Positions 1 to 64,000 of a DNA stretch of 64,000 nucleotides are shown here, piece by piece. Both the position numbers and the translations under genes were made by a program. Position 1 is the stretch's first letter. The number at the start of each line of letters is the position of its first letter. The notes under the pieces were generated by a model that saw nothing but the letters and a program-made list of their open reading frames with translations, was not told the DNA's origin and did not search any database. The stretch lies in NCBI GenBank assembly GCA_024636975.1, contig JAGXGA010000047.1, forward strand, positions 1 to 64,000, given 5' to 3'. This DNA comes from Mariniphaga sp. (GTDB lineage: Bacteria; Bacteroidota; Bacteroidia; Bacteroidales; Prolixibacteraceae).

Positions 1-339
1 AATAAAAAGTAATGAAACAGACAAAACATAAGCCACAGCAATAAATATCCATTTTTTAGTTTTTAGTTTAATTGCTTTACTTATACTAATTATTAGAACT
101 GTTGAAAAGGCAAGCAAGTCGATTGCTCCTAAAAAATACATTTGCTGGTTAAAACACATCAAGATACTAGGGACGACAATTAAAAAACTTAAGGGAAGAA
201 GTATTGATAAAAGTCTGACAAACAGCAGATCATTCCAAAATTCTAATCCCAAGACCTCTTTTTCAGTTGGTCTTAGTTTTAACTGTAAGTCGAAAAAGGT
301 GAAATATTTTTGCAAAAATCTTATTTTTATAATTGACAT
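1..339 (-). CDS. N-terminal multi-TM region of a membrane protein, truncated by window edge (possibly a sensor kinase)
   Basis: Open frame on minus strand from ATG at 339 to window edge; MSIIKIRFLQKYFTFFDLQLKLRPTEKEVLGLEFWNDLLFVRLLSILLPLSFLIVV...; several hydrophobic segments. Confidence 0.6.
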   Translation of the reverse strand, partial: MSIIKIRFLQKYFTFFDLQLKLRPTEKEVLGLEFWNDLLFVRLLSILLPLSFLIVVPSILMCFNQQMYFLGAIDLLAFSTVLIISISKAIKLKTKKWIFIAVAYVLSVSLLFI

Positions 340-487
340 TATCCTCTAGTGTTTTTTACTAAATTATTATTAACAACTTTTATATTAATGATGCACATTT
401 GGGATGGTAAAACAAAACGTACTTAATAAATTCTTCATTTGTAATTTTTAAAATTAAACTAGCTTGCAATTCCAATATCATTCGTTA

Positions 488-3400
488 TTAATTATTTTCA
501 AAATTCTTTTGAATCAATGTCATTAATACATATTTGTTAATTGGCTTCGAAATGTAATCGTTGCAGCCGGCTTCGAGCACTTTTTCGTTGTCGCCTTCCA
601 ACGCGAAAGCTGTTTGGGCAATAATAATCACATTTTTATTGAATGTACGGATTTTACGAGTGGCATCGTAGCCATTCATTACGGGCATTTGAATATCCAT
701 CAGCACCAAATCAATGTCCGGGTTGTTGCGGCAGACTTCCACGGTTTCGTGCCCGTTTTTGGTTAATATAATTTTATTGTGCCCGTTTTTAAAAATCGTT
801 TTCAGATAAAAGGCTGAAGTTTCATCATCTTCGGCAATTACGATATTCAGCCTTTTTACCGGGTTGGTTTTTTCATCCTGGTTCCCGGTTTCTTTTTCCC
901 CTGTTTCTTCCAATACCTGTCCATTGAGCGGCAGGGTGAAAAAAAACGTGGAACCTTCGCCGGTTTGGCTTTCCAGGCGGATTTCGCCGCCCAGCATTTC
1001 AACATAGGCTTTGGTGATGGCCAGCCCCAGCCCGGAGCCTTCAAATTGTCTGGTGGTGGTTATGTCGGCTTGTATAAACCGTTCGAAAACGACTTTTTGC
1101 CGTTCCGCAGGAATGCCAATACCAGTATCTTTCACATAAAACTCAAGCATGTTTTCTTTTTCATGGTACCCTACTTTAATTTTACCTGCAGGGGTATATT
1201 TAATGGCATTTTTAATCAGGTTAGTAAGTATGGAATCCAGTTTGTTTTGGTCGGTTGTAATAAGGGCACCTCTTTTCGGCAGCTTTTTTTCCAAGCTTAG
1301 TTTCAGCCCATTTTTCGTAGCTTCGGGTGTAAAAAAACGAATGAGTTCATCCATGTGTTCCTGAACATTCACCTCCATCAAATTCACGGTAACAATTCCC
1401 GCTTCAATTTTTGAGATTTCCACAATGTCGTTTACGGTATTGAGCATACGCTGCCCGCTTTGGTTTACAATTTTTATGTAAGCCTCTTTTTGATCGCCAG
1501 TTAAATCGGGTTCGAGCAGCAGTCCGGTAAACCCAAGAATCCCGTTCATAGGGGTGCGTATTTCGTGGCTCATATTGGTCAGGAATGCCGATTTTAAGCG
1601 GTCGCTTTCTTCGGCCTTTTCTTTGGCTTTGATTAATTCTTCTTCTGCTTGCTTACGTTCGGTGATATCAGCATTAAACCCATACCAGGTTATAATTCCA
1701 TCAGCCAATTTCTCTGGTGTCGATTTAGAATAAATCCATTGGATTGGTTTGCCGGGTATCTGCACTCTAAACTCACAGGTGAAGTAAGTCAAATGTTTTG
1801 CCGAATATTCGATATCAGCTATTACACGTTCAGCGTCATCAGGATGAATCACCCTGCCAATCGGGGTAAAGTCGTCAATTACATCTTCGGGTGAACATCC
1901 AAAAATATTTTTGATGCCTTCAGAAGCGATTGGTACATAATAAGTTCCATCAGGTCTTCTCGTAAATTGATAAATTAAGTCGGGCAGATTTGAAGAAAGT
2001 TTTCTAAACTCGTTGTCTTTTTCGCGAATCTTTTCCTGAACCAGCCTGCGCTCAGTAATGTCGTGATAATTTCCTAAAAATCCCTGAATATCGGGATCGG
2101 CCAAGAGATTAACCAATGTAATTTCTATCCATACATACACACCATCTTTTCGCCTGTACCTTATTTCAGTTGTTGCTGTTGCATTAGGTAACAATGCAAT
2201 TTCAGCAATAATTTTTTGAGATGAATCCAGATCATCGGGATGCACAATATCCCATGTGCTTTTGCCAACCAACTCTTCAGGTTTCCATCCGAATAAAGTT
2301 TCAATATTCGGGCTTTTATAACGGTTATTTCCATTTTGGTCGATGATGACAATCACATCACCAATGTTTGATACTATTTTGCTTTGAATAGCTTCGCTTT
2401 TGCGCAAGGCTTTTTCTGCCTGCTTTCGTTCCTTTTCGCTTTCAATAAATTCAAGTGCAAATGAAATATCGAATGCCAATTCTTCAAGCAATTTAATTTC
2501 ATCATCATTAAAAAAACCAATCTCACCCGAATATATCGTGTATGCACCGATGGTTTCACCATTTACAATGAGGGGTAATGCTATTGAAGACTGATAACCA
2601 TATTTTTTGGCATTTTTACGCCATGGGATCATTATTTCGTCGGTTTCGATATTATTCGAATAGAAGTATTTTCCACTTTTTATTGCCAGGCCTGAAGGAC
2701 CGGAACCAAGCGCTTTATCGTTCAAATCGATATTAATATTATTTAAATATTCCCCTGTTTTTCCCGATGAAGCCATAACATCAACTTTATTTGTTTTGGA
2801 GTTTATCACGCCTATCCAAGTCATCAGGAATCCACCATCGTCAACGGTAATGCGACATACCTCGTCGAATAACAACTGCTTGTCACGGTTGCGCACAATG
2901 GTTTGGTTAATGTTGCTTAAAACTGAATAAACCCGGGTTAGTCTTTGAATCCGTTTTTCCGCCAGCTTTCGTTCGGTAATATCGTTGAAAATACCTACCA
3001 GAAATTTATTTCCGGCAGTGTCGGTATATAAGGTTTTCCTGGTAACAATAGTCCTGATATTTCCCGTTCCGTCAGTAAGATATTCCTCGTTAATATTTTC
3101 CCTGCCTGTTTTAAATACCTCATTATCTTTTTCAATGAATACTTTCAATTGTTCTTCCGGGAAATATTCACTATCAGTTGAGCCGATAATTTTTTCTTTT
3201 GGAATTTTAAGAAGTGAACATAATGCATTATTTGCCAAAACATATTTATGATTATCGTCTTTGACGAAGACAGGCGATGCCACTGCGTTAACAATATTTT
3301 TCAAAAATTCCTTTGATGCCTGTAATTCAACCTGAGCCAGTTTGCGTTGGGTAATATCCCTGATTGCCCCGTCGATGTGATTAGGCAAGCCATCGGTATT

Positions 3401-4252
3401 GAAAATCAATCGTACGTTAATTGAAGTATATTTAAATTCACCGGTTTTGGTTTTAAGGCGTAATTCATAATCCCTGATTTCGCCTTTTTCCTTTAATTTA
3501 TAAAAAAACATATCCCTGGAATTGAAGTCGAGAAAGAGTTTAGCAATGGGTTCGCCAATTATTTCATCCCTGCTGAATCCCGTAAAATTTTCGATGGATG
3601 GGCTTACTTCCAAAACAGTCCCGGCAAAGTCGGTTTGGTAAAAAACGTCCTGAACATTTTCGAAAATGGCGTGGTATTTTATCTCGCGAGTTTTTAGCGC
3701 TTCCTCAGCTTGTTTGCGTTCGGTGATGTCAATCACAGTTAGAAAGCAATTGCCCCCATTTTTGGAATTGATGCCTGTAATGTACGCGTAAACCGGTTTG
3801 TCACTATTCGTTGAAAGAGTCAACTCGCAGATTTCCTTTTCATTACCTCTAAAGACATTCTCAAGAAAATGAAGAAAAAAAGGTTTAAAATTATCCGCAA
3901 CAAAAACATGAAACAGTCGGTTTTTTAACTGCGACCGGTCTTTACCCAGTATTGCTGCACCAGCAAGATTTAACTGAATAATTTCTCCTTTAGGCGATAG
4001 TGTAAAATAGCCCGAAGGTGCAAAATCATACAATTCGATGTATTTTTCGGAAGCAATGGTTGCCTGTTCCTGTGCCAGAATAAGCTCCTCGTTTTGCATT
4101 TCCAATTCAACCTGATGCACCTCAAGTTCGTGGATAAGTTTATGCATTTCTGCTTCAGAAAAATCTAAATCTACTTTCGAATGCTTATTTTTCAAAAGTA
4201 CTTCTGCCCTTTGTCGCTGGACGAGAGATTGCGGATTGTAATTTTTTATCAT
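488..4252 (-). CDS. Multi-PAS/GAF hybrid sensor histidine kinase with C-terminal receiver domain
   Basis: Repeated PAS/PAC ends (DITERKQAEE), GAF-like region, HisKA SHEIRTPMNGILGF, HATPase GSGLGLAITKAYVEMLGG, REC DLVLMDIQMPVMNGYDATRKI. Confidence 0.95.
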   Translation of the reverse strand: MIKNYNPQSLVQRQRAEVLLKNKHSKVDLDFSEAEMHKLIHELEVHQVELEMQNEELILAQEQATIASEKYIELYDFAPSGYFTLSPKGEIIQLNLAGAAILGKDRSQLKNRLFHVFVADNFKPFFLHFLENVFRGNEKEICELTLSTNSDKPVYAYITGINSKNGGNCFLTVIDITERKQAEEALKTREIKYHAIFENVQDVFYQTDFAGTVLEVSPSIENFTGFSRDEIIGEPIAKLFLDFNSRDMFFYKLKEKGEIRDYELRLKTKTGEFKYTSINVRLIFNTDGLPNHIDGAIRDITQRKLAQVELQASKEFLKNIVNAVASPVFVKDDNHKYVLANNALCSLLKIPKEKIIGSTDSEYFPEEQLKVFIEKDNEVFKTGRENINEEYLTDGTGNIRTIVTRKTLYTDTAGNKFLVGIFNDITERKLAEKRIQRLTRVYSVLSNINQTIVRNRDKQLLFDEVCRITVDDGGFLMTWIGVINSKTNKVDVMASSGKTGEYLNNINIDLNDKALGSGPSGLAIKSGKYFYSNNIETDEIMIPWRKNAKKYGYQSSIALPLIVNGETIGAYTIYSGEIGFFNDDEIKLLEELAFDISFALEFIESEKERKQAEKALRKSEAIQSKIVSNIGDVIVIIDQNGNNRYKSPNIETLFGWKPEELVGKSTWDIVHPDDLDSSQKIIAEIALLPNATATTEIRYRRKDGVYVWIEITLVNLLADPDIQGFLGNYHDITERRLVQEKIREKDNEFRKLSSNLPDLIYQFTRRPDGTYYVPIASEGIKNIFGCSPEDVIDDFTPIGRVIHPDDAERVIADIEYSAKHLTYFTCEFRVQIPGKPIQWIYSKSTPEKLADGIITWYGFNADITERKQAEEELIKAKEKAEESDRLKSAFLTNMSHEIRTPMNGILGFTGLLLEPDLTGDQKEAYIKIVNQSGQRMLNTVNDIVEISKIEAGIVTVNLMEVNVQEHMDELIRFFTPEATKNGLKLSLEKKLPKRGALITTDQNKLDSILTNLIKNAIKYTPAGKIKVGYHEKENMLEFYVKDTGIGIPAERQKVVFERFIQADITTTRQFEGSGLGLAITKAYVEMLGGEIRLESQTGEGSTFFFTLPLNGQVLEETGEKETGNQDEKTNPVKRLNIVIAEDDETSAFYLKTIFKNGHNKIILTKNGHETVEVCRNNPDIDLVLMDIQMPVMNGYDATRKIRTFNKNVIIIAQTAFALEGDNEKVLEAGCNDYISKPINKYVLMTLIQKNFENN

Positions 4253-4433
4253 CGCAATGATTTTTTTTCAACCCCCTGCCTTCCGACAGTTAAATTTATC
4301 TTTTCGTATCCATGAACTTCACTCAATAATATTTTTAGTGAAATACGTCTGTTTACAATCTCTAAAATAATCTCCATAATATTTAAATTCAATTCAATGT
4401 CGTTTTATAATCAAATTGAGACTTCAACTGCAT

Positions 4434-4766
4434 TCAGTTTTTATCTCTTCTTTCTTCAGCCAATAAAATAAGGTGTTTCACCAGGCTTTCTTCAGTCGAT
4501 AAACTCATTTTTTTACGAATATTATATCGGGTAAATTCTATAGTCCGGATACTACGGCCGGTTAACTCTCCAATTTTTTTACTCGAAATATTTAACGCAA
4601 GGAATGTGCATACCTTTAATTCGGTTAAAGACAGATTCGGGTATTTTTTCAACAATATTTTATTTAGTCCTGAAGGGGTAGGAACAACCACATCCTTAAA
4701 AGTAATTTTGCTTGGTTTCATATATAACAAATAAAATTTTATTAACCCAGTAGTAATTAGGTACAA
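4434..4766 (-). CDS. LuxR/GerE-type HTH DNA-binding protein (short, no receiver; start may be the internal ATG MKPSKITF)
   Basis: LSLTELKVCTFLALNISSKKIGELTGRSIRTIEFTRYNIRKKMSL matches LuxR-type HTH; directly upstream of the hybrid kinase on the same strand. Confidence 0.8.
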   Translation of the reverse strand: MYLITTGLIKFYLLYMKPSKITFKDVVVPTPSGLNKILLKKYPNLSLTELKVCTFLALNISSKKIGELTGRSIRTIEFTRYNIRKKMSLSTEESLVKHLILLAEERRDKN

Positions 4767-5048
4767 TAGTAGTAGTATCAGTTGTTAATCAGAGGATCAA
4801 CAAGACTATATTGAGAGCTATTATTGCTGATTTTTCAAGGCTATATTGCCTACTGTGGATTCGAAATCAAATGTGCATTGCTGATTTGGGATAATTCCGT
4901 AATGCAGTTCAATTTTGGTTTCTTTTCCCTGGTCTGTTTTTGGTTATCCTGGCCTTAAATGGCAAGTCAATATAATTGACTAAATGTTCGGTTTGGGTCT
5001 GCACTATGCCACCACCACAAAAAAGAAACCTATTATCGGAAAATGTGT

Positions 5049-5081
5049 GAATGATGTAACTCCTATTCAGAATTATGTAAC
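5049..5081 (+). promoter_or_regulatory. 21-bp-register direct repeat site 1 (GAATGATGTAAC-N9-GAATTATGTAAC); -7-like GACATTTG at 5102-5109
   Basis: Read directly; upstream of small membrane protein and PAS kinase. Confidence 0.85.
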
Positions 5082-5144
5082 CTTTTTAATGGATTAATGC
5101 TGACATTTGTAAATATTGGTTATAAAACATTTAAATTAATTATT

Positions 5145-5330
5145 ATGCCCATCTTAACAATTCTTATCGTCATTCTTGTTGCAGGGGTGCTACTTTGGCT
5201 GGTGAACAGTTACATTCCAATGCAACGTACAGTTAAAAAAATTCTGAATGCCGTTGTAGTAATTATTCTTGTGATCTGGCTGCTGAATGTATTTGGAGTT
5301 CTTGATAGTTTACAAAACATCAGAATCTAA
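5145..5330 (+). CDS. Small Thivi_2564-like membrane protein
   Basis: MPILTILIVILVAGVLLWLVNSYIPMQRTVKKILNAVVVIILVIWLLNVFGVL; start placed at 5145 because the 5097 start lies upstream of the predicted promoter -7. Confidence 0.75.
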   Translation: MPILTILIVILVAGVLLWLVNSYIPMQRTVKKILNAVVVIILVIWLLNVFGVLDSLQNIRI

Positions 5331-5403
5331 CGCGTTTTGTATTGTTAGAGACAATTAAAGGATAATCAAGCAGCAGGTTACAAAACGTTTAATATTTATC
5401 AAC

Positions 5404-7176
5404 ATGGATAATCAAGAAAAAACAGTAAGTAAACTTTTCAAGTTGCGTCAGGAAGCAGAATTGTTGCTAAACAATAAAGAAAAAAATATGGAGAAATCAT
5501 TCCCCGAATCAGACAATCTGCAACTCATTCACGAGCTTGAAGTGCATCAGATAGAACTTGAAATGCAAAATGAAGAATTAAAACTGGCAAAAGAAAAAGC
5601 AGAACTTGCAGAGAAAAAATATACGGAATTGTATGATTTTGCCCCTTCAGGATACTTAACACTTACCAGGGAAGGTGAAATTCTTGACTTGAATAAAAGT
5701 GCAGAACGATTGTTGGGAAAGAAACGGTTACATCTGATAAAAGGCAGTTTTGGCTTTTTTGTTTCATCTGATACAAGAGCAGATTATAATCGTTTTCTGC
5801 GGGATATATTCAAAGACAAATTGAAAGAAACCTGCGAATTAAAACTAGAAAATGGAAACGACACCGTAAAACATATACACGTTAGTGGTATAATTAGTAA
5901 TATAGACGAAAAATGCCTGGTTACCCTGATTGATATTACAAAGCGCATACAAGCAGAAAACGAATTATTAAAAGCTAAAGAAAAAGCAGAGGAAAACGAA
6001 AGACTGGAATCGGCCTTTCTTGCTAATATGAGCCATGAAATCAGAACCCCAATGAATGGCATTCTGGGTTTTACTGAACTGCTTAAAACGCTGAACTTAA
6101 GCAGTGAAGAACAGCAAGACTATATTGGCATTATTGAGAAAAGCGGTGTTCGCATGCTTAATATAATAAATGATATTATAAGCATCTCCAAAATAGAATC
6201 ACATCAAATTGAGGTTTCTGTTTCAGACACAAATGTAAACGAACAGGTGAAATACATTTATTCCTTTTTTAAGCAGGAAGTTGCGCAAAAAAAATTGCAT
6301 CTTTCTATTAAAAATGAATTACCAACGATCGAGGCTTTTATAAGAACCGATCGCGAAAAGCTATTTGCAGTGCTCACAAACCTTGTTAAAAATGCGATAA
6401 AATTCACACTAACTGGCACCATTGAATTGGGTTATACAGTTCAAGGCAACTTTCTTGAATTTTATGTAAAAGATAGCGGTTCGGGGATTCCTGATGAACA
6501 GAAAGAAATCATCTTTGAACGCTTCAGGCAAGGCAGCGAATCACTTAAACGTAAATACGAAGGAGCCGGACTGGGATTATCCATCTCGAAAGCTTATGTT
6601 GAAATGCTTGGAGGAAAAATTTGGGTAGAAAATAATGCCGGCAAAAATGGCAATGCTTCAGGTTCCAGATTCATATTTACAATACCCATTCAACCGGTGA
6701 AGGAAGGAAATCCTGAAGTACAGATATCCCTGCCTGATAAATCATCCAAAATTTTAACCAGAAAACTAAATATTTTAATTGCTGAAGATGATGAATTTTC
6801 AAAAATGCTTTTTATTAAACTGGTTGAAGGATTCACCGGGAATATAATTATAGCAATAACCGGAGTAGAAGCAATCAGGGCCTGTCGTGAAAATCCTGAT
6901 ATCGATTTGGTGCTGATGGATATAAACATGCCGGAAATGGATGGCTATGAAGCCACACGGAAAATCAGGGAGTTTAATAAAGATGTTGTAATAATTGCAC
7001 AAACCGGGCATGCATTGACTGGCGACAGAGAGAAATCAATTGCAGCAGGATGCAATGATTCAATTACAAAACCAATAAGCGGCAATGAATTGATAAAATT
7101 GATAACCGACTATTTTGGCTCAAATAATCAATGTGTGAATGATGTAACGATTCCTCAAAATTATACAACAGTTTAA
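5404..7176 (+). CDS. PAS hybrid sensor histidine kinase/response regulator
   Basis: HELEVHQIELEMQNEEL PAS leader, HisKA SHEIRTPMNGILGFTELL, HATPase, REC DLVLMDINMPEMDGYEATRKI. Confidence 0.93.
   Translation: MDNQEKTVSKLFKLRQEAELLLNNKEKNMEKSFPESDNLQLIHELEVHQIELEMQNEELKLAKEKAELAEKKYTELYDFAPSGYLTLTREGEILDLNKSAERLLGKKRLHLIKGSFGFFVSSDTRADYNRFLRDIFKDKLKETCELKLENGNDTVKHIHVSGIISNIDEKCLVTLIDITKRIQAENELLKAKEKAEENERLESAFLANMSHEIRTPMNGILGFTELLKTLNLSSEEQQDYIGIIEKSGVRMLNIINDIISISKIESHQIEVSVSDTNVNEQVKYIYSFFKQEVAQKKLHLSIKNELPTIEAFIRTDREKLFAVLTNLVKNAIKFTLTGTIELGYTVQGNFLEFYVKDSGSGIPDEQKEIIFERFRQGSESLKRKYEGAGLGLSISKAYVEMLGGKIWVENNAGKNGNASGSRFIFTIPIQPVKEGNPEVQISLPDKSSKILTRKLNILIAEDDEFSKMLFIKLVEGFTGNIIIAITGVEAIRACRENPDIDLVLMDINMPEMDGYEATRKIREFNKDVVIIAQTGHALTGDREKSIAAGCNDSITKPISGNELIKLITDYFGSNNQCVNDVTIPQNYTTV
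7137..7169 (+). promoter_or_regulatory. Direct repeat site 2 (GAATGATGTAAC-N9-AAATTATACAAC); -7 TACCTTTG at 7191-7198
   Basis: Lies inside the last codons of the preceding kinase ORF; perfect TAnnTTTG at 21-bp spacing. Confidence 0.88.
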
Positions 7177-7468
7177 GGGTTGAATAGAAATACCTTTGGT
7201 AGGAACTATTTGAAATTCATAATAATAATAATAACAAATGAGGCAACAATTTTTTTTTAACCTTAATTTTGCTGAAATACCTAAGGTAATTGTATCAGTA
7301 AAAGTTTGGAATACTCAGGTAACTCTACTTCAAGAATTATGGTGGAAGGAAAAGAATGTGAATGACAGAACCCAAATTTTGAAGATTTGGCAGGTACTTA
7401 ATTAGACAAGCAGAATTTCCATTAAAAAAAGAACTACACAAACGATACTACCAGCAAAATCAATAATT

Positions 7469-7648
7469 ATGGGAAATCTGCTTTATATCATCGCCGTATT
7501 ACTAATCATCTCATGGGTAATCGGCTTTACAGGATACAGCACTGATGGTATTACACATTTTTTGCTTGTAATTGCTGTCATTGCATTTATAATTAAGTTT
7601 TTTAGGGAAGAAAAATTCTTTAAAAGAACCGGAAATTTAAACGATTGA
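7469..7648 (+). CDS. lmo0937-like small membrane protein (59 aa, below ORF-track cutoff)
   Basis: MGNLLYIIAVLLIISWVIGFTGYSTDGITHFLLVIAVIAFIIKFFREEKFFKRTGNLND; paralog at 30864. Confidence 0.8.
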   Translation: MGNLLYIIAVLLIISWVIGFTGYSTDGITHFLLVIAVIAFIIKFFREEKFFKRTGNLND

Positions 7649-7740
7649 TGTTCTTAACTTATCAGTGAATGGATATCACCTTCCGTAAGATATATAAGTT
7701 TAAGAAACAAAAAGCAAATAAAAAAAAAGAAATAGATATA

Positions 7741-8604
7741 ATGAAATCACATTTATATGTTACAGTTATTAAAAACAGAGCAAAAAGAATTGGTTTTCAG
7801 GTTATAAAGCCTCTCTCACTTGTTCTGATTTCTGCTTTACTGGCAGCTTGTGTGATGAATTTAGTAACAGGCCGCAACCAGTTGAGTTTAGTCCCTGAAT
7901 CGGAGCTGCAGTTAATGGCCACCAGTGAGTATAAAACGTTTTTATCGGATCACAAGGTATTAAAACCGGCCGGCAACAAAGATGCTGCGATGGTAGACCG
8001 CGTGGGTGCGCGTATTTCAAAAGCCATAACAAAGTATTATGTAAGCCAACAACAGGAGTCAGTAATTGCTGGTTACAATTGGGAATTTAATACCGTAGAC
8101 GATGAAGCGGTTAATGCATGGTGCATGCCCGGCGGAAAGGTGGTTGTTTATTCAGGATTACTGCCGGTAGCCCAAAACGAAACAGCACTTGCCATTGTAG
8201 TTGGCCACGAAATTGCGCATGCCATTGCAAAACATGGCAGTGAACGAATGAGTCAGGCAATGATGCAGCAATTAGGCGGTGTGGCCTTGCAGGTTGCTCT
8301 TTCACAGAAGCCCCAGGAAACCCAAAGTATGTTTATGCAATCGTATGCGATAGGTAGTCAGGTCGGGGCTATGCTGCCCTGGTCGCGGCAACAGGAAACT
8401 GAAGCCGACCAGTTCGGGTTAATATTTGCAGCCATGGCAGGTTATAATCCGCAGGAAGCTATTCCTTTCTGGGAAAGAATGTCGAATGCAGGCGGTGGAA
8501 GTCCACCTGAATTTTTAAGCACTCACCCTTCCGATGAAACAAGAATAAGAAAACTGAAACAATTTATGCCTGAAGCTATGAAATATTATAGTGAAGCTAA
8601 ATAA
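7741..8604 (+). CDS. M48 family metalloprotease, lipoprotein
   Basis: HEIAHAIAKHGSERM (HExxH) and ETEADQFG; lipobox-like LLAAC; start at MKSHLYVT preferred over 7669. Confidence 0.88.
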   Translation: MKSHLYVTVIKNRAKRIGFQVIKPLSLVLISALLAACVMNLVTGRNQLSLVPESELQLMATSEYKTFLSDHKVLKPAGNKDAAMVDRVGARISKAITKYYVSQQQESVIAGYNWEFNTVDDEAVNAWCMPGGKVVVYSGLLPVAQNETALAIVVGHEIAHAIAKHGSERMSQAMMQQLGGVALQVALSQKPQETQSMFMQSYAIGSQVGAMLPWSRQQETEADQFGLIFAAMAGYNPQEAIPFWERMSNAGGGSPPEFLSTHPSDETRIRKLKQFMPEAMKYYSEAK

Positions 8605-8686
8605 ACAAAATTCATGTGGCAATCCTTATAATGTAGCAGTATTGATCGTTTAAAAAATATCTATTAATCAAAATAAAAATAAAAGT

Positions 8687-8959
8687 ATGAATACAGGAAA
8701 GGTTTTGGTGATTGTGGTTGCCGGAATAGCAGCCGGTACGTTGGCAGGAATTTTATTTGCTCCTGCCAAAGGCAGAAAAACGCGGAAAAGAATATTATCA
8801 AAAGGTAAAGATTATACAGGGGGGTTACAAAAGAAATCCACCAAATTGCTTGAAACCGTTGCAGTGAAGTTTGAGAAGGTAATGGATGATATTTTCTATG
8901 ATGACAAAAAAATAGATCATTCCGAAAGGGAAGTACTACAGGATGCTCAAATTATTTAA
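8687..8959 (+). CDS. YtxH domain-containing protein
   Basis: VLVIVVAGIAAGTLAGILFAPAKGRKTRKRI. Confidence 0.85.
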   Translation: MNTGKVLVIVVAGIAAGTLAGILFAPAKGRKTRKRILSKGKDYTGGLQKKSTKLLETVAVKFEKVMDDIFYDDKKIDHSEREVLQDAQII

Positions 8960-9042
8960 TATCACAATTATAATTGCTTATTTACTGGCAATCGTTAAGG
9001 ATATTTTTAGTGAAATCATATTGGTATCAAACCTGATAGACT

Positions 9043-10110
9043 GTGATAAATAAAGAACTAATATTACCTCTTTACCTGAAAACCGTATTGATAATTATCG
9101 GCCTGGTGGCATTTGTTTTCATATTGTATATTGCTAAAGGCATAATTATTCCAATTGTTTTTGCAACCATTCTCGCTGTGGTCCTCCACCCTGCCGTAAA
9201 CATGTTGATGCGGTTAAAAATTCACCGGATTGCAGCCATTATAATTGTTATGTTTCTTACTTTTATTTTGATTGCTTCTTTTGGTACACTACTGTTTTCA
9301 CAGGCAAGCCGGTTCACTGAATCATTACCCAGGCTGGTTGATAAATTTACAGAAATAATTAACCAGATCATCTTCTGGGCTTCAGGCTATTTTGCTATAG
9401 GTGCCAATGAAATTACAGAATGGATAACTACAACAAAGAATGAACTTATAGGCGGTGATGAAATAGGGCAAACGATTGTTAATGTTGGAGGTATGTTAGC
9501 CTTTTTGTTTTTAATTCCTGTGTATGTATTTATGATTTTATTTTATCAGCCACTCCTGATTGAATTCTTCCACAAGTTTTTTGGGAATAAAAACAGAGAC
9601 AAAGTGAGCGAAATAATAAACCAGATAAAAACGCTTATTCAACGCTATCTCATCGGGCTGCTTATGGAGGTTGGAATTATCGCTTTTTTATATACTGTTG
9701 GCCTTCTGTTTTTAGGAATTGAATATGCTTTAATCCTTGGTATACTGGGGGCGCTGCTTAATCTGATTCCATATCTTGGTTCAATAATAGCTGCAACCAT
9801 GCCAATAATAATCGCCATAGTAACCAAACCTTCTCCCTGGTTTGCACTTTTGGTGCTGGCGTTATACATTCTCATCCAGTTTATTGACAACAACTATATT
9901 GTTCCCAAAATAGTAGCGTCAAAGGTAAAAATCAATGCACTGGCATCCATTATTGCAGTTATCACATTTGGTGCACTGTGGGGCATACCTGGTATGTTGG
10001 TTGCCATTCCCCTGATAGCAATTGCCAAGCTAATTTTCGATCACATCGAATCATTAAAACCGTGGGGGTTTTTACTGGGCGACACCATGCCACCCACATT
10101 AAAAATTTAA
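9043..10110 (+). CDS. AI-2E family transporter (GTG start)
   Basis: LGALLNLIPYLGSIIAATMPIIIAIV...DNNYIVPKIVASKVKINALASIIAVITFGALWGIPGMLVAIPLIAI. Confidence 0.9.
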   Translation: MINKELILPLYLKTVLIIIGLVAFVFILYIAKGIIIPIVFATILAVVLHPAVNMLMRLKIHRIAAIIIVMFLTFILIASFGTLLFSQASRFTESLPRLVDKFTEIINQIIFWASGYFAIGANEITEWITTTKNELIGGDEIGQTIVNVGGMLAFLFLIPVYVFMILFYQPLLIEFFHKFFGNKNRDKVSEIINQIKTLIQRYLIGLLMEVGIIAFLYTVGLLFLGIEYALILGILGALLNLIPYLGSIIAATMPIIIAIVTKPSPWFALLVLALYILIQFIDNNYIVPKIVASKVKINALASIIAVITFGALWGIPGMLVAIPLIAIAKLIFDHIESLKPWGFLLGDTMPPTLKI

Positions 10111-10184
10111 CACATATTAAATCCTGGACCTGAAATGAAACGCTTGTACTTAATAAAAAGGAAATTCATTGGCGCAATATGTGT

Positions 10185-10217
10185 GAATGATGTAACTTTT
10201 ATCCGGAATATTGTAAG
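10185..10217 (+). promoter_or_regulatory. Direct repeat site 3 (GAATGATGTAAC-N9-GAATATTGTAAG); -7-like TAAATTTA at 10239-10246
   Basis: Read directly; upstream of MlaEFD-like operon. Confidence 0.85.
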
Positions 10218-10250
10218 TTTATCCGATATGAATGCCATTAAATTTACGCG

Positions 10251-11099
10251 GTGAAACAATTTGCTCCTTTAAAAAAAGTGACAATAAATACTCTTGTTGT
10301 CAAAAAACAGGTTCTTCTGCTTGGTGAAAAAACCTATAAGAAAACGCAGGAAGCGAATGTCTTCTTTTCAGATATCGGCAATTTCTTTCTGTTTCTTTGG
10401 CAAACTATTAAAGAAACTTTTTCCTTCGATTTTGAATTTAACGAATTCCTGCGACAGTGTTTTCAAATCGGTTATAAAACATTTCCGCTTATTTCAGTAA
10501 CAGGTCTCATTATGGGGTTGGTACTAACCATACAGTCGCGGCCTGTTTTGGCCGATTTTGGGGCAGTCTCCATGCTGCCCGGTATGGTGGCCTTATCAAT
10601 CATCAGGGAAATGGGTCCGGTTATTACTGCATTAATCTGTGCCGGGAAAATAGGTTCGGGTATGGGTGCCGAACTGGGTTCAATGAAAGTATCGGAACAA
10701 ATTGACGCTATGGAAGTTTCCTCCCTTCATCCCATACGCTTTTTGGTGGTTACAAGGGTTTTGGCTGCCACGCTGATGATTCCGATATTGGTTTTATATG
10801 CCGATGCCCTTGGAATTCTGGGAAGCTGGGCCGGCGCTAACATTAAAGGAAGTGTCAGTTTTGTTTTGTTTATCAATCAGGCATTCAGGGTGGTTGATTT
10901 TATGGATTTTTTACCTGCCGTAATTAAAACATTCTTTTTTGGTGCCGTCATCGGACTCGTGGGCTGTTATAAGGGGTATTCCGCAGGGCGTGGTACGGAA
11001 AGCGTGGGTAAAGCCGCCAATTCTGCCGTTGTGCTTGCTTCCCTGCTCGTAATAATTGTTGATTTGATTGCCGTGCAGGTAACCGATATGCTTTTATAG
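10251..11099 (+). CDS. mlaE: MlaE family ABC transporter permease
   Basis: GAVSMLPGMVALSIIREMGPVITALICAGKIGSGMGAELGSMKVSEQIDAME. Confidence 0.9.
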   Translation: MKQFAPLKKVTINTLVVKKQVLLLGEKTYKKTQEANVFFSDIGNFFLFLWQTIKETFSFDFEFNEFLRQCFQIGYKTFPLISVTGLIMGLVLTIQSRPVLADFGAVSMLPGMVALSIIREMGPVITALICAGKIGSGMGAELGSMKVSEQIDAMEVSSLHPIRFLVVTRVLAATLMIPILVLYADALGILGSWAGANIKGSVSFVLFINQAFRVVDFMDFLPAVIKTFFFGAVIGLVGCYKGYSAGRGTESVGKAANSAVVLASLLVIIVDLIAVQVTDMLL

Positions 11100-11112
11100 T
11101 AAAAAATAAGGA

Positions 11113-11892
11113 ATGATTAATAATCAAACGGTTATACCGGAAAGTACAAAAAAGCCCGAACTTGTTATTGAAATTAATAACCTCAGTAAAGGGTTTGCCG
11201 ATCTGCAGGTATTAAAAAACTTGTCGTTAAACCTCGTTAATGGAGAAAACCTGGTAGTGCTTGGAAAATCAGGCTCCGGAAAATCGGTACTTATCAAGTG
11301 CATTGTCCGTTTGCTAAACGCTGACCAGGGAACCATTATGGTTTTAGGAGAAAATGTAAATAAATTAAAAAGTAAACGACTGGCAGTGCTGAGAGAAAAG
11401 ATAGGTTTCCTTTTTCAAAGCGGTGCACTTTACGATTCCATGACCATTAAACAAAACCTTGAATTTCCGTTAATCAGAATAAAAAAGAAGCTTACCAAAA
11501 AGCAACGGGATGAAAAAATTGAAGAAGTTTTGGAGAATGTAGGATTGGCCGACACGTTGCACAAAATGCCTTCCGAACTGTCGGGAGGGATGCGGAAGCG
11601 TGCAAGCCTGGCACGTACTATTATTGTGGATCCGTTGATTATGCTATACGATGAGCCAACCACCGGTCTCGACCCGGTAACTTCTGACGGAATAAGCGCG
11701 CTGATTAATGATGTTCAGAAAAAATACAAAACTTCATCCATCATCATCACCCACGATATTGAATGTGCCCGGGCCACTGCCGACAGAGTAATTATGTTGC
11801 AGGATGGTGAGGTATATATGGAAGGAAACATCGATGATTTTGAAAATTCGACCGATGAGCTGATCCAGTCTTTTTTCAAACAAAATACATAA
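11113..11892 (+). CDS. mlaF: MlaF-like ABC transporter ATP-binding protein
   Basis: Walker A LGKSGSGKSVL, signature LSGGMRKRASLAR, Walker B LIMLYDEPTTGLDP. Confidence 0.9.
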   Translation: MINNQTVIPESTKKPELVIEINNLSKGFADLQVLKNLSLNLVNGENLVVLGKSGSGKSVLIKCIVRLLNADQGTIMVLGENVNKLKSKRLAVLREKIGFLFQSGALYDSMTIKQNLEFPLIRIKKKLTKKQRDEKIEEVLENVGLADTLHKMPSELSGGMRKRASLARTIIVDPLIMLYDEPTTGLDPVTSDGISALINDVQKKYKTSSIIITHDIECARATADRVIMLQDGEVYMEGNIDDFENSTDELIQSFFKQNT

Positions 11893-11896
11893 AAAA

Positions 11897-12850
11897 ATGG
11901 AAAATCATTCACCACAGTTTAAAGCACGTTTAGGAATTTTTATTGCAATAGGAATTGCCATTTTTGTAATTGCCATATTCATTATTGGCAAACAACAACA
12001 TTTATTTAATCCTGTATTCAAAGTTACAGCCAATTTCAATAACATAAGCGGCCTGCAGGCTGGAAATAGCATCCGATTTTCGGGCATCGATGTGGGCATT
12101 GTAGATAATATTAATATTATTAATGATTCAACGGTGCAGGTTGACCTGCTTATCAGGAAAGATGTCCAGCAGTTTATAAAGTCCGACAGTTATGCAAGCA
12201 TAGGGTCCGAAGGAATTATAGGCGACAAGATTATCATAATTACACAGGGTAGCAATAACGCTCCATTGGCACAAGACGGACAACACATAATGTCAAAAGA
12301 ACCACTTGAAACCGATGATATTATGAAAAGTTTAAAAACCAGTGCAGAAAGTGCAGAAATTATTACACTTCAACTTGCTGAAATAATGATGAATATCAAC
12401 AGCGGGAATGGCACACTGGGCAGGTTGATCCAGGATTCAACCATTGCAGAAAACATCAACCTGACCATTGGAAACTTCAGAAAGAGTTCTGAGGGATTGG
12501 ATGAAACCATAGAAGTTACAAAAGAAAATGTGTTTGCTTTTATGGAGAGCCTGCAGAAAACTGCTGCTAAAACGGAAGTTGCTTCCAACCAGCTCGGCGA
12601 AATCATGACGAAAATAAACAATGGCGAAGGAGCTATTGGTATGTTGATTCAGGATACTACCATCGTAAATAACATTGATGAAACCATTCTGAATCTTAAA
12701 GAAAGCAGCATAGGGTTGAATGAAAACATGGAAGCGCTCAAACATAATTTCCTTTTCAGAGGATATTACAGACGACAGGCCAAAGAAGATGAAAAATTGC
12801 GAATGGAGACAGATACGGTAATGCCAGTGGGAATTGAAAGTGAACGGTAA
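11897..12850 (+). CDS. mlaD: MlaD/MCE family protein
   Basis: KVTANFNNISGLQAGNSIRFSGIDVGIVDNINI; adjacent to mlaE/mlaF. Confidence 0.88.
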   Translation: MENHSPQFKARLGIFIAIGIAIFVIAIFIIGKQQHLFNPVFKVTANFNNISGLQAGNSIRFSGIDVGIVDNINIINDSTVQVDLLIRKDVQQFIKSDSYASIGSEGIIGDKIIIITQGSNNAPLAQDGQHIMSKEPLETDDIMKSLKTSAESAEIITLQLAEIMMNINSGNGTLGRLIQDSTIAENINLTIGNFRKSSEGLDETIEVTKENVFAFMESLQKTAAKTEVASNQLGEIMTKINNGEGAIGMLIQDTTIVNNIDETILNLKESSIGLNENMEALKHNFLFRGYYRRQAKEDEKLRMETDTVMPVGIESER

Positions 12851-13103
12851 GCAGTGAACGGTAAACAGTGGAAGAAAGCCAGAGGCAAAGGCAAAGGCCA
12901 GTTGGGAAAGTGAACAGTGAACAGTGAACAGTGGAAGAAAGCCAGAGGCAGCAGGCAGTAGTGACAAGTAAACAGTAAACAGTGGAGGAATGCCAGAGGT
13001 GAGGGCAGTTGGCCAATTGGGAAAGTGAACAGTGAACAGTGGAAGAAAGCCAGAGGCAGCGGCCAGTTGGGAAAGTGAACAGTGAACAGTAAACAGTAAC
13101 CAA
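12839..13103. repeat. Imperfect tandem repeat block 1: (AGTGAACAGT)n + GGARGAAWGCCAGAGG + GGCCAGTTGGGAAAGTGAACAGT
   Basis: Four copies of GGA(A/G)GAA(A/T)GCCAGAGG interleaved with GTGAACAGT runs. Confidence 0.85.
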
Positions 13104-13174
13104 TAAGAGTAAAATTGAGTACTAAAGATTGCCATTGTGTTTCAACTATCGGTTAACAGTGCAGGTACAATCGG

Positions 13175-13270
13175 GTTCTAACAGCCCCAACGGGGGCGTC
13201 AGCACCAGCAACGGGCAGCGCCCGTTGAACAGGTACCCGCGCCAATCCAAAGCTCTGAAGGAGCGCTGGC
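13175..13270. repeat. REP-like dispersed element with inverted arms (AGCCCCAACGGGGGCG...AACGGGCAGCGCCCGTTGAA...)
   Basis: AACGGGCAGCGCCCGTT palindrome and CCCCAACGGGG; non-coding. Confidence 0.55.
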
Positions 13271-13375
13271 GAAAAGGCAGTGAACAGTGAACAGATGGAA
13301 AGTGAACAGTGAACTGTCTGTTAAATTGTGTGGGAAATATTATATAATAAATAACATGAGGCGGTTAGCAAATAT

Positions 13376-13535
13376 CTTGCGGGCTGAAAGCCTGCCCAGC
13401 CGTTCAGGCGGGCCCAGATTAATTCAGCCCAGGGCAGCCGCCCTGGGTAATAGTACCATCACACCATCCCCCATGGCGCAAGCACTGACTCCGATTGAAA
13501 TGCAACCGTTTCATGCGCCGCTTTCTCCGGTTTGA
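13376..13535. repeat. Second REP-like dispersed element (GCGGGCTGAAAGCCTGCC...CAGGGCAGCCGCCCTGGG)
   Basis: Hairpin-forming CCAGGGCAGCCGCCCTGGG; non-coding. Confidence 0.5.
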
Positions 13536-13600
13536 ATGGAATATGAATTTTAAATTACAATTAATTAAATTTTATTGGGTTGCGGTTTTAGTTTTATGAT

Positions 13601-13870
13601 AGTAAACAGCGGAGGAAAGCCAGAGGCAGCAGGCAATTGGGAAAGTGAATAGTAAACAGTGGAGGAAAGCCAGAGGTGAAGGCAGCGGCCAGTTGAGCAA
13701 GTGAACAGTAAAAAGTGAACAGTAAAAAGTGGAAGAAAGCCAGAGGTGAGGGCAGTTGGCCAATTGAGCAAGTAAACAGTGGAGGAAAGCCAGAGGCGAA
13801 GGCGAAGGAGGAGGTAGCGAAAGTCGGTAGCAAAAATAGAAAGTTGAGAAGTGACTTGTGAACCGTGAAC
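13601..13870. repeat. Imperfect tandem repeat block 2, same family as 12839-13103
   Basis: Four further copies of GGARGAAAGCCAGAGG with AGTRAACAGT. Confidence 0.85.
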
Positions 13871-13908
13871 TGTTAAATCGGCATCAGCAAAAACATTAAA
13901 GTAAAAGA

Positions 13909-15726
13909 ATGTGGATAAAAAGTGCGGCAGTATTATTTTTTGTTTTACTGATATCAAATGATTTTGCATTTGCACAGGAGGATATTGCACAAAAAGATTC
14001 AACCAAACTGTACGAGAACATAGAAACGTATTCCGAAAAAAGCAGGTTTACCCAGTTGATGTTCCGGTTGTTCTTTAAACCGGTATCTCCAGCCCCTGCA
14101 CTGAAAATACTGAATAAGCGTGTGATACAGAAACCTTACAGCTCTTTTGAAGGGAAAATCATCAGACAAATAAATATTGTTACGCTCGACCCGTTTGGAA
14201 ATTCTATTGGTGACACCATTTCAGCATCAATCAACTTCATATCTAAAACCGGAAACAAAGTTCATGTAAAAACAAATCCCTTCACCATTCGCAACCTTTT
14301 GCTAATTCATCGAAATCAACCTTTCGATTCTCTATTGGTAAAGGAATCGGAACGTTTGGTGCGCAGCATGAACTATATTACCGATGTATCATTTTATACG
14401 GTAGCAGCGCCTGGGACAACTGACTCAGTTGATATTTACATTCGTGAACTGGATAGCTGGAGCCTTATCCCGGGAGGCTCGTTGTCTGCTTCAAAACTTA
14501 CCTTTAATCTAAGAGAAGACAATTTCGCCGGCATGGGGCACACGTTCCGGAATGGTATTCAATGGAACCATTCAGAAGGAGAATTTGCTTACAGAATGAA
14601 ATACTTCGTTCCCAATATCCGAAATACTTTTATTAATTCAACCTTGCAATATGGTACCAACGAATACGGCAATTTCATTAAAAGCATTGCTGTAGACCGA
14701 CCATTCTTTTCTCCCTTGGCGAAGTGGGCAGCAGGTATAAATATTTCGCAAAACTATCACAATGATTCCATTTGGACCATCAACTACATGCATTATAAGT
14801 ACAATGCCCAGGATTACTGGGCTGGCAGTGCATTGCCTGTTTTCAGTGGAACTTCAGAATATAGCCGTACCACCCGATTTATTTCTGCCGCACGTTTTAT
14901 CCGAAACCGTTTTATAGAAAAACCCCCTGAAACGATTGACACACTAAAGTTTTATAACAACGAAAATTTTTATCTCGCCAGCATAGGTATAACAACCCGG
15001 TTGTATGTAAAAGACAAGTATATTTTCAAGTTTGGAATTACAGAAGATGTACCTGTTGGAAAAGTGATTAGCCTGACAGGCGGTTACCAGGAAAAAAACA
15101 GCTTAGGCCGGTTCTATCTTGGAGCAAGATTTTCTTCGGGCAATTATCATTCGTGGGGTTACCTGAGTTCAAACGTTGAATATGGCACGTACCTACGATC
15201 AGGGAAGTCTGAGCAGAAGGTTTTCATGGCAGGGGCAAACTATTTTACAGGCCTGATTGAAATGGGACAATGGAAATTCAGGCAGTTTATAAAACCACAA
15301 ATACTAATTGGAGTTCATCTTACCGGGTACGATAGTTTAACGATTAACAACGAATACGGGCTCAGAGGTTTTAATAGCCCTATATTATCAGGCACCAGCC
15401 GTTTGTTGTTTACATCGCAAACGCAATCTTATGCCCCATGGGATTTTATTGGTTTCCACTTCGGCCCCTATCTGAATTTTTCTCTGGGGATGCTTGGTAA
15501 TGCGGTAAAGGGTTTTCAAACAAGTAAGTTGTATTCACAAATAGGATTGGGTATTTTAATTAAAAATGACAATTTGGTTATGAATGCATTTCAGTTATCA
15601 CTTTCCTACTTTCCAATTATTCCCGGTAAAGGAAATAACATTTTAAAAATAAATTCATTTCAAACCACTGATTTCGGTTTCCGTGATTTTGAAATTGGAA
15701 AACCAGCAATGGTGCTTTTTCAATAA
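13909..15726 (+). CDS. Outer membrane Omp85/BamA-like surface antigen protein
   Basis: POTRA-like FTIRNLLLIHRNQPFDSLLVKESERLVRSMNYITDVSFYTV then beta-barrel-like repeats. Confidence 0.75.
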   Translation: MWIKSAAVLFFVLLISNDFAFAQEDIAQKDSTKLYENIETYSEKSRFTQLMFRLFFKPVSPAPALKILNKRVIQKPYSSFEGKIIRQINIVTLDPFGNSIGDTISASINFISKTGNKVHVKTNPFTIRNLLLIHRNQPFDSLLVKESERLVRSMNYITDVSFYTVAAPGTTDSVDIYIRELDSWSLIPGGSLSASKLTFNLREDNFAGMGHTFRNGIQWNHSEGEFAYRMKYFVPNIRNTFINSTLQYGTNEYGNFIKSIAVDRPFFSPLAKWAAGINISQNYHNDSIWTINYMHYKYNAQDYWAGSALPVFSGTSEYSRTTRFISAARFIRNRFIEKPPETIDTLKFYNNENFYLASIGITTRLYVKDKYIFKFGITEDVPVGKVISLTGGYQEKNSLGRFYLGARFSSGNYHSWGYLSSNVEYGTYLRSGKSEQKVFMAGANYFTGLIEMGQWKFRQFIKPQILIGVHLTGYDSLTINNEYGLRGFNSPILSGTSRLLFTSQTQSYAPWDFIGFHFGPYLNFSLGMLGNAVKGFQTSKLYSQIGLGILIKNDNLVMNAFQLSLSYFPIIPGKGNNILKINSFQTTDFGFRDFEIGKPAMVLFQ

Positions 15727-15751
15727 AGCTATATTTAACAGGAAAATGTGT

Positions 15752-15784
15752 GAAAGATATAACTCTTTACTGAAGTTATATAAC
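15752..15784 (+). promoter_or_regulatory. Direct repeat site 4 (GAAAGATATAAC-N9-AAGTTATATAAC); -7 position weak (CACCTTAC)
   Basis: Same 21-bp register; upstream of truncated lipoprotein. Confidence 0.7.
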
Positions 15785-15843
15785 ACTTTGTATACTGAAT
15801 GTTCTCACCTTACTCCCATTATCTTTCACCTAAAATGATTAAA

Positions 15844-16068
15844 ATGAAAAAATCAATTTACCATCTTTCTTTTATTGCCCTGATTGTTAGTTTGACATTA
15901 ACATCTTGTGTATCGGGCAAAAAATTCACAGCCTCAGAAGCCAGGGCCAATAAGTTGCAAAAAGAAAATGCAACCACCCAAAGCCAACTGAATGATAGCA
16001 AAATACACATAAACAGTATCACCGCACTCCTATATTGGGGTGCGGTGTTTTTTTTGTGCCGTGCATGA
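15844..16068 (+). pseudogene. Truncated OmpA-type lipoprotein (signal peptide and coiled-coil start only)
   Basis: MKKSIYHLSFIALIVSLTLTSCVSGKKFTASEARANKLQKENATTQSQLNDSK then reads into a terminator hairpin; no OmpA domain. Confidence 0.6.
16020..16056 (+). terminator. Rho-independent terminator
   Basis: CACCGCAC-loop-GTGCGGTG followed by T8. Confidence 0.75.
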
Positions 16069-16097
16069 TGATAAGTGGTGAATGTCCATTAAAGTCA

Positions 16098-16822
16098 GGC
16101 ATGTTGCTATGGTCTGGGATACTAACCCCAGCATTTATGCTGGGGCAAAGCATCAGGCACACCCCCCGATCCTCCTGTTACGCAACCTATAGGTGACCCC
16201 AGCATGAGAGCAGGGGTTAGAGGATTATGCGGCAGCTTTAATGGGCTTAAGCCCGGGAGAGGGGGGGTGGGTAACCTGTCTGACCCCCCCAGCATAAATG
16301 CTGGGGTTAGTGCCAGTCTTTGATACACAATCTACCACATAATTAATCGCATTACCTTGTTTATCAGCTATTATCATGTTCTTTTAAACAACCAGAGCCT
16401 ATGCAGTGAATAATGAGCCCGGGAGACACTGGTTCATGCTCATTCTGAACCCCAGCTTAAAAGCTGGGGTTAGTGACTGCTGCAGTAGCGTTGTAGGGCT
16501 AAAGTCCGGAAGAGGGGGATGGCTGATCTGGCTGAATCTTCAGCTTGAAAGCTGGGGTTAGTAACTGCTTCGGCAGCAGTGCCATTGCCATTAGCAGTTA
16601 TCGGCATGTTGCTATAGTCTGGGATACTAACCCCAGCATTTATGCTGGGGCAAAGCATCAGGCACATCCCCCGATCCTCCTGTTACGCAACCTATAGGTG
16701 ACCCCCAGCATGAGAGCAGGGGTTAGAGGATTATGCGGCAGCTGTAATGGGCTTAAGCCCAGGAGAAGGGGGGTGGGTAACCTGTCTGAACCCCCCAGCT
16801 TAAAAGCTGGGGTTATTGACTG
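16098..16822. repeat. REP-like palindrome array with ~190-bp direct duplication (16098-16315 and 16603-16822)
   Basis: CCCCAGCATTTATGCTGGGG, CCCCAGCATAAATGCTGGGG, CCCCAGCTTAAAAGCTGGGG palindromes; near-identical long copies offset by ~505 bp. Confidence 0.85.
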
Positions 16823-16928
16823 CTGCAGTAGCTTTGTAGAGCCCGGTAATAAATTTATTTTAAAATTAGAAAAGGCTACCGTTGAAAAACAACGACAGCC
16901 TTTTTTTGTGCATGTGAGATATATTGAA

Positions 16929-17561
16929 CTAAAACCTGTATCCAAGCGAAACACCGTAGCCTGTATTTCTCAGTGATGCATTATCATCAACAGAAATCCG
17001 GTTATCATCAGGATTGATATCGAGCAACCCAAGTTGTGTATTCAGCTGAAAAAACAATCCGGCCGGTAATTCATAACCAAAAAAGAGGTTGGCGCCTGCA
17101 TCAAAAGGTTTAATATATTTTATGGCATCAGAATCTCCTGATTCCACAGTTTTTTTGAATTCAGTTTCCTTACCTCCTACCCCGTAAGCCACATAAGGTC
17201 CAAAACCAAGCATGAAATACCCACTTCCAACGGGAGCCTTGTAAACAAAATTCAGGGGTAACTCAACATATGAAAGTTTATAGGAGGTTTCATCAATTTT
17301 TGCTCCTTTAGTGTTTAACAATAAACCCGGCTGAATGTAAAACTGCGGTGCAATGGGAATCTGAACATTAAACCCGGCATGATAACCAATGAGCAAATCA
17401 TTTTCAAGTTTGCTGCCACTTATATCCTTTCCGTTCAGGTTTTGTAAATTAACGCCACCGAGAATTGCAAAGGATGTTTTTGAACCTGAAGTCCCCTGGG
17501 CAAATGCCATAGAACCGGCAAGTGTAAAAATTAAAATCAAAGAAAATAGTATTGTTTTCAT
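16929..17561 (-). CDS. Outer membrane beta-barrel protein (porin family)
   Basis: Signal peptide MKTILFSLILIFTLAGSMAFAQG and alternating barrel strands, terminal F. Confidence 0.8.
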   Translation of the reverse strand: MKTILFSLILIFTLAGSMAFAQGTSGSKTSFAILGGVNLQNLNGKDISGSKLENDLLIGYHAGFNVQIPIAPQFYIQPGLLLNTKGAKIDETSYKLSYVELPLNFVYKAPVGSGYFMLGFGPYVAYGVGGKETEFKKTVESGDSDAIKYIKPFDAGANLFFGYELPAGLFFQLNTQLGLLDINPDDNRISVDDNASLRNTGYGVSLGYRF

Positions 17562-17579
17562 AATTGTATATATTTTTTA

Positions 17580-18251
17580 TTAATTGACTGCTTCTTTTTC
17601 GGCCTCAGCTTTCATTTTTTCATTGGCAGCTATCAGGAATTCAACCCTTCGGTTTTGTGTCTGGCCTTCTGTATCATCGTTTGAATACTTAGGCGTATTT
17701 TCGCCAAATCCTTTAATCGTTAAACGGTTATCTGCAATACCCTGGTCTGCCAGATATTCCGAAACAGTACCGGCCCGCTGTTCAGACAAGGCCTGGTTAT
17801 ACGCTACACTACCTTTACTGTCAGTATGTCCCTGAATTTCAATGTCGGTATCGGGATAATTTTCCAAAACAACAACCAGTTTATCAAGGTTGGTTTTAGC
17901 GTCATCCGACAGGTTCGATTGATCGAAACCAAACAAAATATTGCTGCTGAATTCTACCACAATGCCCTCCCCTACGCGTTCAACCTTTGCATCGGGAACT
18001 GTTTTTGCAATTTCTTCAGCCTGTTTATCCATTTGCCGGCCAATTACAGCACCGGTTGCACCACCAGCTGCTGCCCCAATAATTGCCCCAAGAGCCGTAT
18101 TGCCCGAGGCCCTCCCTATTATAGCACCGGCTGCCCCACCTGCTGTAGTTCCAACAACTGCCCCTTTCTGTGTTTTATTCCATGAGGCACAGCCTGTAAG
18201 CATAAAGGTTGCACTTAAAAGTACCAATAAACTCATTTTTAACTTATTCAT
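17580..18251 (-). CDS. OmpA family lipoprotein with glycine zipper
   Basis: LTGCASWNKTQKGAVVGTTAGGAAGAIIG and OmpA IEIQGHTDSKGSVAYNQALSEQRAGTVSEYL; start set to MNKLKMSLL because the 18305 start lies upstream of the predicted promoter -7. Confidence 0.88.
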   Translation of the reverse strand: MNKLKMSLLVLLSATFMLTGCASWNKTQKGAVVGTTAGGAAGAIIGRASGNTALGAIIGAAAGGATGAVIGRQMDKQAEEIAKTVPDAKVERVGEGIVVEFSSNILFGFDQSNLSDDAKTNLDKLVVVLENYPDTDIEIQGHTDSKGSVAYNQALSEQRAGTVSEYLADQGIADNRLTIKGFGENTPKYSNDDTEGQTQNRRVEFLIAANEKMKAEAEKEAVN

Positions 18252-18311
18252 TTCAACCGTTTTAATTTGTATTATTTTCATGTAAAGATCGGCTGATTTA
18301 ACCATTGAAAC

Positions 18312-18344
18312 ATTACATAATTCTCAATTTCTGTTACATCATTC
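18312..18344 (-). promoter_or_regulatory. Direct repeat site 5, minus strand (GAATGATGTAAC-N9-GAATTATGTAAT); -7-like GATCTTTA at 18290-18283
   Basis: Read on reverse complement; upstream of ompA-like gene. Confidence 0.83.
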
Positions 18345-18824
18345 ACACATTAATTGTAATGAATAACAGTGATTTGTATTAACTGGTCATTTCCATGATG
18401 CTCTTTACTTTGGCATTGACCACACGGTCTTATGTCATTTCTTTGTATATACCACATTCTTGCCGGACCCAGGTGCATTTCCCTGTTGTTCAATAATTCT
18501 TTCCTGTTCAAAAAACAGCGGAGGGCATTGCAGCCCCCCTTGTGTCTTTCAGGCGTTCGTTATTTTGCGCCACTGGCACAGATTCTCATAAAGATCAAAT
18601 GGTGCAATTCTCCTTATTTAATTCAGTATTTCTTCGTTGTTTCTTCGTTGTTTCTTCGTATCAAATTCGTGATTCTACGAATTTAACATGAAGAAACTAC
18701 GAAGATATATTGTAGATAATTATATGATATCATAAAGATTATATAACTTAAAAAACTATGTAAATTTCATTGGATATTCGGGTTTTGCAACCTTGATAGA
18801 GAATAAAGAACGCTGGAAAGCAGA

Positions 18825-19436
18825 TTACATTCCAGTTCCTGTAAACACTACTTTAATAGTTTTTATAATTAAAACTACATCCCGGCTAAATGACCAGTTG
18901 TCGATATATTCCAGATCCAGATTCACCCATTCATTAAAGGAAACATTATTTCTTCCTGAAACCTGCCAGGTGCAGGTAATTCCAGGTTTCACAGTCAACC
19001 TTCGTTTTTGCCAACGCTCATACTTTTCAACCTCCGAAGGAATTGGCGGTCGTGGCCCTACTACCGACATATCACCAAGTATCACATTAAAAAACTGAGG
19101 AAGTTCGTCAAAAGAGGTTTTTCTAAGGAACCTGCCAACCCGCGTCACCCTGGGATCGTTTGCAATTTTGAATACAGGCCCTGTCTGTTCATTTTGTCCC
19201 ATCAATGAAATTTTTAACGCTTCTGCATCGGCAACCATAGTACGGAACTTAAAAATAAAAAACCGACGCCCGTTTAGACCTACCCTTTCTTGTATAAAAA
19301 AGACTGACCCACCATCTTCAAGTCGGATAGCAATGGCAATAATCAGAAAGATAGGAGAAATCAGCATGATAACAGTGAAGCTAAAAAACAAGTCAAGAGC
19401 GCTTTTCATTTTCAAACCCACGGATTCTTTATACAT
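18825..19436 (-). CDS. Bacterial sugar transferase (exopolysaccharide/undecaprenyl-phosphate type)
   Basis: FKFRTMVADAEALK...RFLRKTSFDELPQFFNVILGDMSVVGPRPPIPSEVEKY...KPGITCTWQVSGRN. Confidence 0.92.
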   Translation of the reverse strand: MYKESVGLKMKSALDLFFSFTVIMLISPIFLIIAIAIRLEDGGSVFFIQERVGLNGRRFFIFKFRTMVADAEALKISLMGQNEQTGPVFKIANDPRVTRVGRFLRKTSFDELPQFFNVILGDMSVVGPRPPIPSEVEKYERWQKRRLTVKPGITCTWQVSGRNNVSFNEWVNLDLEYIDNWSFSRDVVLIIKTIKVVFTGTGM

Positions 19437-19487
19437 AAAAGTAAAAATTAAGTTGGAATAAAGGTAAGGCAGGTAACAACTGTTAAT

Positions 19488-19520
19488 ATTACATAACTTT
19501 CTTAAAGAGTTACATCATTC
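19488..19520 (-). promoter_or_regulatory. Direct repeat site 6, minus strand (GAATGATGTAAC-N9-AAGTTATGTAAT); -7-like TACCTTTA at 19466-19459
   Basis: Divergent to site 7. Confidence 0.87.
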
Positions 19521-19555
19521 ACACATTCAGTACGAGTGTTTCCATTGAAAAGTGT

Positions 19556-19588
19556 GAATAATGTAAACATTTAAGAAAATAATATAAC
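19556..19588 (+). promoter_or_regulatory. Direct repeat site 7 (GAATAATGTAAA-N9-AAATAATATAAC); -7-like TAACTTTC at 19610-19617
   Basis: Upstream of CheB-CheR-PAS gene. Confidence 0.83.
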
Positions 19589-19728
19589 AGATTACTATAC
19601 CAGGCTTCCTAACTTTCACATTATAAAAAAAAATGCTGGATGAGAAACAAGAATCTCTCCGGTAATAACTGCTCTTATATTATTAATGTATATTTTTGGT
19701 TTTGGCAGGCATTTTAAATAACAAATAA

Positions 19729-22650
19729 TTGAAAACAAAAAAAATAAAACAAGTAGTTGCAGCAAGTGAAAAGGCTCCTGACTTACAATCCGGAATGTTT
19801 CCAATAGTTGGTATTGGTGCATCAGCCGGAGGCCTTGAAGCGTTAGAGCAATTTTTGAAAAATGTACCTAACAAAAGCGGAATGGCATATGTTGTTATTC
19901 AGCATTTGGATCCCACACAAAAAGGAATGCTTCCTGAATTGCTGCAACGTATTACGGATATGAAGGTTTTTCAGGCCGAAGACCTTATGAAAGTAAAGCC
20001 TGATTGTGTTTATATTATTCCGCCAAACAAAAGCATGTCAATTTTTAAAGGAGTGCTTCACCTGTTTGAACCTGTGGAAGCCCGTGGTCTTCGTCTGCCA
20101 GTCGATTATTTTATGCGCTCACTGGCCGATGATCAAAAGGAGTATGCTGTTGGAGTTATTCTCTCGGGAATGGGCTCCGATGGAAGCAGTGGAATACGGG
20201 CAATAAAGGAAAAACACGGAATTGTACTGGTACAGGAACCAAAAACAGCCCGGTTTGACAGTATGCCCCGAAATGCCATCGACTCAGGGATGGTTGATAT
20301 AGTGGCTCCACCAGAGAAATTGCCTTCAGAGCTTATAAATTTTCTTAACCATATCCCAGTAGTTAAATCAAACCTGAATATTGAAGTTAAAGATAAAAGC
20401 GCCTTTGAAAAGATTATTATTTTACTGCGAACTCATACAGGCAATGATTTTTCACTTTACAAAAAAAATACGATTAACCGGCGCATCGAAAGAAGAATGG
20501 GCATACATAAAATAGATGAAATATATTCGTATGTCCACTTTTTGCAGGAAAATCCAAAGGAGGTACATATCCTGTTTAAAGAATTAATGATTGGTGTTAC
20601 TAATTTCTTTCGTGATTCCCTGGTTTGGGAAAAATTAAAAGAAAAGGTAATTCCGGCACTGATTGATAAAATGAAACCCCATTCTCAATTAAGAGCATGG
20701 GTACCGGGTTGCTCCACGGGAGAGGAAGCTTATTCGCTCGCCATCGTATTTATGGAAGCATTGGAGAAAGTAAATCCGAACATACGAATATCATTACAAA
20801 TATTTGCCTCCGATATTGATACCGATGCTATTGATATTGCCCGTAAGGGCATGTTTGCGGAAAATATTGCTGCCGATGTATCGCCAAAAAGGTTAAGCCG
20901 GTTTTTTATTAAAACTGATGATGGCTATCGTATCAGCACAGAAATAAGGGAAATGGTGATATTTGCTCAGCACAACATAATTATGCACCCTCCTTTTACC
21001 AATATTGATATTCTTTCGTGTAGAAACCTGCTCATTTATGTTGATACCGAATTACAGCGTAAATTACTCGGTTTATTCTTCTACAGCCTTAACCCTGAAG
21101 GGGTTTTAGTACTAGGAACCTCCGAAACACTTGGAGTGCAAAGTCATCTGTTCTCACCGGCAGATTCGGGCCTTAAAATTTATAAACGTTCTGTTACCAG
21201 CCATAACCCGCAACAATTTGATTTTCCTTCATCATTTACCCGTTCACAAATGAGTAATATAGAAAACACTGCATCTGACAAACCAATGATTAACATACAA
21301 TCACTTGCCGATCAACTGCTGCTTCAACAATTTTCACCTGCCGGCATCTTGGTAAATGAAAACGGCGATATATTATATATAAGCGGACGGACGGGAAAAT
21401 ACCTGGAGCCCGCTGTGGGAAAGGCAAACCTGAATATATTTGCAATGCTTCGGCCAGGTTTTCAAAACGATTTTGCCATTGCCTTCCGCAAGGCGGTATT
21501 GAATAAAGAAGCAGTAGTATTGCATCATGTAGAAATCGGCACAGATGGCGGCTCATTAACTTTAAATGTAACAATTCAGTGGATTCATAAGCCGGAGTCT
21601 TTATATGGTAAGCTTATGATAATTTTCACAGATGTTCCACAAACCAATCATAAAAAACCTCCAGAGAAAAAAGGAAAAAAAGCGTTAGCCAGCAAACGGG
21701 AAACAGAACTTGAGGAAGAATTGCAGCATACCCGGGAAGAGAGGCAAAATATCATGGAAGAGATGCAGACTTCACAGGAAGAGCTTAAGTCGACCAATGA
21801 AGAATTGCAGTCGACCAACGAAGAATTGCAATCAGCCAATGAAGAACTCACCACCTCGAGAGAAGAAATGCAAAGTCTGAATGAAGAGCTTCAGACAGTA
21901 AATGCCGAGTTAATGGCCAAGGTGGATGATTATTCGCGGGTAAACAACGATATGAAAAACCTGCTCAACAGTACCGATATTGCTACTTTATTCCTCGACA
22001 AGGAATTAAATATCCGGGGGTACACTTACCAGGCAACTAAAATATTTAAACTCATAAAAAGCGACATTGGACGACCATTTACCGACCAGGTTTCGTTGCT
22101 TGTTTACCCTGAACTGCCGGAAGATGCACAAGAGGTTCTGGATTCGCTTATTTTTATTGAAAAACAAATTCCAACCAATAAAGGCAGGTGGTTTTCAATC
22201 CGGATTATGCCTTACCGCACTTTTGACGACCGGATTGACGGGCTGGTAATCACTTTTATCGACATCTCGGAACTGAAACTGGTAGAAGACAGGCTGCAGA
22301 AAACAAACCAGGAGAACCGGCTGCTTTCCGATTTATCTTCCAACATAATTATTAAACTGTCAGCTGACTGGAAAATTATGGAATTTAATTCAGCAGCTGA
22401 AACGTTTTTTGGCAAAAAGCGTGAAGAGGTGACAGGTATTAATTATTTAAATTTATTTATACCTGAAGAACATAGAAATAAAACGGCACAACAAATGGAT
22501 ATACTATTGAAAAAAAGGGGTGTAAACAATATCAAATTAAAAGTACTTGCAGGTGGTGCAACAGAATCTGATATTGAATGGTCGGTATGGGTACATTATA
22601 ACCATCTGCAAATACCTTCAGAAATGATAATAATAGCAAAAAATAAATAA
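19729..22650 (+). CDS. CheB-CheR-PAS fusion protein
   Basis: CheB GIGASAGGLEALEQFL, CheR VPGCSTGEEAYSLAI and ILSCRNLLIYVD, coiled coil EELQSTNEELQSANEELTTSREEMQSLNEELQTVNAEL, PAS. Confidence 0.94.
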   Translation: MKTKKIKQVVAASEKAPDLQSGMFPIVGIGASAGGLEALEQFLKNVPNKSGMAYVVIQHLDPTQKGMLPELLQRITDMKVFQAEDLMKVKPDCVYIIPPNKSMSIFKGVLHLFEPVEARGLRLPVDYFMRSLADDQKEYAVGVILSGMGSDGSSGIRAIKEKHGIVLVQEPKTARFDSMPRNAIDSGMVDIVAPPEKLPSELINFLNHIPVVKSNLNIEVKDKSAFEKIIILLRTHTGNDFSLYKKNTINRRIERRMGIHKIDEIYSYVHFLQENPKEVHILFKELMIGVTNFFRDSLVWEKLKEKVIPALIDKMKPHSQLRAWVPGCSTGEEAYSLAIVFMEALEKVNPNIRISLQIFASDIDTDAIDIARKGMFAENIAADVSPKRLSRFFIKTDDGYRISTEIREMVIFAQHNIIMHPPFTNIDILSCRNLLIYVDTELQRKLLGLFFYSLNPEGVLVLGTSETLGVQSHLFSPADSGLKIYKRSVTSHNPQQFDFPSSFTRSQMSNIENTASDKPMINIQSLADQLLLQQFSPAGILVNENGDILYISGRTGKYLEPAVGKANLNIFAMLRPGFQNDFAIAFRKAVLNKEAVVLHHVEIGTDGGSLTLNVTIQWIHKPESLYGKLMIIFTDVPQTNHKKPPEKKGKKALASKRETELEEELQHTREERQNIMEEMQTSQEELKSTNEELQSTNEELQSANEELTTSREEMQSLNEELQTVNAELMAKVDDYSRVNNDMKNLLNSTDIATLFLDKELNIRGYTYQATKIFKLIKSDIGRPFTDQVSLLVYPELPEDAQEVLDSLIFIEKQIPTNKGRWFSIRIMPYRTFDDRIDGLVITFIDISELKLVEDRLQKTNQENRLLSDLSSNIIIKLSADWKIMEFNSAAETFFGKKREEVTGINYLNLFIPEEHRNKTAQQMDILLKKRGVNNIKLKVLAGGATESDIEWSVWVHYNHLQIPSEMIIIAKNK

Positions 22651-22656
22651 GTTACT

Positions 22657-23202
22657 ATGAACGAAGATAATGATTATACCAATGCCCATAAAATGCGCAG
22701 GGAAGCTGAAAGGGTACTCAATGAAAAGCACAAAAAAAATGCCGAAGCATTGAAGGATGCCGACGTGAAAAAGCTTGTTCATGAATTGCAGGTGCACCAG
22801 ATAGAACTGGAGATGCAGAACGAAGAGCTAAGGCGAGCTCAAGAAATTTCTGAAACAGCCTTGAAAAAATATACAATGTTGTTCGACCTGGCCCCGTTGG
22901 GATATTTCTCACTCGACTCAGAAGCAACAATATGCGATCTGAATTACACAGGTGCCGATCTCTTGGGTGAAAGGCGCTTTAGTTTGATTAACAGCAATAT
23001 TAAACTTTTTCTTGCTAAAGATTCCATACCTGTATTTAACACCTTTTTCAAAAAAGTATATAGCAGTAATGCAAAAGAATCGTGTATGGTGATGCTTGGT
23101 TACGAAAATGAAATGCATGCCCATGTTTATATGGAAGGGGTTGTTACCGAGGATGAACAAAAATGCCTTTTGTCGGTGATCAATATTTCAAAGTTCAAAT
23201 AA
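22657..23202 (+). CDS. Stand-alone PAS protein, paralogous to N-termini of the two hybrid kinases but lacking a kinase
   Basis: VHELQVHQIELEMQNEELRRAQ...FDLAPLGYFSLDSEATICDLN; ends after PAS. Confidence 0.8.
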   Translation: MNEDNDYTNAHKMRREAERVLNEKHKKNAEALKDADVKKLVHELQVHQIELEMQNEELRRAQEISETALKKYTMLFDLAPLGYFSLDSEATICDLNYTGADLLGERRFSLINSNIKLFLAKDSIPVFNTFFKKVYSSNAKESCMVMLGYENEMHAHVYMEGVVTEDEQKCLLSVINISKFK

Positions 23203-23218
23203 CAAAACATTTCCCAAA

Positions 23219-23296
23219 AGTCATCCGATGAATAATACTTTATAATGCTGCATGTTTTTATTTTTGAACCAATAATTGTAAATTCATCGGATGACT
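23219..23296. repeat. 78-bp element bounded by perfect 15-bp inverted repeats AGTCATCCGATGAAT/ATTCATCGGATGACT
   Basis: Read directly; 48-bp AT-rich interior; possible MITE or bidirectional terminator. Confidence 0.7.
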
Positions 23297-23562
23297 GTTT
23301 TAATATTTCAAGGTTTGCCTTTGTAATTCTTTCTGCGAATTGTTTCGTGCATGCTAAATAGTTAGTTGTCACCATTTTCCGACCATATTACCCCTTGTAT
23401 CTAATCCGGTTATAATGTTTATTCCATTATCTTCCGGCGAAGCCAGCGGTTATTTGTATTAAATATACAATAGCTGCATAATGTTATTGTTTCTTTTTCT
23501 TAATCTCCAATCAATCAATGCTATAAATGACTTAATAACGGGTCAGAGTTTTTCAAATGTGA

Positions 23563-23595
23563 GAATTATGTAATTCTTAAACTGAATTATGTAAC
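23563..23595 (+). promoter_or_regulatory. Direct repeat site 8 (GAATTATGTAAT-N9-GAATTATGTAAC); -7-like TAATTTTA at 23617-23624
   Basis: Upstream of frameshifted CsbD-like gene. Confidence 0.83.
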
Positions 23596-23659
23596 ATTTT
23601 CCCAACTCATTTAAAGTAATTTTATATTGATAATTGAATTTTCATAAAATTACAATAAA

Positions 23660-23844
23660 ATGGAAAAAAATTTGATATAAACCAGTGGGGATACATAAAG
23701 GATAAACTCCAGGATATGTATCCGAAGCTAACCAATGCTGATTTGCATTGGGGACGTGTATCAAGAAATGATTTGTTGGAAATGATTTCCATCAAATTAG
23801 GGAAAACACAGAAACAATTAAATGATGCAATAGAATCATTTTGA
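23660..23844 (+). pseudogene. CsbD-like stress protein, frameshifted in poly-A tract
   Basis: ATG-G-A7 then out-of-frame KFDINQWGYIKDKLQDMYPKLTNADLHWGRVSRNDLLEMISIKLGKTQKQLNDAIESF, aligning with intact ORF at 25180. Confidence 0.8.
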
Positions 23845-23867
23845 GTATTCTTCCTTGATTTTTTTCG

Positions 23868-24434
23868 ATGATTAACTCATGTAATAAAATGAATAACAAA
23901 ATGGAAACTCCAAAAAAAATAAAAAACTCAAGGGCTTTTGGAAAAAAAGTATTTATGCGTATTGGGATATCTACCGATTTTGGCTGGTTTGAATTAAAAC
24001 GAAAACTGATAGAGTCCCTTAACGCTTTTGGTTATGAACTGGTTGACATTGAAGACTATGAATTGGTTCCGGGTGAAAACTACCCCGATTTTGTTGTACC
24101 ACTGGCAAAAGCGGTTTCTGATGGAAATTACAAATATAACCGTACACATTGGTTAAATTGTATTGAAGCTTGCGCTGAGGTGAATAAAATCCCAGGTGTT
24201 TGTGCAGCCGTAATTACCGAACCAACTGCCCCTGGTTTGGAAACCGGGAATGAAGATGTGTATGTCAGGTGTTTCGGGGGGCAGATAAAAGGATATGCAT
24301 TATCAAAAAAGAAAGTACTTACTTTTCTTAATGCTGATTGTCCAACCAATATACCATCCAATCAACAACTTGCGAAGGTAAGGATGTTAAAAAGAGAAAA
24401 CAAGGCACTACCAGAAGAACAGTACCTGGTTTAA
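23868..24434 (+). CDS. Divergent RpiB/LacAB-family sugar-phosphate isomerase-like protein
   Basis: MRIGISTDFGWFELKRKLIESLNAFGYELVDIEDYELVPGENYPDFVVPLAKAV...NKIPGVCAAVITEP. Confidence 0.7.
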   Translation: MINSCNKMNNKMETPKKIKNSRAFGKKVFMRIGISTDFGWFELKRKLIESLNAFGYELVDIEDYELVPGENYPDFVVPLAKAVSDGNYKYNRTHWLNCIEACAEVNKIPGVCAAVITEPTAPGLETGNEDVYVRCFGGQIKGYALSKKKVLTFLNADCPTNIPSNQQLAKVRMLKRENKALPEEQYLV

Positions 24435-24473
24435 TTTTTAATGTAATATTTCGGCAGGCAGCCTGGAATGTGT

Positions 24474-24506
24474 GAATGATGTAACTCTTAATCTGAATTG
24501 TGTAAC
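24474..24506 (+). promoter_or_regulatory. Direct repeat site 9 (GAATGATGTAAC-N9-GAATTGTGTAAC); -7 TACCTTTG at 24528-24535
   Basis: Perfect TAnnTTTG at 21 bp. Confidence 0.88.
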
Positions 24507-24663
24507 TGCCAGGAGAGTTTTGTCCCGTACCTTTGCCGGTGCTTCCGGTGGATATAGTTTCAGTTGGATTTCCCGCATTCAGTGCGACCGACATATTTTT
24601 CCATTAGCAGCATTTATCGTACTACACCAGAATCTTTAAAAAAAAATCACTATACAATTAAAA

Positions 24664-25176
24664 ATGAACAATTTTATGAAAAAACGAATTTTAACTTTTA
24701 TCCTTGTTATTGCATCAGGTATTGCATTTGCACAAAGCCCTATTTCAAAAGGCGAGTCGCAGGTAAATTTTGGTGTTGGGCTTTCATCATGGGGCGTTCC
24801 CGTATACCTGGGATTCGATTATGGAGTTCACCCCGATATTACCCTGGGGGCAGAAGCATCATACCGTTCGTACAACGACAACTGGCGCGATAACAGGTAC
24901 AATCATTCGGTTATCGGTTTACAGGGGAATGCAAATTATCATTTTAACAGGGTTTTAAATATTCCTTCACCCTGGGATTTTTATGCAGGGCTAAACCTTG
25001 GCTTTTACAGCTGGAATTCACCAAACGATTACGAGGGTTCGCACAACTCGGGACTTGGGCTTGGCGGACAAATTGGTGGCAGGTACTATTTTAGCAACAA
25101 AGTAGGCGTTAATTTGGAATTTGGCGGCGGCAATGCCTTTTCTGGTGGAAAATTAGGTATCACTATAAAATTATAA
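24664..25176 (+). CDS. Outer membrane beta-barrel protein
   Basis: Signal peptide MKKRILTFILVIASGIAFAQ and barrel strands. Confidence 0.75.
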   Translation: MNNFMKKRILTFILVIASGIAFAQSPISKGESQVNFGVGLSSWGVPVYLGFDYGVHPDITLGAEASYRSYNDNWRDNRYNHSVIGLQGNANYHFNRVLNIPSPWDFYAGLNLGFYSWNSPNDYEGSHNSGLGLGGQIGGRYYFSNKVGVNLEFGGGNAFSGGKLGITIKL

Positions 25177-25179
25177 ATT

Positions 25180-25377
25180 ATGGAATCGAAATTTAATTTG
25201 GATTATTGGGATCGGCTTAAGCCAATACTTAAAAAAGAGTTCCCGCAACTGACCAATGCTGATCTGTTTTGGCGGCATGAAACAAAAAATGATTTGTTTA
25301 AAATGATCGCTACGAAACTTAAAAAGACAAAGAAACAGTTTGAAGAGGATATTGAAACTCTGAAACGTTTCGATTAA
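25180..25377 (+). CDS. CsbD-like general stress protein
   Basis: FNLDYWDRLKPILKKEFPQLTNADLFWRHETKNDLFKMIATKLKKTKKQFEEDIE. Confidence 0.7.
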   Translation: MESKFNLDYWDRLKPILKKEFPQLTNADLFWRHETKNDLFKMIATKLKKTKKQFEEDIETLKRFD

Positions 25378-25480
25378 CAGGAATTTATGATTCTCACCGT
25401 TGACGGCGATGCATCTTCAAAAGGCACTCAGGAAGTAATGCCTGATTGGAGCATGTGATATTTATGCAGCGCCTTCCCGT

Positions 25481-25825
25481 TTGGAAGGTACTACTCATAA
25501 TGCTTTGGAAGCGCATGCACTGGATGAATTGGGCCTTAATGAAATATCCAGGGCAAAACCTTTGCAGGCTGCCTTTGCATCTGCAATTTCTTTTATAGTG
25601 GGCGGAATATTTCCTCTTTTGATTTCAATTTTTGCTCCATTAAGTCAAATGATATACTTCCAATATGGGTTCTCCATTTTATTTCTTGCTTTATCCGGAA
25701 CTATTGCAGCAAAGGTTGGGGGTTCGATAATCAGCAAATCTGTGTTAAGAATTTGTATCTGGGGAACCATTGCAATGGTAATGTCAGCATTGATTGGATA
25801 TCTGTTTGGAGTTAGCATAAATTAG
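25481..25825 (+). pseudogene. C-terminal remnant of VIT1/CCC1-family transporter
   Basis: NALEAHALDELGLNEISRAKPLQAAFASAISFIVGGIFPLLI; N-terminal half absent and upstream frame broken. Confidence 0.7.
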
Positions 25826-25854
25826 GTTTTTAATATTTATTATCTGACGAAAAA

Positions 25855-26742
25855 ATGAATTTCATCGATTATTACAAAATATTAGGGATAGACAAACATG
25901 CCACTGCAAGCGACATTAAAAAGGCCTACCGCAAACAGGCCAGGAAATATCACCCCGATTTGAATCCCAACGATGCAGATGCGAAAAAGAACTTTTAGTT
26001 AATCAATGAAGCCAATGAAGTACTTCATGACCCTGAAAAACGAAAGAAATACGACAAATACGGGAAAGACTGGCAACATGCTGAACAATTTGAAAATGCA
26101 AAACAGTATCAGAAACAATCTTCAGATTTTAGTGGCCAAAATTATTCCCGGGCACAATCCGGCAATGATTTTTCCGATTTCTTCGAATCCATGTTTGGTG
26201 GTTCAGCAAATGCCGGCAGAAGCAGGCAGGTAAAATTCAGAGGCGAGGATTATTACGCGCAATTTCAGCTCAACCTTACAGATGCTTATAAAACCCACAA
26301 ACAAACCCTTTCTGTAAATGGCAAAAACATAAGAATAACCATTCCTGCCGGAATTGAAAACGGGCAAACCATTAAAATTGCAGGACACGGGGGTCCGGGA
26401 ATAAATGGCGGACCGAACGGTGATTTGTATATTACATTTTCAATAGCAAACCATCCCGGCATAAAAAGACTGGGAAATGATTTATATACACATGTCGATT
26501 TAGAATTATACACAGCGGTGTTGGGTGGCGAAATAATCCTCGATACCCTGAGCGGAAAAGTGAAACTGAAAGTAAAGCCAGAAACGCAAAATGGAAGCAA
26601 GGTAAAACTCAAAGAGAAAGGATTTCCTGTTTATAAAAAGGATGGGCAATTCGGAGACTTATACGTAACCTATACAGTTAAAATCCCAACTCATTTAACC
26701 GATAGGCAAAAAAGCTTATTTACTGAGTTATCAAAATCTTAA
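25855..26742 (+). pseudogene. cbpA: CbpA/DnaJ-family co-chaperone interrupted by one in-frame TAG (25996-25998)
   Basis: [69 protein letters not shown]...; C-terminal DnaJ domain in the same frame. Confidence 0.88.
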
Positions 26743-26751
26743 ACTTTTATC

Positions 26752-27054
26752 ATGAAAGCAACAAAACCAGATGATTTAATAGCGGTAAGTGAATTCTGTG
26801 TCCATCACAATATTGAGATTTCATTTATAAATCTGTTGCAACAAAACGGATTAATTGAAATAAGTACCATAGAATCAAAGTATTTTGTTGAAAAGGAACA
26901 GCTTCCGCAGCTTGAAAAATTTGTTCGGTTTTATTATGAGATGGATATTAACCTGGAAGGGATTGAGACTATAACCTATTTATTGCAGCGAATAGAAAAC
27001 CTGCAGGATGAGATTGTTGAGCTTAAAAACAGGCTTCGGCTTTATGAAGGATAA
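26752..27054 (+). CDS. cbpM: Chaperone modulator CbpM family protein
   Basis: MerR-like LIAVSEFCVHHNIEISFINLLQQNGLIEI...; directly after cbpA. Confidence 0.8.
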   Translation: MKATKPDDLIAVSEFCVHHNIEISFINLLQQNGLIEISTIESKYFVEKEQLPQLEKFVRFYYEMDINLEGIETITYLLQRIENLQDEIVELKNRLRLYEG

Positions 27055-27100
27055 TATTTAAAAAAAGATTAGGAATACAAGTAATTAACAAGATAAAATC

Positions 27101-27625
27101 ATGCAAACCAATAACGGAAAAGAGATTGAACAAGCCAGTAAAGCCTCGCTCGAAGTGCTGCTTCACAATGCCCGTGGACCGTATCATGGTTTGCCCCGAA
27201 CAGCAGGTTGGGGATATCCCGAACCTTACACACGGGATTTAATGATCTCCATTCTGGGATAGCCCGTTTCCGGAAATCAAAAATTGCTTTACAGCATTCG
27301 CAAAGTGTTGGAAACACTGGCAAAAAACCAAACCGAACGTGGCCATATTCCTTCGCTGGTGCAGGACAACGATGATCGTGGTGCCAGTGATACCACTCCC
27401 CTGTTTTGCTGGCAACCGGCATATTCAGAAAACATACAGGTGAATTTGATTTCCTCGCTGAGGCAGTTGAAAAATCATTGATTTGGATGAGCTAACAAAG
27501 TCCTTCAGACCGGTTTTTAATTGCACAACAACCCACCAGCGACTGGCGTAACGAACAATGGCTAACCGGTACGGATTGTTTGTAAATACACTCGCTTACA
27601 GTGACCTCAGAATGCCTTTATTAAT
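27101..27625 (+). pseudogene. Glycogen-debranching/MGH1-type glycosidase remnant with in-frame TAG (27260-27262) and later frameshifts
   Basis: ASLEVLLHNARGPYHGLPRTAGWGYPEPYTRDLMISILG*PVSGNQKLLYSIRKVLETLAKNQTERGHIPSLVQDNDDRGASDTTPLF...IAQQPTSDWRNEQWLTG. Confidence 0.8.
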
Positions 27626-27801
27626 TTCATGAATATTCTGAAAGATTTCAGACAATGGTTGAAAGCTGAAAGAAACAGGCATAAAAGAAGAAAAGTCTAT
27701 CAAGAATCCGCTACTTTCTTGACTTTTCACTAATTTTTTCGCATCAAAAAAAACAATTCCCGATTGACTTTTCATAAAGTGAAATTTTTGAATTAATGTG
27801 T

Positions 27802-27834
27802 GAATGATGTAACCATTAACAAAAATTCTGTAAT
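27802..27834 (+). promoter_or_regulatory. Direct repeat site 10 (GAATGATGTAAC-N9-AAATTCTGTAAT); -7-like TATATTTA at 27856-27863
   Basis: Upstream of cheB. Confidence 0.84.
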
Positions 27835-27906
27835 GATTCTGGCATCCGTTTGCATTATATTTATACGGTATTGAACGAAAAATAAAAAAACAGGTAAAGT
27901 AATAGG

Positions 27907-28506
27907 ATGAAAACAAAAACAAAAAACAGTACAAAAAACTTCCCCGTAGTTTGTGTAGGCGGTTCTGCCGGCGGACTCGACGCTTATACCAGGTTGCTTA
28001 AAAATTTGCCGTCTGACATGGGAGTTGCCATAGTCATTGTTAATCACCTAAGACAGGTTGCTACTTTGCTTCACGAGATTCTTCCAAAATACACAGAGAT
28101 GCCGGTAGAACTGATTACCGAAAAATTAGACATCGAGCCCAATCATGTTTTTATCATCCCCGAAAAGCGGGATTTGCATATATTAAATGGAGAGTTCCGA
28201 CTAAAACCGATATCAAAGCCCCGTGGATGGCCTGACGTGATTACGGTTTTTATGCGTTCAATGACAGAAAACTGGGACGGCAAACTTATCGCTGTAATTG
28301 TTTCCGGTTACGATGGCGATGGAGCAGCAGCGTTATGTGGTATAAAAGAGGTTGGCGGAATTACCATTGCACAGAAACCCGAAACAGCAGGGCAGCCGGA
28401 TATGCCTGAAAGCGCAATTGATAGCGGATGTATTGATTTTGTTCTTTCACCTGAGATGATTGCTCATGAAATAATAAGAATTGCACACGCGGAATCAGCG
28501 GTTTAA
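27907..28506 (+). CDS. Stand-alone CheB methylesterase domain protein
   Basis: VVCVGGSAGGLDAYTRLLKNLP...VIVSGYDGDGAAALCGIKEVGGITIAQKPETAGQPDMPESAIDSG. Confidence 0.88.
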   Translation: MKTKTKNSTKNFPVVCVGGSAGGLDAYTRLLKNLPSDMGVAIVIVNHLRQVATLLHEILPKYTEMPVELITEKLDIEPNHVFIIPEKRDLHILNGEFRLKPISKPRGWPDVITVFMRSMTENWDGKLIAVIVSGYDGDGAAALCGIKEVGGITIAQKPETAGQPDMPESAIDSGCIDFVLSPEMIAHEIIRIAHAESAV

Positions 28507-28664
28507 AGATGGAAGAAACAATGGAAAATATTTAAGACTACAACATTCATTTTAAAACCCGTCAATAACTTATTATAAAATAACTAACAGTGCGAAAGCA
28601 ATTATTTATCACCATCTTGTTCTTCGCGGTAGCTTATTTACCTCTGCTCCCTACATTCCGTCTT

Positions 28665-28697
28665 GAATTTTGTAATTTTTTTCAAAAGCTATGTAAC
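28665..28697 (+). promoter_or_regulatory. Candidate degenerate direct repeat site (GAATTTTGTAAT-N9-AAGCTATGTAAC), no convincing -7
   Basis: Correct 21-bp register but -7 position reads GCGCTTAT. Confidence 0.4.
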
Positions 28698-28703
28698 CAA
28701 CAT

Positions 28704-29258
28704 ATGCTTGTAAAAAAGGCGCTTATTGAATGGTGGGCAAAAGATCTGTTTCGCGAAAGTGCAATCAGGATTCGGTTGTTTTCGTTTGGGCTAATCATCA
28801 CCATTGCCTTTTTACTTATAGTTTCACTCATTATATCCGCTTTGCTATCTGCTTTTGGCAATTGGTTATCGGGTCATTTTTCCGAAACATTTTTTATGGC
28901 GCTGCAAGTAGTTAATTTCGTCTTATCTTTTATAATTCTTACAGTTTTGTTTGCATTGATGTTCAAATTTCTACCCGATGCCAAAATAAAATGGAAACAT
29001 GTTTGGATTGGTTCATTCGTTACTGCATTTCTGTTCGGTGTTGGAAAATTCGCCTTGGGATTATATTTTGGAAAATTAAACCCCGACGATGGATATGGCG
29101 CTGCGGGTTCGATTATCTTAATAATGCTTTGGGTTTCATATTCATCGATGATTGTTTTCTTCGGCGCTGAATTTACCCGCGTCTATGCCGATTTTATTTC
29201 GGGCAGGGTTGTTCCAAAAGAAATCGCAAAATCAGATATTCATATTAACTGCAATTAG
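28704..29258 (+). pseudogene. YihY/BrkB-family membrane protein with apparent internal deletion
   Basis: IEWWAKDLFRESA joined directly to IRIRLFSFGLIITIAFLLIVSLIISALL; C-terminal GAAGSIILIMLWVSYSSMIVFFGAEFTRVYA intact. Confidence 0.65.
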
Positions 29259-29511
29259 TTATGCTCCGGACTTTGAGGATTTCATTTTCGGGTGAATATA
29301 CCATCAATAATATAACTTTTCCTTTCGAATTGTGCCGTAGGCATTAAATATGGGTAGATAACGAGATTATAACGGCAGGATTTTGTCCGGGACAATAAAT
29401 TCTATATCGATTAATGTTGCTACCCATATTGCATCGGGATGATAAAATAATTCAAAACAGTCTCTCATAGTTATCATTACCTTTTTAAAAAATCGCCACC
29501 CGTAAAAGTGG

Positions 29512-29544
29512 GAATGATGTAACACATTCTCAAAATTGTGTAAG
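29512..29544 (+). promoter_or_regulatory. Direct repeat site 11 (GAATGATGTAAC-N9-AAATTGTGTAAG); -7-like GACCTTTG at 29566-29573
   Basis: Upstream of AI-2E transporter. Confidence 0.85.
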
Positions 29545-29603
29545 ACTCCATGTGGGAAAACTCCTGACCTTTGGATAAGAAATAAATCTGTTAACAACAT
29601 AAA

Positions 29604-30713
29604 ATGAATCTATCCTTCCAAAAGCTGTTTTTCGCGATAGCCACTACATTTTCGCTGTTTGCAATTCTGATTTTGGCAAAACCCATTCTCATTCCGCTAA
29701 GTGTAGCATTACTTATTTCGTTTATACTTTTCCCGCTGGCAAAAAAGTTTGAGACATGGAAAATCAACAGAATAATAGCTGCTTTTCTTTCCATTTTCTC
29801 TGTAATTTTAATAATTGCAGGGGTCTTTTACTTTTTTTCAACTCAGCTTATTAACATGTCGAAAGAATTCACTGATTTTAAGGATAAAATAATCAGTGCT
29901 TTTGCAGAAGTTACAGTCTATGTCAACAACAATGTGAGTTTTGTTGAAGACCTGAAAAGGGATGAACTTCTTAACCAGATGAAAGAATGGTTTAATAATT
30001 CAACAGGATTTTTGATAAAAAAAACCGTTAACAGTTCAGCAACTTTCATTGCCGGATTGCTGGCAGCAGTTGTATTTATTTTTCTGTTCCTTATTTACAG
30101 AGACGGACTGACACATGCATTTCTGGCTTTTTCACCTAAAGACAAAAGAAACAGGGTTTTCAAAATGTTTAAATCGGTACAGCACGTTGGACAAAAATAC
30201 CTGTTTGGTATGGTAATTCTCACGGCCATAATAGGATTAGCCAACAGCCTTGGCTTGTTGATTATTGGCATCGACAATCCTTTCCTTTTCGGATTTCTGG
30301 GAGCTGTCCTGGCCATCATTCCGTATATCGGCGCTGTAATGGGTGCTTTGCTTCCGGTTATTTACGCTTTTGTATCGTACGATTCCATTTGGATGCCAGT
30401 AGCAGTGGTCATTTTATTTTATTTTGTTCAATTGGTTACCGATAATTTTCTGTCTCCAAAAATCGTGGGTAGCAGCTTAAAACTTAATGCTTTAACAGCC
30501 ATACTTAGTTTGTTTATTGGTGCGGCTGTGTGGGGCATTGCCGGCATGATTTTGTTTTTGCCGTTTGCTGCCATATTAAAAGTGGTTTGCGAAGAGTTTG
30601 AAGAGCTCAAACCAATTGCGCTAATCATGGGTGAGCATAATAAAAAGGAAAGCGATGGCAATAATCCAATTTCAGTTTGGTGGAAAAAAATAAAAAAGAG
30701 GTTTTCGAAATAA
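29604..30713 (+). CDS. AI-2E family transporter
   Basis: LGAVLAIIPYIGAVMGALLPVIYAFV...TDNFLSPKIVGSSLKLNALTAILSLFIGAAVWGIAGMILFLP. Confidence 0.9.
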   Translation: MNLSFQKLFFAIATTFSLFAILILAKPILIPLSVALLISFILFPLAKKFETWKINRIIAAFLSIFSVILIIAGVFYFFSTQLINMSKEFTDFKDKIISAFAEVTVYVNNNVSFVEDLKRDELLNQMKEWFNNSTGFLIKKTVNSSATFIAGLLAAVVFIFLFLIYRDGLTHAFLAFSPKDKRNRVFKMFKSVQHVGQKYLFGMVILTAIIGLANSLGLLIIGIDNPFLFGFLGAVLAIIPYIGAVMGALLPVIYAFVSYDSIWMPVAVVILFYFVQLVTDNFLSPKIVGSSLKLNALTAILSLFIGAAVWGIAGMILFLPFAAILKVVCEEFEELKPIALIMGEHNKKESDGNNPISVWWKKIKKRFSK

Positions 30714-30734
30714 TTAATCAGGTTGCTAATGTGT

Positions 30735-30767
30735 GATTGATGTAACTTATTACTGAAATTATGTAAC
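30735..30767 (+). promoter_or_regulatory. Direct repeat site 12 (GATTGATGTAAC-N9-AAATTATGTAAC); -7-like TAACTTCG at 30789-30796
   Basis: Upstream of lmo0937-like gene. Confidence 0.84.
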
Positions 30768-30863
30768 ACAATATAGAGTGTTAAGACATAACTTCGTATC
30801 TCAAATTCAAACGGTCACAATATTATCAAAACGCTAATAATAATAACTTAAAAAAAAACAATC

Positions 30864-31010
30864 ATGGGAAATTTACTTTACATCGTAGCAGTAATTTTAA
30901 TTATTGCCTGGGCAATCGGATTTTTTGCTTTTCAAGTCGGTTGGTTTATACATTTACTGATTGTTATTGCAATTATCGCAATAGTTGTTAAACTCATTCA
31001 AGGCAAATGA
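30864..31010 (+). CDS. lmo0937-like small membrane protein (48 aa)
   Basis: MGNLLYIVAVILIIAWAIGFFAFQVGWFIHLLIVIAIIAIVVKLIQGK. Confidence 0.8.
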   Translation: MGNLLYIVAVILIIAWAIGFFAFQVGWFIHLLIVIAIIAIVVKLIQGK

Positions 31011-31024
31011 ATACTATAATTAAA

Positions 31025-31063
31025 TGTCGATTACCTGAAAGGCAACCTTTCAGGTAATCGACA
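31025..31063. repeat. Perfect 18-bp inverted repeat with 3-nt loop
   Basis: TGTCGATTACCTGAAAGG-CAA-CCTTTCAGGTAATCGACA just 3' of the lmo0937-like gene; no downstream T-run. Confidence 0.9.
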
Positions 31064-31277
31064 AATTCTATAATTAATATATCTCCTTTGTAGTCTTTCT
31101 GACGATAGCTTAAAAAGAGAATGTTATCGAAGGTAGGTGCGATGCTTTTTACAGCGTAAAAAGCTTAGCTTAAACTCTTTCCTTGACATGTTTCTACTAT
31201 TGCCAGACCTTAAAAATCAAATGATGAATATTGTTCTATATTCAGGATATTTAAATTTTTGAGGGCCTAAAATATGT

Positions 31278-31310
31278 GAATTATATAATTCTTTATCAAA
31301 GTTATGTAAC
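31278..31310 (+). promoter_or_regulatory. Direct repeat site 13 (GAATTATATAAT-N9-AAGTTATGTAAC); -7-like CAACTTTG at 31332-31339
   Basis: Upstream of membrane-anchored protein, PRC and baeRF genes. Confidence 0.83.
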
Positions 31311-31385
31311 ACATATCATATCAAAGTACATCAACTTTGACCTAATTATTCATCATTAGAATTCAATTTTTAAAACAAAATTATT

Positions 31386-31991
31386 ATGGCAGAAATTAAG
31401 ATTGAACAGAAAAAACAGGTTTGGCCGTGGTTTTTAGTTGGCCTTGTCATTGCTGCATTACTTGTTTATTTCTTGGTATTTCGCGACAACAACAACAGCA
31501 CTACAGAGGTTGTAACTGAAGAAAACTATAATTCGGGCACGAATGACACCAACCTTTTGGGTGTGAAAGAAAATAACAGCACCGTAGCTGCTTTTGTAAG
31601 TTTTGTGGAAAACGATACCGCCCGTATGAGCCTGGATCATGCTTATACAAATGAAGCGCTTTTAAAATTAATGGCTGCATCAAATGCCATGGCCGATGAA
31701 ATTGGTTATGATATTCAGGCAGATTTGGACAAGTTAGAAGCATCAGCTAAACTGATTGACAATGAACCTTTTGAAACCTCACATGCCAAAAATATCAGAA
31801 ATGCGACTGATAACTCTACCACGGCATTGCAAAATATGCAAAGAGCTAAATATCCGGGTTTAACATCTGAAGTGGATGAATTAAAAAGTGCATCAGCATC
31901 AATTAATCCGGAGACACTTACACTCGATCAGAAAGGTGCAGTGAAGAATTACTTTGCTAAAGCTTCTGACTTACTTAAAAAAATGAATTAA
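31386..31991 (+). CDS. Hypothetical membrane-anchored protein with helical periplasmic region
   Basis: KKQVWPWFLVGLVIAALLVYFLVF TM followed by soluble helical region. Confidence 0.65.
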   Translation: MAEIKIEQKKQVWPWFLVGLVIAALLVYFLVFRDNNNSTTEVVTEENYNSGTNDTNLLGVKENNSTVAAFVSFVENDTARMSLDHAYTNEALLKLMAASNAMADEIGYDIQADLDKLEASAKLIDNEPFETSHAKNIRNATDNSTTALQNMQRAKYPGLTSEVDELKSASASINPETLTLDQKGAVKNYFAKASDLLKKMN

Positions 31992-32013
31992 TTATTCTTT
32001 AAAAATTAAAATA

Positions 32014-32538
32014 ATGACAGATACAAATAAAAATCTTTTTGACCTGGATGAATTATCAGGTTATAAAGTAGCCGAAGATTACAACGATGTAAGGGGCTGG
32101 GATGTGAAAGATGCAAATAACCGTACCATTGGAAAAGTGGATCATTTGCTGGTAAATAAAATTGCTGAACGCGTTGTTTACCTTGATGTTGAAGTAGATT
32201 CAACCTTGATTGAGGAAGGGTACAACACGTATCAAGCCTCTGCAAGCGAAGGTGTTCATTCGTTTCTAAACAAGGATGGGGAAAATCACTTGATTATTCC
32301 CATTGGAATGGCAGATTTAGATGAGGAAAACAAATTGGTGAATACCAAAGAGATTGATAGCTCAACTTTTGCGAAAACCAAACGGTTCAACAAGGGAGAT
32401 GTTATTGATTTTCGTTACGAATTAGATGTAGTACGCCATTACAAAGGAGATAACACAATTCACAGTTCGAATGATGTTGATGGATTTTATGAACGTGAAG
32501 AGTTCAATAATTCATTTAATAAAGGAAATTTAGAATAA
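32014..32538 (+). CDS. PRC-barrel domain protein
   Basis: DVRGWDVKDANNRTIGKVDHLLVNKIAERVVYLDVEVD. Confidence 0.8.
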   Translation: MTDTNKNLFDLDELSGYKVAEDYNDVRGWDVKDANNRTIGKVDHLLVNKIAERVVYLDVEVDSTLIEEGYNTYQASASEGVHSFLNKDGENHLIIPIGMADLDEENKLVNTKEIDSSTFAKTKRFNKGDVIDFRYELDVVRHYKGDNTIHSSNDVDGFYEREEFNNSFNKGNLE

Positions 32539-32543
32539 AAATC

Positions 32544-33698
32544 ATGGAAAACCTTACAAAAGAATTGATTCAAGAGCTCCTGGCTGCAGAACAGGCGCTA
32601 TGTCTTTCGCTTTATATGCCTACGGAAAGAACCCATCCTGAAAACCTCAAGAATCCTATCCGGTTTAAAAATCTGGTCAGTGAAATGGAAAAATCACTGA
32701 TGCAAAAATATTCAGCTAATGAGGTAGAGGAATACCTGGAGCCTTTGCAGGCACTTGTTAACGACAATGATATTTGGAATTATGCAAAAGATGGACTGGC
32801 TGTTTTTAGTGCAAAAGGAGTGTTTAAAGTTGTAGGATTGCATAAATCGGTTGAAGAACTGACAATAGTGGCCGACAGTTTCCATACCAAACCGCTCTGG
32901 CAATATTTGCAATCGCTCGACCAATTCCATTTACTGGCTTTAACCCTTCATGATATCCAGTTTTTTGAAGGCAACCGTCACTCACTTTCTGAAGTTGAAC
33001 TTACTGCCGACACTCCAAAAACCATAACAGAAGCGCTTGGTGATGAATTGACCGACAAACATTCAACAACAGCATCTTATGGCGGTGTAGGGGGAGAAAG
33101 TACAAGTATGCATCATGGACATGGTGGATATAAGGAAGAATCTGAAAAAGATGCTGAGCGGTTTTTCCGTGTGGTTGCGAATACAATTTATGAACACTAT
33201 TCGAAGCCTACAGGCTGGCCTCTTATTCTTGCTGCATTGCCCGAACACCACAATCTTTTTCAAAAGGTAAATAAAAATCCTCTTCTGCTCCCTGATGGTA
33301 TTGCAATAAATCCTTCATCAGTTGCATCGGATCAGCTTGCAAAAATGGCCTGGGAAATAATGGAACCCGAGTATAGCCTGAAACTTGACACGCTGGTCGA
33401 GCGGTTTGAGCAGGCAAGGGCAAATGGAAAAGGCAGCGATGACTACAAGGAAGTAGCTGTTGCGGCAGTTGAGGGCCGGGTTGATACGCTCATTGTTGAG
33501 GCCGACCGGATTATTGCAGTCAGGGTAACAAATCTGGTGACGGGTAATACTCAGAAAAAAGATATGAAAAATCCGAGAGTAGATGATCTGCTTGATGATA
33601 TGGGAGAATTGGTTATGAAAATGGGCGGGGAGGTGATGGTGCTTCCAACGGATAAAATGCCTTCAGATAAAGGACTCGCAGCCATATTTCGGTATTAA
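32544..33698 (+). CDS. baeRF-family (bacterial archaeo-eukaryotic release factor-like) protein
   Basis: LSLYMPTERTHPENLKNPIRFKNLV...GLAVFSAKGVFKVVGL...HLLALTLHDIQFFEGNR...VEGRVDTLIVEADR. Confidence 0.7.
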   Translation: MENLTKELIQELLAAEQALCLSLYMPTERTHPENLKNPIRFKNLVSEMEKSLMQKYSANEVEEYLEPLQALVNDNDIWNYAKDGLAVFSAKGVFKVVGLHKSVEELTIVADSFHTKPLWQYLQSLDQFHLLALTLHDIQFFEGNRHSLSEVELTADTPKTITEALGDELTDKHSTTASYGGVGGESTSMHHGHGGYKEESEKDAERFFRVVANTIYEHYSKPTGWPLILAALPEHHNLFQKVNKNPLLLPDGIAINPSSVASDQLAKMAWEIMEPEYSLKLDTLVERFEQARANGKGSDDYKEVAVAAVEGRVDTLIVEADRIIAVRVTNLVTGNTQKKDMKNPRVDDLLDDMGELVMKMGGEVMVLPTDKMPSDKGLAAIFRY

Positions 33699-33782
33699 AT
33701 TAAGGATAAAAAAATGACAGCAAAAGTTGAAAAAATAAATACGGGAGCGGCCAGGGGCTGAATATATTAAAGTTGAGTCAAC

Positions 33783-33959
33783 GTGAAACTTATTTTTCAT
33801 GGCAAAAAAGACAAAATATGTTCATTTGACCTCGCATTGCAATTGAATTACGGAATTGAAAACTCCAAACTCGTTGCTTTTGAAAATTCCGGGCATAGCC
33901 TGTTTCTGGAGGAGACACAAAAGTTTAATACAGAACTGTTAAAGTTTGCAGGAAAATGA
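33783..33959 (+). pseudogene. C-terminal remnant of an alpha/beta hydrolase
   Basis: KLIFHGKKDKICSFDLALQLNYGIENSKLVAFENSGHSLFLEETQKFNTELLKFAGK: D/H end of hydrolase fold only. Confidence 0.65.
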
Positions 33960-34007
33960 AATTGTTAGTAGTAATATAATTTTGTCCCGCTTATAGCGAG
34001 ATTTTTT

Positions 34008-36254
34008 TTAAACTATTTTCAAATCCGATTTATGAAAATCTTCATAAGCCTGTAAAACGGTTAAATGAGAGATTAAATACGCGAGGGAACTTTCAGCCCC
34101 CTGGTTTCGGTTTACACCGTAACTTTCAAAACCGTCGCAGCATCCTTTGGTTTCATAATCATAAAGGCTCATACGCAGATCGTTTTCACCCAGAAACCAC
34201 AAAAAAGATGTGTAAAGTTTATTCAGGTACTCTTTGTCGTTTGTTACATGAAACGCCTGGTGATACATTAATACCATGGCCATGGCATCAATGGGTTGCT
34301 GCGCAAAAACAGAGCGTTCGCCCTCTTTTTTATACCATTTCTCGTTGCCTATTATCGATAAATAGTTGTCTTTTAAGGTATGCTCTGTCAGAAAATTCAT
34401 GGAATCGATGGCAGTTTGCGTAATTTTATCATCATTCAGTATTTCTGCTGAATGCAAAAGGGCAAGGGGTAACATTCCGTTGTCGTAGGCAAGCAAGCTT
34501 TCAAACCATTTCCAGTCTGCCGTGCTGTTATCATTATAATGTTTCATCAAAACGTGCGCAAGATTTCTCAGCCTTTCGGTAATTGCATCATCAGAGGGAT
34601 TGCTTTTCAAATAGTGGCTGATGCCGACCATGGTATTGGCAATTCCTCGAATAGATGTTAGTTTTTCAAAATTGGGTGATGCATTAAAAAATATAAGTCT
34701 GCCGGTTTGGTAATAAGCATCATTCGGTGCGTTGCCCAACAAATAACCTAAAGCCCATATTGTCCTTCCAAACGAATCTTCAGAACCTTGCTGGTCGAGG
34801 AAATTACGGCTGAAACTAAGAAAATTTCTGAAAGTTCCATCCGGGTTTTGCAGGTAATGAATATAGCTCAGATAAATGGGCGACAATTCAAGCGCCCGCA
34901 CATCCTTCATCTGGCGGTAAGTCATTAATACCATCAGCAAGGCCCTTGAATTATCGTCGAGGCAATACCCTTCCTTCAGGTTTGGGATTCCGAATTTGGC
35001 GTGCTGAATAATACCGGTGTCATCGGTCAAGCGATTGATGTGTGCAAGAGAAAATGGCGGGAGAATAAGCAAATCAAGTGCCGACTCTTGTTGTTCAACT
35101 TCAAAATGCTCTTCCTCTAATATTTTTTCAGCCAGTGAAATATATTTTTCACCTGTCTTTGGCCAGGTAATTTTCTTGCCGTACTCTGTTGCGTTTTGTT
35201 TTAGTTTATTCATCTCCTCAGGATTATCCAGCAATGAGGTCACTATTTGTGCCAGTCCTTCAGAATCGTTAAAATTAAAAAGTCTTCCTCTATCTTCACC
35301 AAGCAGTTCTTCGGCATGCCAGTATGGAGTTGAAAGAACTGCTGCCCCCACTCCCACTGCATAAGAAAGCGTGCCGCTGGTGATCTGGGCTTCATTTAAA
35401 TAGGGTGTAATATAAATATCGCATGCATACAGGTATTTAAACAAATCCTGCTCATCAATAAACTGATTGAGAAACAGTACATGTTTCCCGAGCTGAAGAT
35501 TTTTAACAAGGCGCAGGAGCGAAATGCGGTACTCCTCGCCGGAGTGCCGCAATACATTGGGATGGGTTTTTCCTAAAACAATATAGATAACATCCGGATG
35601 TTTTTTAACAACATCAGGCAATGCTTTTATAACGGTTTCAATCCCTTTGTTACGACCTACAAAACCGAATGTAAGCAACACTTTCTTGTTTTTCAGCTTA
35701 AACTCTTTTTTCGATTTCGTGGGACTAAAATGAATATCGGGCACACCATGTTCAAACAATGCAATTTTTTTTTCCGGCACATCGTAAATTGTAGTCAGAA
35801 ATTCGATGGCCTTGTGGCTCATTACTACAATCTTTTGAGCCATTTTGCAAATTTCTTTCAAAACCGCTTTTTCGTTGTAGGATGGCGTTTTTAGTATAGT
35901 ATGAAGGGTGACAATTAGCGGTATCTCCAACCTGTGAAGCAAAGGAAGAATGTAAACTCCGCTACCTCCGCCAAATATGCCAAATTCATGCTGGAGTATA
36001 CAAACATCGGCTCCACTCAGATTAATGTACTTTACTGCCTTAAGATAATCTTCCTGATGATCCTGCCTGATTGTCAATTTAACTTCTTCAGGATATTTAT
36101 AGGTGAGATCGTTATCGTTTAATGCAACTACAAAACCCTCATGCTTTTCGTTCTGGTTTGCACTTCCATTTAGCATCGATTTAAACAGGTTGTTTGTAAA
36201 TGTTCCGATGCCACATTCGCGGGGCGGGTATGTGGCTATATATGTAATCTTCAT
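34008..36254 (-). CDS. Glycosyltransferase family 4 protein with C-terminal helical glycosidase-like region
   Basis: YPPRECGIGTFTNNL, LTFGFVGRNKGIETVIKALP, ACDIYITPYLNEAQITSGTLSYAVGVGAAVLSTPYWHAEELL. Confidence 0.87.
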   Translation of the reverse strand: MKITYIATYPPRECGIGTFTNNLFKSMLNGSANQNEKHEGFVVALNDNDLTYKYPEEVKLTIRQDHQEDYLKAVKYINLSGADVCILQHEFGIFGGGSGVYILPLLHRLEIPLIVTLHTILKTPSYNEKAVLKEICKMAQKIVVMSHKAIEFLTTIYDVPEKKIALFEHGVPDIHFSPTKSKKEFKLKNKKVLLTFGFVGRNKGIETVIKALPDVVKKHPDVIYIVLGKTHPNVLRHSGEEYRISLLRLVKNLQLGKHVLFLNQFIDEQDLFKYLYACDIYITPYLNEAQITSGTLSYAVGVGAAVLSTPYWHAEELLGEDRGRLFNFNDSEGLAQIVTSLLDNPEEMNKLKQNATEYGKKITWPKTGEKYISLAEKILEEEHFEVEQQESALDLLILPPFSLAHINRLTDDTGIIQHAKFGIPNLKEGYCLDDNSRALLMVLMTYRQMKDVRALELSPIYLSYIHYLQNPDGTFRNFLSFSRNFLDQQGSEDSFGRTIWALGYLLGNAPNDAYYQTGRLIFFNASPNFEKLTSIRGIANTMVGISHYLKSNPSDDAITERLRNLAHVLMKHYNDNSTADWKWFESLLAYDNGMLPLALLHSAEILNDDKITQTAIDSMNFLTEHTLKDNYLSIIGNEKWYKKEGERSVFAQQPIDAMAMVLMYHQAFHVTNDKEYLNKLYTSFLWFLGENDLRMSLYDYETKGCCDGFESYGVNRNQGAESSLAYLISHLTVLQAYEDFHKSDLKIV

Positions 36255-36475
36255 CTTTTAAGTATTAATGTGCTTAGGATTGAATATAAGTTCGTTTATT
36301 TCATTTGCAAGGAAAGTTGCAATGCTTCTTTATTATCTTTTCAATACGCTTTGGTTATAATTTCTCATCCATGCATTGAAAAGTACATAGAGAAACCCCT
36401 GGCTGTTCCTCTCTCATTTGTGATAAAAACAGAGTGCTTCTTCAAATAATTAAATTGAATTAATCAGGATTTAAT

Positions 36476-36598
36476 TTATATACCAGAGTTGCTTTTCCCT
36501 GCTTTTTTAGCTGATTTATCGGCTCTTTTTTCTTTAAGGCTTTTTAAAGCTTCCTTTTTTACATTCTTTTTCTCTTTACCTTCTTGCGATTTTGCCAT
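36476..36598 (-). CDS. Small Lys-rich protein (40 aa)
   Basis: MAKSQEGKEKKNVKKEALKSLKEKRADKSAKKAGKSNSGI; downstream of direct repeat site 14. Confidence 0.65.
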   Translation of the reverse strand: MAKSQEGKEKKNVKKEALKSLKEKRADKSAKKAGKSNSGI

Positions 36599-36695
36599 AA
36601 TATTTATTTTTATACTAATTTACTACTTTTATGAATGCCTTTAATAACTTACATTATTAGAACCTATAAAAGTACAGCCCCTCAGGCATGTATAT

Positions 36696-36728
36696 TTTAC
36701 ATTATTGATGTTTTAATTTACATCTTTC
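36696..36728 (-). promoter_or_regulatory. Direct repeat site 14, minus strand (GAAAGATGTAAA-N9-CAATAATGTAAA); -7-like TACTTTTA at 36674-36667
   Basis: Upstream of small Lys-rich ORF and GT4 gene. Confidence 0.8.
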
Positions 36729-37000
36729 ACACATTTGGGTGATTTAAATCATAAACGGTACTAATAGTAAATAGTTTACAACAAGAAAGGAATAATTGAA
36801 ATACGGCATTTATATCCAATTACAATAGCAAAATAAACCAAAACCTTGGGCACTGCATTAAAAGCATCATAGAGAATTGTAAGCGGAAAACCCTCCTGTT
36901 TCAAGTTAATCTATAGTTGATACCTAAGGCTCAAATAATTCTTATACATTTAAGTTGGTACATTGCCTGGTAACACAATCAGGTACTTAATGCATGTACT

Positions 37001-38731
37001 CTAATCCGACAGTACAATGATCTCACTATCGGTTATCCCGTTTTCATTAAAAGCCTCAATGGTGAAATAATAAGGCTTTTCGGCATGCAGGCTGTTTATG
37101 GTAACCGAGGTGTCGGCATATACCATATAGTTGTGGTACAGCTTATTTTTGTCAGTACCAAAGCTAATATTATAACCTGTTGCATCTTCCGCTTTTTCCC
37201 AGCTGAGTTCGACACTCCTTTTATCACTCTGATTTCTTTCAGCCTTCAAACTATTTATCATTGCCGGCTTCTCTCCATTACTTTTGCCAAATACCCTGAA
37301 ACCGCTGAGCGCAAAGTGCCCTCCCGGGACTTCAATATTGGTGATTTTAATGAACCTGCATGCTACACTGTTCTCCAGCCGGATGTAATCGTGTGTATTG
37401 TCGTTTGTGTTATCCGATTTATCGGCCACGATCTCCCAGTTACTGCCGTCATTGGAATACTCTAAAATATATTGGTGGCGCAGGTTTTCCTGCCTGTCGT
37501 AAATTTCGGTATTGTGTTCAGCGAAGTTAATCTGAAGGGCATAAACATCGTATTCTTCGCCCAAATCTAGAATAGCAAATTCGTTTTCATCTCCGCTTTC
37601 AGCAGCCCAGTATGTACGAATATCTTCATCGGTCATATTAGCTGGAGGAAGGGAATCGATCACTGATGATACTTCCACATTCTTATCATAAGAAAGCAAC
37701 ATCCAGCCCGGGAAGATGTCGTCGAAGCCGCTTGCTTTATGCTGAGGGATAACCATCGGGTAATCGCCAAATTTGGTTACCGAATACATTGTTCCGTCGT
37801 CATCGTAAAATACCGGGTACATTCCCAGTCTTCGCTCAAAGACCTGTTTTTGGGAAATGGTAATTGTGCCGATGTGCCAGGCATTCCCATATTCATCTGT
37901 AAAGGAACTTCCGTGACCCGCTCCGGCAGCAAATCCTTCAGGTTTATACACAAACGGATTGTGATCCTGTAACTCAAAAGGACCAAGTGGATTTTGCGAT
38001 ACATATACTCCGTCGGCATAGCTTTTATATTCCGTGCCAGGACCTGAATACTGGAGGTAATAGGTTCTGTCTTTCTTTGTCATCCAGGCTCCCTCGATCC
38101 AGGGCTTTTGGTTCACGAGTGTGTTATAATCGCCGGGAACTTCCCAACCGTGTATTGCAGGATTTTGATGAATCAACTCCTGAGGCTCACCCTTAAATGC
38201 AAAACCGTTCCTGTAATCCACCTCAACGCCGTAGATGGGCTTTTCATTGGAGCACCCCCAGTAAAGGTATACACGGTCATCGTCATCCTTCAGGAAGGCA
38301 GGGTCCCAAACAGGCATATCCAGTTCCTCCACGGCTTGCTGCCATTGGCCACTTAACGGGTTGCCGCTCTTGTAAATGGTGCTTTTTTCATTCGATGAGC
38401 CCATAAAGTATATTGTATCGTTCAAAACAATGGCAGTGGGTGCATATTCTTCCACCGGAATCTGATTGGTTTCTATAAGTGTCCATGAAGCCAGGTCCTT
38501 CGAATGAAAGTAGCCACCCGATTTGGACGCAAAAAGGAAATACCTGTCTTTGAACCACACGATTGAGGGGTCAGCAGCTTCCCTCCTTGAAGGTTCCTCC
38601 GGCATAAACCGGTAACTTAAGTCTATAGGGTTGCAATAGGTAAGTAAATCAGAAGTTGTTTTTTGAAGCGGCTGTGTCTGACAGCCTGTTATTGCTAAAA
38701 GAAGGATGAATGCCGCTAATAATGATCGCAT
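37001..38731 (-). CDS. GH43-like family glycoside hydrolase lipoprotein with F5/8-type C and Fn3 domains
   Basis: ADPSIVWFKDRYFLFAS...MPVWDPAFLKDDDDRVYLYWGCSN...GAGHGSSF; C-terminal discoidin-like and Fn3. Confidence 0.85.
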   Translation of the reverse strand: MRSLLAAFILLLAITGCQTQPLQKTTSDLLTYCNPIDLSYRFMPEEPSRREAADPSIVWFKDRYFLFASKSGGYFHSKDLASWTLIETNQIPVEEYAPTAIVLNDTIYFMGSSNEKSTIYKSGNPLSGQWQQAVEELDMPVWDPAFLKDDDDRVYLYWGCSNEKPIYGVEVDYRNGFAFKGEPQELIHQNPAIHGWEVPGDYNTLVNQKPWIEGAWMTKKDRTYYLQYSGPGTEYKSYADGVYVSQNPLGPFELQDHNPFVYKPEGFAAGAGHGSSFTDEYGNAWHIGTITISQKQVFERRLGMYPVFYDDDGTMYSVTKFGDYPMVIPQHKASGFDDIFPGWMLLSYDKNVEVSSVIDSLPPANMTDEDIRTYWAAESGDENEFAILDLGEEYDVYALQINFAEHNTEIYDRQENLRHQYILEYSNDGSNWEIVADKSDNTNDNTHDYIRLENSVACRFIKITNIEVPGGHFALSGFRVFGKSNGEKPAMINSLKAERNQSDKRSVELSWEKAEDATGYNISFGTDKNKLYHNYMVYADTSVTINSLHAEKPYYFTIEAFNENGITDSEIIVLSD

Positions 38732-38965
38732 TTATTTTTGATTTTGGTTAATATTCTGTTTCTAATAGAATCAGGCAGCAAAGTAGAAATCAACCTGACC
38801 GGATTTATTTCAGGCAAAGATAATTTTTTAATATTTATGCTGTAAACTATTTCGGGGACACATGGGACAGGTGGGACAAGCTGAAATAATAATCTTGGAA
38901 TCATAAAAGACAGAGGTTTTTATTCAACAGACAATGCCGGTTTCTGCCAGGAATCCTTCATGGTA

Positions 38966-39844
38966 TTATGCCAGACGCTTTATAACTACAGTTTTAAAAT
39001 CATGCCCTTCAATCGGGTGCACTGTGAGTGCATATCTTTGGTCATCGAGGTACTTTTCAATAAAGGGCAAACCGGGAGCATAATGGAAGGAGCCGCCAAT
39101 TTTCAATGATTGAAGAATCTTCATGTAGGTTTTACCGTATGCCAGGTAGTTTCCATCCTCCCTCAGGTTGTGGTGGCTAAAATGATTGGTGAAACCAAGG
39201 TGGCTGATTACAGTGCCCCATTTGCTCACACCGTAATCGTACTCGAGCCAGTCGGCTGTAAAGAGGTTCGGCCTGGTAAAGCTGAACCGGTCTATGCCAC
39301 AAGCCTCAATACCTTTTGACATGAAGTGGGAAACCAACATTCCCTGTTTGCCGCAGCCGATATCCAGAACAGGCTGTAGAATGTTCTCACTATCTACCTG
39401 AAGGATATCAACCTGAATATGGGCACTGTATTCCGAACACGCAACCGGTTCAATATTTTCACCCGATTCGCCGTAAAGGTTACCTGCAAAAGCATTGTAT
39501 TTTATCAGCCAGTTCCTGAGCCTGACGTAATGCTCATGTGAATCGACTTCTTCGCGTACATCAGCTTTAACAGCTTCAAATAAATCTGCATAAATGCCCC
39601 TAAGCTCCTCCTTCGCTTCGGTGTTGAATGAATAGTACTGATTGACACGGCAGAACTCTTCAAGGGCTTTATAGGTGGTGTAATCAATCAGTACCTGCAG
39701 GGATGCATTGTCCATATCAGTCATTTTACCAACACCCCCTGTTGTTTCGCTGATGAATCTGAACGGTCCAGGCTTATTGTGAAGAATGTTTTTTCCCTGG
39801 TTGAAGGTTATCTGTCTGTCGATGCTTTTTTTGAAATTATCCAT
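38966..39844 (-). CDS. Class I SAM-dependent methyltransferase
   Basis: PVLDIGCGKQGMLVSHFMSKGIEACGIDR. Confidence 0.75.
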   Translation of the reverse strand: MDNFKKSIDRQITFNQGKNILHNKPGPFRFISETTGGVGKMTDMDNASLQVLIDYTTYKALEEFCRVNQYYSFNTEAKEELRGIYADLFEAVKADVREEVDSHEHYVRLRNWLIKYNAFAGNLYGESGENIEPVACSEYSAHIQVDILQVDSENILQPVLDIGCGKQGMLVSHFMSKGIEACGIDRFSFTRPNLFTADWLEYDYGVSKWGTVISHLGFTNHFSHHNLREDGNYLAYGKTYMKILQSLKIGGSFHYAPGLPFIEKYLDDQRYALTVHPIEGHDFKTVVIKRLA

Positions 39845-39970
39845 AAATAAGGGATCAGTCAGCGTCTATATGATTTTTTTTAATTTCATTTCTCTCACTA
39901 CAATAAAGTATTACTGCAGCATGTATATAATTATTTGCTGCATTTCAATTAAGATTGTTTTTTAAGCAAC

Positions 39971-40270
39971 TTATAATTCATCATTTAATCCTTTAACCAA
40001 AATAGTATCACATTCGGCGGCATTTAGTCTGTGCTTTAATATTTCCTGGTAATCAGCCGAATTATACCATGTTTCAAAATCATGTTTGCTGTTAAACCGT
40101 ATTAGTACCAGCCTAGAATAATCGAAAGCTCCTTCAAGAACCAGAGGCGCATTCTCAACCGCTAAATATTCTCCATTGTATTTTTTAAAAACCGCTCCCG
40201 ATTTGTCAATATACTTTTGGTATTCCAACTCATCGTTTATCCTGATACGGGCAATAAAGTAATAACTCAT
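39971..40270 (-). CDS. DUF1330 domain protein
   Basis: YFIARIRINDELEYQKYIDKSGAVFKKYNGEYLA...FEGAFDYSRLVLIRFNS-type pattern. Confidence 0.8.
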   Translation of the reverse strand: MSYYFIARIRINDELEYQKYIDKSGAVFKKYNGEYLAVENAPLVLEGAFDYSRLVLIRFNSKHDFETWYNSADYQEILKHRLNAAECDTILVKGLNDEL

Positions 40271-40320
40271 TAAAATACAGCTTTATTAATTGGAATGATA
40301 GGCAATGGTCTCTCCAAAAT

Positions 40321-40683
40321 TTATTTCAGTTTTACTGCATTCGACTTCATTTCCTCCAAATCTCTTTTTATCTCAGTTACGTGTTTTAAAATTTCACGCA
40401 TAACCGGATTTGATGTTGATGAATTTCGCAGCTCTTCTTCCCTTAACCCAAGGAGGGTATCAATCCGGCCTATAATAAGGGAAAGCAATATAAATACTAA
40501 AAAGATTACGGGCACGGAAAGGAGCATATTATCAAATACCAGCCTTCCCAGGGTGGTTTCCTTATAGGCTTCCAGGAGCACAAAGGCTATCATCAGGAAC
40601 TGGATGTAACCCACATACATTTTAGCCCGGTCGATGTAGATTTTCCATCTTATAAGGGTTCTGCGATCGGTTTTTAGTTTCAT
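40321..40683 (-). CDS. Hypothetical membrane protein
   Basis: Two TM segments; intact ORF between annotated genes on the same strand. Confidence 0.55.
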   Translation of the reverse strand: MKLKTDRRTLIRWKIYIDRAKMYVGYIQFLMIAFVLLEAYKETTLGRLVFDNMLLSVPVIFLVFILLSLIIGRIDTLLGLREEELRNSSTSNPVMREILKHVTEIKRDLEEMKSNAVKLK

Positions 40684-40722
40684 AATACATATGGTTTTAT
40701 AAATTAAATTCCATTGGTCCGG

Positions 40723-41622
40723 CTAAGGGTAAATGATGTATTCCCCCTCAATCCGGCTAATTGCCCCTCCCCCAAACCACACCCGCTGGTTATCGTTTTC
40801 ATCGGCCTTCTTCTGCAGCTTCACCACGTTGTATTGTTCCCACTTCCCGTTTTGCTCAATTGTAATTGTTTCATTCTTCCAAAGGTCATTGTTTAACAGG
40901 TAATACCCGAATGCTGAATTGCCTGAGCCTGTCGCAGGGTCTTCAATATAGCCAAAGGTGGGGGCAAATACACGAGTCCGGTAGTCATTCGTTTTTTCAT
41001 AGACGTCGGGTGTAAACACTTCTATAATGTCGACCCCCGACTTATAGCAAAAGTCCTTCAGTTCATCCAGATCGGGTTGAATGCCCAGGATTGAATCAAG
41101 TGTGGAAATAGGTACAACCAGAGTTTCCAGTCCGGCATTGATAATAGTTATTGGCAACCTGCTGTTAATTTCCGATTCATTTATTCTAAGCTTTGCAGCT
41201 ATTTCGGAAATATCGGGTACATTGTTATTCTCAACCGGATCAGGTGACATAACAAACACCGAATCATCCGATTTAATTCTGTTTTCAACCATTAGCCTGC
41301 CCCTGTTTGTATTTATCTGATAGCTTTCATGAGCAGTAGGTTCATTTGTTTTAACGATGTCGTACATGGTGGCAATGGTTACATGCCCGCAGAAATCAAG
41401 TTCCCGTTCCGATGAGTAGTACTTTAAATCATACTCATTCTCCGAAACAGGTGTTGCATACCCAACTTCGCTTACAAATCCCTTCATCTCTTTCGCTATC
41501 TGTAACATTTCCGTGGCCGACAATTCGCCCGGTTCATCCAGCCAAATGCATCCGGCAGGGTTTCCTTCCGACTTACCTGTAGCAAAAGCATCTATTTTTT
41601 TAAATTTTATTCGTTTCATCAT
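40723..41622 (-). CDS. PhzF family isomerase
   Basis: KKIDAFATGKSEGNPAGCIWLD...ELDFCGHVTIAT...VFAPTFGYIEDPATGSGNSAFGYYL. Confidence 0.9.
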   Translation of the reverse strand: MMKRIKFKKIDAFATGKSEGNPAGCIWLDEPGELSATEMLQIAKEMKGFVSEVGYATPVSENEYDLKYYSSERELDFCGHVTIATMYDIVKTNEPTAHESYQINTNRGRLMVENRIKSDDSVFVMSPDPVENNNVPDISEIAAKLRINESEINSRLPITIINAGLETLVVPISTLDSILGIQPDLDELKDFCYKSGVDIIEVFTPDVYEKTNDYRTRVFAPTFGYIEDPATGSGNSAFGYYLLNNDLWKNETITIEQNGKWEQYNVVKLQKKADENDNQRVWFGGGAISRIEGEYIIYP

Positions 41623-41699
41623 TATTGTTTTTTGGGGTTTCTCCTGTTATTATTTCAACTTTTCATCTCTTCAATTCCATTTAAACCTATTCAGTACGA

Positions 41700-42767
41700 C
41701 TAGTACTTCCTGTTTTTTATGTCTTTTTTAATGTAATCCTTTACTACTTTGCCAAACATTTTCTCCTTCTTTCGCCGTTCGGCAGCTGTAGTTTCGAAAT
41801 GTGCCCTCTCCCGCTCCATTTTCAGGTAGTTTTCATATGCGTTGCTGTCCAGCTCCCCTTTCTCCACTGCTTCAAGCACGGCACAGCCGGTTTCAGTGAT
41901 GTGAGTACAGTCTTTGAACCTGCAATGCTTCGACAGTTCCGTAATTTTATCGAATGCCGTTTCCAGTCCACCGGCAGCATCGGCAATGCCCACTTCCCGC
42001 ATACCCGGATTGTCAATAAGTATTCCCCCGTTATCCAGTACAATCAACTCCCGGTGGCTGGTAATGTGCCTGCCCTTGCCTGTGCTTTTACTTATGTCGT
42101 TGGTTTTCATTACCGACCTGCCCGACAAGTTGTTTAATAAGGTAGACTTTCCCACTCCCGACGACCCCAGCATGCAATAGGTCTTACCCTTTTCAATTAG
42201 TTGACTTAAGGCTTCGTACCCGCTCTGCGTCTCGTTGCTGATGGCAATAACAGGCACATGCTCTAGCCGACGCCTGATGTTATCTGTTAATTCCAGGAGT
42301 CTTGCTTCTTCTGCCAGGTCGGTTTTGGTAAGCACAATTACCGGGCTTACTTTCGACGACCAGCAAATTGCCAGGTAGCGTTCCAGCCGGTTGATGTTAA
42401 AGTCGCGGTCGACTGCCTGCACCAAAAAAGCAAAGTCGATGTTGGTTGCTATTACCTGTATTTCGCCCGATTGCCCCACAGCCTGCCGCTTAATAAGAGA
42501 GAAGCGCGGAAGTATTTTATGAATAATAGCGAACTCATCATCGAGAACGGCCAGCACCACCCAATCGCCCACGGCCGGAAAGTCTTCCCTGCCCTGAGCC
42601 GTATAACGCATATTGCCGGTAATCTCGGCTTCGTATTCGCCCGTTTCTGTTTTAACAATGTACCGTTCCTTGTGCTCCGATACCACCCTTCCCGGTTCAA
42701 AATCTTCAGGAATCTGTTCCTTCTCCCACTTAAGGCTGTTGTTGTATCCCAGGTCTTCCAGTTTCAT
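41700..42767 (-). CDS. rsgA: Ribosome small subunit-dependent GTPase A
   Basis: YCMLGSSGVGKSTLLNNL, circularly permuted GTPase, zinc region CRFKDCTHITETGCAV. Confidence 0.93.
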   Translation of the reverse strand: MKLEDLGYNNSLKWEKEQIPEDFEPGRVVSEHKERYIVKTETGEYEAEITGNMRYTAQGREDFPAVGDWVVLAVLDDEFAIIHKILPRFSLIKRQAVGQSGEIQVIATNIDFAFLVQAVDRDFNINRLERYLAICWSSKVSPVIVLTKTDLAEEARLLELTDNIRRRLEHVPVIAISNETQSGYEALSQLIEKGKTYCMLGSSGVGKSTLLNNLSGRSVMKTNDISKSTGKGRHITSHRELIVLDNGGILIDNPGMREVGIADAAGGLETAFDKITELSKHCRFKDCTHITETGCAVLEAVEKGELDSNAYENYLKMERERAHFETTAAERRKKEKMFGKVVKDYIKKDIKNRKY

Positions 42768-43005
42768 TTCAGTGCATTTTTATCCTTACATAATTTGTTT
42801 AACTATTCCCTTCCCGGCAATGTATTAGCATCATGCCGTTTAGTAATTTAAAGTTAACGATAAAAATTTAACCGAGCCTGTTTTTTGTTGATTCTGCTTT
42901 GAGTTGCACTAAAATGACATTTCCTGTCTTTTTTTATTAACATTTAGGCTATCAACCCTAAACTTCATTGTCGATTGACATTAGTCTGAATATGAATATT
43001 TTTGA

Positions 43006-44205
43006 TTATTCATTATATGGAGTGTAGCCTTCCCAGAACCATGGCGTGAAAGTATCCCCAATTCCAATTTCCAATACTTCTTTGAAAATGCTTTCTGCAT
43101 TATCGCTGTTTGACATTAATAGAATACCCATATCTTTTTCAGGAAAGATCACGGAATAATGTTGAAATCCCTCTCCGTGTCCTTCTTTAAAATAACCATG
43201 TCCGTGAGGAGTTGTGAATATCCCCCATCCTAATCCATAGCTTAAATTAATTTCATCATTCTCATTGGTTTTTTCCAGCGACAGTTCCCCAAATTGCTTT
43301 TTTGAAGTTATAGTTATATTTGGGTCAAACATCGATGCCGTCACAGGTGAACTGTCTGATTACAAGGATAGTATATGCTCCATAAATTTTGAATAATCTG
43401 CCGGTGTTGTACTCATCGATCCTGCTGCCGCTACTTCATCCGAAACATCCTTTTTAATTACTTTCTGTTCTGTTGTATGGCCGTTGCAATATTTGTTTTC
43501 AAAACGCTGTTGTCCAATGTAACTTGTCATATCCATTTTTAAAGGGTCAAAAATTCGTTCCCGTGCCAACTGCTCCAATCCTTTTCCCGTAATTTCTTCA
43601 ATGACATATTGCAATAACATCATTCCTTCACCAGAGTAACTGTATTGGGTTCCGGGGTCGAAGTAAAAGTGAATTTTCCCTTCCGGGGTGAATTCATTTG
43701 TCCGGCTTATCCATCTCCAGTTAGGTAATCCGGTAGTGTGAGAAAGGCACATTCTTGCAGTAATTTTTTTGTACCTTTCATCATCTGCCAAATTCGTAAA
43801 GCCCCGCCATTCTTTTTCAAATTTCATTTCAGGAATGGGTACATCCAAATACTCCTGTATAGGTTTATCAAGGTCAATAATTCCTTCGTGTGCAAGCTCT
43901 GCTACAAGATATCCAAAAACCGATTTGCTTAAAGAGGCTCCGTAAAATACATCTTCCACTTCAAGACTGTCTTTCAAATTATAATTCGAATAGCCAAATG
44001 CTTTTTGATAAACCACAGTGTCACGGTTGAAGATTGTTAAAGAAAAACCAGTAACCTTTGCCGTATCGACAAGCGTTTGTACCTTTTTATCGAGTTCCGA
44101 ATAAAGTATCTGGGAACCATCCAAACGATAAACTCGTTGGTTACCCTTTTGTAGGGAGAATCCAAAAAGAAAAATAGCAACGAAAATGTATATTGAGTAT
44201 TTCAT
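43006..44205 (-). pseudogene. Serine hydrolase (beta-lactamase class C family) interrupted by in-frame TAA at 43360-43362
   Basis: GASLSKSVFGYL (SxxK), YSYSGEGM; ORFs 43360-44205 and 43006-43344 share frame: MEHILSL*SDSSPVTASMFDPN. Confidence 0.85.
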
Positions 44206-44517
44206 TTTTTATAATTCTTACAGATTAATCTTTTGAAAGTTTGAAACCACGAAATCTGATTCTTTACCGGAGCTCAATAATCAAAATTATGCTGTTTTAA
44301 TTTTACTTTTCTGTCTTCAAAGTATAAGTTATACCTGCAGATTCATAATTGAATAAAGAAAAATTTGTAAACTTCATCGTTATCTGCACCGCCTTCGAGT
44401 ATCCGGTATCCTGCCCTGATGCCTGGTCTGTCAGATAACTTAAACATTCCGGCTATCAGTAAATCTTCGGCTCTGCCTTGGGGTATATGCCCGGTATGAG
44501 CATGTGCACAAATAATG

Positions 44518-45486
44518 TTAGCGGGTCGTTGTTCTCTTGTCTTTTGTTTCGTCAGTGTTTTTTATTTGTTCAATTGCTTGTTTTACTGAAACTGCATTCA
44601 GTGTCGGTTTATAATTAAAATAGTCATTGAATTTAGTGCTGTCAAAGAAATAGTCTCTGTCGTATTGATAGTTCATTTCCGCGAGTTCACTCATTACCGG
44701 AACAAACAGACCAAGACTTCTAAGCAGCCAATTAGGAAGAACGGTATAATTATTTTTCGTTTCCATTGCAGAAGCAAAAAGGTTTATCCAACCTTCACCT
44801 GTAATTCTCTGCGGGTCAGTTGGCAAATTCCAAATCTGATTGAAGGCTTGTGGAGTATTTCCGAGTAAAGCTGTTCCTTTGGAAAGGTCTGGAACATAAC
44901 CCACTGAGTGAACTACTTTGGAATTACAGAACCATTGTGCTTTTTTGCCTTTTACAAGGTTATCGTATATAAGGTTTATCAGTATGCTATTGGCTTTTGA
45001 TGTACCACCAAAGAAATCAGGTGCTCTTGCAACGATTGCCTGCAAATTGTTTTTGTCAATACTCTCCAGAATGAGTCTGTCAACTTCTGCACGGATTTCA
45101 CCTTTCTTGCTTGTTGGGCTTATTGGTGAATTTTCTGTTATGTGATTTACATTATCACCACCAATAGCATATACATTGTCGAAAAATACAAGCTTAGAAT
45201 TATATTCTAAACAAGCTGCAATAACGTTTTGCATAAAAGGTATCCAAATTTGTTTCCATACTTTTGTCTTATAGGGAAAACCAATTGTTACATAAGTAAT
45301 TTTTGAACCTTCTATCGCTTTAAAAACGTCATCCTTTTTGGTAAGGTCAGCAGGAAATAAACTGTCCGTTGAATTTACCTTGACAGGATTTCTGTTTACC
45401 AGTCTTATATCTGATGTGTAATCCTTCAAGGCTTTGGCGAGTTCAATGCCTATTGCCCCACCTGCTCCTAAAATTGTTTGCTTCAT
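44518..45486 (-). CDS. NAD(P)-dependent epimerase/NmrA-like protein
   Basis: MKQTILGAGGAIGIELAKALKDYTSDIRLVNRNP. Confidence 0.82.
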   Translation of the reverse strand: MKQTILGAGGAIGIELAKALKDYTSDIRLVNRNPVKVNSTDSLFPADLTKKDDVFKAIEGSKITYVTIGFPYKTKVWKQIWIPFMQNVIAACLEYNSKLVFFDNVYAIGGDNVNHITENSPISPTSKKGEIRAEVDRLILESIDKNNLQAIVARAPDFFGGTSKANSILINLIYDNLVKGKKAQWFCNSKVVHSVGYVPDLSKGTALLGNTPQAFNQIWNLPTDPQRITGEGWINLFASAMETKNNYTVLPNWLLRSLGLFVPVMSELAEMNYQYDRDYFFDSTKFNDYFNYKPTLNAVSVKQAIEQIKNTDETKDKRTTTR

Positions 45487-45689
45487 ATTGTCGTGTTCAT
45501 AATTGCACTTTGGGTGTGCCCGGAATGAGCATTTGCACACTTTACTGTAAGCTCTGAAAAAATGTTGAGAAATACAAATATTCAGGAATAAACATTAAAA
45601 ATGTAGCAAGAAATATTTTAAGTGGGTTTAAAGCCCATTACTGGAACCCTGCAATTAAACCTGTTAATTGGGATGAGACTAGTGCCCCC

Positions 45690-45790
45690 GGTTTCCTGAT
45701 GACCTAACGAACCGTCGGACAGCTGACGGATGGTGTGAGAGCTTCTCCCTGTCAGCGTATGCTGGCAGGGCAGGCTACCCGGTTGCCAAC
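45690..45790 (+). other. Possible degenerate group II intron 3'-end (domain V/VI-like) remnant
   Basis: GAACCGTCGGACAGCTGACGGATGGTGTGAGAG resembles GAACCGCCG...CGGTGGTGTGAGAG; followed by CCCTGTCAGC..GCTGGCAGGG hairpin. Confidence 0.35.
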
Positions 45791-45829
45791 AGTGCTTTTT
45801 AATTTGTAACAAAATTTAGTTATAAAAAA

Positions 45830-46117
45830 TTAAAGTATATTTTTCAAATCCTGCATTCCAACAATAGCCATTATCTCAACCATATTATCATTAATTCTGA
45901 AATATATAGTGTCAGAGCCACAAGGGCATCTTCTATAGCCTTCTTTTAAATAATCCACTGATTCAAATGAAAATGGCCTTTGGGCAATTATTTCAAAATA
46001 ATCAAAAAATGAATCAAAGTATTTGTCTGCTTGAGTTATTCCAAACTTTTTGACCCCAAAATGATGAATGCGAATCAAATCCTCTTTTGCTGCATTACTT
46101 AACCTATATTCAGCCAT
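45830..46117 (-). CDS. RelE/ParE-type toxin
   Basis: MAEYRLSNAAKEDLIRIHHFGVKKFGITQADKYFDSFFDYFEIIAQRPF. Confidence 0.85.
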   Translation of the reverse strand: MAEYRLSNAAKEDLIRIHHFGVKKFGITQADKYFDSFFDYFEIIAQRPFSFESVDYLKEGYRRCPCGSDTIYFRINDNMVEIMAIVGMQDLKNIL

Positions 46118-46349
46118 TAAGTAACGACTTTGACTGTTTTAAAATTTGTTCTTTGGTGTCATTTGTAAATCCACTTCTTTCGGATGATTCTAGTTTTCCC
46201 CTAATCCAGTCAATTTGAGCATGTTGTTTACGAGCCTGTCTAATCAAATCATTTACAAGTTCACTTTTACTGGAATATTCCTCGTTATCTATTTGAGCTT
46301 TTAACCATTCATCATTTGGTTTCGTGAAAGATATACTTTGTCTTGGCAT
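46110..46349 (-). CDS. ParD-type antitoxin
   Basis: SISFTKPNDEWLKAQIDNEEYSSKSELVNDLIRQAR; overlaps toxin start. Confidence 0.85.
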   Translation of the reverse strand: MPRQSISFTKPNDEWLKAQIDNEEYSSKSELVNDLIRQARKQHAQIDWIRGKLESSERSGFTNDTKEQILKQSKSLLNG

Positions 46350-46454
46350 AGCATTATATTTTTGATGTAAAAATACACCAATTATGAATCATATGCAACT
46401 ATTTTTGTATTGAGTAATTGTTGGCAGGGCAGGCTAACCGATTGGCAAGAGATT

Positions 46455-46590
46455 CTATTTTCCTCTATCCACCCAGTTTTCAATTTTTATATTAGAAATT
46501 CTTTCAAATTCGCTCACGTTTTCAGTAATCATTATCAGGTCATTTTCAACTGCACTACATCCAAACATTGGTATCAAGTAGATAGTTCAT
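46455..46590 (-). pseudogene. Internally deleted VapC-like PIN toxin
   Basis: N-term MNYLLDTNVW fused out of frame to PIN C-term NDLIMITENVSEFERISNIKIENWVDRGK. Confidence 0.7.
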
Positions 46591-46829
46591 TAAAATTCCA
46601 GGTTATCTTGTTTATTAACTCTTGAATTTCTAATTTCTTTAATTATTTCATCAGAATCTCTAGAGTCTTCCCATGCTCCTGATAAGTCTTTCAGGCTGAT
46701 TGTTGTTTTTTTCTTGTCTTCTATTGATTCTGTCAACTTTATAATGAGTCTCTTCTTAGAGCCATTGTCTAAGCGTGAAAGAAAACCAAAGTATTTATCA
46801 ATTGTCCTGTTTGTCAGTACTAATCCCAT
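46590..46829 (-). CDS. Antitoxin-like protein partnering the PIN remnant
   Basis: ISLKDLSGAWEDSRDSDEIIKEIRNSR; overlaps ATG of PIN remnant. Confidence 0.6.
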   Translation of the reverse strand: MGLVLTNRTIDKYFGFLSRLDNGSKKRLIIKLTESIEDKKKTTISLKDLSGAWEDSRDSDEIIKEIRNSRVNKQDNLEF

Positions 46830-47005
46830 AATTTATTTTTTTTAAAAGATACAAATTTCTGTTAAAAACCATATTTATTGCGATTTGTGGAATGAGAATA
46901 CATGACTGAATTATGCAAGGCCACCGCTATGAAATCCTGCTTTCTTAATTCTGCCTATTGTAGTTCTTAACAATTATCATTTTCCCGTTATATATCATTG
47001 ACGAT

Positions 47006-47926
47006 TTAATTCATAATTGCGGTGGAAGCAAATGTTCTTTTAATCCCTTTCCTGTATTTAACGGCAGGATAGCCCATAATTACAAACAATCCTTCGCGGC
47101 TGGTGTATTTGATGTTGTACTTTTCGCGCAGCATGTGGGCTCTTTTACCATTCTGAATTAATGGATGTATTCCTCCAATCATGCATGTACCAAGCCCGAA
47201 CGACTCAGCTGCATACATTGCGGTGGTAGCTGCAACAACCGGGTCGGCCGGATCGGCATAGGGAGATCCGTAGAAATACATAGCCACGGGGGCATCGTAA
47301 GTCACCAGGTTGATACCGGCATCCATATTTTCAGTGTATACCTTAAAAAGCGGCTTCACAAAACCTTTAAACAGCTCATTGTTTGCTTTTCCCCAAAACG
47401 GACGCATAAGCGCCAGGAACCAGCCGGAGACAAACCATTTCATGCCCGAGAGATAGGTGCAAAAGTCGGCAGCAAATGTGTGTACCATCTTCTTATTGGC
47501 AAGAACCAATACATTTACATCCGATGGAGGAAGCCCCATGGGCGAAGTTCCTGCAGCTTCCAGTATCTTTTCAACAATGCCAGGCTCCACTTCCTTATCA
47601 CGAAACTCCCTGATGCTTCTCCTTCTCTTAAATAGTGCCATAAGCTGGTTAAAACCGGCTGCCTGTTCCCGGGCAGGTAAATCAAACAAATCGGCAGGCG
47701 ACAACTCACGGCCATAAATTTGTATTGCCTCCTCCGGACAAACAGCCATACAATGCCCGCATCCAATACAGCCAAACACTGGGTTATTGCTCAACGTCAC
47801 CCTACCCTTTTCAAGCCTGATGCTGAAATCCTTGCAAACATCCACACAGAGCCCGCAACCGTTACATTTGTCGGAATTAATTCTTATTTCAGCCTTTTCT
47901 TTTGTTCTTGTTGTTGGAACCGCCAT
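47006..47926 (-). CDS. Nitroreductase with N-terminal 2x[4Fe-4S] ferredoxin domain
   Basis: CNGCGLCVDVCKDF, CIGCGHCMAVCPEEAI, RRSIREFRDKEVE. Confidence 0.9.
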   Translation of the reverse strand: MAVPTTRTKEKAEIRINSDKCNGCGLCVDVCKDFSIRLEKGRVTLSNNPVFGCIGCGHCMAVCPEEAIQIYGRELSPADLFDLPAREQAAGFNQLMALFKRRRSIREFRDKEVEPGIVEKILEAAGTSPMGLPPSDVNVLVLANKKMVHTFAADFCTYLSGMKWFVSGWFLALMRPFWGKANNELFKGFVKPLFKVYTENMDAGINLVTYDAPVAMYFYGSPYADPADPVVAATTAMYAAESFGLGTCMIGGIHPLIQNGKRAHMLREKYNIKYTSREGLFVIMGYPAVKYRKGIKRTFASTAIMN

Positions 47927-48007
47927 TTTTTCTCAGGTTATTTGATAGTTCTATCTCAATACATTAAAATGTACCACTAAAGATAATGCTTTAGCAGTGG
48001 ATCATCT

Positions 48008-48215
48008 TTTTCTTTTTTTTATCCACGAATTCCACAGATTTGCACGAATTCTTTTTTTCGTGTAATTAGTGTAATTAGTGGATAATCTTTTTCTTTTTTT
48101 TATCCACGAATTGCACGGATTTACACGAATTCTTTTTTTTTGTGTAATTAGTGGATCATATTTTTCTTCTTTTATTATCTGCGGGTTTGCACGAATTGAA
48201 TTAATTTATTTAGTG
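48008..48215. repeat. Tandem ~82-bp hairpin repeat block A (TCCACGAATTGCACGGATTTACACGAATTCTTTTTTTCGTGTAATTAGTGTAATTAGTGGA)
   Basis: GAATTC(T)n anchors at 48046 and 48127; each unit has ACACGAA/TCGTGT and TCCAC/GTGGA arms. Confidence 0.85.
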
Positions 48216-48222
48216 GATTTTC

Positions 48223-48615
48223 CTACAGAACAATTCTTTTATAATGAAGGCTGGTTGCACCGAAATTTACCAGCAGTCCCAGTTTAAAATCAGTTGCTTT
48301 CAAATAATTCAGCGTTTGGGCTATGTTTGATGAATGAAGTTCACCAATGGCTTTTATTTCGACAATTATTTTTTCGTAGCAAACAAAATCAGCATCATAG
48401 GTTTTCTTTAACAAACGCTTCTTATACTGTATATGTAAACTTTTTTCCTGCTCGTAAGGAATTTTCCGACGCTCAAATTCTATGGCTAATGCCTCCTGAT
48501 AGACGGCTTCTAAAAATCCACAGCCTAACACTTTATGCACCTCCATGCAAGCACCAATTATTTTAAAGCTCTCTTGTTTATAAATTAAATATTCTTGCTG
48601 AGCCAATAGATCCAT
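48223..48615 (-). CDS. GxxExxY protein (PD-(D/E)XK nuclease-like superfamily)
   Basis: [28 protein letters not shown] and [18 protein letters not shown]. Confidence 0.9.
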
Positions 48616-48704
48616 TGTGCTTTCTTTTTACCTCTTTACTTATAAAATTGGATTCTATTCTAATCGCACTAATGTACAAAATTTTGGTGTAAGAAAATAT
48701 AATT

Positions 48705-48985
48705 TGTATTTTTTTATCCATGAATTCCACTGCATTGCACGAATTCTTTTTTTCGTGTAATTAGTGTAATTAGTGGACCATCTTTTTCTTCTTTTTTATC
48801 TAAAGATTGCACGGATTTGCATGAATTCTTTTTTTCGTGTAATTGGTGTAATTAGTGGATCATCTTTTTTCTTTTTTTTATCCACGGATTGCACGGATTT
48901 ACACGAATTCTTTTTTTCGTGTGATTAGTGTAATTAGTGGACCATCTTTTTCTTCTTTTTAATCCACGGATTGCACGGATAGTTT
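48705..48985. repeat. Tandem ~82-bp hairpin repeat block B, same family as block A
   Basis: GAATTC(T)n anchors at 48741, 48823, 48905 (82-bp spacing). Confidence 0.87.
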
Positions 48986-48998
48986 TTAGTACAAGCAC

Positions 48999-49577
48999 CT
49001 AAACGGTCTTCCTGCTTTTCAATACCCAAAACAGCCCTTTTAAATTTGATTGCATTCGACCAATCATAAGCTGAATTAAAATGTGTTCGCTAAAAGCTAA
49101 AATGCCCCAGAAAATCATTATATAATAAAAACCAGCATAAAAATCAAAGACAAATAGTGTGAAAAAGAAGAACCCCTGGATGTACCCGCCTATCTTCCAG
49201 GAATATAGGTGCAGGCTGGGCAGTCGTTTAAACTTCAGCAGCGACAACAGATTGGCAACAACAAAAAGAGATATAAAAATGCTGAAACTCACCAGGTAGG
49301 GATTGAATTCCGATGCTTTAAAAAGAAAAATTCCCGCAAAAGCAAGGATGTAGGTTCCTGTATCTGCAATCGAATCGAGACGTGCACCAAATTCAGTCTG
49401 CATATGGAATGTTCGTGCAATCCACCCGTCAAGAATATCCGTCACCAGGTTAACCATCAGCAGGATAACAAAAACATTTTCATGGCCGCTAACAGCAGCA
49501 AACAAAACCACCGGAAATGTAACTATCCGGTAAAATGAAAGGAGGTTTGGCAATGTAAATTTACTTTCTCTGGTCAC
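48999..49577 (-). CDS. CDP-alcohol phosphatidyltransferase
   Basis: DILDGWIARTFHMQTEFGARLDSIAD (DGxxAR..GxxxDxxxD). Confidence 0.9.
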   Translation of the reverse strand: MTRESKFTLPNLLSFYRIVTFPVVLFAAVSGHENVFVILLMVNLVTDILDGWIARTFHMQTEFGARLDSIADTGTYILAFAGIFLFKASEFNPYLVSFSIFISLFVVANLLSLLKFKRLPSLHLYSWKIGGYIQGFFFFTLFVFDFYAGFYYIMIFWGILAFSEHILIQLMIGRMQSNLKGLFWVLKSRKTV

Positions 49578-49697
49578 GATTTATTTTAAGTTTATATGTT
49601 TATACGTGGCAAATTAATCCAGGTTGTTGATTGAACAAAACTTTTTTCATTCTGTTTTTTTTAACAGGAGTAGAGAAACCATCTGTAAATTTTTAAT

Positions 49698-49901
49698 ATG
49701 AAGTACATTTCTTTTTACGGGAATTTGTACCATTGCCCGTATGGACGCAGGTTAACAACCTGTCATGTCTATCCGATAACCCATTCGTCATTTGAAGAGA
49801 AGTTTTACTGGTTCGAGGGGCTAACCCCGGCAGAAAAGGAATCGGTTGTTAAACATCATGAACAGTGTGCACGAAAGCGCCTTAAAAAAATCAATCATTA
49901 A
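49698..49901 (+). CDS. Small hypothetical protein (67 aa)
   Basis: Intact ORF in convergent gap; YHCPYGRRLTTCHVYPITHSSFEEKFYWFEGLTPAEKESVVKHHEQCARKRL. Confidence 0.6.
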   Translation: MKYISFYGNLYHCPYGRRLTTCHVYPITHSSFEEKFYWFEGLTPAEKESVVKHHEQCARKRLKKINH

Positions 49902-49910
49902 TTGTATGTC

Positions 49911-50711
49911 TTAAATCTTGACTATATTCCCGGTGTAGTTGTAAAACACCCTGCCACCGGCTTCCTTTACCATACCCGGTAAGTTTTCAACACCGGTGCA
50001 GTGGCAAATACCCACGTTCTCAGGGTTCAGTTCGTTTAAATATTTCAGCACCGACTGGTATTGTTCCTGCGGTGCATTCTTTAAATGGAAGCCACCGGTT
50101 ACCAGGTTTACAGGCAACTGGAAAAGCCTGCGGGCTTCTTCTAAAATATTGCTTATTCCCCGGTGCGAGCAGCTGCTGAGCACCGACAACTTATTGTCGT
50201 TTACAATGGCAAGGAACAGTTCATCGTTGAACTCATCATGGGCTGCCCCCTCCTCTTTACCGGTATAAAAATAATCGAAACTGGTATCTTTAGCATGGAT
50301 AACAGGAATATCAGGTACAATATAAACGCCTTCGTCAATTTCGGTAACCTCCTCTACAAAATGAATGCGGCTCCTGTACTTTTCCGGAACGGCAGGTGTA
50401 CCTATGAAACTCCGGCTGTTGTTGTATTTTTTACCGAGCGCTTCCTTTTTCAAATATACCGGAGCATCGCTGTTCACTTCAAGGAAGGCCACCAGGCCGC
50501 CGGTATGGTCGTAATGGCCGTGACTGATAACAAGTGCATCCACCTTGCTGATGTCGATGTCGAGTGCCCGGGCATTCGCTAAAAAGGCAGCACTCTGACC
50601 GGTGTCGAAAAGGATCCTGCGCCGGCCGGTATCGAGGTAAAACGACAGGCCGTGCTCTGAAACCAGCCCCGGCTGGTATACCAGGTTCTCGATGAGCGTT
50701 GTGAGTTTCAT
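49911..50711 (-). CDS. MBL-fold metallo-hydrolase
   Basis: DALVISHGHYDHTGGL, LSSCSHRGISN, VTGGFHL. Confidence 0.9.
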   Translation of the reverse strand: MKLTTLIENLVYQPGLVSEHGLSFYLDTGRRRILFDTGQSAAFLANARALDIDISKVDALVISHGHYDHTGGLVAFLEVNSDAPVYLKKEALGKKYNNSRSFIGTPAVPEKYRSRIHFVEEVTEIDEGVYIVPDIPVIHAKDTSFDYFYTGKEEGAAHDEFNDELFLAIVNDNKLSVLSSCSHRGISNILEEARRLFQLPVNLVTGGFHLKNAPQEQYQSVLKYLNELNPENVGICHCTGVENLPGMVKEAGGRVFYNYTGNIVKI

Positions 50712-50784
50712 AGAATTTGTTGTTTGTTCCTGTAATCTTATTCAATCTCTTAAAGGCTTTTCACTATAAATAGCTTTTGAAACC

Positions 50785-51138
50785 TTAACCCGACATGCGG
50801 TCATTGCATTTATCAATTCTGTCAAAAAGAACAACACCAACTTTGTCGATATGATCCACCAGCGCTAAGTCTTTGATCCGGTCGTAGATTACCAGGTCAA
50901 ACTTATAGGGTAAATCAAGCTGGTCGAAGTCAATCGACAGGTTCAAAATATCATCCAGGTTTAAATTTTTGCCTTTCAGGGCAAGATCAATGTCGGAGCC
51001 ATTTTCGAAATTCCCCTTTGCCCGTGAACCAAACAGGATCACCTGTTCAACTTTATTGTTTTGTTGAAGCAGTGAAACCATCTGTTTGAGATCATTGACC
51101 CTTAATCCATATTTTGTAGTGTCCGAATGCAAAACCAT
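50785..51138 (-). CDS. MNT-type nucleotidyltransferase antitoxin
   Basis: VILFGSRAKGNFENGSDIDLAL. Confidence 0.87.
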   Translation of the reverse strand: MVLHSDTTKYGLRVNDLKQMVSLLQQNNKVEQVILFGSRAKGNFENGSDIDLALKGKNLNLDDILNLSIDFDQLDLPYKFDLVIYDRIKDLALVDHIDKVGVVLFDRIDKCNDRMSG

Positions 51139-51147
51139 ATTTGCTTC

Positions 51148-51546
51148 TTATTCATTCATCAGTCTTTCCCTTAAATCACCCAGCAATTGTATATATTCTG
51201 CCCTGATATATTCTATGATTTCTTCTGCAGTTTCTTCATCATAAGTATGATTGGTAAGATTTCTGCTCTTATGCATTCGTGTCCAGCCAATTCCGTCAGC
51301 AATATAGCCATCCTGAAAGCTTTGTTCAATGACAGGTTTAGGCCCTGCAATCCCAATATAACCTTTTTCTTTCAGCAAATCCTGCAATGTTTTCCATGCC
51401 AGCTCATAAGTGTATTCAAATGCTTTTATAAGCCCTTGTTGTTCCATCTCGTTAAGATTTTCAGCTTCGGTAAAACGTTCCAGTTGCTTAAACGCTTTAT
51501 CAAAATTTGCGAATCGTTGTTTCCAACGTATGTCATAGTCTGTCAT
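51148..51546 (-). CDS. HEPN/HI0074-type nucleotidyltransferase substrate-binding protein (toxin)
   Basis: QRFANFDKAFKQLERFTE...GLIKAFEYTYELAWKTLQDLLKEKGY. Confidence 0.87.
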   Translation of the reverse strand: MTDYDIRWKQRFANFDKAFKQLERFTEAENLNEMEQQGLIKAFEYTYELAWKTLQDLLKEKGYIGIAGPKPVIEQSFQDGYIADGIGWTRMHKSRNLTNHTYDEETAEEIIEYIRAEYIQLLGDLRERLMNE

Positions 51547-51689
51547 ATCGATTCAGGATATTATTTTCTACTACAAATATAATCTTAATTGATGAACACA
51601 TTTCCAATTGGGAGTTAAATAAGCCTCCCAGAAATTATAAGAAAAGCAAAATATTCCATATACTCAAAGCACTTCTTTATGGTTAACCA

Positions 51690-51721
51690 CAAAAAAAGGG
51701 CCCAGCCAAACTGAACCCTTC
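51690..51721 (-). terminator. Rho-independent terminator of M13 peptidase gene
   Basis: Reverse strand AAGGGTTCAG-TTTGG-CTGGGCCCTTTTTTT. Confidence 0.75.
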
Positions 51722-51746
51722 CGAATTATTTTACTATGAATTATCC

Positions 51747-53771
51747 CTACCAGATATCTGCGCGCTGTTCTTCGGGAAGGTACATGTAATCGCCTTCATT
51801 TACATCAAAGGCAGCATGAAACTGTGGTATATTGCGCAGTGGCCCCAGCACACGATATCTGCCCAGTGAGTGGACATCCTCTTTTGTAAGGCGCAGGATT
51901 TCCTTGTTGCGCACGTTGCCTGCCCATACATGAGCATACGAAAGGAAGAAGCGCTGGTCGGGCGTGAACCCGTCGATGGGGTCTTCCTGATCGCTGGCGT
52001 TATGGAATGCCTGGTAGGCAATGTTCAGTCCGCCAAGATCGGCAATGTTTTCACCCAGGGTGAGTTTTCCATCGGCAGGTATGGTATCGAGCACCATAAA
52101 TTCGTTGTACTGGTCTACAAGCACCTGTGCCCTTTCGTCGAATCGCCGGGCATCTTCCTCAGTCCACCAGTCGTTCAGGTTTCCTTCCTTGTCGTACTTA
52201 CGCCCCTGGTCATCGAACCCGTGGGTGATTTCATGACCGATTACCACTCCAATAGCGCCGTAGTTCACGGCATCGTCGGCATCGAGGTAGAAGAACGGAG
52301 GTTGCAAAATGGCGGCAGGGAATGCAATTTCATTCATCGCCGGACTGTAATAGGCATTCACCATCTGTGGCGGCATATACCATTCCGATTTATCGACCGG
52401 CTTGTTAATTTTATCACGAAAGTACTCTGCATTGAATAAACGTGAGCGCATGGCGTTCTCAAAATAACTGTCGCGCTGAACTTCAAGCCCTGAATAATCG
52501 CGCCACTTGTCGGGGTAACCAATCTTCACATTAATTGTAGCCAGTTTTTCATGAGCCATTAGTTTTGTTGAATCGCCCATCCATTCCAGCTCATCGATAC
52601 GCTGCCCCAGGGCAACTCTGAGGTTTTCAACAAGGTCGACCATCCGTTCCTTGGCTTCGGGCGGAAAGTATTCGGCCACATAAAGCTGACCGATGGCCTC
52701 GCTCAGGGCGCTGCTGGTGTTGCCCTGCACCCTTTTCCAACGGGCACGGTTCTCTTCCTGTCCGCTCATCACTTTGCCATAGAAGTTGAAATCCTGGTCA
52801 ACAAAATCGGTCGACAGGTAAGGCGCTGCCCCGTTAATCATGTTCCAGCTCAGGTAAGCTTTCCAGTCGTCGACCGGAATTTCGGCCATCATGGCGCTTA
52901 CTTCCTTAAAGAAACCGGGCATGCCCACATTAATCTCCTCCTGATTAGGGAAGCCAAGCGTGGTAAAGAATCCGTTCCAGTTGAACTCCGGAGAGAGTTC
53001 AGCCAGTCCGGCAAGGTTCATCTTGTTATAGGTAGCATGCGGATCGCGGCGCTCCAGACGTGTCATCGAAGCTTCGGCCAGGCGGGTTTCAATGTCCATA
53101 ATGGTCTGAGCCTTTTCTTTGGCAACAACTTCACTGTCGCCCACCAGCATTAACATTTTTGACATGTGATCTACATACTCTTTGCGAATCTCTTTCGAGC
53201 GTTCGTCCTGGCTAACGTAGTAATCACGGTCACTCAGTCCAAGGCCACCCTGGTAAAGCTGGGCAATTACCCAGTCGCTGTTTTGCTTGTCGGCCGAACC
53301 AAAAAATGAGAACAGCGTGCCATTACCCGTCAGGTGGTATTTGATAACCAGTTCCTGGATATCTTCAATGGTTTCTGCAGCGGCTATCTCTTCGAGGTAA
53401 GGCCTGAGGGGCGCTGCACCCAGCTCTTCAATTTTTACGGTATCCATGCCCTCGTTATAAAAATCGGCAATTTTTTGCCCATAGGAACCGGGCTCATGCT
53501 CAGCCATGGTGATTTCCTTAAACAGCGTTTGCAACTGTTTCTCGGCTTCATCCCGTAACTTGTCGAAGCTCCCGTAACGGCTCTTGTCGCCCGGAAGCGG
53601 GTTATGGACTTTCCACCCGCCGTTGGCATACTGGTCGAAATCGTATGCCGGATCTACCGTAGTATCCAGATCATCTAAATTAATCCCGGTTGATTTTTCC
53701 GGATTGTTGCAGGCTTTAAACAACCCTGCCGTTATTAATACCATCATAATCAAATAAAAGGTTTTTCTCAT
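51747..53771 (-). CDS. pepO: M13 family metallopeptidase, lipoprotein
   Basis: VIGHEITHGFDDQGRKYDKEGN, LGENIADLGGLNIAY. Confidence 0.93.
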   Translation of the reverse strand: MRKTFYLIMMVLITAGLFKACNNPEKSTGINLDDLDTTVDPAYDFDQYANGGWKVHNPLPGDKSRYGSFDKLRDEAEKQLQTLFKEITMAEHEPGSYGQKIADFYNEGMDTVKIEELGAAPLRPYLEEIAAAETIEDIQELVIKYHLTGNGTLFSFFGSADKQNSDWVIAQLYQGGLGLSDRDYYVSQDERSKEIRKEYVDHMSKMLMLVGDSEVVAKEKAQTIMDIETRLAEASMTRLERRDPHATYNKMNLAGLAELSPEFNWNGFFTTLGFPNQEEINVGMPGFFKEVSAMMAEIPVDDWKAYLSWNMINGAAPYLSTDFVDQDFNFYGKVMSGQEENRARWKRVQGNTSSALSEAIGQLYVAEYFPPEAKERMVDLVENLRVALGQRIDELEWMGDSTKLMAHEKLATINVKIGYPDKWRDYSGLEVQRDSYFENAMRSRLFNAEYFRDKINKPVDKSEWYMPPQMVNAYYSPAMNEIAFPAAILQPPFFYLDADDAVNYGAIGVVIGHEITHGFDDQGRKYDKEGNLNDWWTEEDARRFDERAQVLVDQYNEFMVLDTIPADGKLTLGENIADLGGLNIAYQAFHNASDQEDPIDGFTPDQRFFLSYAHVWAGNVRNKEILRLTKEDVHSLGRYRVLGPLRNIPQFHAAFDVNEGDYMYLPEEQRADIW

Positions 53772-54158
53772 CTCATTAATATTTCAATATTGTTTTTTGA
53801 ATTCACTTACAATGAACAATTCCGGTCAGCTTAGTATGTTATTAGAGATTGCTGCTGCCGTAAAAGATATTTCGTATAAACTGATTGGTTAACATACCCC
53901 CTAAAACATTACAAAATTAAAAGCATATTATGGCATGTTAGCGTAAAACGGTTCAGGATTAATCAAAGATCAGGCCATTAATTGTTTGGGGTTATATTTC
54001 TCAATTGCGTGAATGGTGTATTCCTGACTGGGACAGAATTGCTTCTTTCTCATCCAGATTGCCATTCGTTCGGTAAACAGGACGGAATCAGCCATTATTC
54101 GGAAAACAGGAGGGTTATTATAGAGCTTGATGCAAGAATTATCCGGACGCGGTTTCAG

Positions 54159-55139
54159 CTATTCGGGAATGATTAGTTCCCTGGTGCTGGAGGTCCATGC
54201 GGAGAAATAGCCCAATGCACCATTGGAGAGGTTCGACAAAGGATTGGCAGGCGATGGTGAGCCAGGGTTCAGATTGGCCACTTCGCGCAGGGAGGAAAAG
54301 TATTCCCATGCATTGTAATCGATCGAAAGCAGTTCCACCTTAACAGTATCTTGTGGTTCAAACAGTTGGCCTCTTAAGCGAACCTGGATGCTTTTACCAT
54401 CCAGACTGCTGTCGTCGAATATAATTAAATCATCCACCTCGTCGAACCGTTCGCCATTTTTGTACAGCTTCACCCTGTAGTAGTTTTCCTCTTCACCGGG
54501 ATCGGTAAAATAAAGCAGTACGCGGTAGCCGCCTTCGAAGAAAATCTGCTCCTGCTGGTATTCGTAGGCTATTGAATCGATTTTCACCAGCGGGTTGAGG
54601 GTCGATACACCTGTATATTCCTGTCCATCCATTTTAACCGTCAGGCGATAAACCGAATTAAAGTTAACCGGCAAATCATCCAGCCGGTATAGGCCGGGTT
54701 CGGTCTGTTCGGCCTGCAATTGAAACCCGGGGCCATTTGTAAGCATAACAGAGGCTTCTTCCACTTTAGGCATTGGCTGATTACTGAAATAACTGGCAGT
54801 ATTTGATATTTTTACTTCAAGAGTGCCTTCGTTCTGCGACAGGTTACCTTCGATAACTAAGGCCGGTTCCGATTCATTCAAATCCACATCGATGACTTTT
54901 TCGCAGCCGGAGAGAAAGAGGATCAGCAAGGGAAAGGCCAGCAGAAAGAGGGAGGCAAGTGAGGGAATAATCAGGGATCGGTGAGGATTAGGTAGAGATT
55001 GGTTGTGATTAGGTTGTGATTTATAGTGATTAAGTAGTGATTGGTGGTGATTAAGTGGTGATTTATAGTGATTAGGTAGTGATTGTGGGAGGTTCTGTTG
55101 CTGGAAACCTGATATCGGATGAGAATTATCGTTTTTCAT
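54159..55139 (-). CDS. DUF4249 lipoprotein (partner of TonB receptor) with N-terminal 7-aa repeat extension
   Basis: LLILFLSGCEKVIDVDLNESEPALVIEGNLSQNEGTLEVKISNTASYF. Confidence 0.83.
   Translation of the reverse strand: MKNDNSHPISGFQQQNLPQSLPNHYKSPLNHHQSLLNHYKSQPNHNQSLPNPHRSLIIPSLASLFLLAFPLLILFLSGCEKVIDVDLNESEPALVIEGNLSQNEGTLEVKISNTASYFSNQPMPKVEEASVMLTNGPGFQLQAEQTEPGLYRLDDLPVNFNSVYRLTVKMDGQEYTGVSTLNPLVKIDSIAYEYQQEQIFFEGGYRVLLYFTDPGEEENYYRVKLYKNGERFDEVDDLIIFDDSSLDGKSIQVRLRGQLFEPQDTVKVELLSIDYNAWEYFSSLREVANLNPGSPSPANPLSNLSNGALGYFSAWTSSTRELIIPE
54965..55090. repeat. ~10-11-bp periodic GATT repeats (GATTAGGTAGTGATTGGTGGT...)
   Basis: About ten GATT cores at alternating 10/11-bp spacing, encoding NHYKSPLNHHQSLL-type heptads. 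Confidence 0.8.
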
Positions 55140-55228
55140 AACATCATGTTAATACTTTTTGATGAGTGAACAAAAATATATAAAAACTTCAAAGTTGTAC
55201 TGATTTCGATTAGAACCTGACATGCAAT

Positions 55229-55560
55229 TCATTTTGCATTATTCTTTGAAGTGAGTGTTGAAATATAATTATTTAGTTTTACACCCAGCTTTTCCAATTT
55301 TTGTAATTCATAATTAAAATATTCTTCAGAAATAATTTTTCTGTTTTTTGCTTTTGCCAGCCAGGTTTTGGTTTCAAAAAGGGAACCACGTGAATAAAAC
55401 ATGAAATTCTTCCGGTCCTTAAAATAATACCTCCCAAATCCTTCCGAAATGTTTGCTGCAATTGAATCGGAACTTTTAATTACCTGTTGTCCTATCGAAT
55501 ACTTAGCCAGATTTCCCCATTCAATAACAGAAAACCAAACATATAAATTTCCATATCTTC
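55229..55560 (-). pseudogene. Four-helix bundle (23S rRNA intervening-sequence-type) protein, frame broken near 5' end
   Basis: KYSIGQQVIKSSDSIAANISEGFGRYYFKDRKNFMFYSRGSLFETKTWLAKAKNRKIISEEYFNYELQKLEKLGVKLNNYIS in one frame; plausible ATG in another. Confidence 0.6.
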
Positions 55561-55659
55561 AAGTTTCAAAATAATAATGTTTAAAGTTAATTTTCCTCGA
55601 AATTTATGAAATATTTATTGAAATTTTGTTCATAACTATTCCCTATTTTCCTAAATCAC

Positions 55660-55752
55660 CATTAATCTCCACCAATCTCCACCAATCTCCATCAATCTCT
55701 ATCAATCTCCACCAATCTCGTTCAATCTCCTTCAATCTCCTTCAATCTCCTT
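55660..55752. repeat. ~10-bp periodic repeats (CAATCTCCAC), inverted relative to 54965-55090
   Basis: Reverse complement reads GATTGGTGGAGATTGATGGAGATT... Confidence 0.85.
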
Positions 55753-55756
55753 CCCC

Positions 55757-58114
55757 TTAGAACTTAAACCTGTAGCTCACCGAAGGGATTGCTTTAAACA
55801 GCGATACCTGCACGGCTTCCGTTACTGACGGGTTATCTTCGTTGGTCCGGAAGTCAATGAAGTAGGCATTCTCCCGTGCGTAGGCATTGTATACCGAGAA
55901 ATTCCAACTTGATTCAAACTTATCGGTTTTTTTGCGCTGCCACACAAGGCCTACATCCAGCCGGTGGTAGTCGGGCATGCGGTAGCCGTTTCGTTCGGTA
56001 TAATAGGCGATTGTCTGACCGTCGATTTCATACCTGCCGCTGGGAAAAGTAACTGCATTGCCGGTGTAATAAACCCAGGTTGCTGAAAGTTTCAACTTCC
56101 GGGTCAGGTCGTACATAGCCACTACCGACACGTCGTGCGTACGGTCGTGCCGGGCAGGATAAGGATTTCCTTCATTGATATCATCGAATTGCCGCATTGT
56201 TTTCGACCACGTGTACCCGATCCATCCATTTATCCTGCCTGCGGTTCGTTTTAACAACAGTTCAGTACCGTAAGCCCATCCCCTGCCAAAAACAAGTTCG
56301 GCCTCCACTGTGGAGTTAAAAACAAGGTCAGCGCCGTTCTTATAGTCAATCTGGTTTTGCAGGTTTTTATAATAGGTTTCAAGCGACAACTCGTATTCAT
56401 TGTTTTTAAAGTTCCGGAAATACCCCAACGACACCTGATCGGCAATCTGTGCTTTCACGTTGTTGCTGCTTGGTAGCCATAAATCGGTAGGTGTGGTGGT
56501 AGTGGTATTGGTAAGCAGGTGTAAAAACTGGTATATGCGGTTATAGGAAGCCTTAACAGCGCTTTGGTCATTAACAAGGTAGTTTAGTGCCAGTCGGGGT
56601 TCGAGGCCTCCCTGGGTTTTAAAAATTTCACCTTTTCGGGCATCCAGTGTTTCCACCAGTTCACCTTCGGTATCGAACTCGTAAAATTCGCCCGGACCTA
56701 TATTGCTGAACATCGCAAGGCGAAGGCCGTAGTTGAACCTAAGTCTGGACGTCAATCGCTGCTCATTGGAGATGTATGCCGACCATTCAATGGCTTTTCG
56801 CCGGGATATGTTGTCAGGTGGGGTAAACGTGGCGTTTCCTTCATTCAATGTCACCTCCCCCGGCAGGATGGTGTGGCTGATAACATTTGCCCCGAATTTG
56901 ACCGTATGGTTTGAACCGGCATACCATGAGAAATCCTGCTTCAGGTTTAAATCCTGGATTTCTGACCGGATAACCATATCAAGGCTGGTCAGCACATTTA
57001 TATCGTATGAATAATTACTAAAAATAAGCGAGGTATTGGAAAACAGACGTTCGCTAAAGATGTGATTCCACCGGAAGGTTCCCGTAATTGAACCCCAGTC
57101 GAAACCGAATTCATCCTTATAGCCAAAATCATCACGGCCAAGATAGCCCGACAGATATATGCGGTTCCGGTTATTCAGCTTATAGTTGGTTTTCAGGTTG
57201 AAATCATAAAAATAAAGGTATGTGTTCCGGACATCTTCATCTTTGGAAAAGTTAAGGAACAGGTCTGCATAAGTGCGCCTGCCACTTATCATGAATGAAC
57301 CTTTATCTTTAACCAGTGGCCCCTCCAGGGTAAGGTTCGATGAAATAAGTCCCAGGTTGCCTGTTACATCCATATTCTTCATGTTTCCTTCTTTCATCTG
57401 GATATCCAAAACCGAAGAAGCTCGACCTCCGTATTCTGCCGGTATAAATCCTTTCAGGAGTGTTGCATTTTTTATGGCTTCGGAGTTAAAAACCGAAAAG
57501 AATCCCAGGAGGTGAGATGCACTGTACACCGGAGCTTCATCAAGCAGGATCAGGTTCTGGTCGATGCCTCCACCGCGCACATGGAAGCCTGAGTTTCCCT
57601 CTCCTGCTGCTTTCACACCCGGGGTGAGCTGAATGGTTTTCAGTATATCAGCTTCACCAAAAATAACAGGAATCGATTCTATGCGGTTGGGAACCATCTG
57701 AACCGAACCCATATCCATTGAACTGATATTTCTGTCGGCTTGTTCACCAACAACAACTACATTTCCCAGGACATAATTCGTTGCACTGAGTTCCAGATCC
57801 AGCTCCAGGTTTTTGTCGAGCGTTACCTCCCTGATTTCAGTCTGGTAACCGATGTACTGGTAACGTATGCGGTATTTTCCGGGGGGCAGGGGAAGCGAAT
57901 AAAACCCATAACTGTTGGTTACGGTTCCCCTTGAATTAAGCTCGTCAACCACCACTGATGCGCCTGGCAAGTCTTCACCTGTTTCTGCATCGCTGATGTT
58001 TCCGCTCAAAACGGACATGTTCTGCCCATCAACTTGCAACAGAATGAAAAAGAGACTTAAAAATAAAATAATTCTTCCAGGCATGCATTTGTATTCGAAG
58101 GCCAAAAATAACAA
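55757..58114 (-). CDS. TonB-dependent receptor with carboxypeptidase-like regulatory domain
   Basis: LSGNISDAETGEDLPGASVVVDE...GFHVRGGGIDQNLILLDEAPVYSASHLLGFFSVFN. Confidence 0.93.
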   Translation of the reverse strand: MLFLAFEYKCMPGRIILFLSLFFILLQVDGQNMSVLSGNISDAETGEDLPGASVVVDELNSRGTVTNSYGFYSLPLPPGKYRIRYQYIGYQTEIREVTLDKNLELDLELSATNYVLGNVVVVGEQADRNISSMDMGSVQMVPNRIESIPVIFGEADILKTIQLTPGVKAAGEGNSGFHVRGGGIDQNLILLDEAPVYSASHLLGFFSVFNSEAIKNATLLKGFIPAEYGGRASSVLDIQMKEGNMKNMDVTGNLGLISSNLTLEGPLVKDKGSFMISGRRTYADLFLNFSKDEDVRNTYLYFYDFNLKTNYKLNNRNRIYLSGYLGRDDFGYKDEFGFDWGSITGTFRWNHIFSERLFSNTSLIFSNYSYDINVLTSLDMVIRSEIQDLNLKQDFSWYAGSNHTVKFGANVISHTILPGEVTLNEGNATFTPPDNISRRKAIEWSAYISNEQRLTSRLRFNYGLRLAMFSNIGPGEFYEFDTEGELVETLDARKGEIFKTQGGLEPRLALNYLVNDQSAVKASYNRIYQFLHLLTNTTTTTPTDLWLPSSNNVKAQIADQVSLGYFRNFKNNEYELSLETYYKNLQNQIDYKNGADLVFNSTVEAELVFGRGWAYGTELLLKRTAGRINGWIGYTWSKTMRQFDDINEGNPYPARHDRTHDVSVVAMYDLTRKLKLSATWVYYTGNAVTFPSGRYEIDGQTIAYYTERNGYRMPDYHRLDVGLVWQRKKTDKFESSWNFSVYNAYARENAYFIDFRTNEDNPSVTEAVQVSLFKAIPSVSYRFKF

Positions 58115-58208
58115 TAAACTTGATCGTTAATAAATATTTGCTAATTTTGATCACCTTTTTTCCGGCGTCATGAAAAGAGGTCGAATATGAATTAAAAACG
58201 AAAATAAA

Positions 58209-60365
58209 ATGAAAGTCTACAAAACTGAACAAATTCGCAACATTGCTTTAATAGGTAATGCTGGCAGTGGAAAAACCACCCTCGCAGAAGCCATGCTGTT
58301 TGAGGGTGGAGTAATTAACCGAAGGGGTGAGGTCACCGCCAAGAATACGGTATCGGACCACAACTTCATCGAACAGGAATATGGCAACTCCGTTTTGTCA
58401 ACACTTTTGTACACTGAATTCAACGAGGCAAAAATAAATGTGCTCGACACCCCGGGAATGGATGATTTGGCAGGTGGAGTGGTTTCATCACTGAATGTTA
58501 CCGATCTGGGCCTGATGCTGGTAAATGCCACCAACGGGGTTGAATCGGGAACAGTTGCTGCAGGTCGTCATGCCGAAAATATAAATGTTCCGCTGATGTT
58601 TGTTTTTAATCAGCTGGATCACGATACCTCCAATTATGATGCAGCACTTGATCAGTGCAAATCAATATTCGGTAATAAAGTCACTATTGTACAGTACCCG
58701 TTGGAGGTTGGCCCCGGCTTTTCGTCCATTATCGATGTACTGAAAATGAAAATGTATAAATATCCTGCCAACGGAGGTGCTCCTGAAGTTTTGGAAATTC
58801 CGGGCTCAGAAAAAGACCGGGCAGAAGGACTCCATAACGAGCTTGTTGAAATGGCTGCTGAAAACGAGGAAGCACTCATGGAGCTATACTTTGAAAAAGG
58901 TTCGCTTACAGAAGATGAAATGCGCAAGGGCATGAAACTGGGAATGCTGCAACGTGACCTTTACCCTGTATTCTGCACCTGTGCCAGGAAAAATATTGGC
59001 GTTGGCCGCCTTATGGAGTTTTTAGTAAATATTGCACCAACACCCGTTGAACGTCCCATGCGGCCAATTGCAGGAGGTAAAGAATTAAAAATGGAATCGT
59101 CGGCTGACCCCAGCCTGTTTGTATTTAAAACTGCCGTAGAATCGCATGTAGGAGAAATTACCTTCTTCAAGGTAATGTCGGGAAAAATTACAGAAGGACT
59201 TGATCTTATCAATACTAAAACAGGAAATAAGGAACGGCTTTCACAGGTATTTGCCTCAGCAGGTAAAATGCGTGAGAAAGTGGATGAGCTGAATATCGGC
59301 GATCTGGGCTGCACCGTTAAACTGAAAGATACCAAATACAACCAGACCCTTACTACCAAGGAAGCCGACACCAAATACGAACCAATTAAATTCCCGCCTT
59401 CAAAACATACCATTGCTGTGAAGGCTGAGAATGAAGCCGACGACGAAAAGATTGGTGAAATTTTAAATAAACTTAAATACGAAGACCCGACTTTCGTTAT
59501 TGAATATTCAAAAGAAGTAAAACAACTGCTGGTGCACGGGCAGGGTGAATACCATCTTAACGTGCTAAAATGGTATTTCGACAATATTCATAAAATTGAA
59601 GTCAATTACATCCAGCCCAGAATTCCTTACCGCGAAACCATTACCAAACCGGCACAGGCTGATTACAGGCATAAAAAACAGTCGGGAGGTGCAGGACAGT
59701 TTGGTGAGGTGCATATGATTATTGAACCGTTCGTTGAAGGCACGGCACCAAAAACATCCTTTAAATTTGGCGACAAAGAACAAAAAATAGCTGTCCGTGA
59801 CGTACAGGAACATCCGCTGCCCTGGGGAGGTAAGCTTGTTTATGTCAACAGCATTGTGGGTGGTTCAATTGATGCCCGTTTTTTGCCTGCCATTTTAAAA
59901 GGAATCATGGAAAAAATGGAAGAAGGACCGCTTACGGGTTCATATGCCCGCGACATTATAGTGTATATTTACGATGGCAAGATGCACCCTGTTGATTCAA
60001 ACGAAATTTCCTTTAAGCTTGCAGGGAGGAATGCCTTCAGCAAAGCGTTTAAAAATGCAGGACCAAAAATCCTGGAACCCATTATTAACCTGGAAGTATG
60101 GGTACAGTCCGACCGCATGGGCGATGTAATGAGCGACCTGCAGGGACGCCGTGCCATGATTATGGGTATGGGCTCTGAACGGGGAATGGAAAAAATAAGT
60201 GCCAAAGTACCTCAGAAAGAGATGTTCAGGTACTCCACTTCACTGAGTTCAATAACCGGTGGCCGCGGTGTGTTCGGCATCTCGTTCGACGGATATGAAA
60301 AAGTTCCTGCCGAAGTACAGGATGAACTGCTGAAAGCATACGAAGCTGAGCAGGAAGAAGAATAG
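58209..60365 (+). CDS. fusA2: EF-G paralog (EF-G2-like)
   Basis: GNAGSGKTTLAEAML, LDTPGMDDLAGGV, FNQLDHD, domain IV/V of EF-G (YRETITKPAQADYRHKKQSGGAGQFGEV). Confidence 0.93.
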   Translation: MKVYKTEQIRNIALIGNAGSGKTTLAEAMLFEGGVINRRGEVTAKNTVSDHNFIEQEYGNSVLSTLLYTEFNEAKINVLDTPGMDDLAGGVVSSLNVTDLGLMLVNATNGVESGTVAAGRHAENINVPLMFVFNQLDHDTSNYDAALDQCKSIFGNKVTIVQYPLEVGPGFSSIIDVLKMKMYKYPANGGAPEVLEIPGSEKDRAEGLHNELVEMAAENEEALMELYFEKGSLTEDEMRKGMKLGMLQRDLYPVFCTCARKNIGVGRLMEFLVNIAPTPVERPMRPIAGGKELKMESSADPSLFVFKTAVESHVGEITFFKVMSGKITEGLDLINTKTGNKERLSQVFASAGKMREKVDELNIGDLGCTVKLKDTKYNQTLTTKEADTKYEPIKFPPSKHTIAVKAENEADDEKIGEILNKLKYEDPTFVIEYSKEVKQLLVHGQGEYHLNVLKWYFDNIHKIEVNYIQPRIPYRETITKPAQADYRHKKQSGGAGQFGEVHMIIEPFVEGTAPKTSFKFGDKEQKIAVRDVQEHPLPWGGKLVYVNSIVGGSIDARFLPAILKGIMEKMEEGPLTGSYARDIIVYIYDGKMHPVDSNEISFKLAGRNAFSKAFKNAGPKILEPIINLEVWVQSDRMGDVMSDLQGRRAMIMGMGSERGMEKISAKVPQKEMFRYSTSLSSITGGRGVFGISFDGYEKVPAEVQDELLKAYEAEQEEE

Positions 60366-60395
60366 ACCATTTCTAATCTATTTTCTATAACCAAA

Positions 60396-60430
60396 AGCCC
60401 CGGCTCGAAAGGATCGGGGTTTTGTTTTTT
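60396..60430 (+). terminator. Rho-independent terminator after EF-G2 gene
   Basis: CCCCG-loop-CGGGG followed by TTTTGTTTTTT. Confidence 0.75.
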
Positions 60431-60602
60431 CCCTCCCTGCCTTTTTTCAAAACAGGAATGTGATACAGTTGCCCAGTACACAGAGCCACCTGCCGGCTCA
60501 TTGCAGAAATAATAACAACTGAAGAAGTAATGTTTCAGATCATTTTTGTTACTGCATGAAAATGGCCAAGAGGCAATAGCGATATATGAAAATCGATGGA
60601 GG

Positions 60603-62114
60603 TCACTCTACCCTGCCCCTTTCATCGTGCTTCAGCCCCGGTGCAGTGATTACCGTTATGCTCTCAGGGGCTAGAAAAATACCCTGCAATTTTTTAGAAT
60701 TCCGGAATTCCTTTGCGGGGTTAAGCTCAAACCCGGAATCCTTTAATAAGCTTTCTGTTACCTGGTACATATGGAGTGGCTGATTCACCGGTTCCGGTTC
60801 TACCGTTACATTCAACTGAACAGATTCGCTGCGGTTGTTTACAATCAGCACGTAAATACTGCCGTCGCGGTTTTTCAGGGCTGCATGAAATACCCCATCA
60901 GGTTTTTGACTGCTCTCCGATAAAACAACCGATGCATATTTTCCAATAAAACGTGTGATCATTGCATACCCAAAATATGCTTCATTTTCAGGAATAACTT
61001 CACTGGTATAAGTATTTGATACCGGATCAAAAGTTTTTATGAGTTGCCACTGGCCGTCAAGATTACCCCTGTTGGTAAAGCTCCAGCGGTTAAATCCGTC
61101 GACTCCAAGGTTAAGGCAAATAGCAATATCGGACGCATTGGAAAGTGCTGCTTTAAATGATTTCGGACCAGGATTGTCGTTGCCCCAACCCAACAGCATA
61201 TTTCCAATCTCAGTTATAAAAAATGGCTTGTTTTTCGACCTGGCAAAAGCTACCCAGTCGGCAACAGTTTCTATTGACTGTTCATCGTTGTGAATTCCAT
61301 TGTAAGAATGGATATCCAATGCACCAAGGTACTTTTCAAATTCAAGTTTATCGGTTTCCAGTGGTGGCAGGCTTGTCCAGTCTGGTCCTGACAATGGAAT
61401 GGTTATCCCTTCATTCCTGAAGATTTCATTCAGCTTTTTCCATGCATCGGTAATGGTATGCCCCTTATGACTGCCGGCACTCCACCAATAGCCCCATGGG
61501 CCGCCGGGGGGCTCATTAACCATACAAAAGTACTTAATGCAGGTATATCCGCGTGTTTCAGTTAAATACTTTAAAAGTGTGGTTATGCCATGGGCATAAT
61601 CATCGAGCGACCGTGGAGAACTAAGCAACGGATGCACACCGGGATGAGAATTCCAGGCTACATGGCCCCACATCTGCTGCAAAAAAACATCAGCTCCGTT
61701 CGCTTCACACCAATCAAGTATACGATACAGAGCCTTCATTTCATCATTTTTCCAGTCGAAAACATTTCTTTCCGGCTCATACATATTCATGCTGAGTTCA
61801 ACCCTGAGAAAATTCAGTCCGAGCCAGCCGGCATGTTTAAAAACCTGGTTCCATGAAGCAGTGTCCTCTAAAGGAGGATTTCCACCATAAGCACTTCCCC
61901 TTGGATTGATGTGCCTTACCGGGTAATCGTACTTCTCATTTTCCAGGGATATATCATGAATCATAGCATGCCAGGATGCTCCTGCACCCCCTTTCATTGT
62001 ATGTATAACAGTATCTGTTTTTACATGAAGATGCATTTCATTGTCGGTTAATTCGGGATTTGAAAATAATACTGCAGTCATTACGGAAAGGATTTTTAAA
62101 AACAAATAATTCAT
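60603..62114 (-). CDS. Glycoside hydrolase (GH5/GH39-like TIM barrel), secreted
   Basis: FCMVNEPPGGPWGYWWS and FFITEIGNMLLGWG acid-residue motifs. Confidence 0.7.
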   Translation of the reverse strand: MNYLFLKILSVMTAVLFSNPELTDNEMHLHVKTDTVIHTMKGGAGASWHAMIHDISLENEKYDYPVRHINPRGSAYGGNPPLEDTASWNQVFKHAGWLGLNFLRVELSMNMYEPERNVFDWKNDEMKALYRILDWCEANGADVFLQQMWGHVAWNSHPGVHPLLSSPRSLDDYAHGITTLLKYLTETRGYTCIKYFCMVNEPPGGPWGYWWSAGSHKGHTITDAWKKLNEIFRNEGITIPLSGPDWTSLPPLETDKLEFEKYLGALDIHSYNGIHNDEQSIETVADWVAFARSKNKPFFITEIGNMLLGWGNDNPGPKSFKAALSNASDIAICLNLGVDGFNRWSFTNRGNLDGQWQLIKTFDPVSNTYTSEVIPENEAYFGYAMITRFIGKYASVVLSESSQKPDGVFHAALKNRDGSIYVLIVNNRSESVQLNVTVEPEPVNQPLHMYQVTESLLKDSGFELNPAKEFRNSKKLQGIFLAPESITVITAPGLKHDERGRVE

Positions 62115-62419
62115 AGATTCATTATTAAACTGTTCAAATTAGATAGTTAAACAATATAATTAATTTTGCAAATACTTAATTAGGATCTGCTAAAAAATCT
62201 CATGCAAAATGATTTTGATCCCGTAGGTAGCATGTTTAAAAACCTGCCCACCATGGCAGGCAGGAATGATGATTTAAAAGATATTCGCCCCTGATCAGGA
62301 TCGTATTTTCGTACATTGATTTATTAAGAATGAGGTTTTAGCTTTAAGGATGTAAGGAATGGCTGACTCCAGCCTGCATAGAAAATAGAAAGATTGACAG
62401 CCGGTGCAACCTGGCAGAA

Positions 62420-62640
62420 GCGTCCGGGACTTTGACTTTCCAAGTCAAAGATTAGAAATCCTGGAGCCGGGACAACGGCATATAGTTTCACCCAAATGTC
62501 GGATTTGGAAAATCCGACTCGCATGGGTTCGTGCCAACAAAAATGGTAGAAGGTATTTGAGGTCAGTAAATCTCTGCTCAATCTTTCCTCATTTTCTTCA
62601 TACACCCGCAACAAAATCAGCGGTTTGGAAACCGCTGCTC
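62420..62640. repeat. Cluster of three perfect hairpins with TGGA-type loops
   Basis: CTTTGACTT-TCC-AAGTCAAAG (62430-62450), GTCGGATTT-GGA-AAATCCGAC (62498-62518), AGCGGTTT-GG-AAACCGCT (62619-62636). Confidence 0.8.
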
Positions 62641-62846
62641 CCGTCTGCCCCGATGTTGCCATAGTAACGATCCCGCAGTGCTCTCGCAGGCTGGATTTTG
62701 GTCCCGAAAGATAAACGACGAACACAGATTAGTATATCAGGCAAAAGAGAATGGAATTTTGATTGCGAAATGCAGATTTCATTATGATTAAGACAAAAAG
62801 ATTAATCTGACAATTATCTAAATTTGTACCTAAAAAATTCATTACC

Positions 62847-63014
62847 ATGGTTACTACAATAAAGAAAGGAACCAATCGGAAAAAAATAATTGATGTCTTA
62901 ACAAAAAAAAAGGTTAAAACAAAAGGCCTTGATTTAAAAAGTTATTGTGGATCTATTTCCCTGGAGGAAGACCCTATAGAAATGCAAAAGAAGTGGCGTA
63001 ATGAATGGGAATAG
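62847..63014 (+). CDS. Small antitoxin-like protein (55 aa), no adjacent toxin
   Basis: MVTTIKKGTNRKKIIDVLTKKKVKTKGLDLKSYCGSISLEEDPIEMQKKWRNEWE. Confidence 0.6.
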   Translation: MVTTIKKGTNRKKIIDVLTKKKVKTKGLDLKSYCGSISLEEDPIEMQKKWRNEWE

Positions 63015-63079
63015 GTCCTTGTACAATTCAATAAATAAATGTTTTTTTACTGATTCTTTTATAACATAAATACGCTAAA

Positions 63080-64000
63080 ATGAGATACTTTCCGATTTTG
63101 CTGGCTGCCGTCCTTTTAATACCCTTTACAGTCTTCTCTCAGGAAAATCAAAACAAAGAGCTTCTTGATAAGCTTGATTCCTTTTATGAGCAAACTCTGG
63201 ATGAGTGGGATGTCCCGGGAATGTCGGTAGCCGTTGTGAAAGATGGCGAAGTTATTTTCAGCAAGGGCTATGGCGTGAAGGAAACAGGCAAGACAGACCG
63301 CCCTGATGGCAATACGGTTTATCCTATTGCTTCCAATTCAAAAGCTTTTACTGCAGCCATTATAGGCCAGCTTGTTGACGAAGGAAAGTGCAGCTGGAAC
63401 GATAAGGTGCAGCAATACCTGCCCTGGTTCCAGTTATACAATCCTACAGTAAGCAGCCAGGTTACTCTCCGTGACCTGCTTAGTCACCGCGTGGGTTTCG
63501 GCACATTCAGCGGAGATATTATGTGGTATAAGTCGGATTTGAAGGCCGAACAAATCGTGCGAAATGCAAAATACCTGCCTCCTGCATTTGAATTCAGGGA
63601 CGGCTATGGTTACTCCAATATCATGTATATTGCAGCAGGAGAAGTAATAAAAGCAATCACTGGCAAAAGCTGGTATGAAAATGTAAAAGAGCGATACCTT
63701 CAACCGCTGGGGATGGTGCGAACAACTATTTTTCCGGATGATTTGGCACAGATTGGCAATTTTGCCATTCCGCATGCCAGAATGAATGATAAAAATATCC
63801 CGATTGAGTTTACCGACTGGTCGGAAATTGCGGCAATGGGAGGCCTGATTTCAAGCGCCAATGAAGTAGCCCGCTGGATGATCTTTAACATGAACCACGG
63901 CCGGTATGATGAACAGCAATTGTTGTCGGAAAGCGCCCTCAACATGATCTGGACTCCGCATAACATTCGCAGGGTGAACCACATGCAGAAAAACGATTTC
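63080..64000 (+). CDS. Serine hydrolase (beta-lactamase class C family), truncated by window end
   Basis: MRYFPILLAAVLLIPFTVFSQE signal; IASNSKAFTAAI (SxxK), YGYSNIMY (YxN). Confidence 0.88.
   Translation, partial: MRYFPILLAAVLLIPFTVFSQENQNKELLDKLDSFYEQTLDEWDVPGMSVAVVKDGEVIFSKGYGVKETGKTDRPDGNTVYPIASNSKAFTAAIIGQLVDEGKCSWNDKVQQYLPWFQLYNPTVSSQVTLRDLLSHRVGFGTFSGDIMWYKSDLKAEQIVRNAKYLPPAFEFRDGYGYSNIMYIAAGEVIKAITGKSWYENVKERYLQPLGMVRTTIFPDDLAQIGNFAIPHARMNDKNIPIEFTDWSEIAAMGGLISSANEVARWMIFNMNHGRYDEQQLLSESALNMIWTPHNIRRVNHMQKNDF

Follow-up and report, generated by a model that had tools for sequence, protein, structure and literature searches.

Background

RpiB enzymes, including those of E. coli (2VVR) and C. 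thermocellum (3PH3/3HE8), are recognized by Cys66 and its anion-hole loop, together with His10, His99/Asn100 and Arg133/Arg137 (E. coli numbering is used throughout). In RpiB from Leishmania the substitutions C69S, H102N and D45N each singly abolish activity, and Glu75 is quoted as an alternative base in the M. tuberculosis enzyme (PMC4783025). In galactose-6-phosphate isomerase, LacA/LacB, each active site draws residues from both subunits (PMC3755991). A further intact clade, from the Prolixibacteraceae, is referred to here as the phosphoketolase type; this is a clade label, a phosphoketolase having been seen beside RpiB in L004, L077, L078, L082 and the viral contig L102. The intact RpiB of L004 (2539-3045) is flanked by a phosphoketolase and a class I aldolase, as named from their sequences. 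The substrate of this clade, in which position 99 is Asp, may differ from that of E. coli RpiB.

The stretch of DNA analysed, hereafter the window, comprises 64,000 nucleotides from Mariniphaga sp. and carries a gene that, judged from its sequence, is an RpiB duplicate with its active site lost, found in one environmental family of Bacteroidota. No earlier description of an RpiB pseudoenzyme was found in the open-access literature, and a dead RpiB that is kept would add to the known cases in which metabolic folds have been repurposed.

An RpiB homologue outside the enzyme families

The gene lies in an open frame of 188 codons (23868-24434, + strand). Met12, at 23901, is probably the start, as it aligns with the start of relatives, and the frame stops at 24434. 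The coding features are as follows.

23901..24434, + strand: predicted non-catalytic RpiB homologue (the variant), 177 codons from Met12, the probable start; the frame opens at 23868
23976..23987, + strand: codons for DFGW replacing DHGG, by alignment
24150..24167, + strand: codons for WLNCIE replacing the catalytic CGSGVG, by gapless alignment

The RpiB pattern that a sequence-only reading had recognized in this frame is confirmed by profile search, the variant matching Pfam LacAB_rpiB (PF02502) at E=3.9e-14 with 53.2 bits against a curated cut-off of 24.7, which places it in the superfamily. The closest solved structures are RpiB enzymes, with homology over residues 28-158. The NCBIfam cut-offs for RpiB and RpiB/LacA/LacB are all missed (46.6 against 135, 36.4 against 88.3, and 30.8 against 138.65, the last being the rpiB cut-off); the intact paralogue P0002 clears PRK05571 and TIGR00689 and falls short of TIGR01120. 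AlphaFold models of the variant and of an intact control were both poor (mean pLDDT 55 and 48), and a fold search gave zero matches at E <= 0.001; with the control no better, these results carry no weight either way on the fold.

Loss of both halves of the active site

The variant was compared with 14 intact phosphoketolase-type relatives, 13 other homologues and an E. coli RpiB reference row. His10 and Cys66 are present in the E. coli protein and in every one of these 14 relatives and 13 homologues. Alignment to the intact relatives upholds the earlier assertion that DHGG has become DFGW, and the underlying changes, H10F and G12W, occur in all four full copies of the variant. At the position of Cys66 these copies have W, W, W and R, the copy in the window placing Trp where the catalytic Cys would be. 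Glycines 67 and 71 of the loop, which belong to the anion hole, are changed, as are the positions of His99/Asn100 and Asn103, and no member has His at 99. Five members could be read at the phosphate arginines of E. coli: position 133 is P, P, P, P and E, and position 137 is Q, R, L, N and C, so that the second Arg is gone in four of the five. Asp9, Tyr43 and Pro44 are retained, in common with the E. coli and C. thermocellum enzymes, from which the variant otherwise differs in lacking the catalytic Cys, His10, the ring-opening His and the phosphate arginines. The loss of His99 predates the variant, since in the intact phosphoketolase-type clade this ring-opening residue of E. coli RpiB is already an Asp.

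The loop had also been read as shortened. The absence of CGSGVG stands but the shortening does not, because among the full copies only L006 is shorter, by one residue, the other three matching the intact relatives in loop length. The intact L007 loop GEVIRGLAICGSGVGACVAANKVSG and the window loop GNYKYNRTHWLNCIEACAEVNKIPG each have 25 residues and align without gaps, so that the motif has been replaced in place. By this comparison the loop arose by in-frame substitution; an origin through a pair of frameshifts was rejected, as the in-frame offset of 0 gives the best DNA identity.

The sequence-only reading had named catalytic Cys or His residues provided elsewhere in the alignment as evidence against its view, and we found none. 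No His is conserved among the variants, the L004 and L006 copies having no His at all in the aligned region, and the one conserved Cys, Cys73, is ancestral, being present in the nearest intact relatives too. Inspection by eye for a counterpart of Glu75 of the M. tuberculosis enzyme found no conserved Glu among the variants. Read against LacA/LacB (PMC3755991), the variant is without the LacA-type half of the site (His96, Asn97, Arg130, His131, Arg134) and without most of the LacB-type half (His9, Cys65, Thr67). With both halves lost it cannot complete the site of a partner, and the candidate role of a LacA-like half-site partner was rejected.

These losses also bear on the suggestion that the protein has become a ligand sensor, still binding a sugar phosphate or related ligand and relaying a signal. 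In its favour, sugar phosphates are ligands of the fold family, Asp9, Tyr43 and Pro44 persist, and in L004 a CheB gene lies directly upstream of the variant; yet the aromatic residues at positions 10 and 12 in all four full copies and at 66 in three (Arg in the fourth), the missing anion-hole glycines, and the disappearance of Arg133 from every member and of Arg137 from four of five argue against sugar-phosphate sensing. The suggestion is thereby weakened, and we consider such a sensor distinctly unlikely.

Distribution and origin

A scan of 84,980 genomes with six exact peptides, from which diverged members could escape, returned three relatives, all from Prolixibacteraceae, at 71, 64 and 54% identity. 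A search of 140 Prolixibacteraceae genomes recovered three whose protein sequences are identical to these, evidently the ones already found, and added a G392 fragment lying at the end of its contig, bringing the carriers to five genomes of the family, four of them with a full copy. Two genomes from the same genus, G401 and G402, lack the variant, and the homologues read in a 295-genome sample of the order were otherwise intact. In the tree, the full copies are monophyletic, all four grouping with 100/100 support within the phosphoketolase-type RpiB (99/93), and the stem leading to them measures 0.70 changes per site. That type, the parent clade, is 37-49% identical to the variant and shares its loop length and CheB company; it differs in its intact DHGG and CGSGVG and in a lower dN/dS (0.05-0.11, against 0.14-0.26 for the variant).

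Genome G339, which has the same sequence as L004, carries the intact and variant forms about 3 kb apart, and the presence of intact and dead copies in one genome makes the step from enzyme to non-enzyme directly testable. In the genome from which the window comes, a single intact RpiB, belonging to a different type, lies on another contig, and a search of that genome for phosphoketolase, run without a positive control, gave no match. G403, G341 and G339 likewise have an intact RpiB that is of another type.

The presence of these enzymes permits an alternative in which the variant is an inhibitory partner, forming a mixed dimer with an active RpiB in which both sites are dead and so damping pentose isomerization under stress. 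Because the variant has lost both residue sets of the two-subunit sites, pairing of this kind would silence the active RpiB, and the composite sites of LacAB (PMC3755991) supply a precedent for shared architecture. The closest intact paralogue and likeliest mate, however, occurs in G339 alone among the five carriers, and the housekeeping RpiB is only a distant relative of the variant; we therefore regard inhibition as unlikely.

Carriage by phage or plasmid was considered and rejected: one viral contig bears an intact RpiB, and plasmid matches all fall below 60% identity. That viral contig (L102, IMG/VR) contains the end of a phosphoketolase gene, the intact RpiB and then phage-like genes, and is probably a prophage beside the cassette. 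On an Acetobacteraceae plasmid (L103, 3668-8588), a CheB gene lies directly 5' of an RpiB/LacA/LacB gene, an arrangement like that of the Prolixibacteraceae cassette.

Purifying selection on the variant

The frame has been kept in four full orthologues at 53-71% identity. Their dN/dS (NG86) of 0.14-0.26 exceeds the 0.05-0.11 of intact relatives, values that are rough with dS near saturation although their direction is clear, and second codon positions are far more conserved than third in every pair (p about 1e-7 or less). Retention of the frame in four orthologues at this dN/dS argues that it is not open by chance, and when neutral change at 20-50% of sites was simulated in a simple way, no more than 3% of copies remained without a stop. 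By these sequence measures the variant is under purifying selection, weaker than that on the intact enzyme. A frame so constrained, from which the catalytic residues have gone clade-wide, is what characterizes a pseudoenzyme, and the earlier prediction of one is well supported by inference from the catalytic and phosphate-binding losses together with this selection.

Twelve sites are fixed differently between the variants and five intact relatives; coming from four variant sequences, they provide a lead and not a test. They could, with a conserved block GGQ(I/V)KGYALS, be the trace of a new enzyme that uses the fold for a different active site and chemistry. Fixed sites among four sequences are weak evidence for this, no His is conserved, and no candidate new site is defined, so that we judge a new enzyme very unlikely.

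A shared promoter element

Upstream of the variant lies a repeated element, scored below with a matrix trained on the window, which inflates the values.

23556..23597, + strand: 42-bp promoter element preceding the variant, with two direct repeats at 21-bp spacing, 50.5 bits
23617..23624, + strand: candidate -7 box TAATTTTA, TAnnTTTG-like, 19 bp past the element, at a spacing fixed over 37 element copies
24467..24508, + strand: next element copy, ahead of an outer-membrane protein gene, 56.3 bits

The element reads AATGTGTGAATGATGTAAC, with a second ATGTAAC repeat 21 bp further on. There are 14 copies in the window, between 5042 and 36735, with similarly inflated scores of 40.9-56.3 bits, whereas the reversed window reaches 11.6 at most. 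A more independent check comes from the left half of the element, which has 20 matches genome-wide, 14 of them inside the window, against 1 in the control. In Bacteroidota the main sigma factor uses TAnnTTTG as its -7 box. A box of this kind stands 19 bp downstream of 11 of the 14 copies in the window and of 20 of the 23 from relatives; at other offsets from 0 to 59, none reached two copies.

The element is found 5' of the variant in L005 and, in weaker form, in L006, and 5' of the variant's operon in L004. Many Prolixibacteraceae genomes hold 10-41 copies, often clustered, against 0-3 in the control. With a stricter pattern 16 of the 396 genomes of a phylum sample were positive, the window's own included, with zero control matches, and a few genomes from other families of the phylum also have it. 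Proteins encoded near its copies include YtxH, M48 peptidase, OmpA, MlaE, CheB, an AI-2E-type permease, PRC-barrel and baeRF. Of the stress promoter proposed for this gene, the shared, repeated element beside genes of stress type is therefore borne out, while the word stress derives from the company of these genes. No published counterpart of the 42-bp element or its regulon was found in the open-access literature; the element may be a more novel result than the variant itself, and offers access to what is probably a stress-related regulon, clustered in its genes, of environmental Bacteroidota. At a guess, the 21-bp distance between the repeats would suit a response regulator as activator.

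A probable non-catalytic role

As a coding gene kept behind a shared promoter element, the variant probably has a job other than isomerization. The loss of the pocket residues His10, Gly12 and Cys66 to other side chains and of the phosphate arginines speaks against sugar-phosphate sensing, and the loss of both half-sites against completing the site of a partner; what is favoured in their stead is a non-catalytic, partner-binding protein. On four full sequences from a single bacterial family, we think it reasonably probable that this RpiB homologue is retained as a protein and either binds a partner or plays a structural part. By sequence it descends, within Prolixibacteraceae, from the phosphoketolase-linked type and has lost each half of the composite site, while its frame is held by purifying selection. 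The protein may keep the RpiB fold and dimer, with Phe and Trp side chains presumably occupying what was once the sugar-phosphate pocket, and its action while the regulon is active would be to bind its partner or serve structurally, and not to isomerize. Partner binding is our best guess, reached by elimination, and a regulatory role is possible. More tentatively, the filled-pocket protein could be a dedicated partner-binding component of a Prolixibacteraceae stress regulon whose activator works on the so far unmatched tandem-repeat element.

Local genomic context and decay

The genes around the variant are in varying states of repair.

23660..23844, + strand: CsbD-like cistron between promoter and variant, its ATG one base out of frame in an A run (three-frame translation)
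24664..25176, + strand: beta-barrel outer-membrane protein, encoded next after the variant both here and in L006 (Pfam OMP_b-brl 1.8e-6, slightly short of the cut-off)
25490-25822: VIT gene, first 118 residues missing
25837-26742: dnaJ, in-frame TAG at 25996
27101-27651: glycosidase-like gene with stops and a frameshift

The CsbD-like cistron is 81% identical to an intact copy in L083 over 58 residues, and its frameshift is possibly an assembly error; the outer-membrane protein is 87% identical in the same L083. Relatives have intact copies of the csbD, VIT, dnaJ and glycosidase-like genes, and their frameshifted, interrupted or truncated state here means that the island may be decaying in this genome. 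A functionless relic heading for loss would be at home in such surroundings, and would account for a dN/dS above that of the intact relatives and for the absence of the variant from G401 and G402. Amid its broken neighbours the variant's own frame is nonetheless intact; the frame is open in each of the four full copies and purifying selection acts on it, an outcome at odds with the few stop-free copies left by the neutral simulation, and we think a relic improbable. Retention as a non-catalytic protein remains the preferred reading of the variant.

Elsewhere in the window, positions 16098-16842 hold a repeat block of CCCCAGCTTAAAAGCTGGGGTTAG-like units, with 94-98% identical duplications about 505 bp apart.
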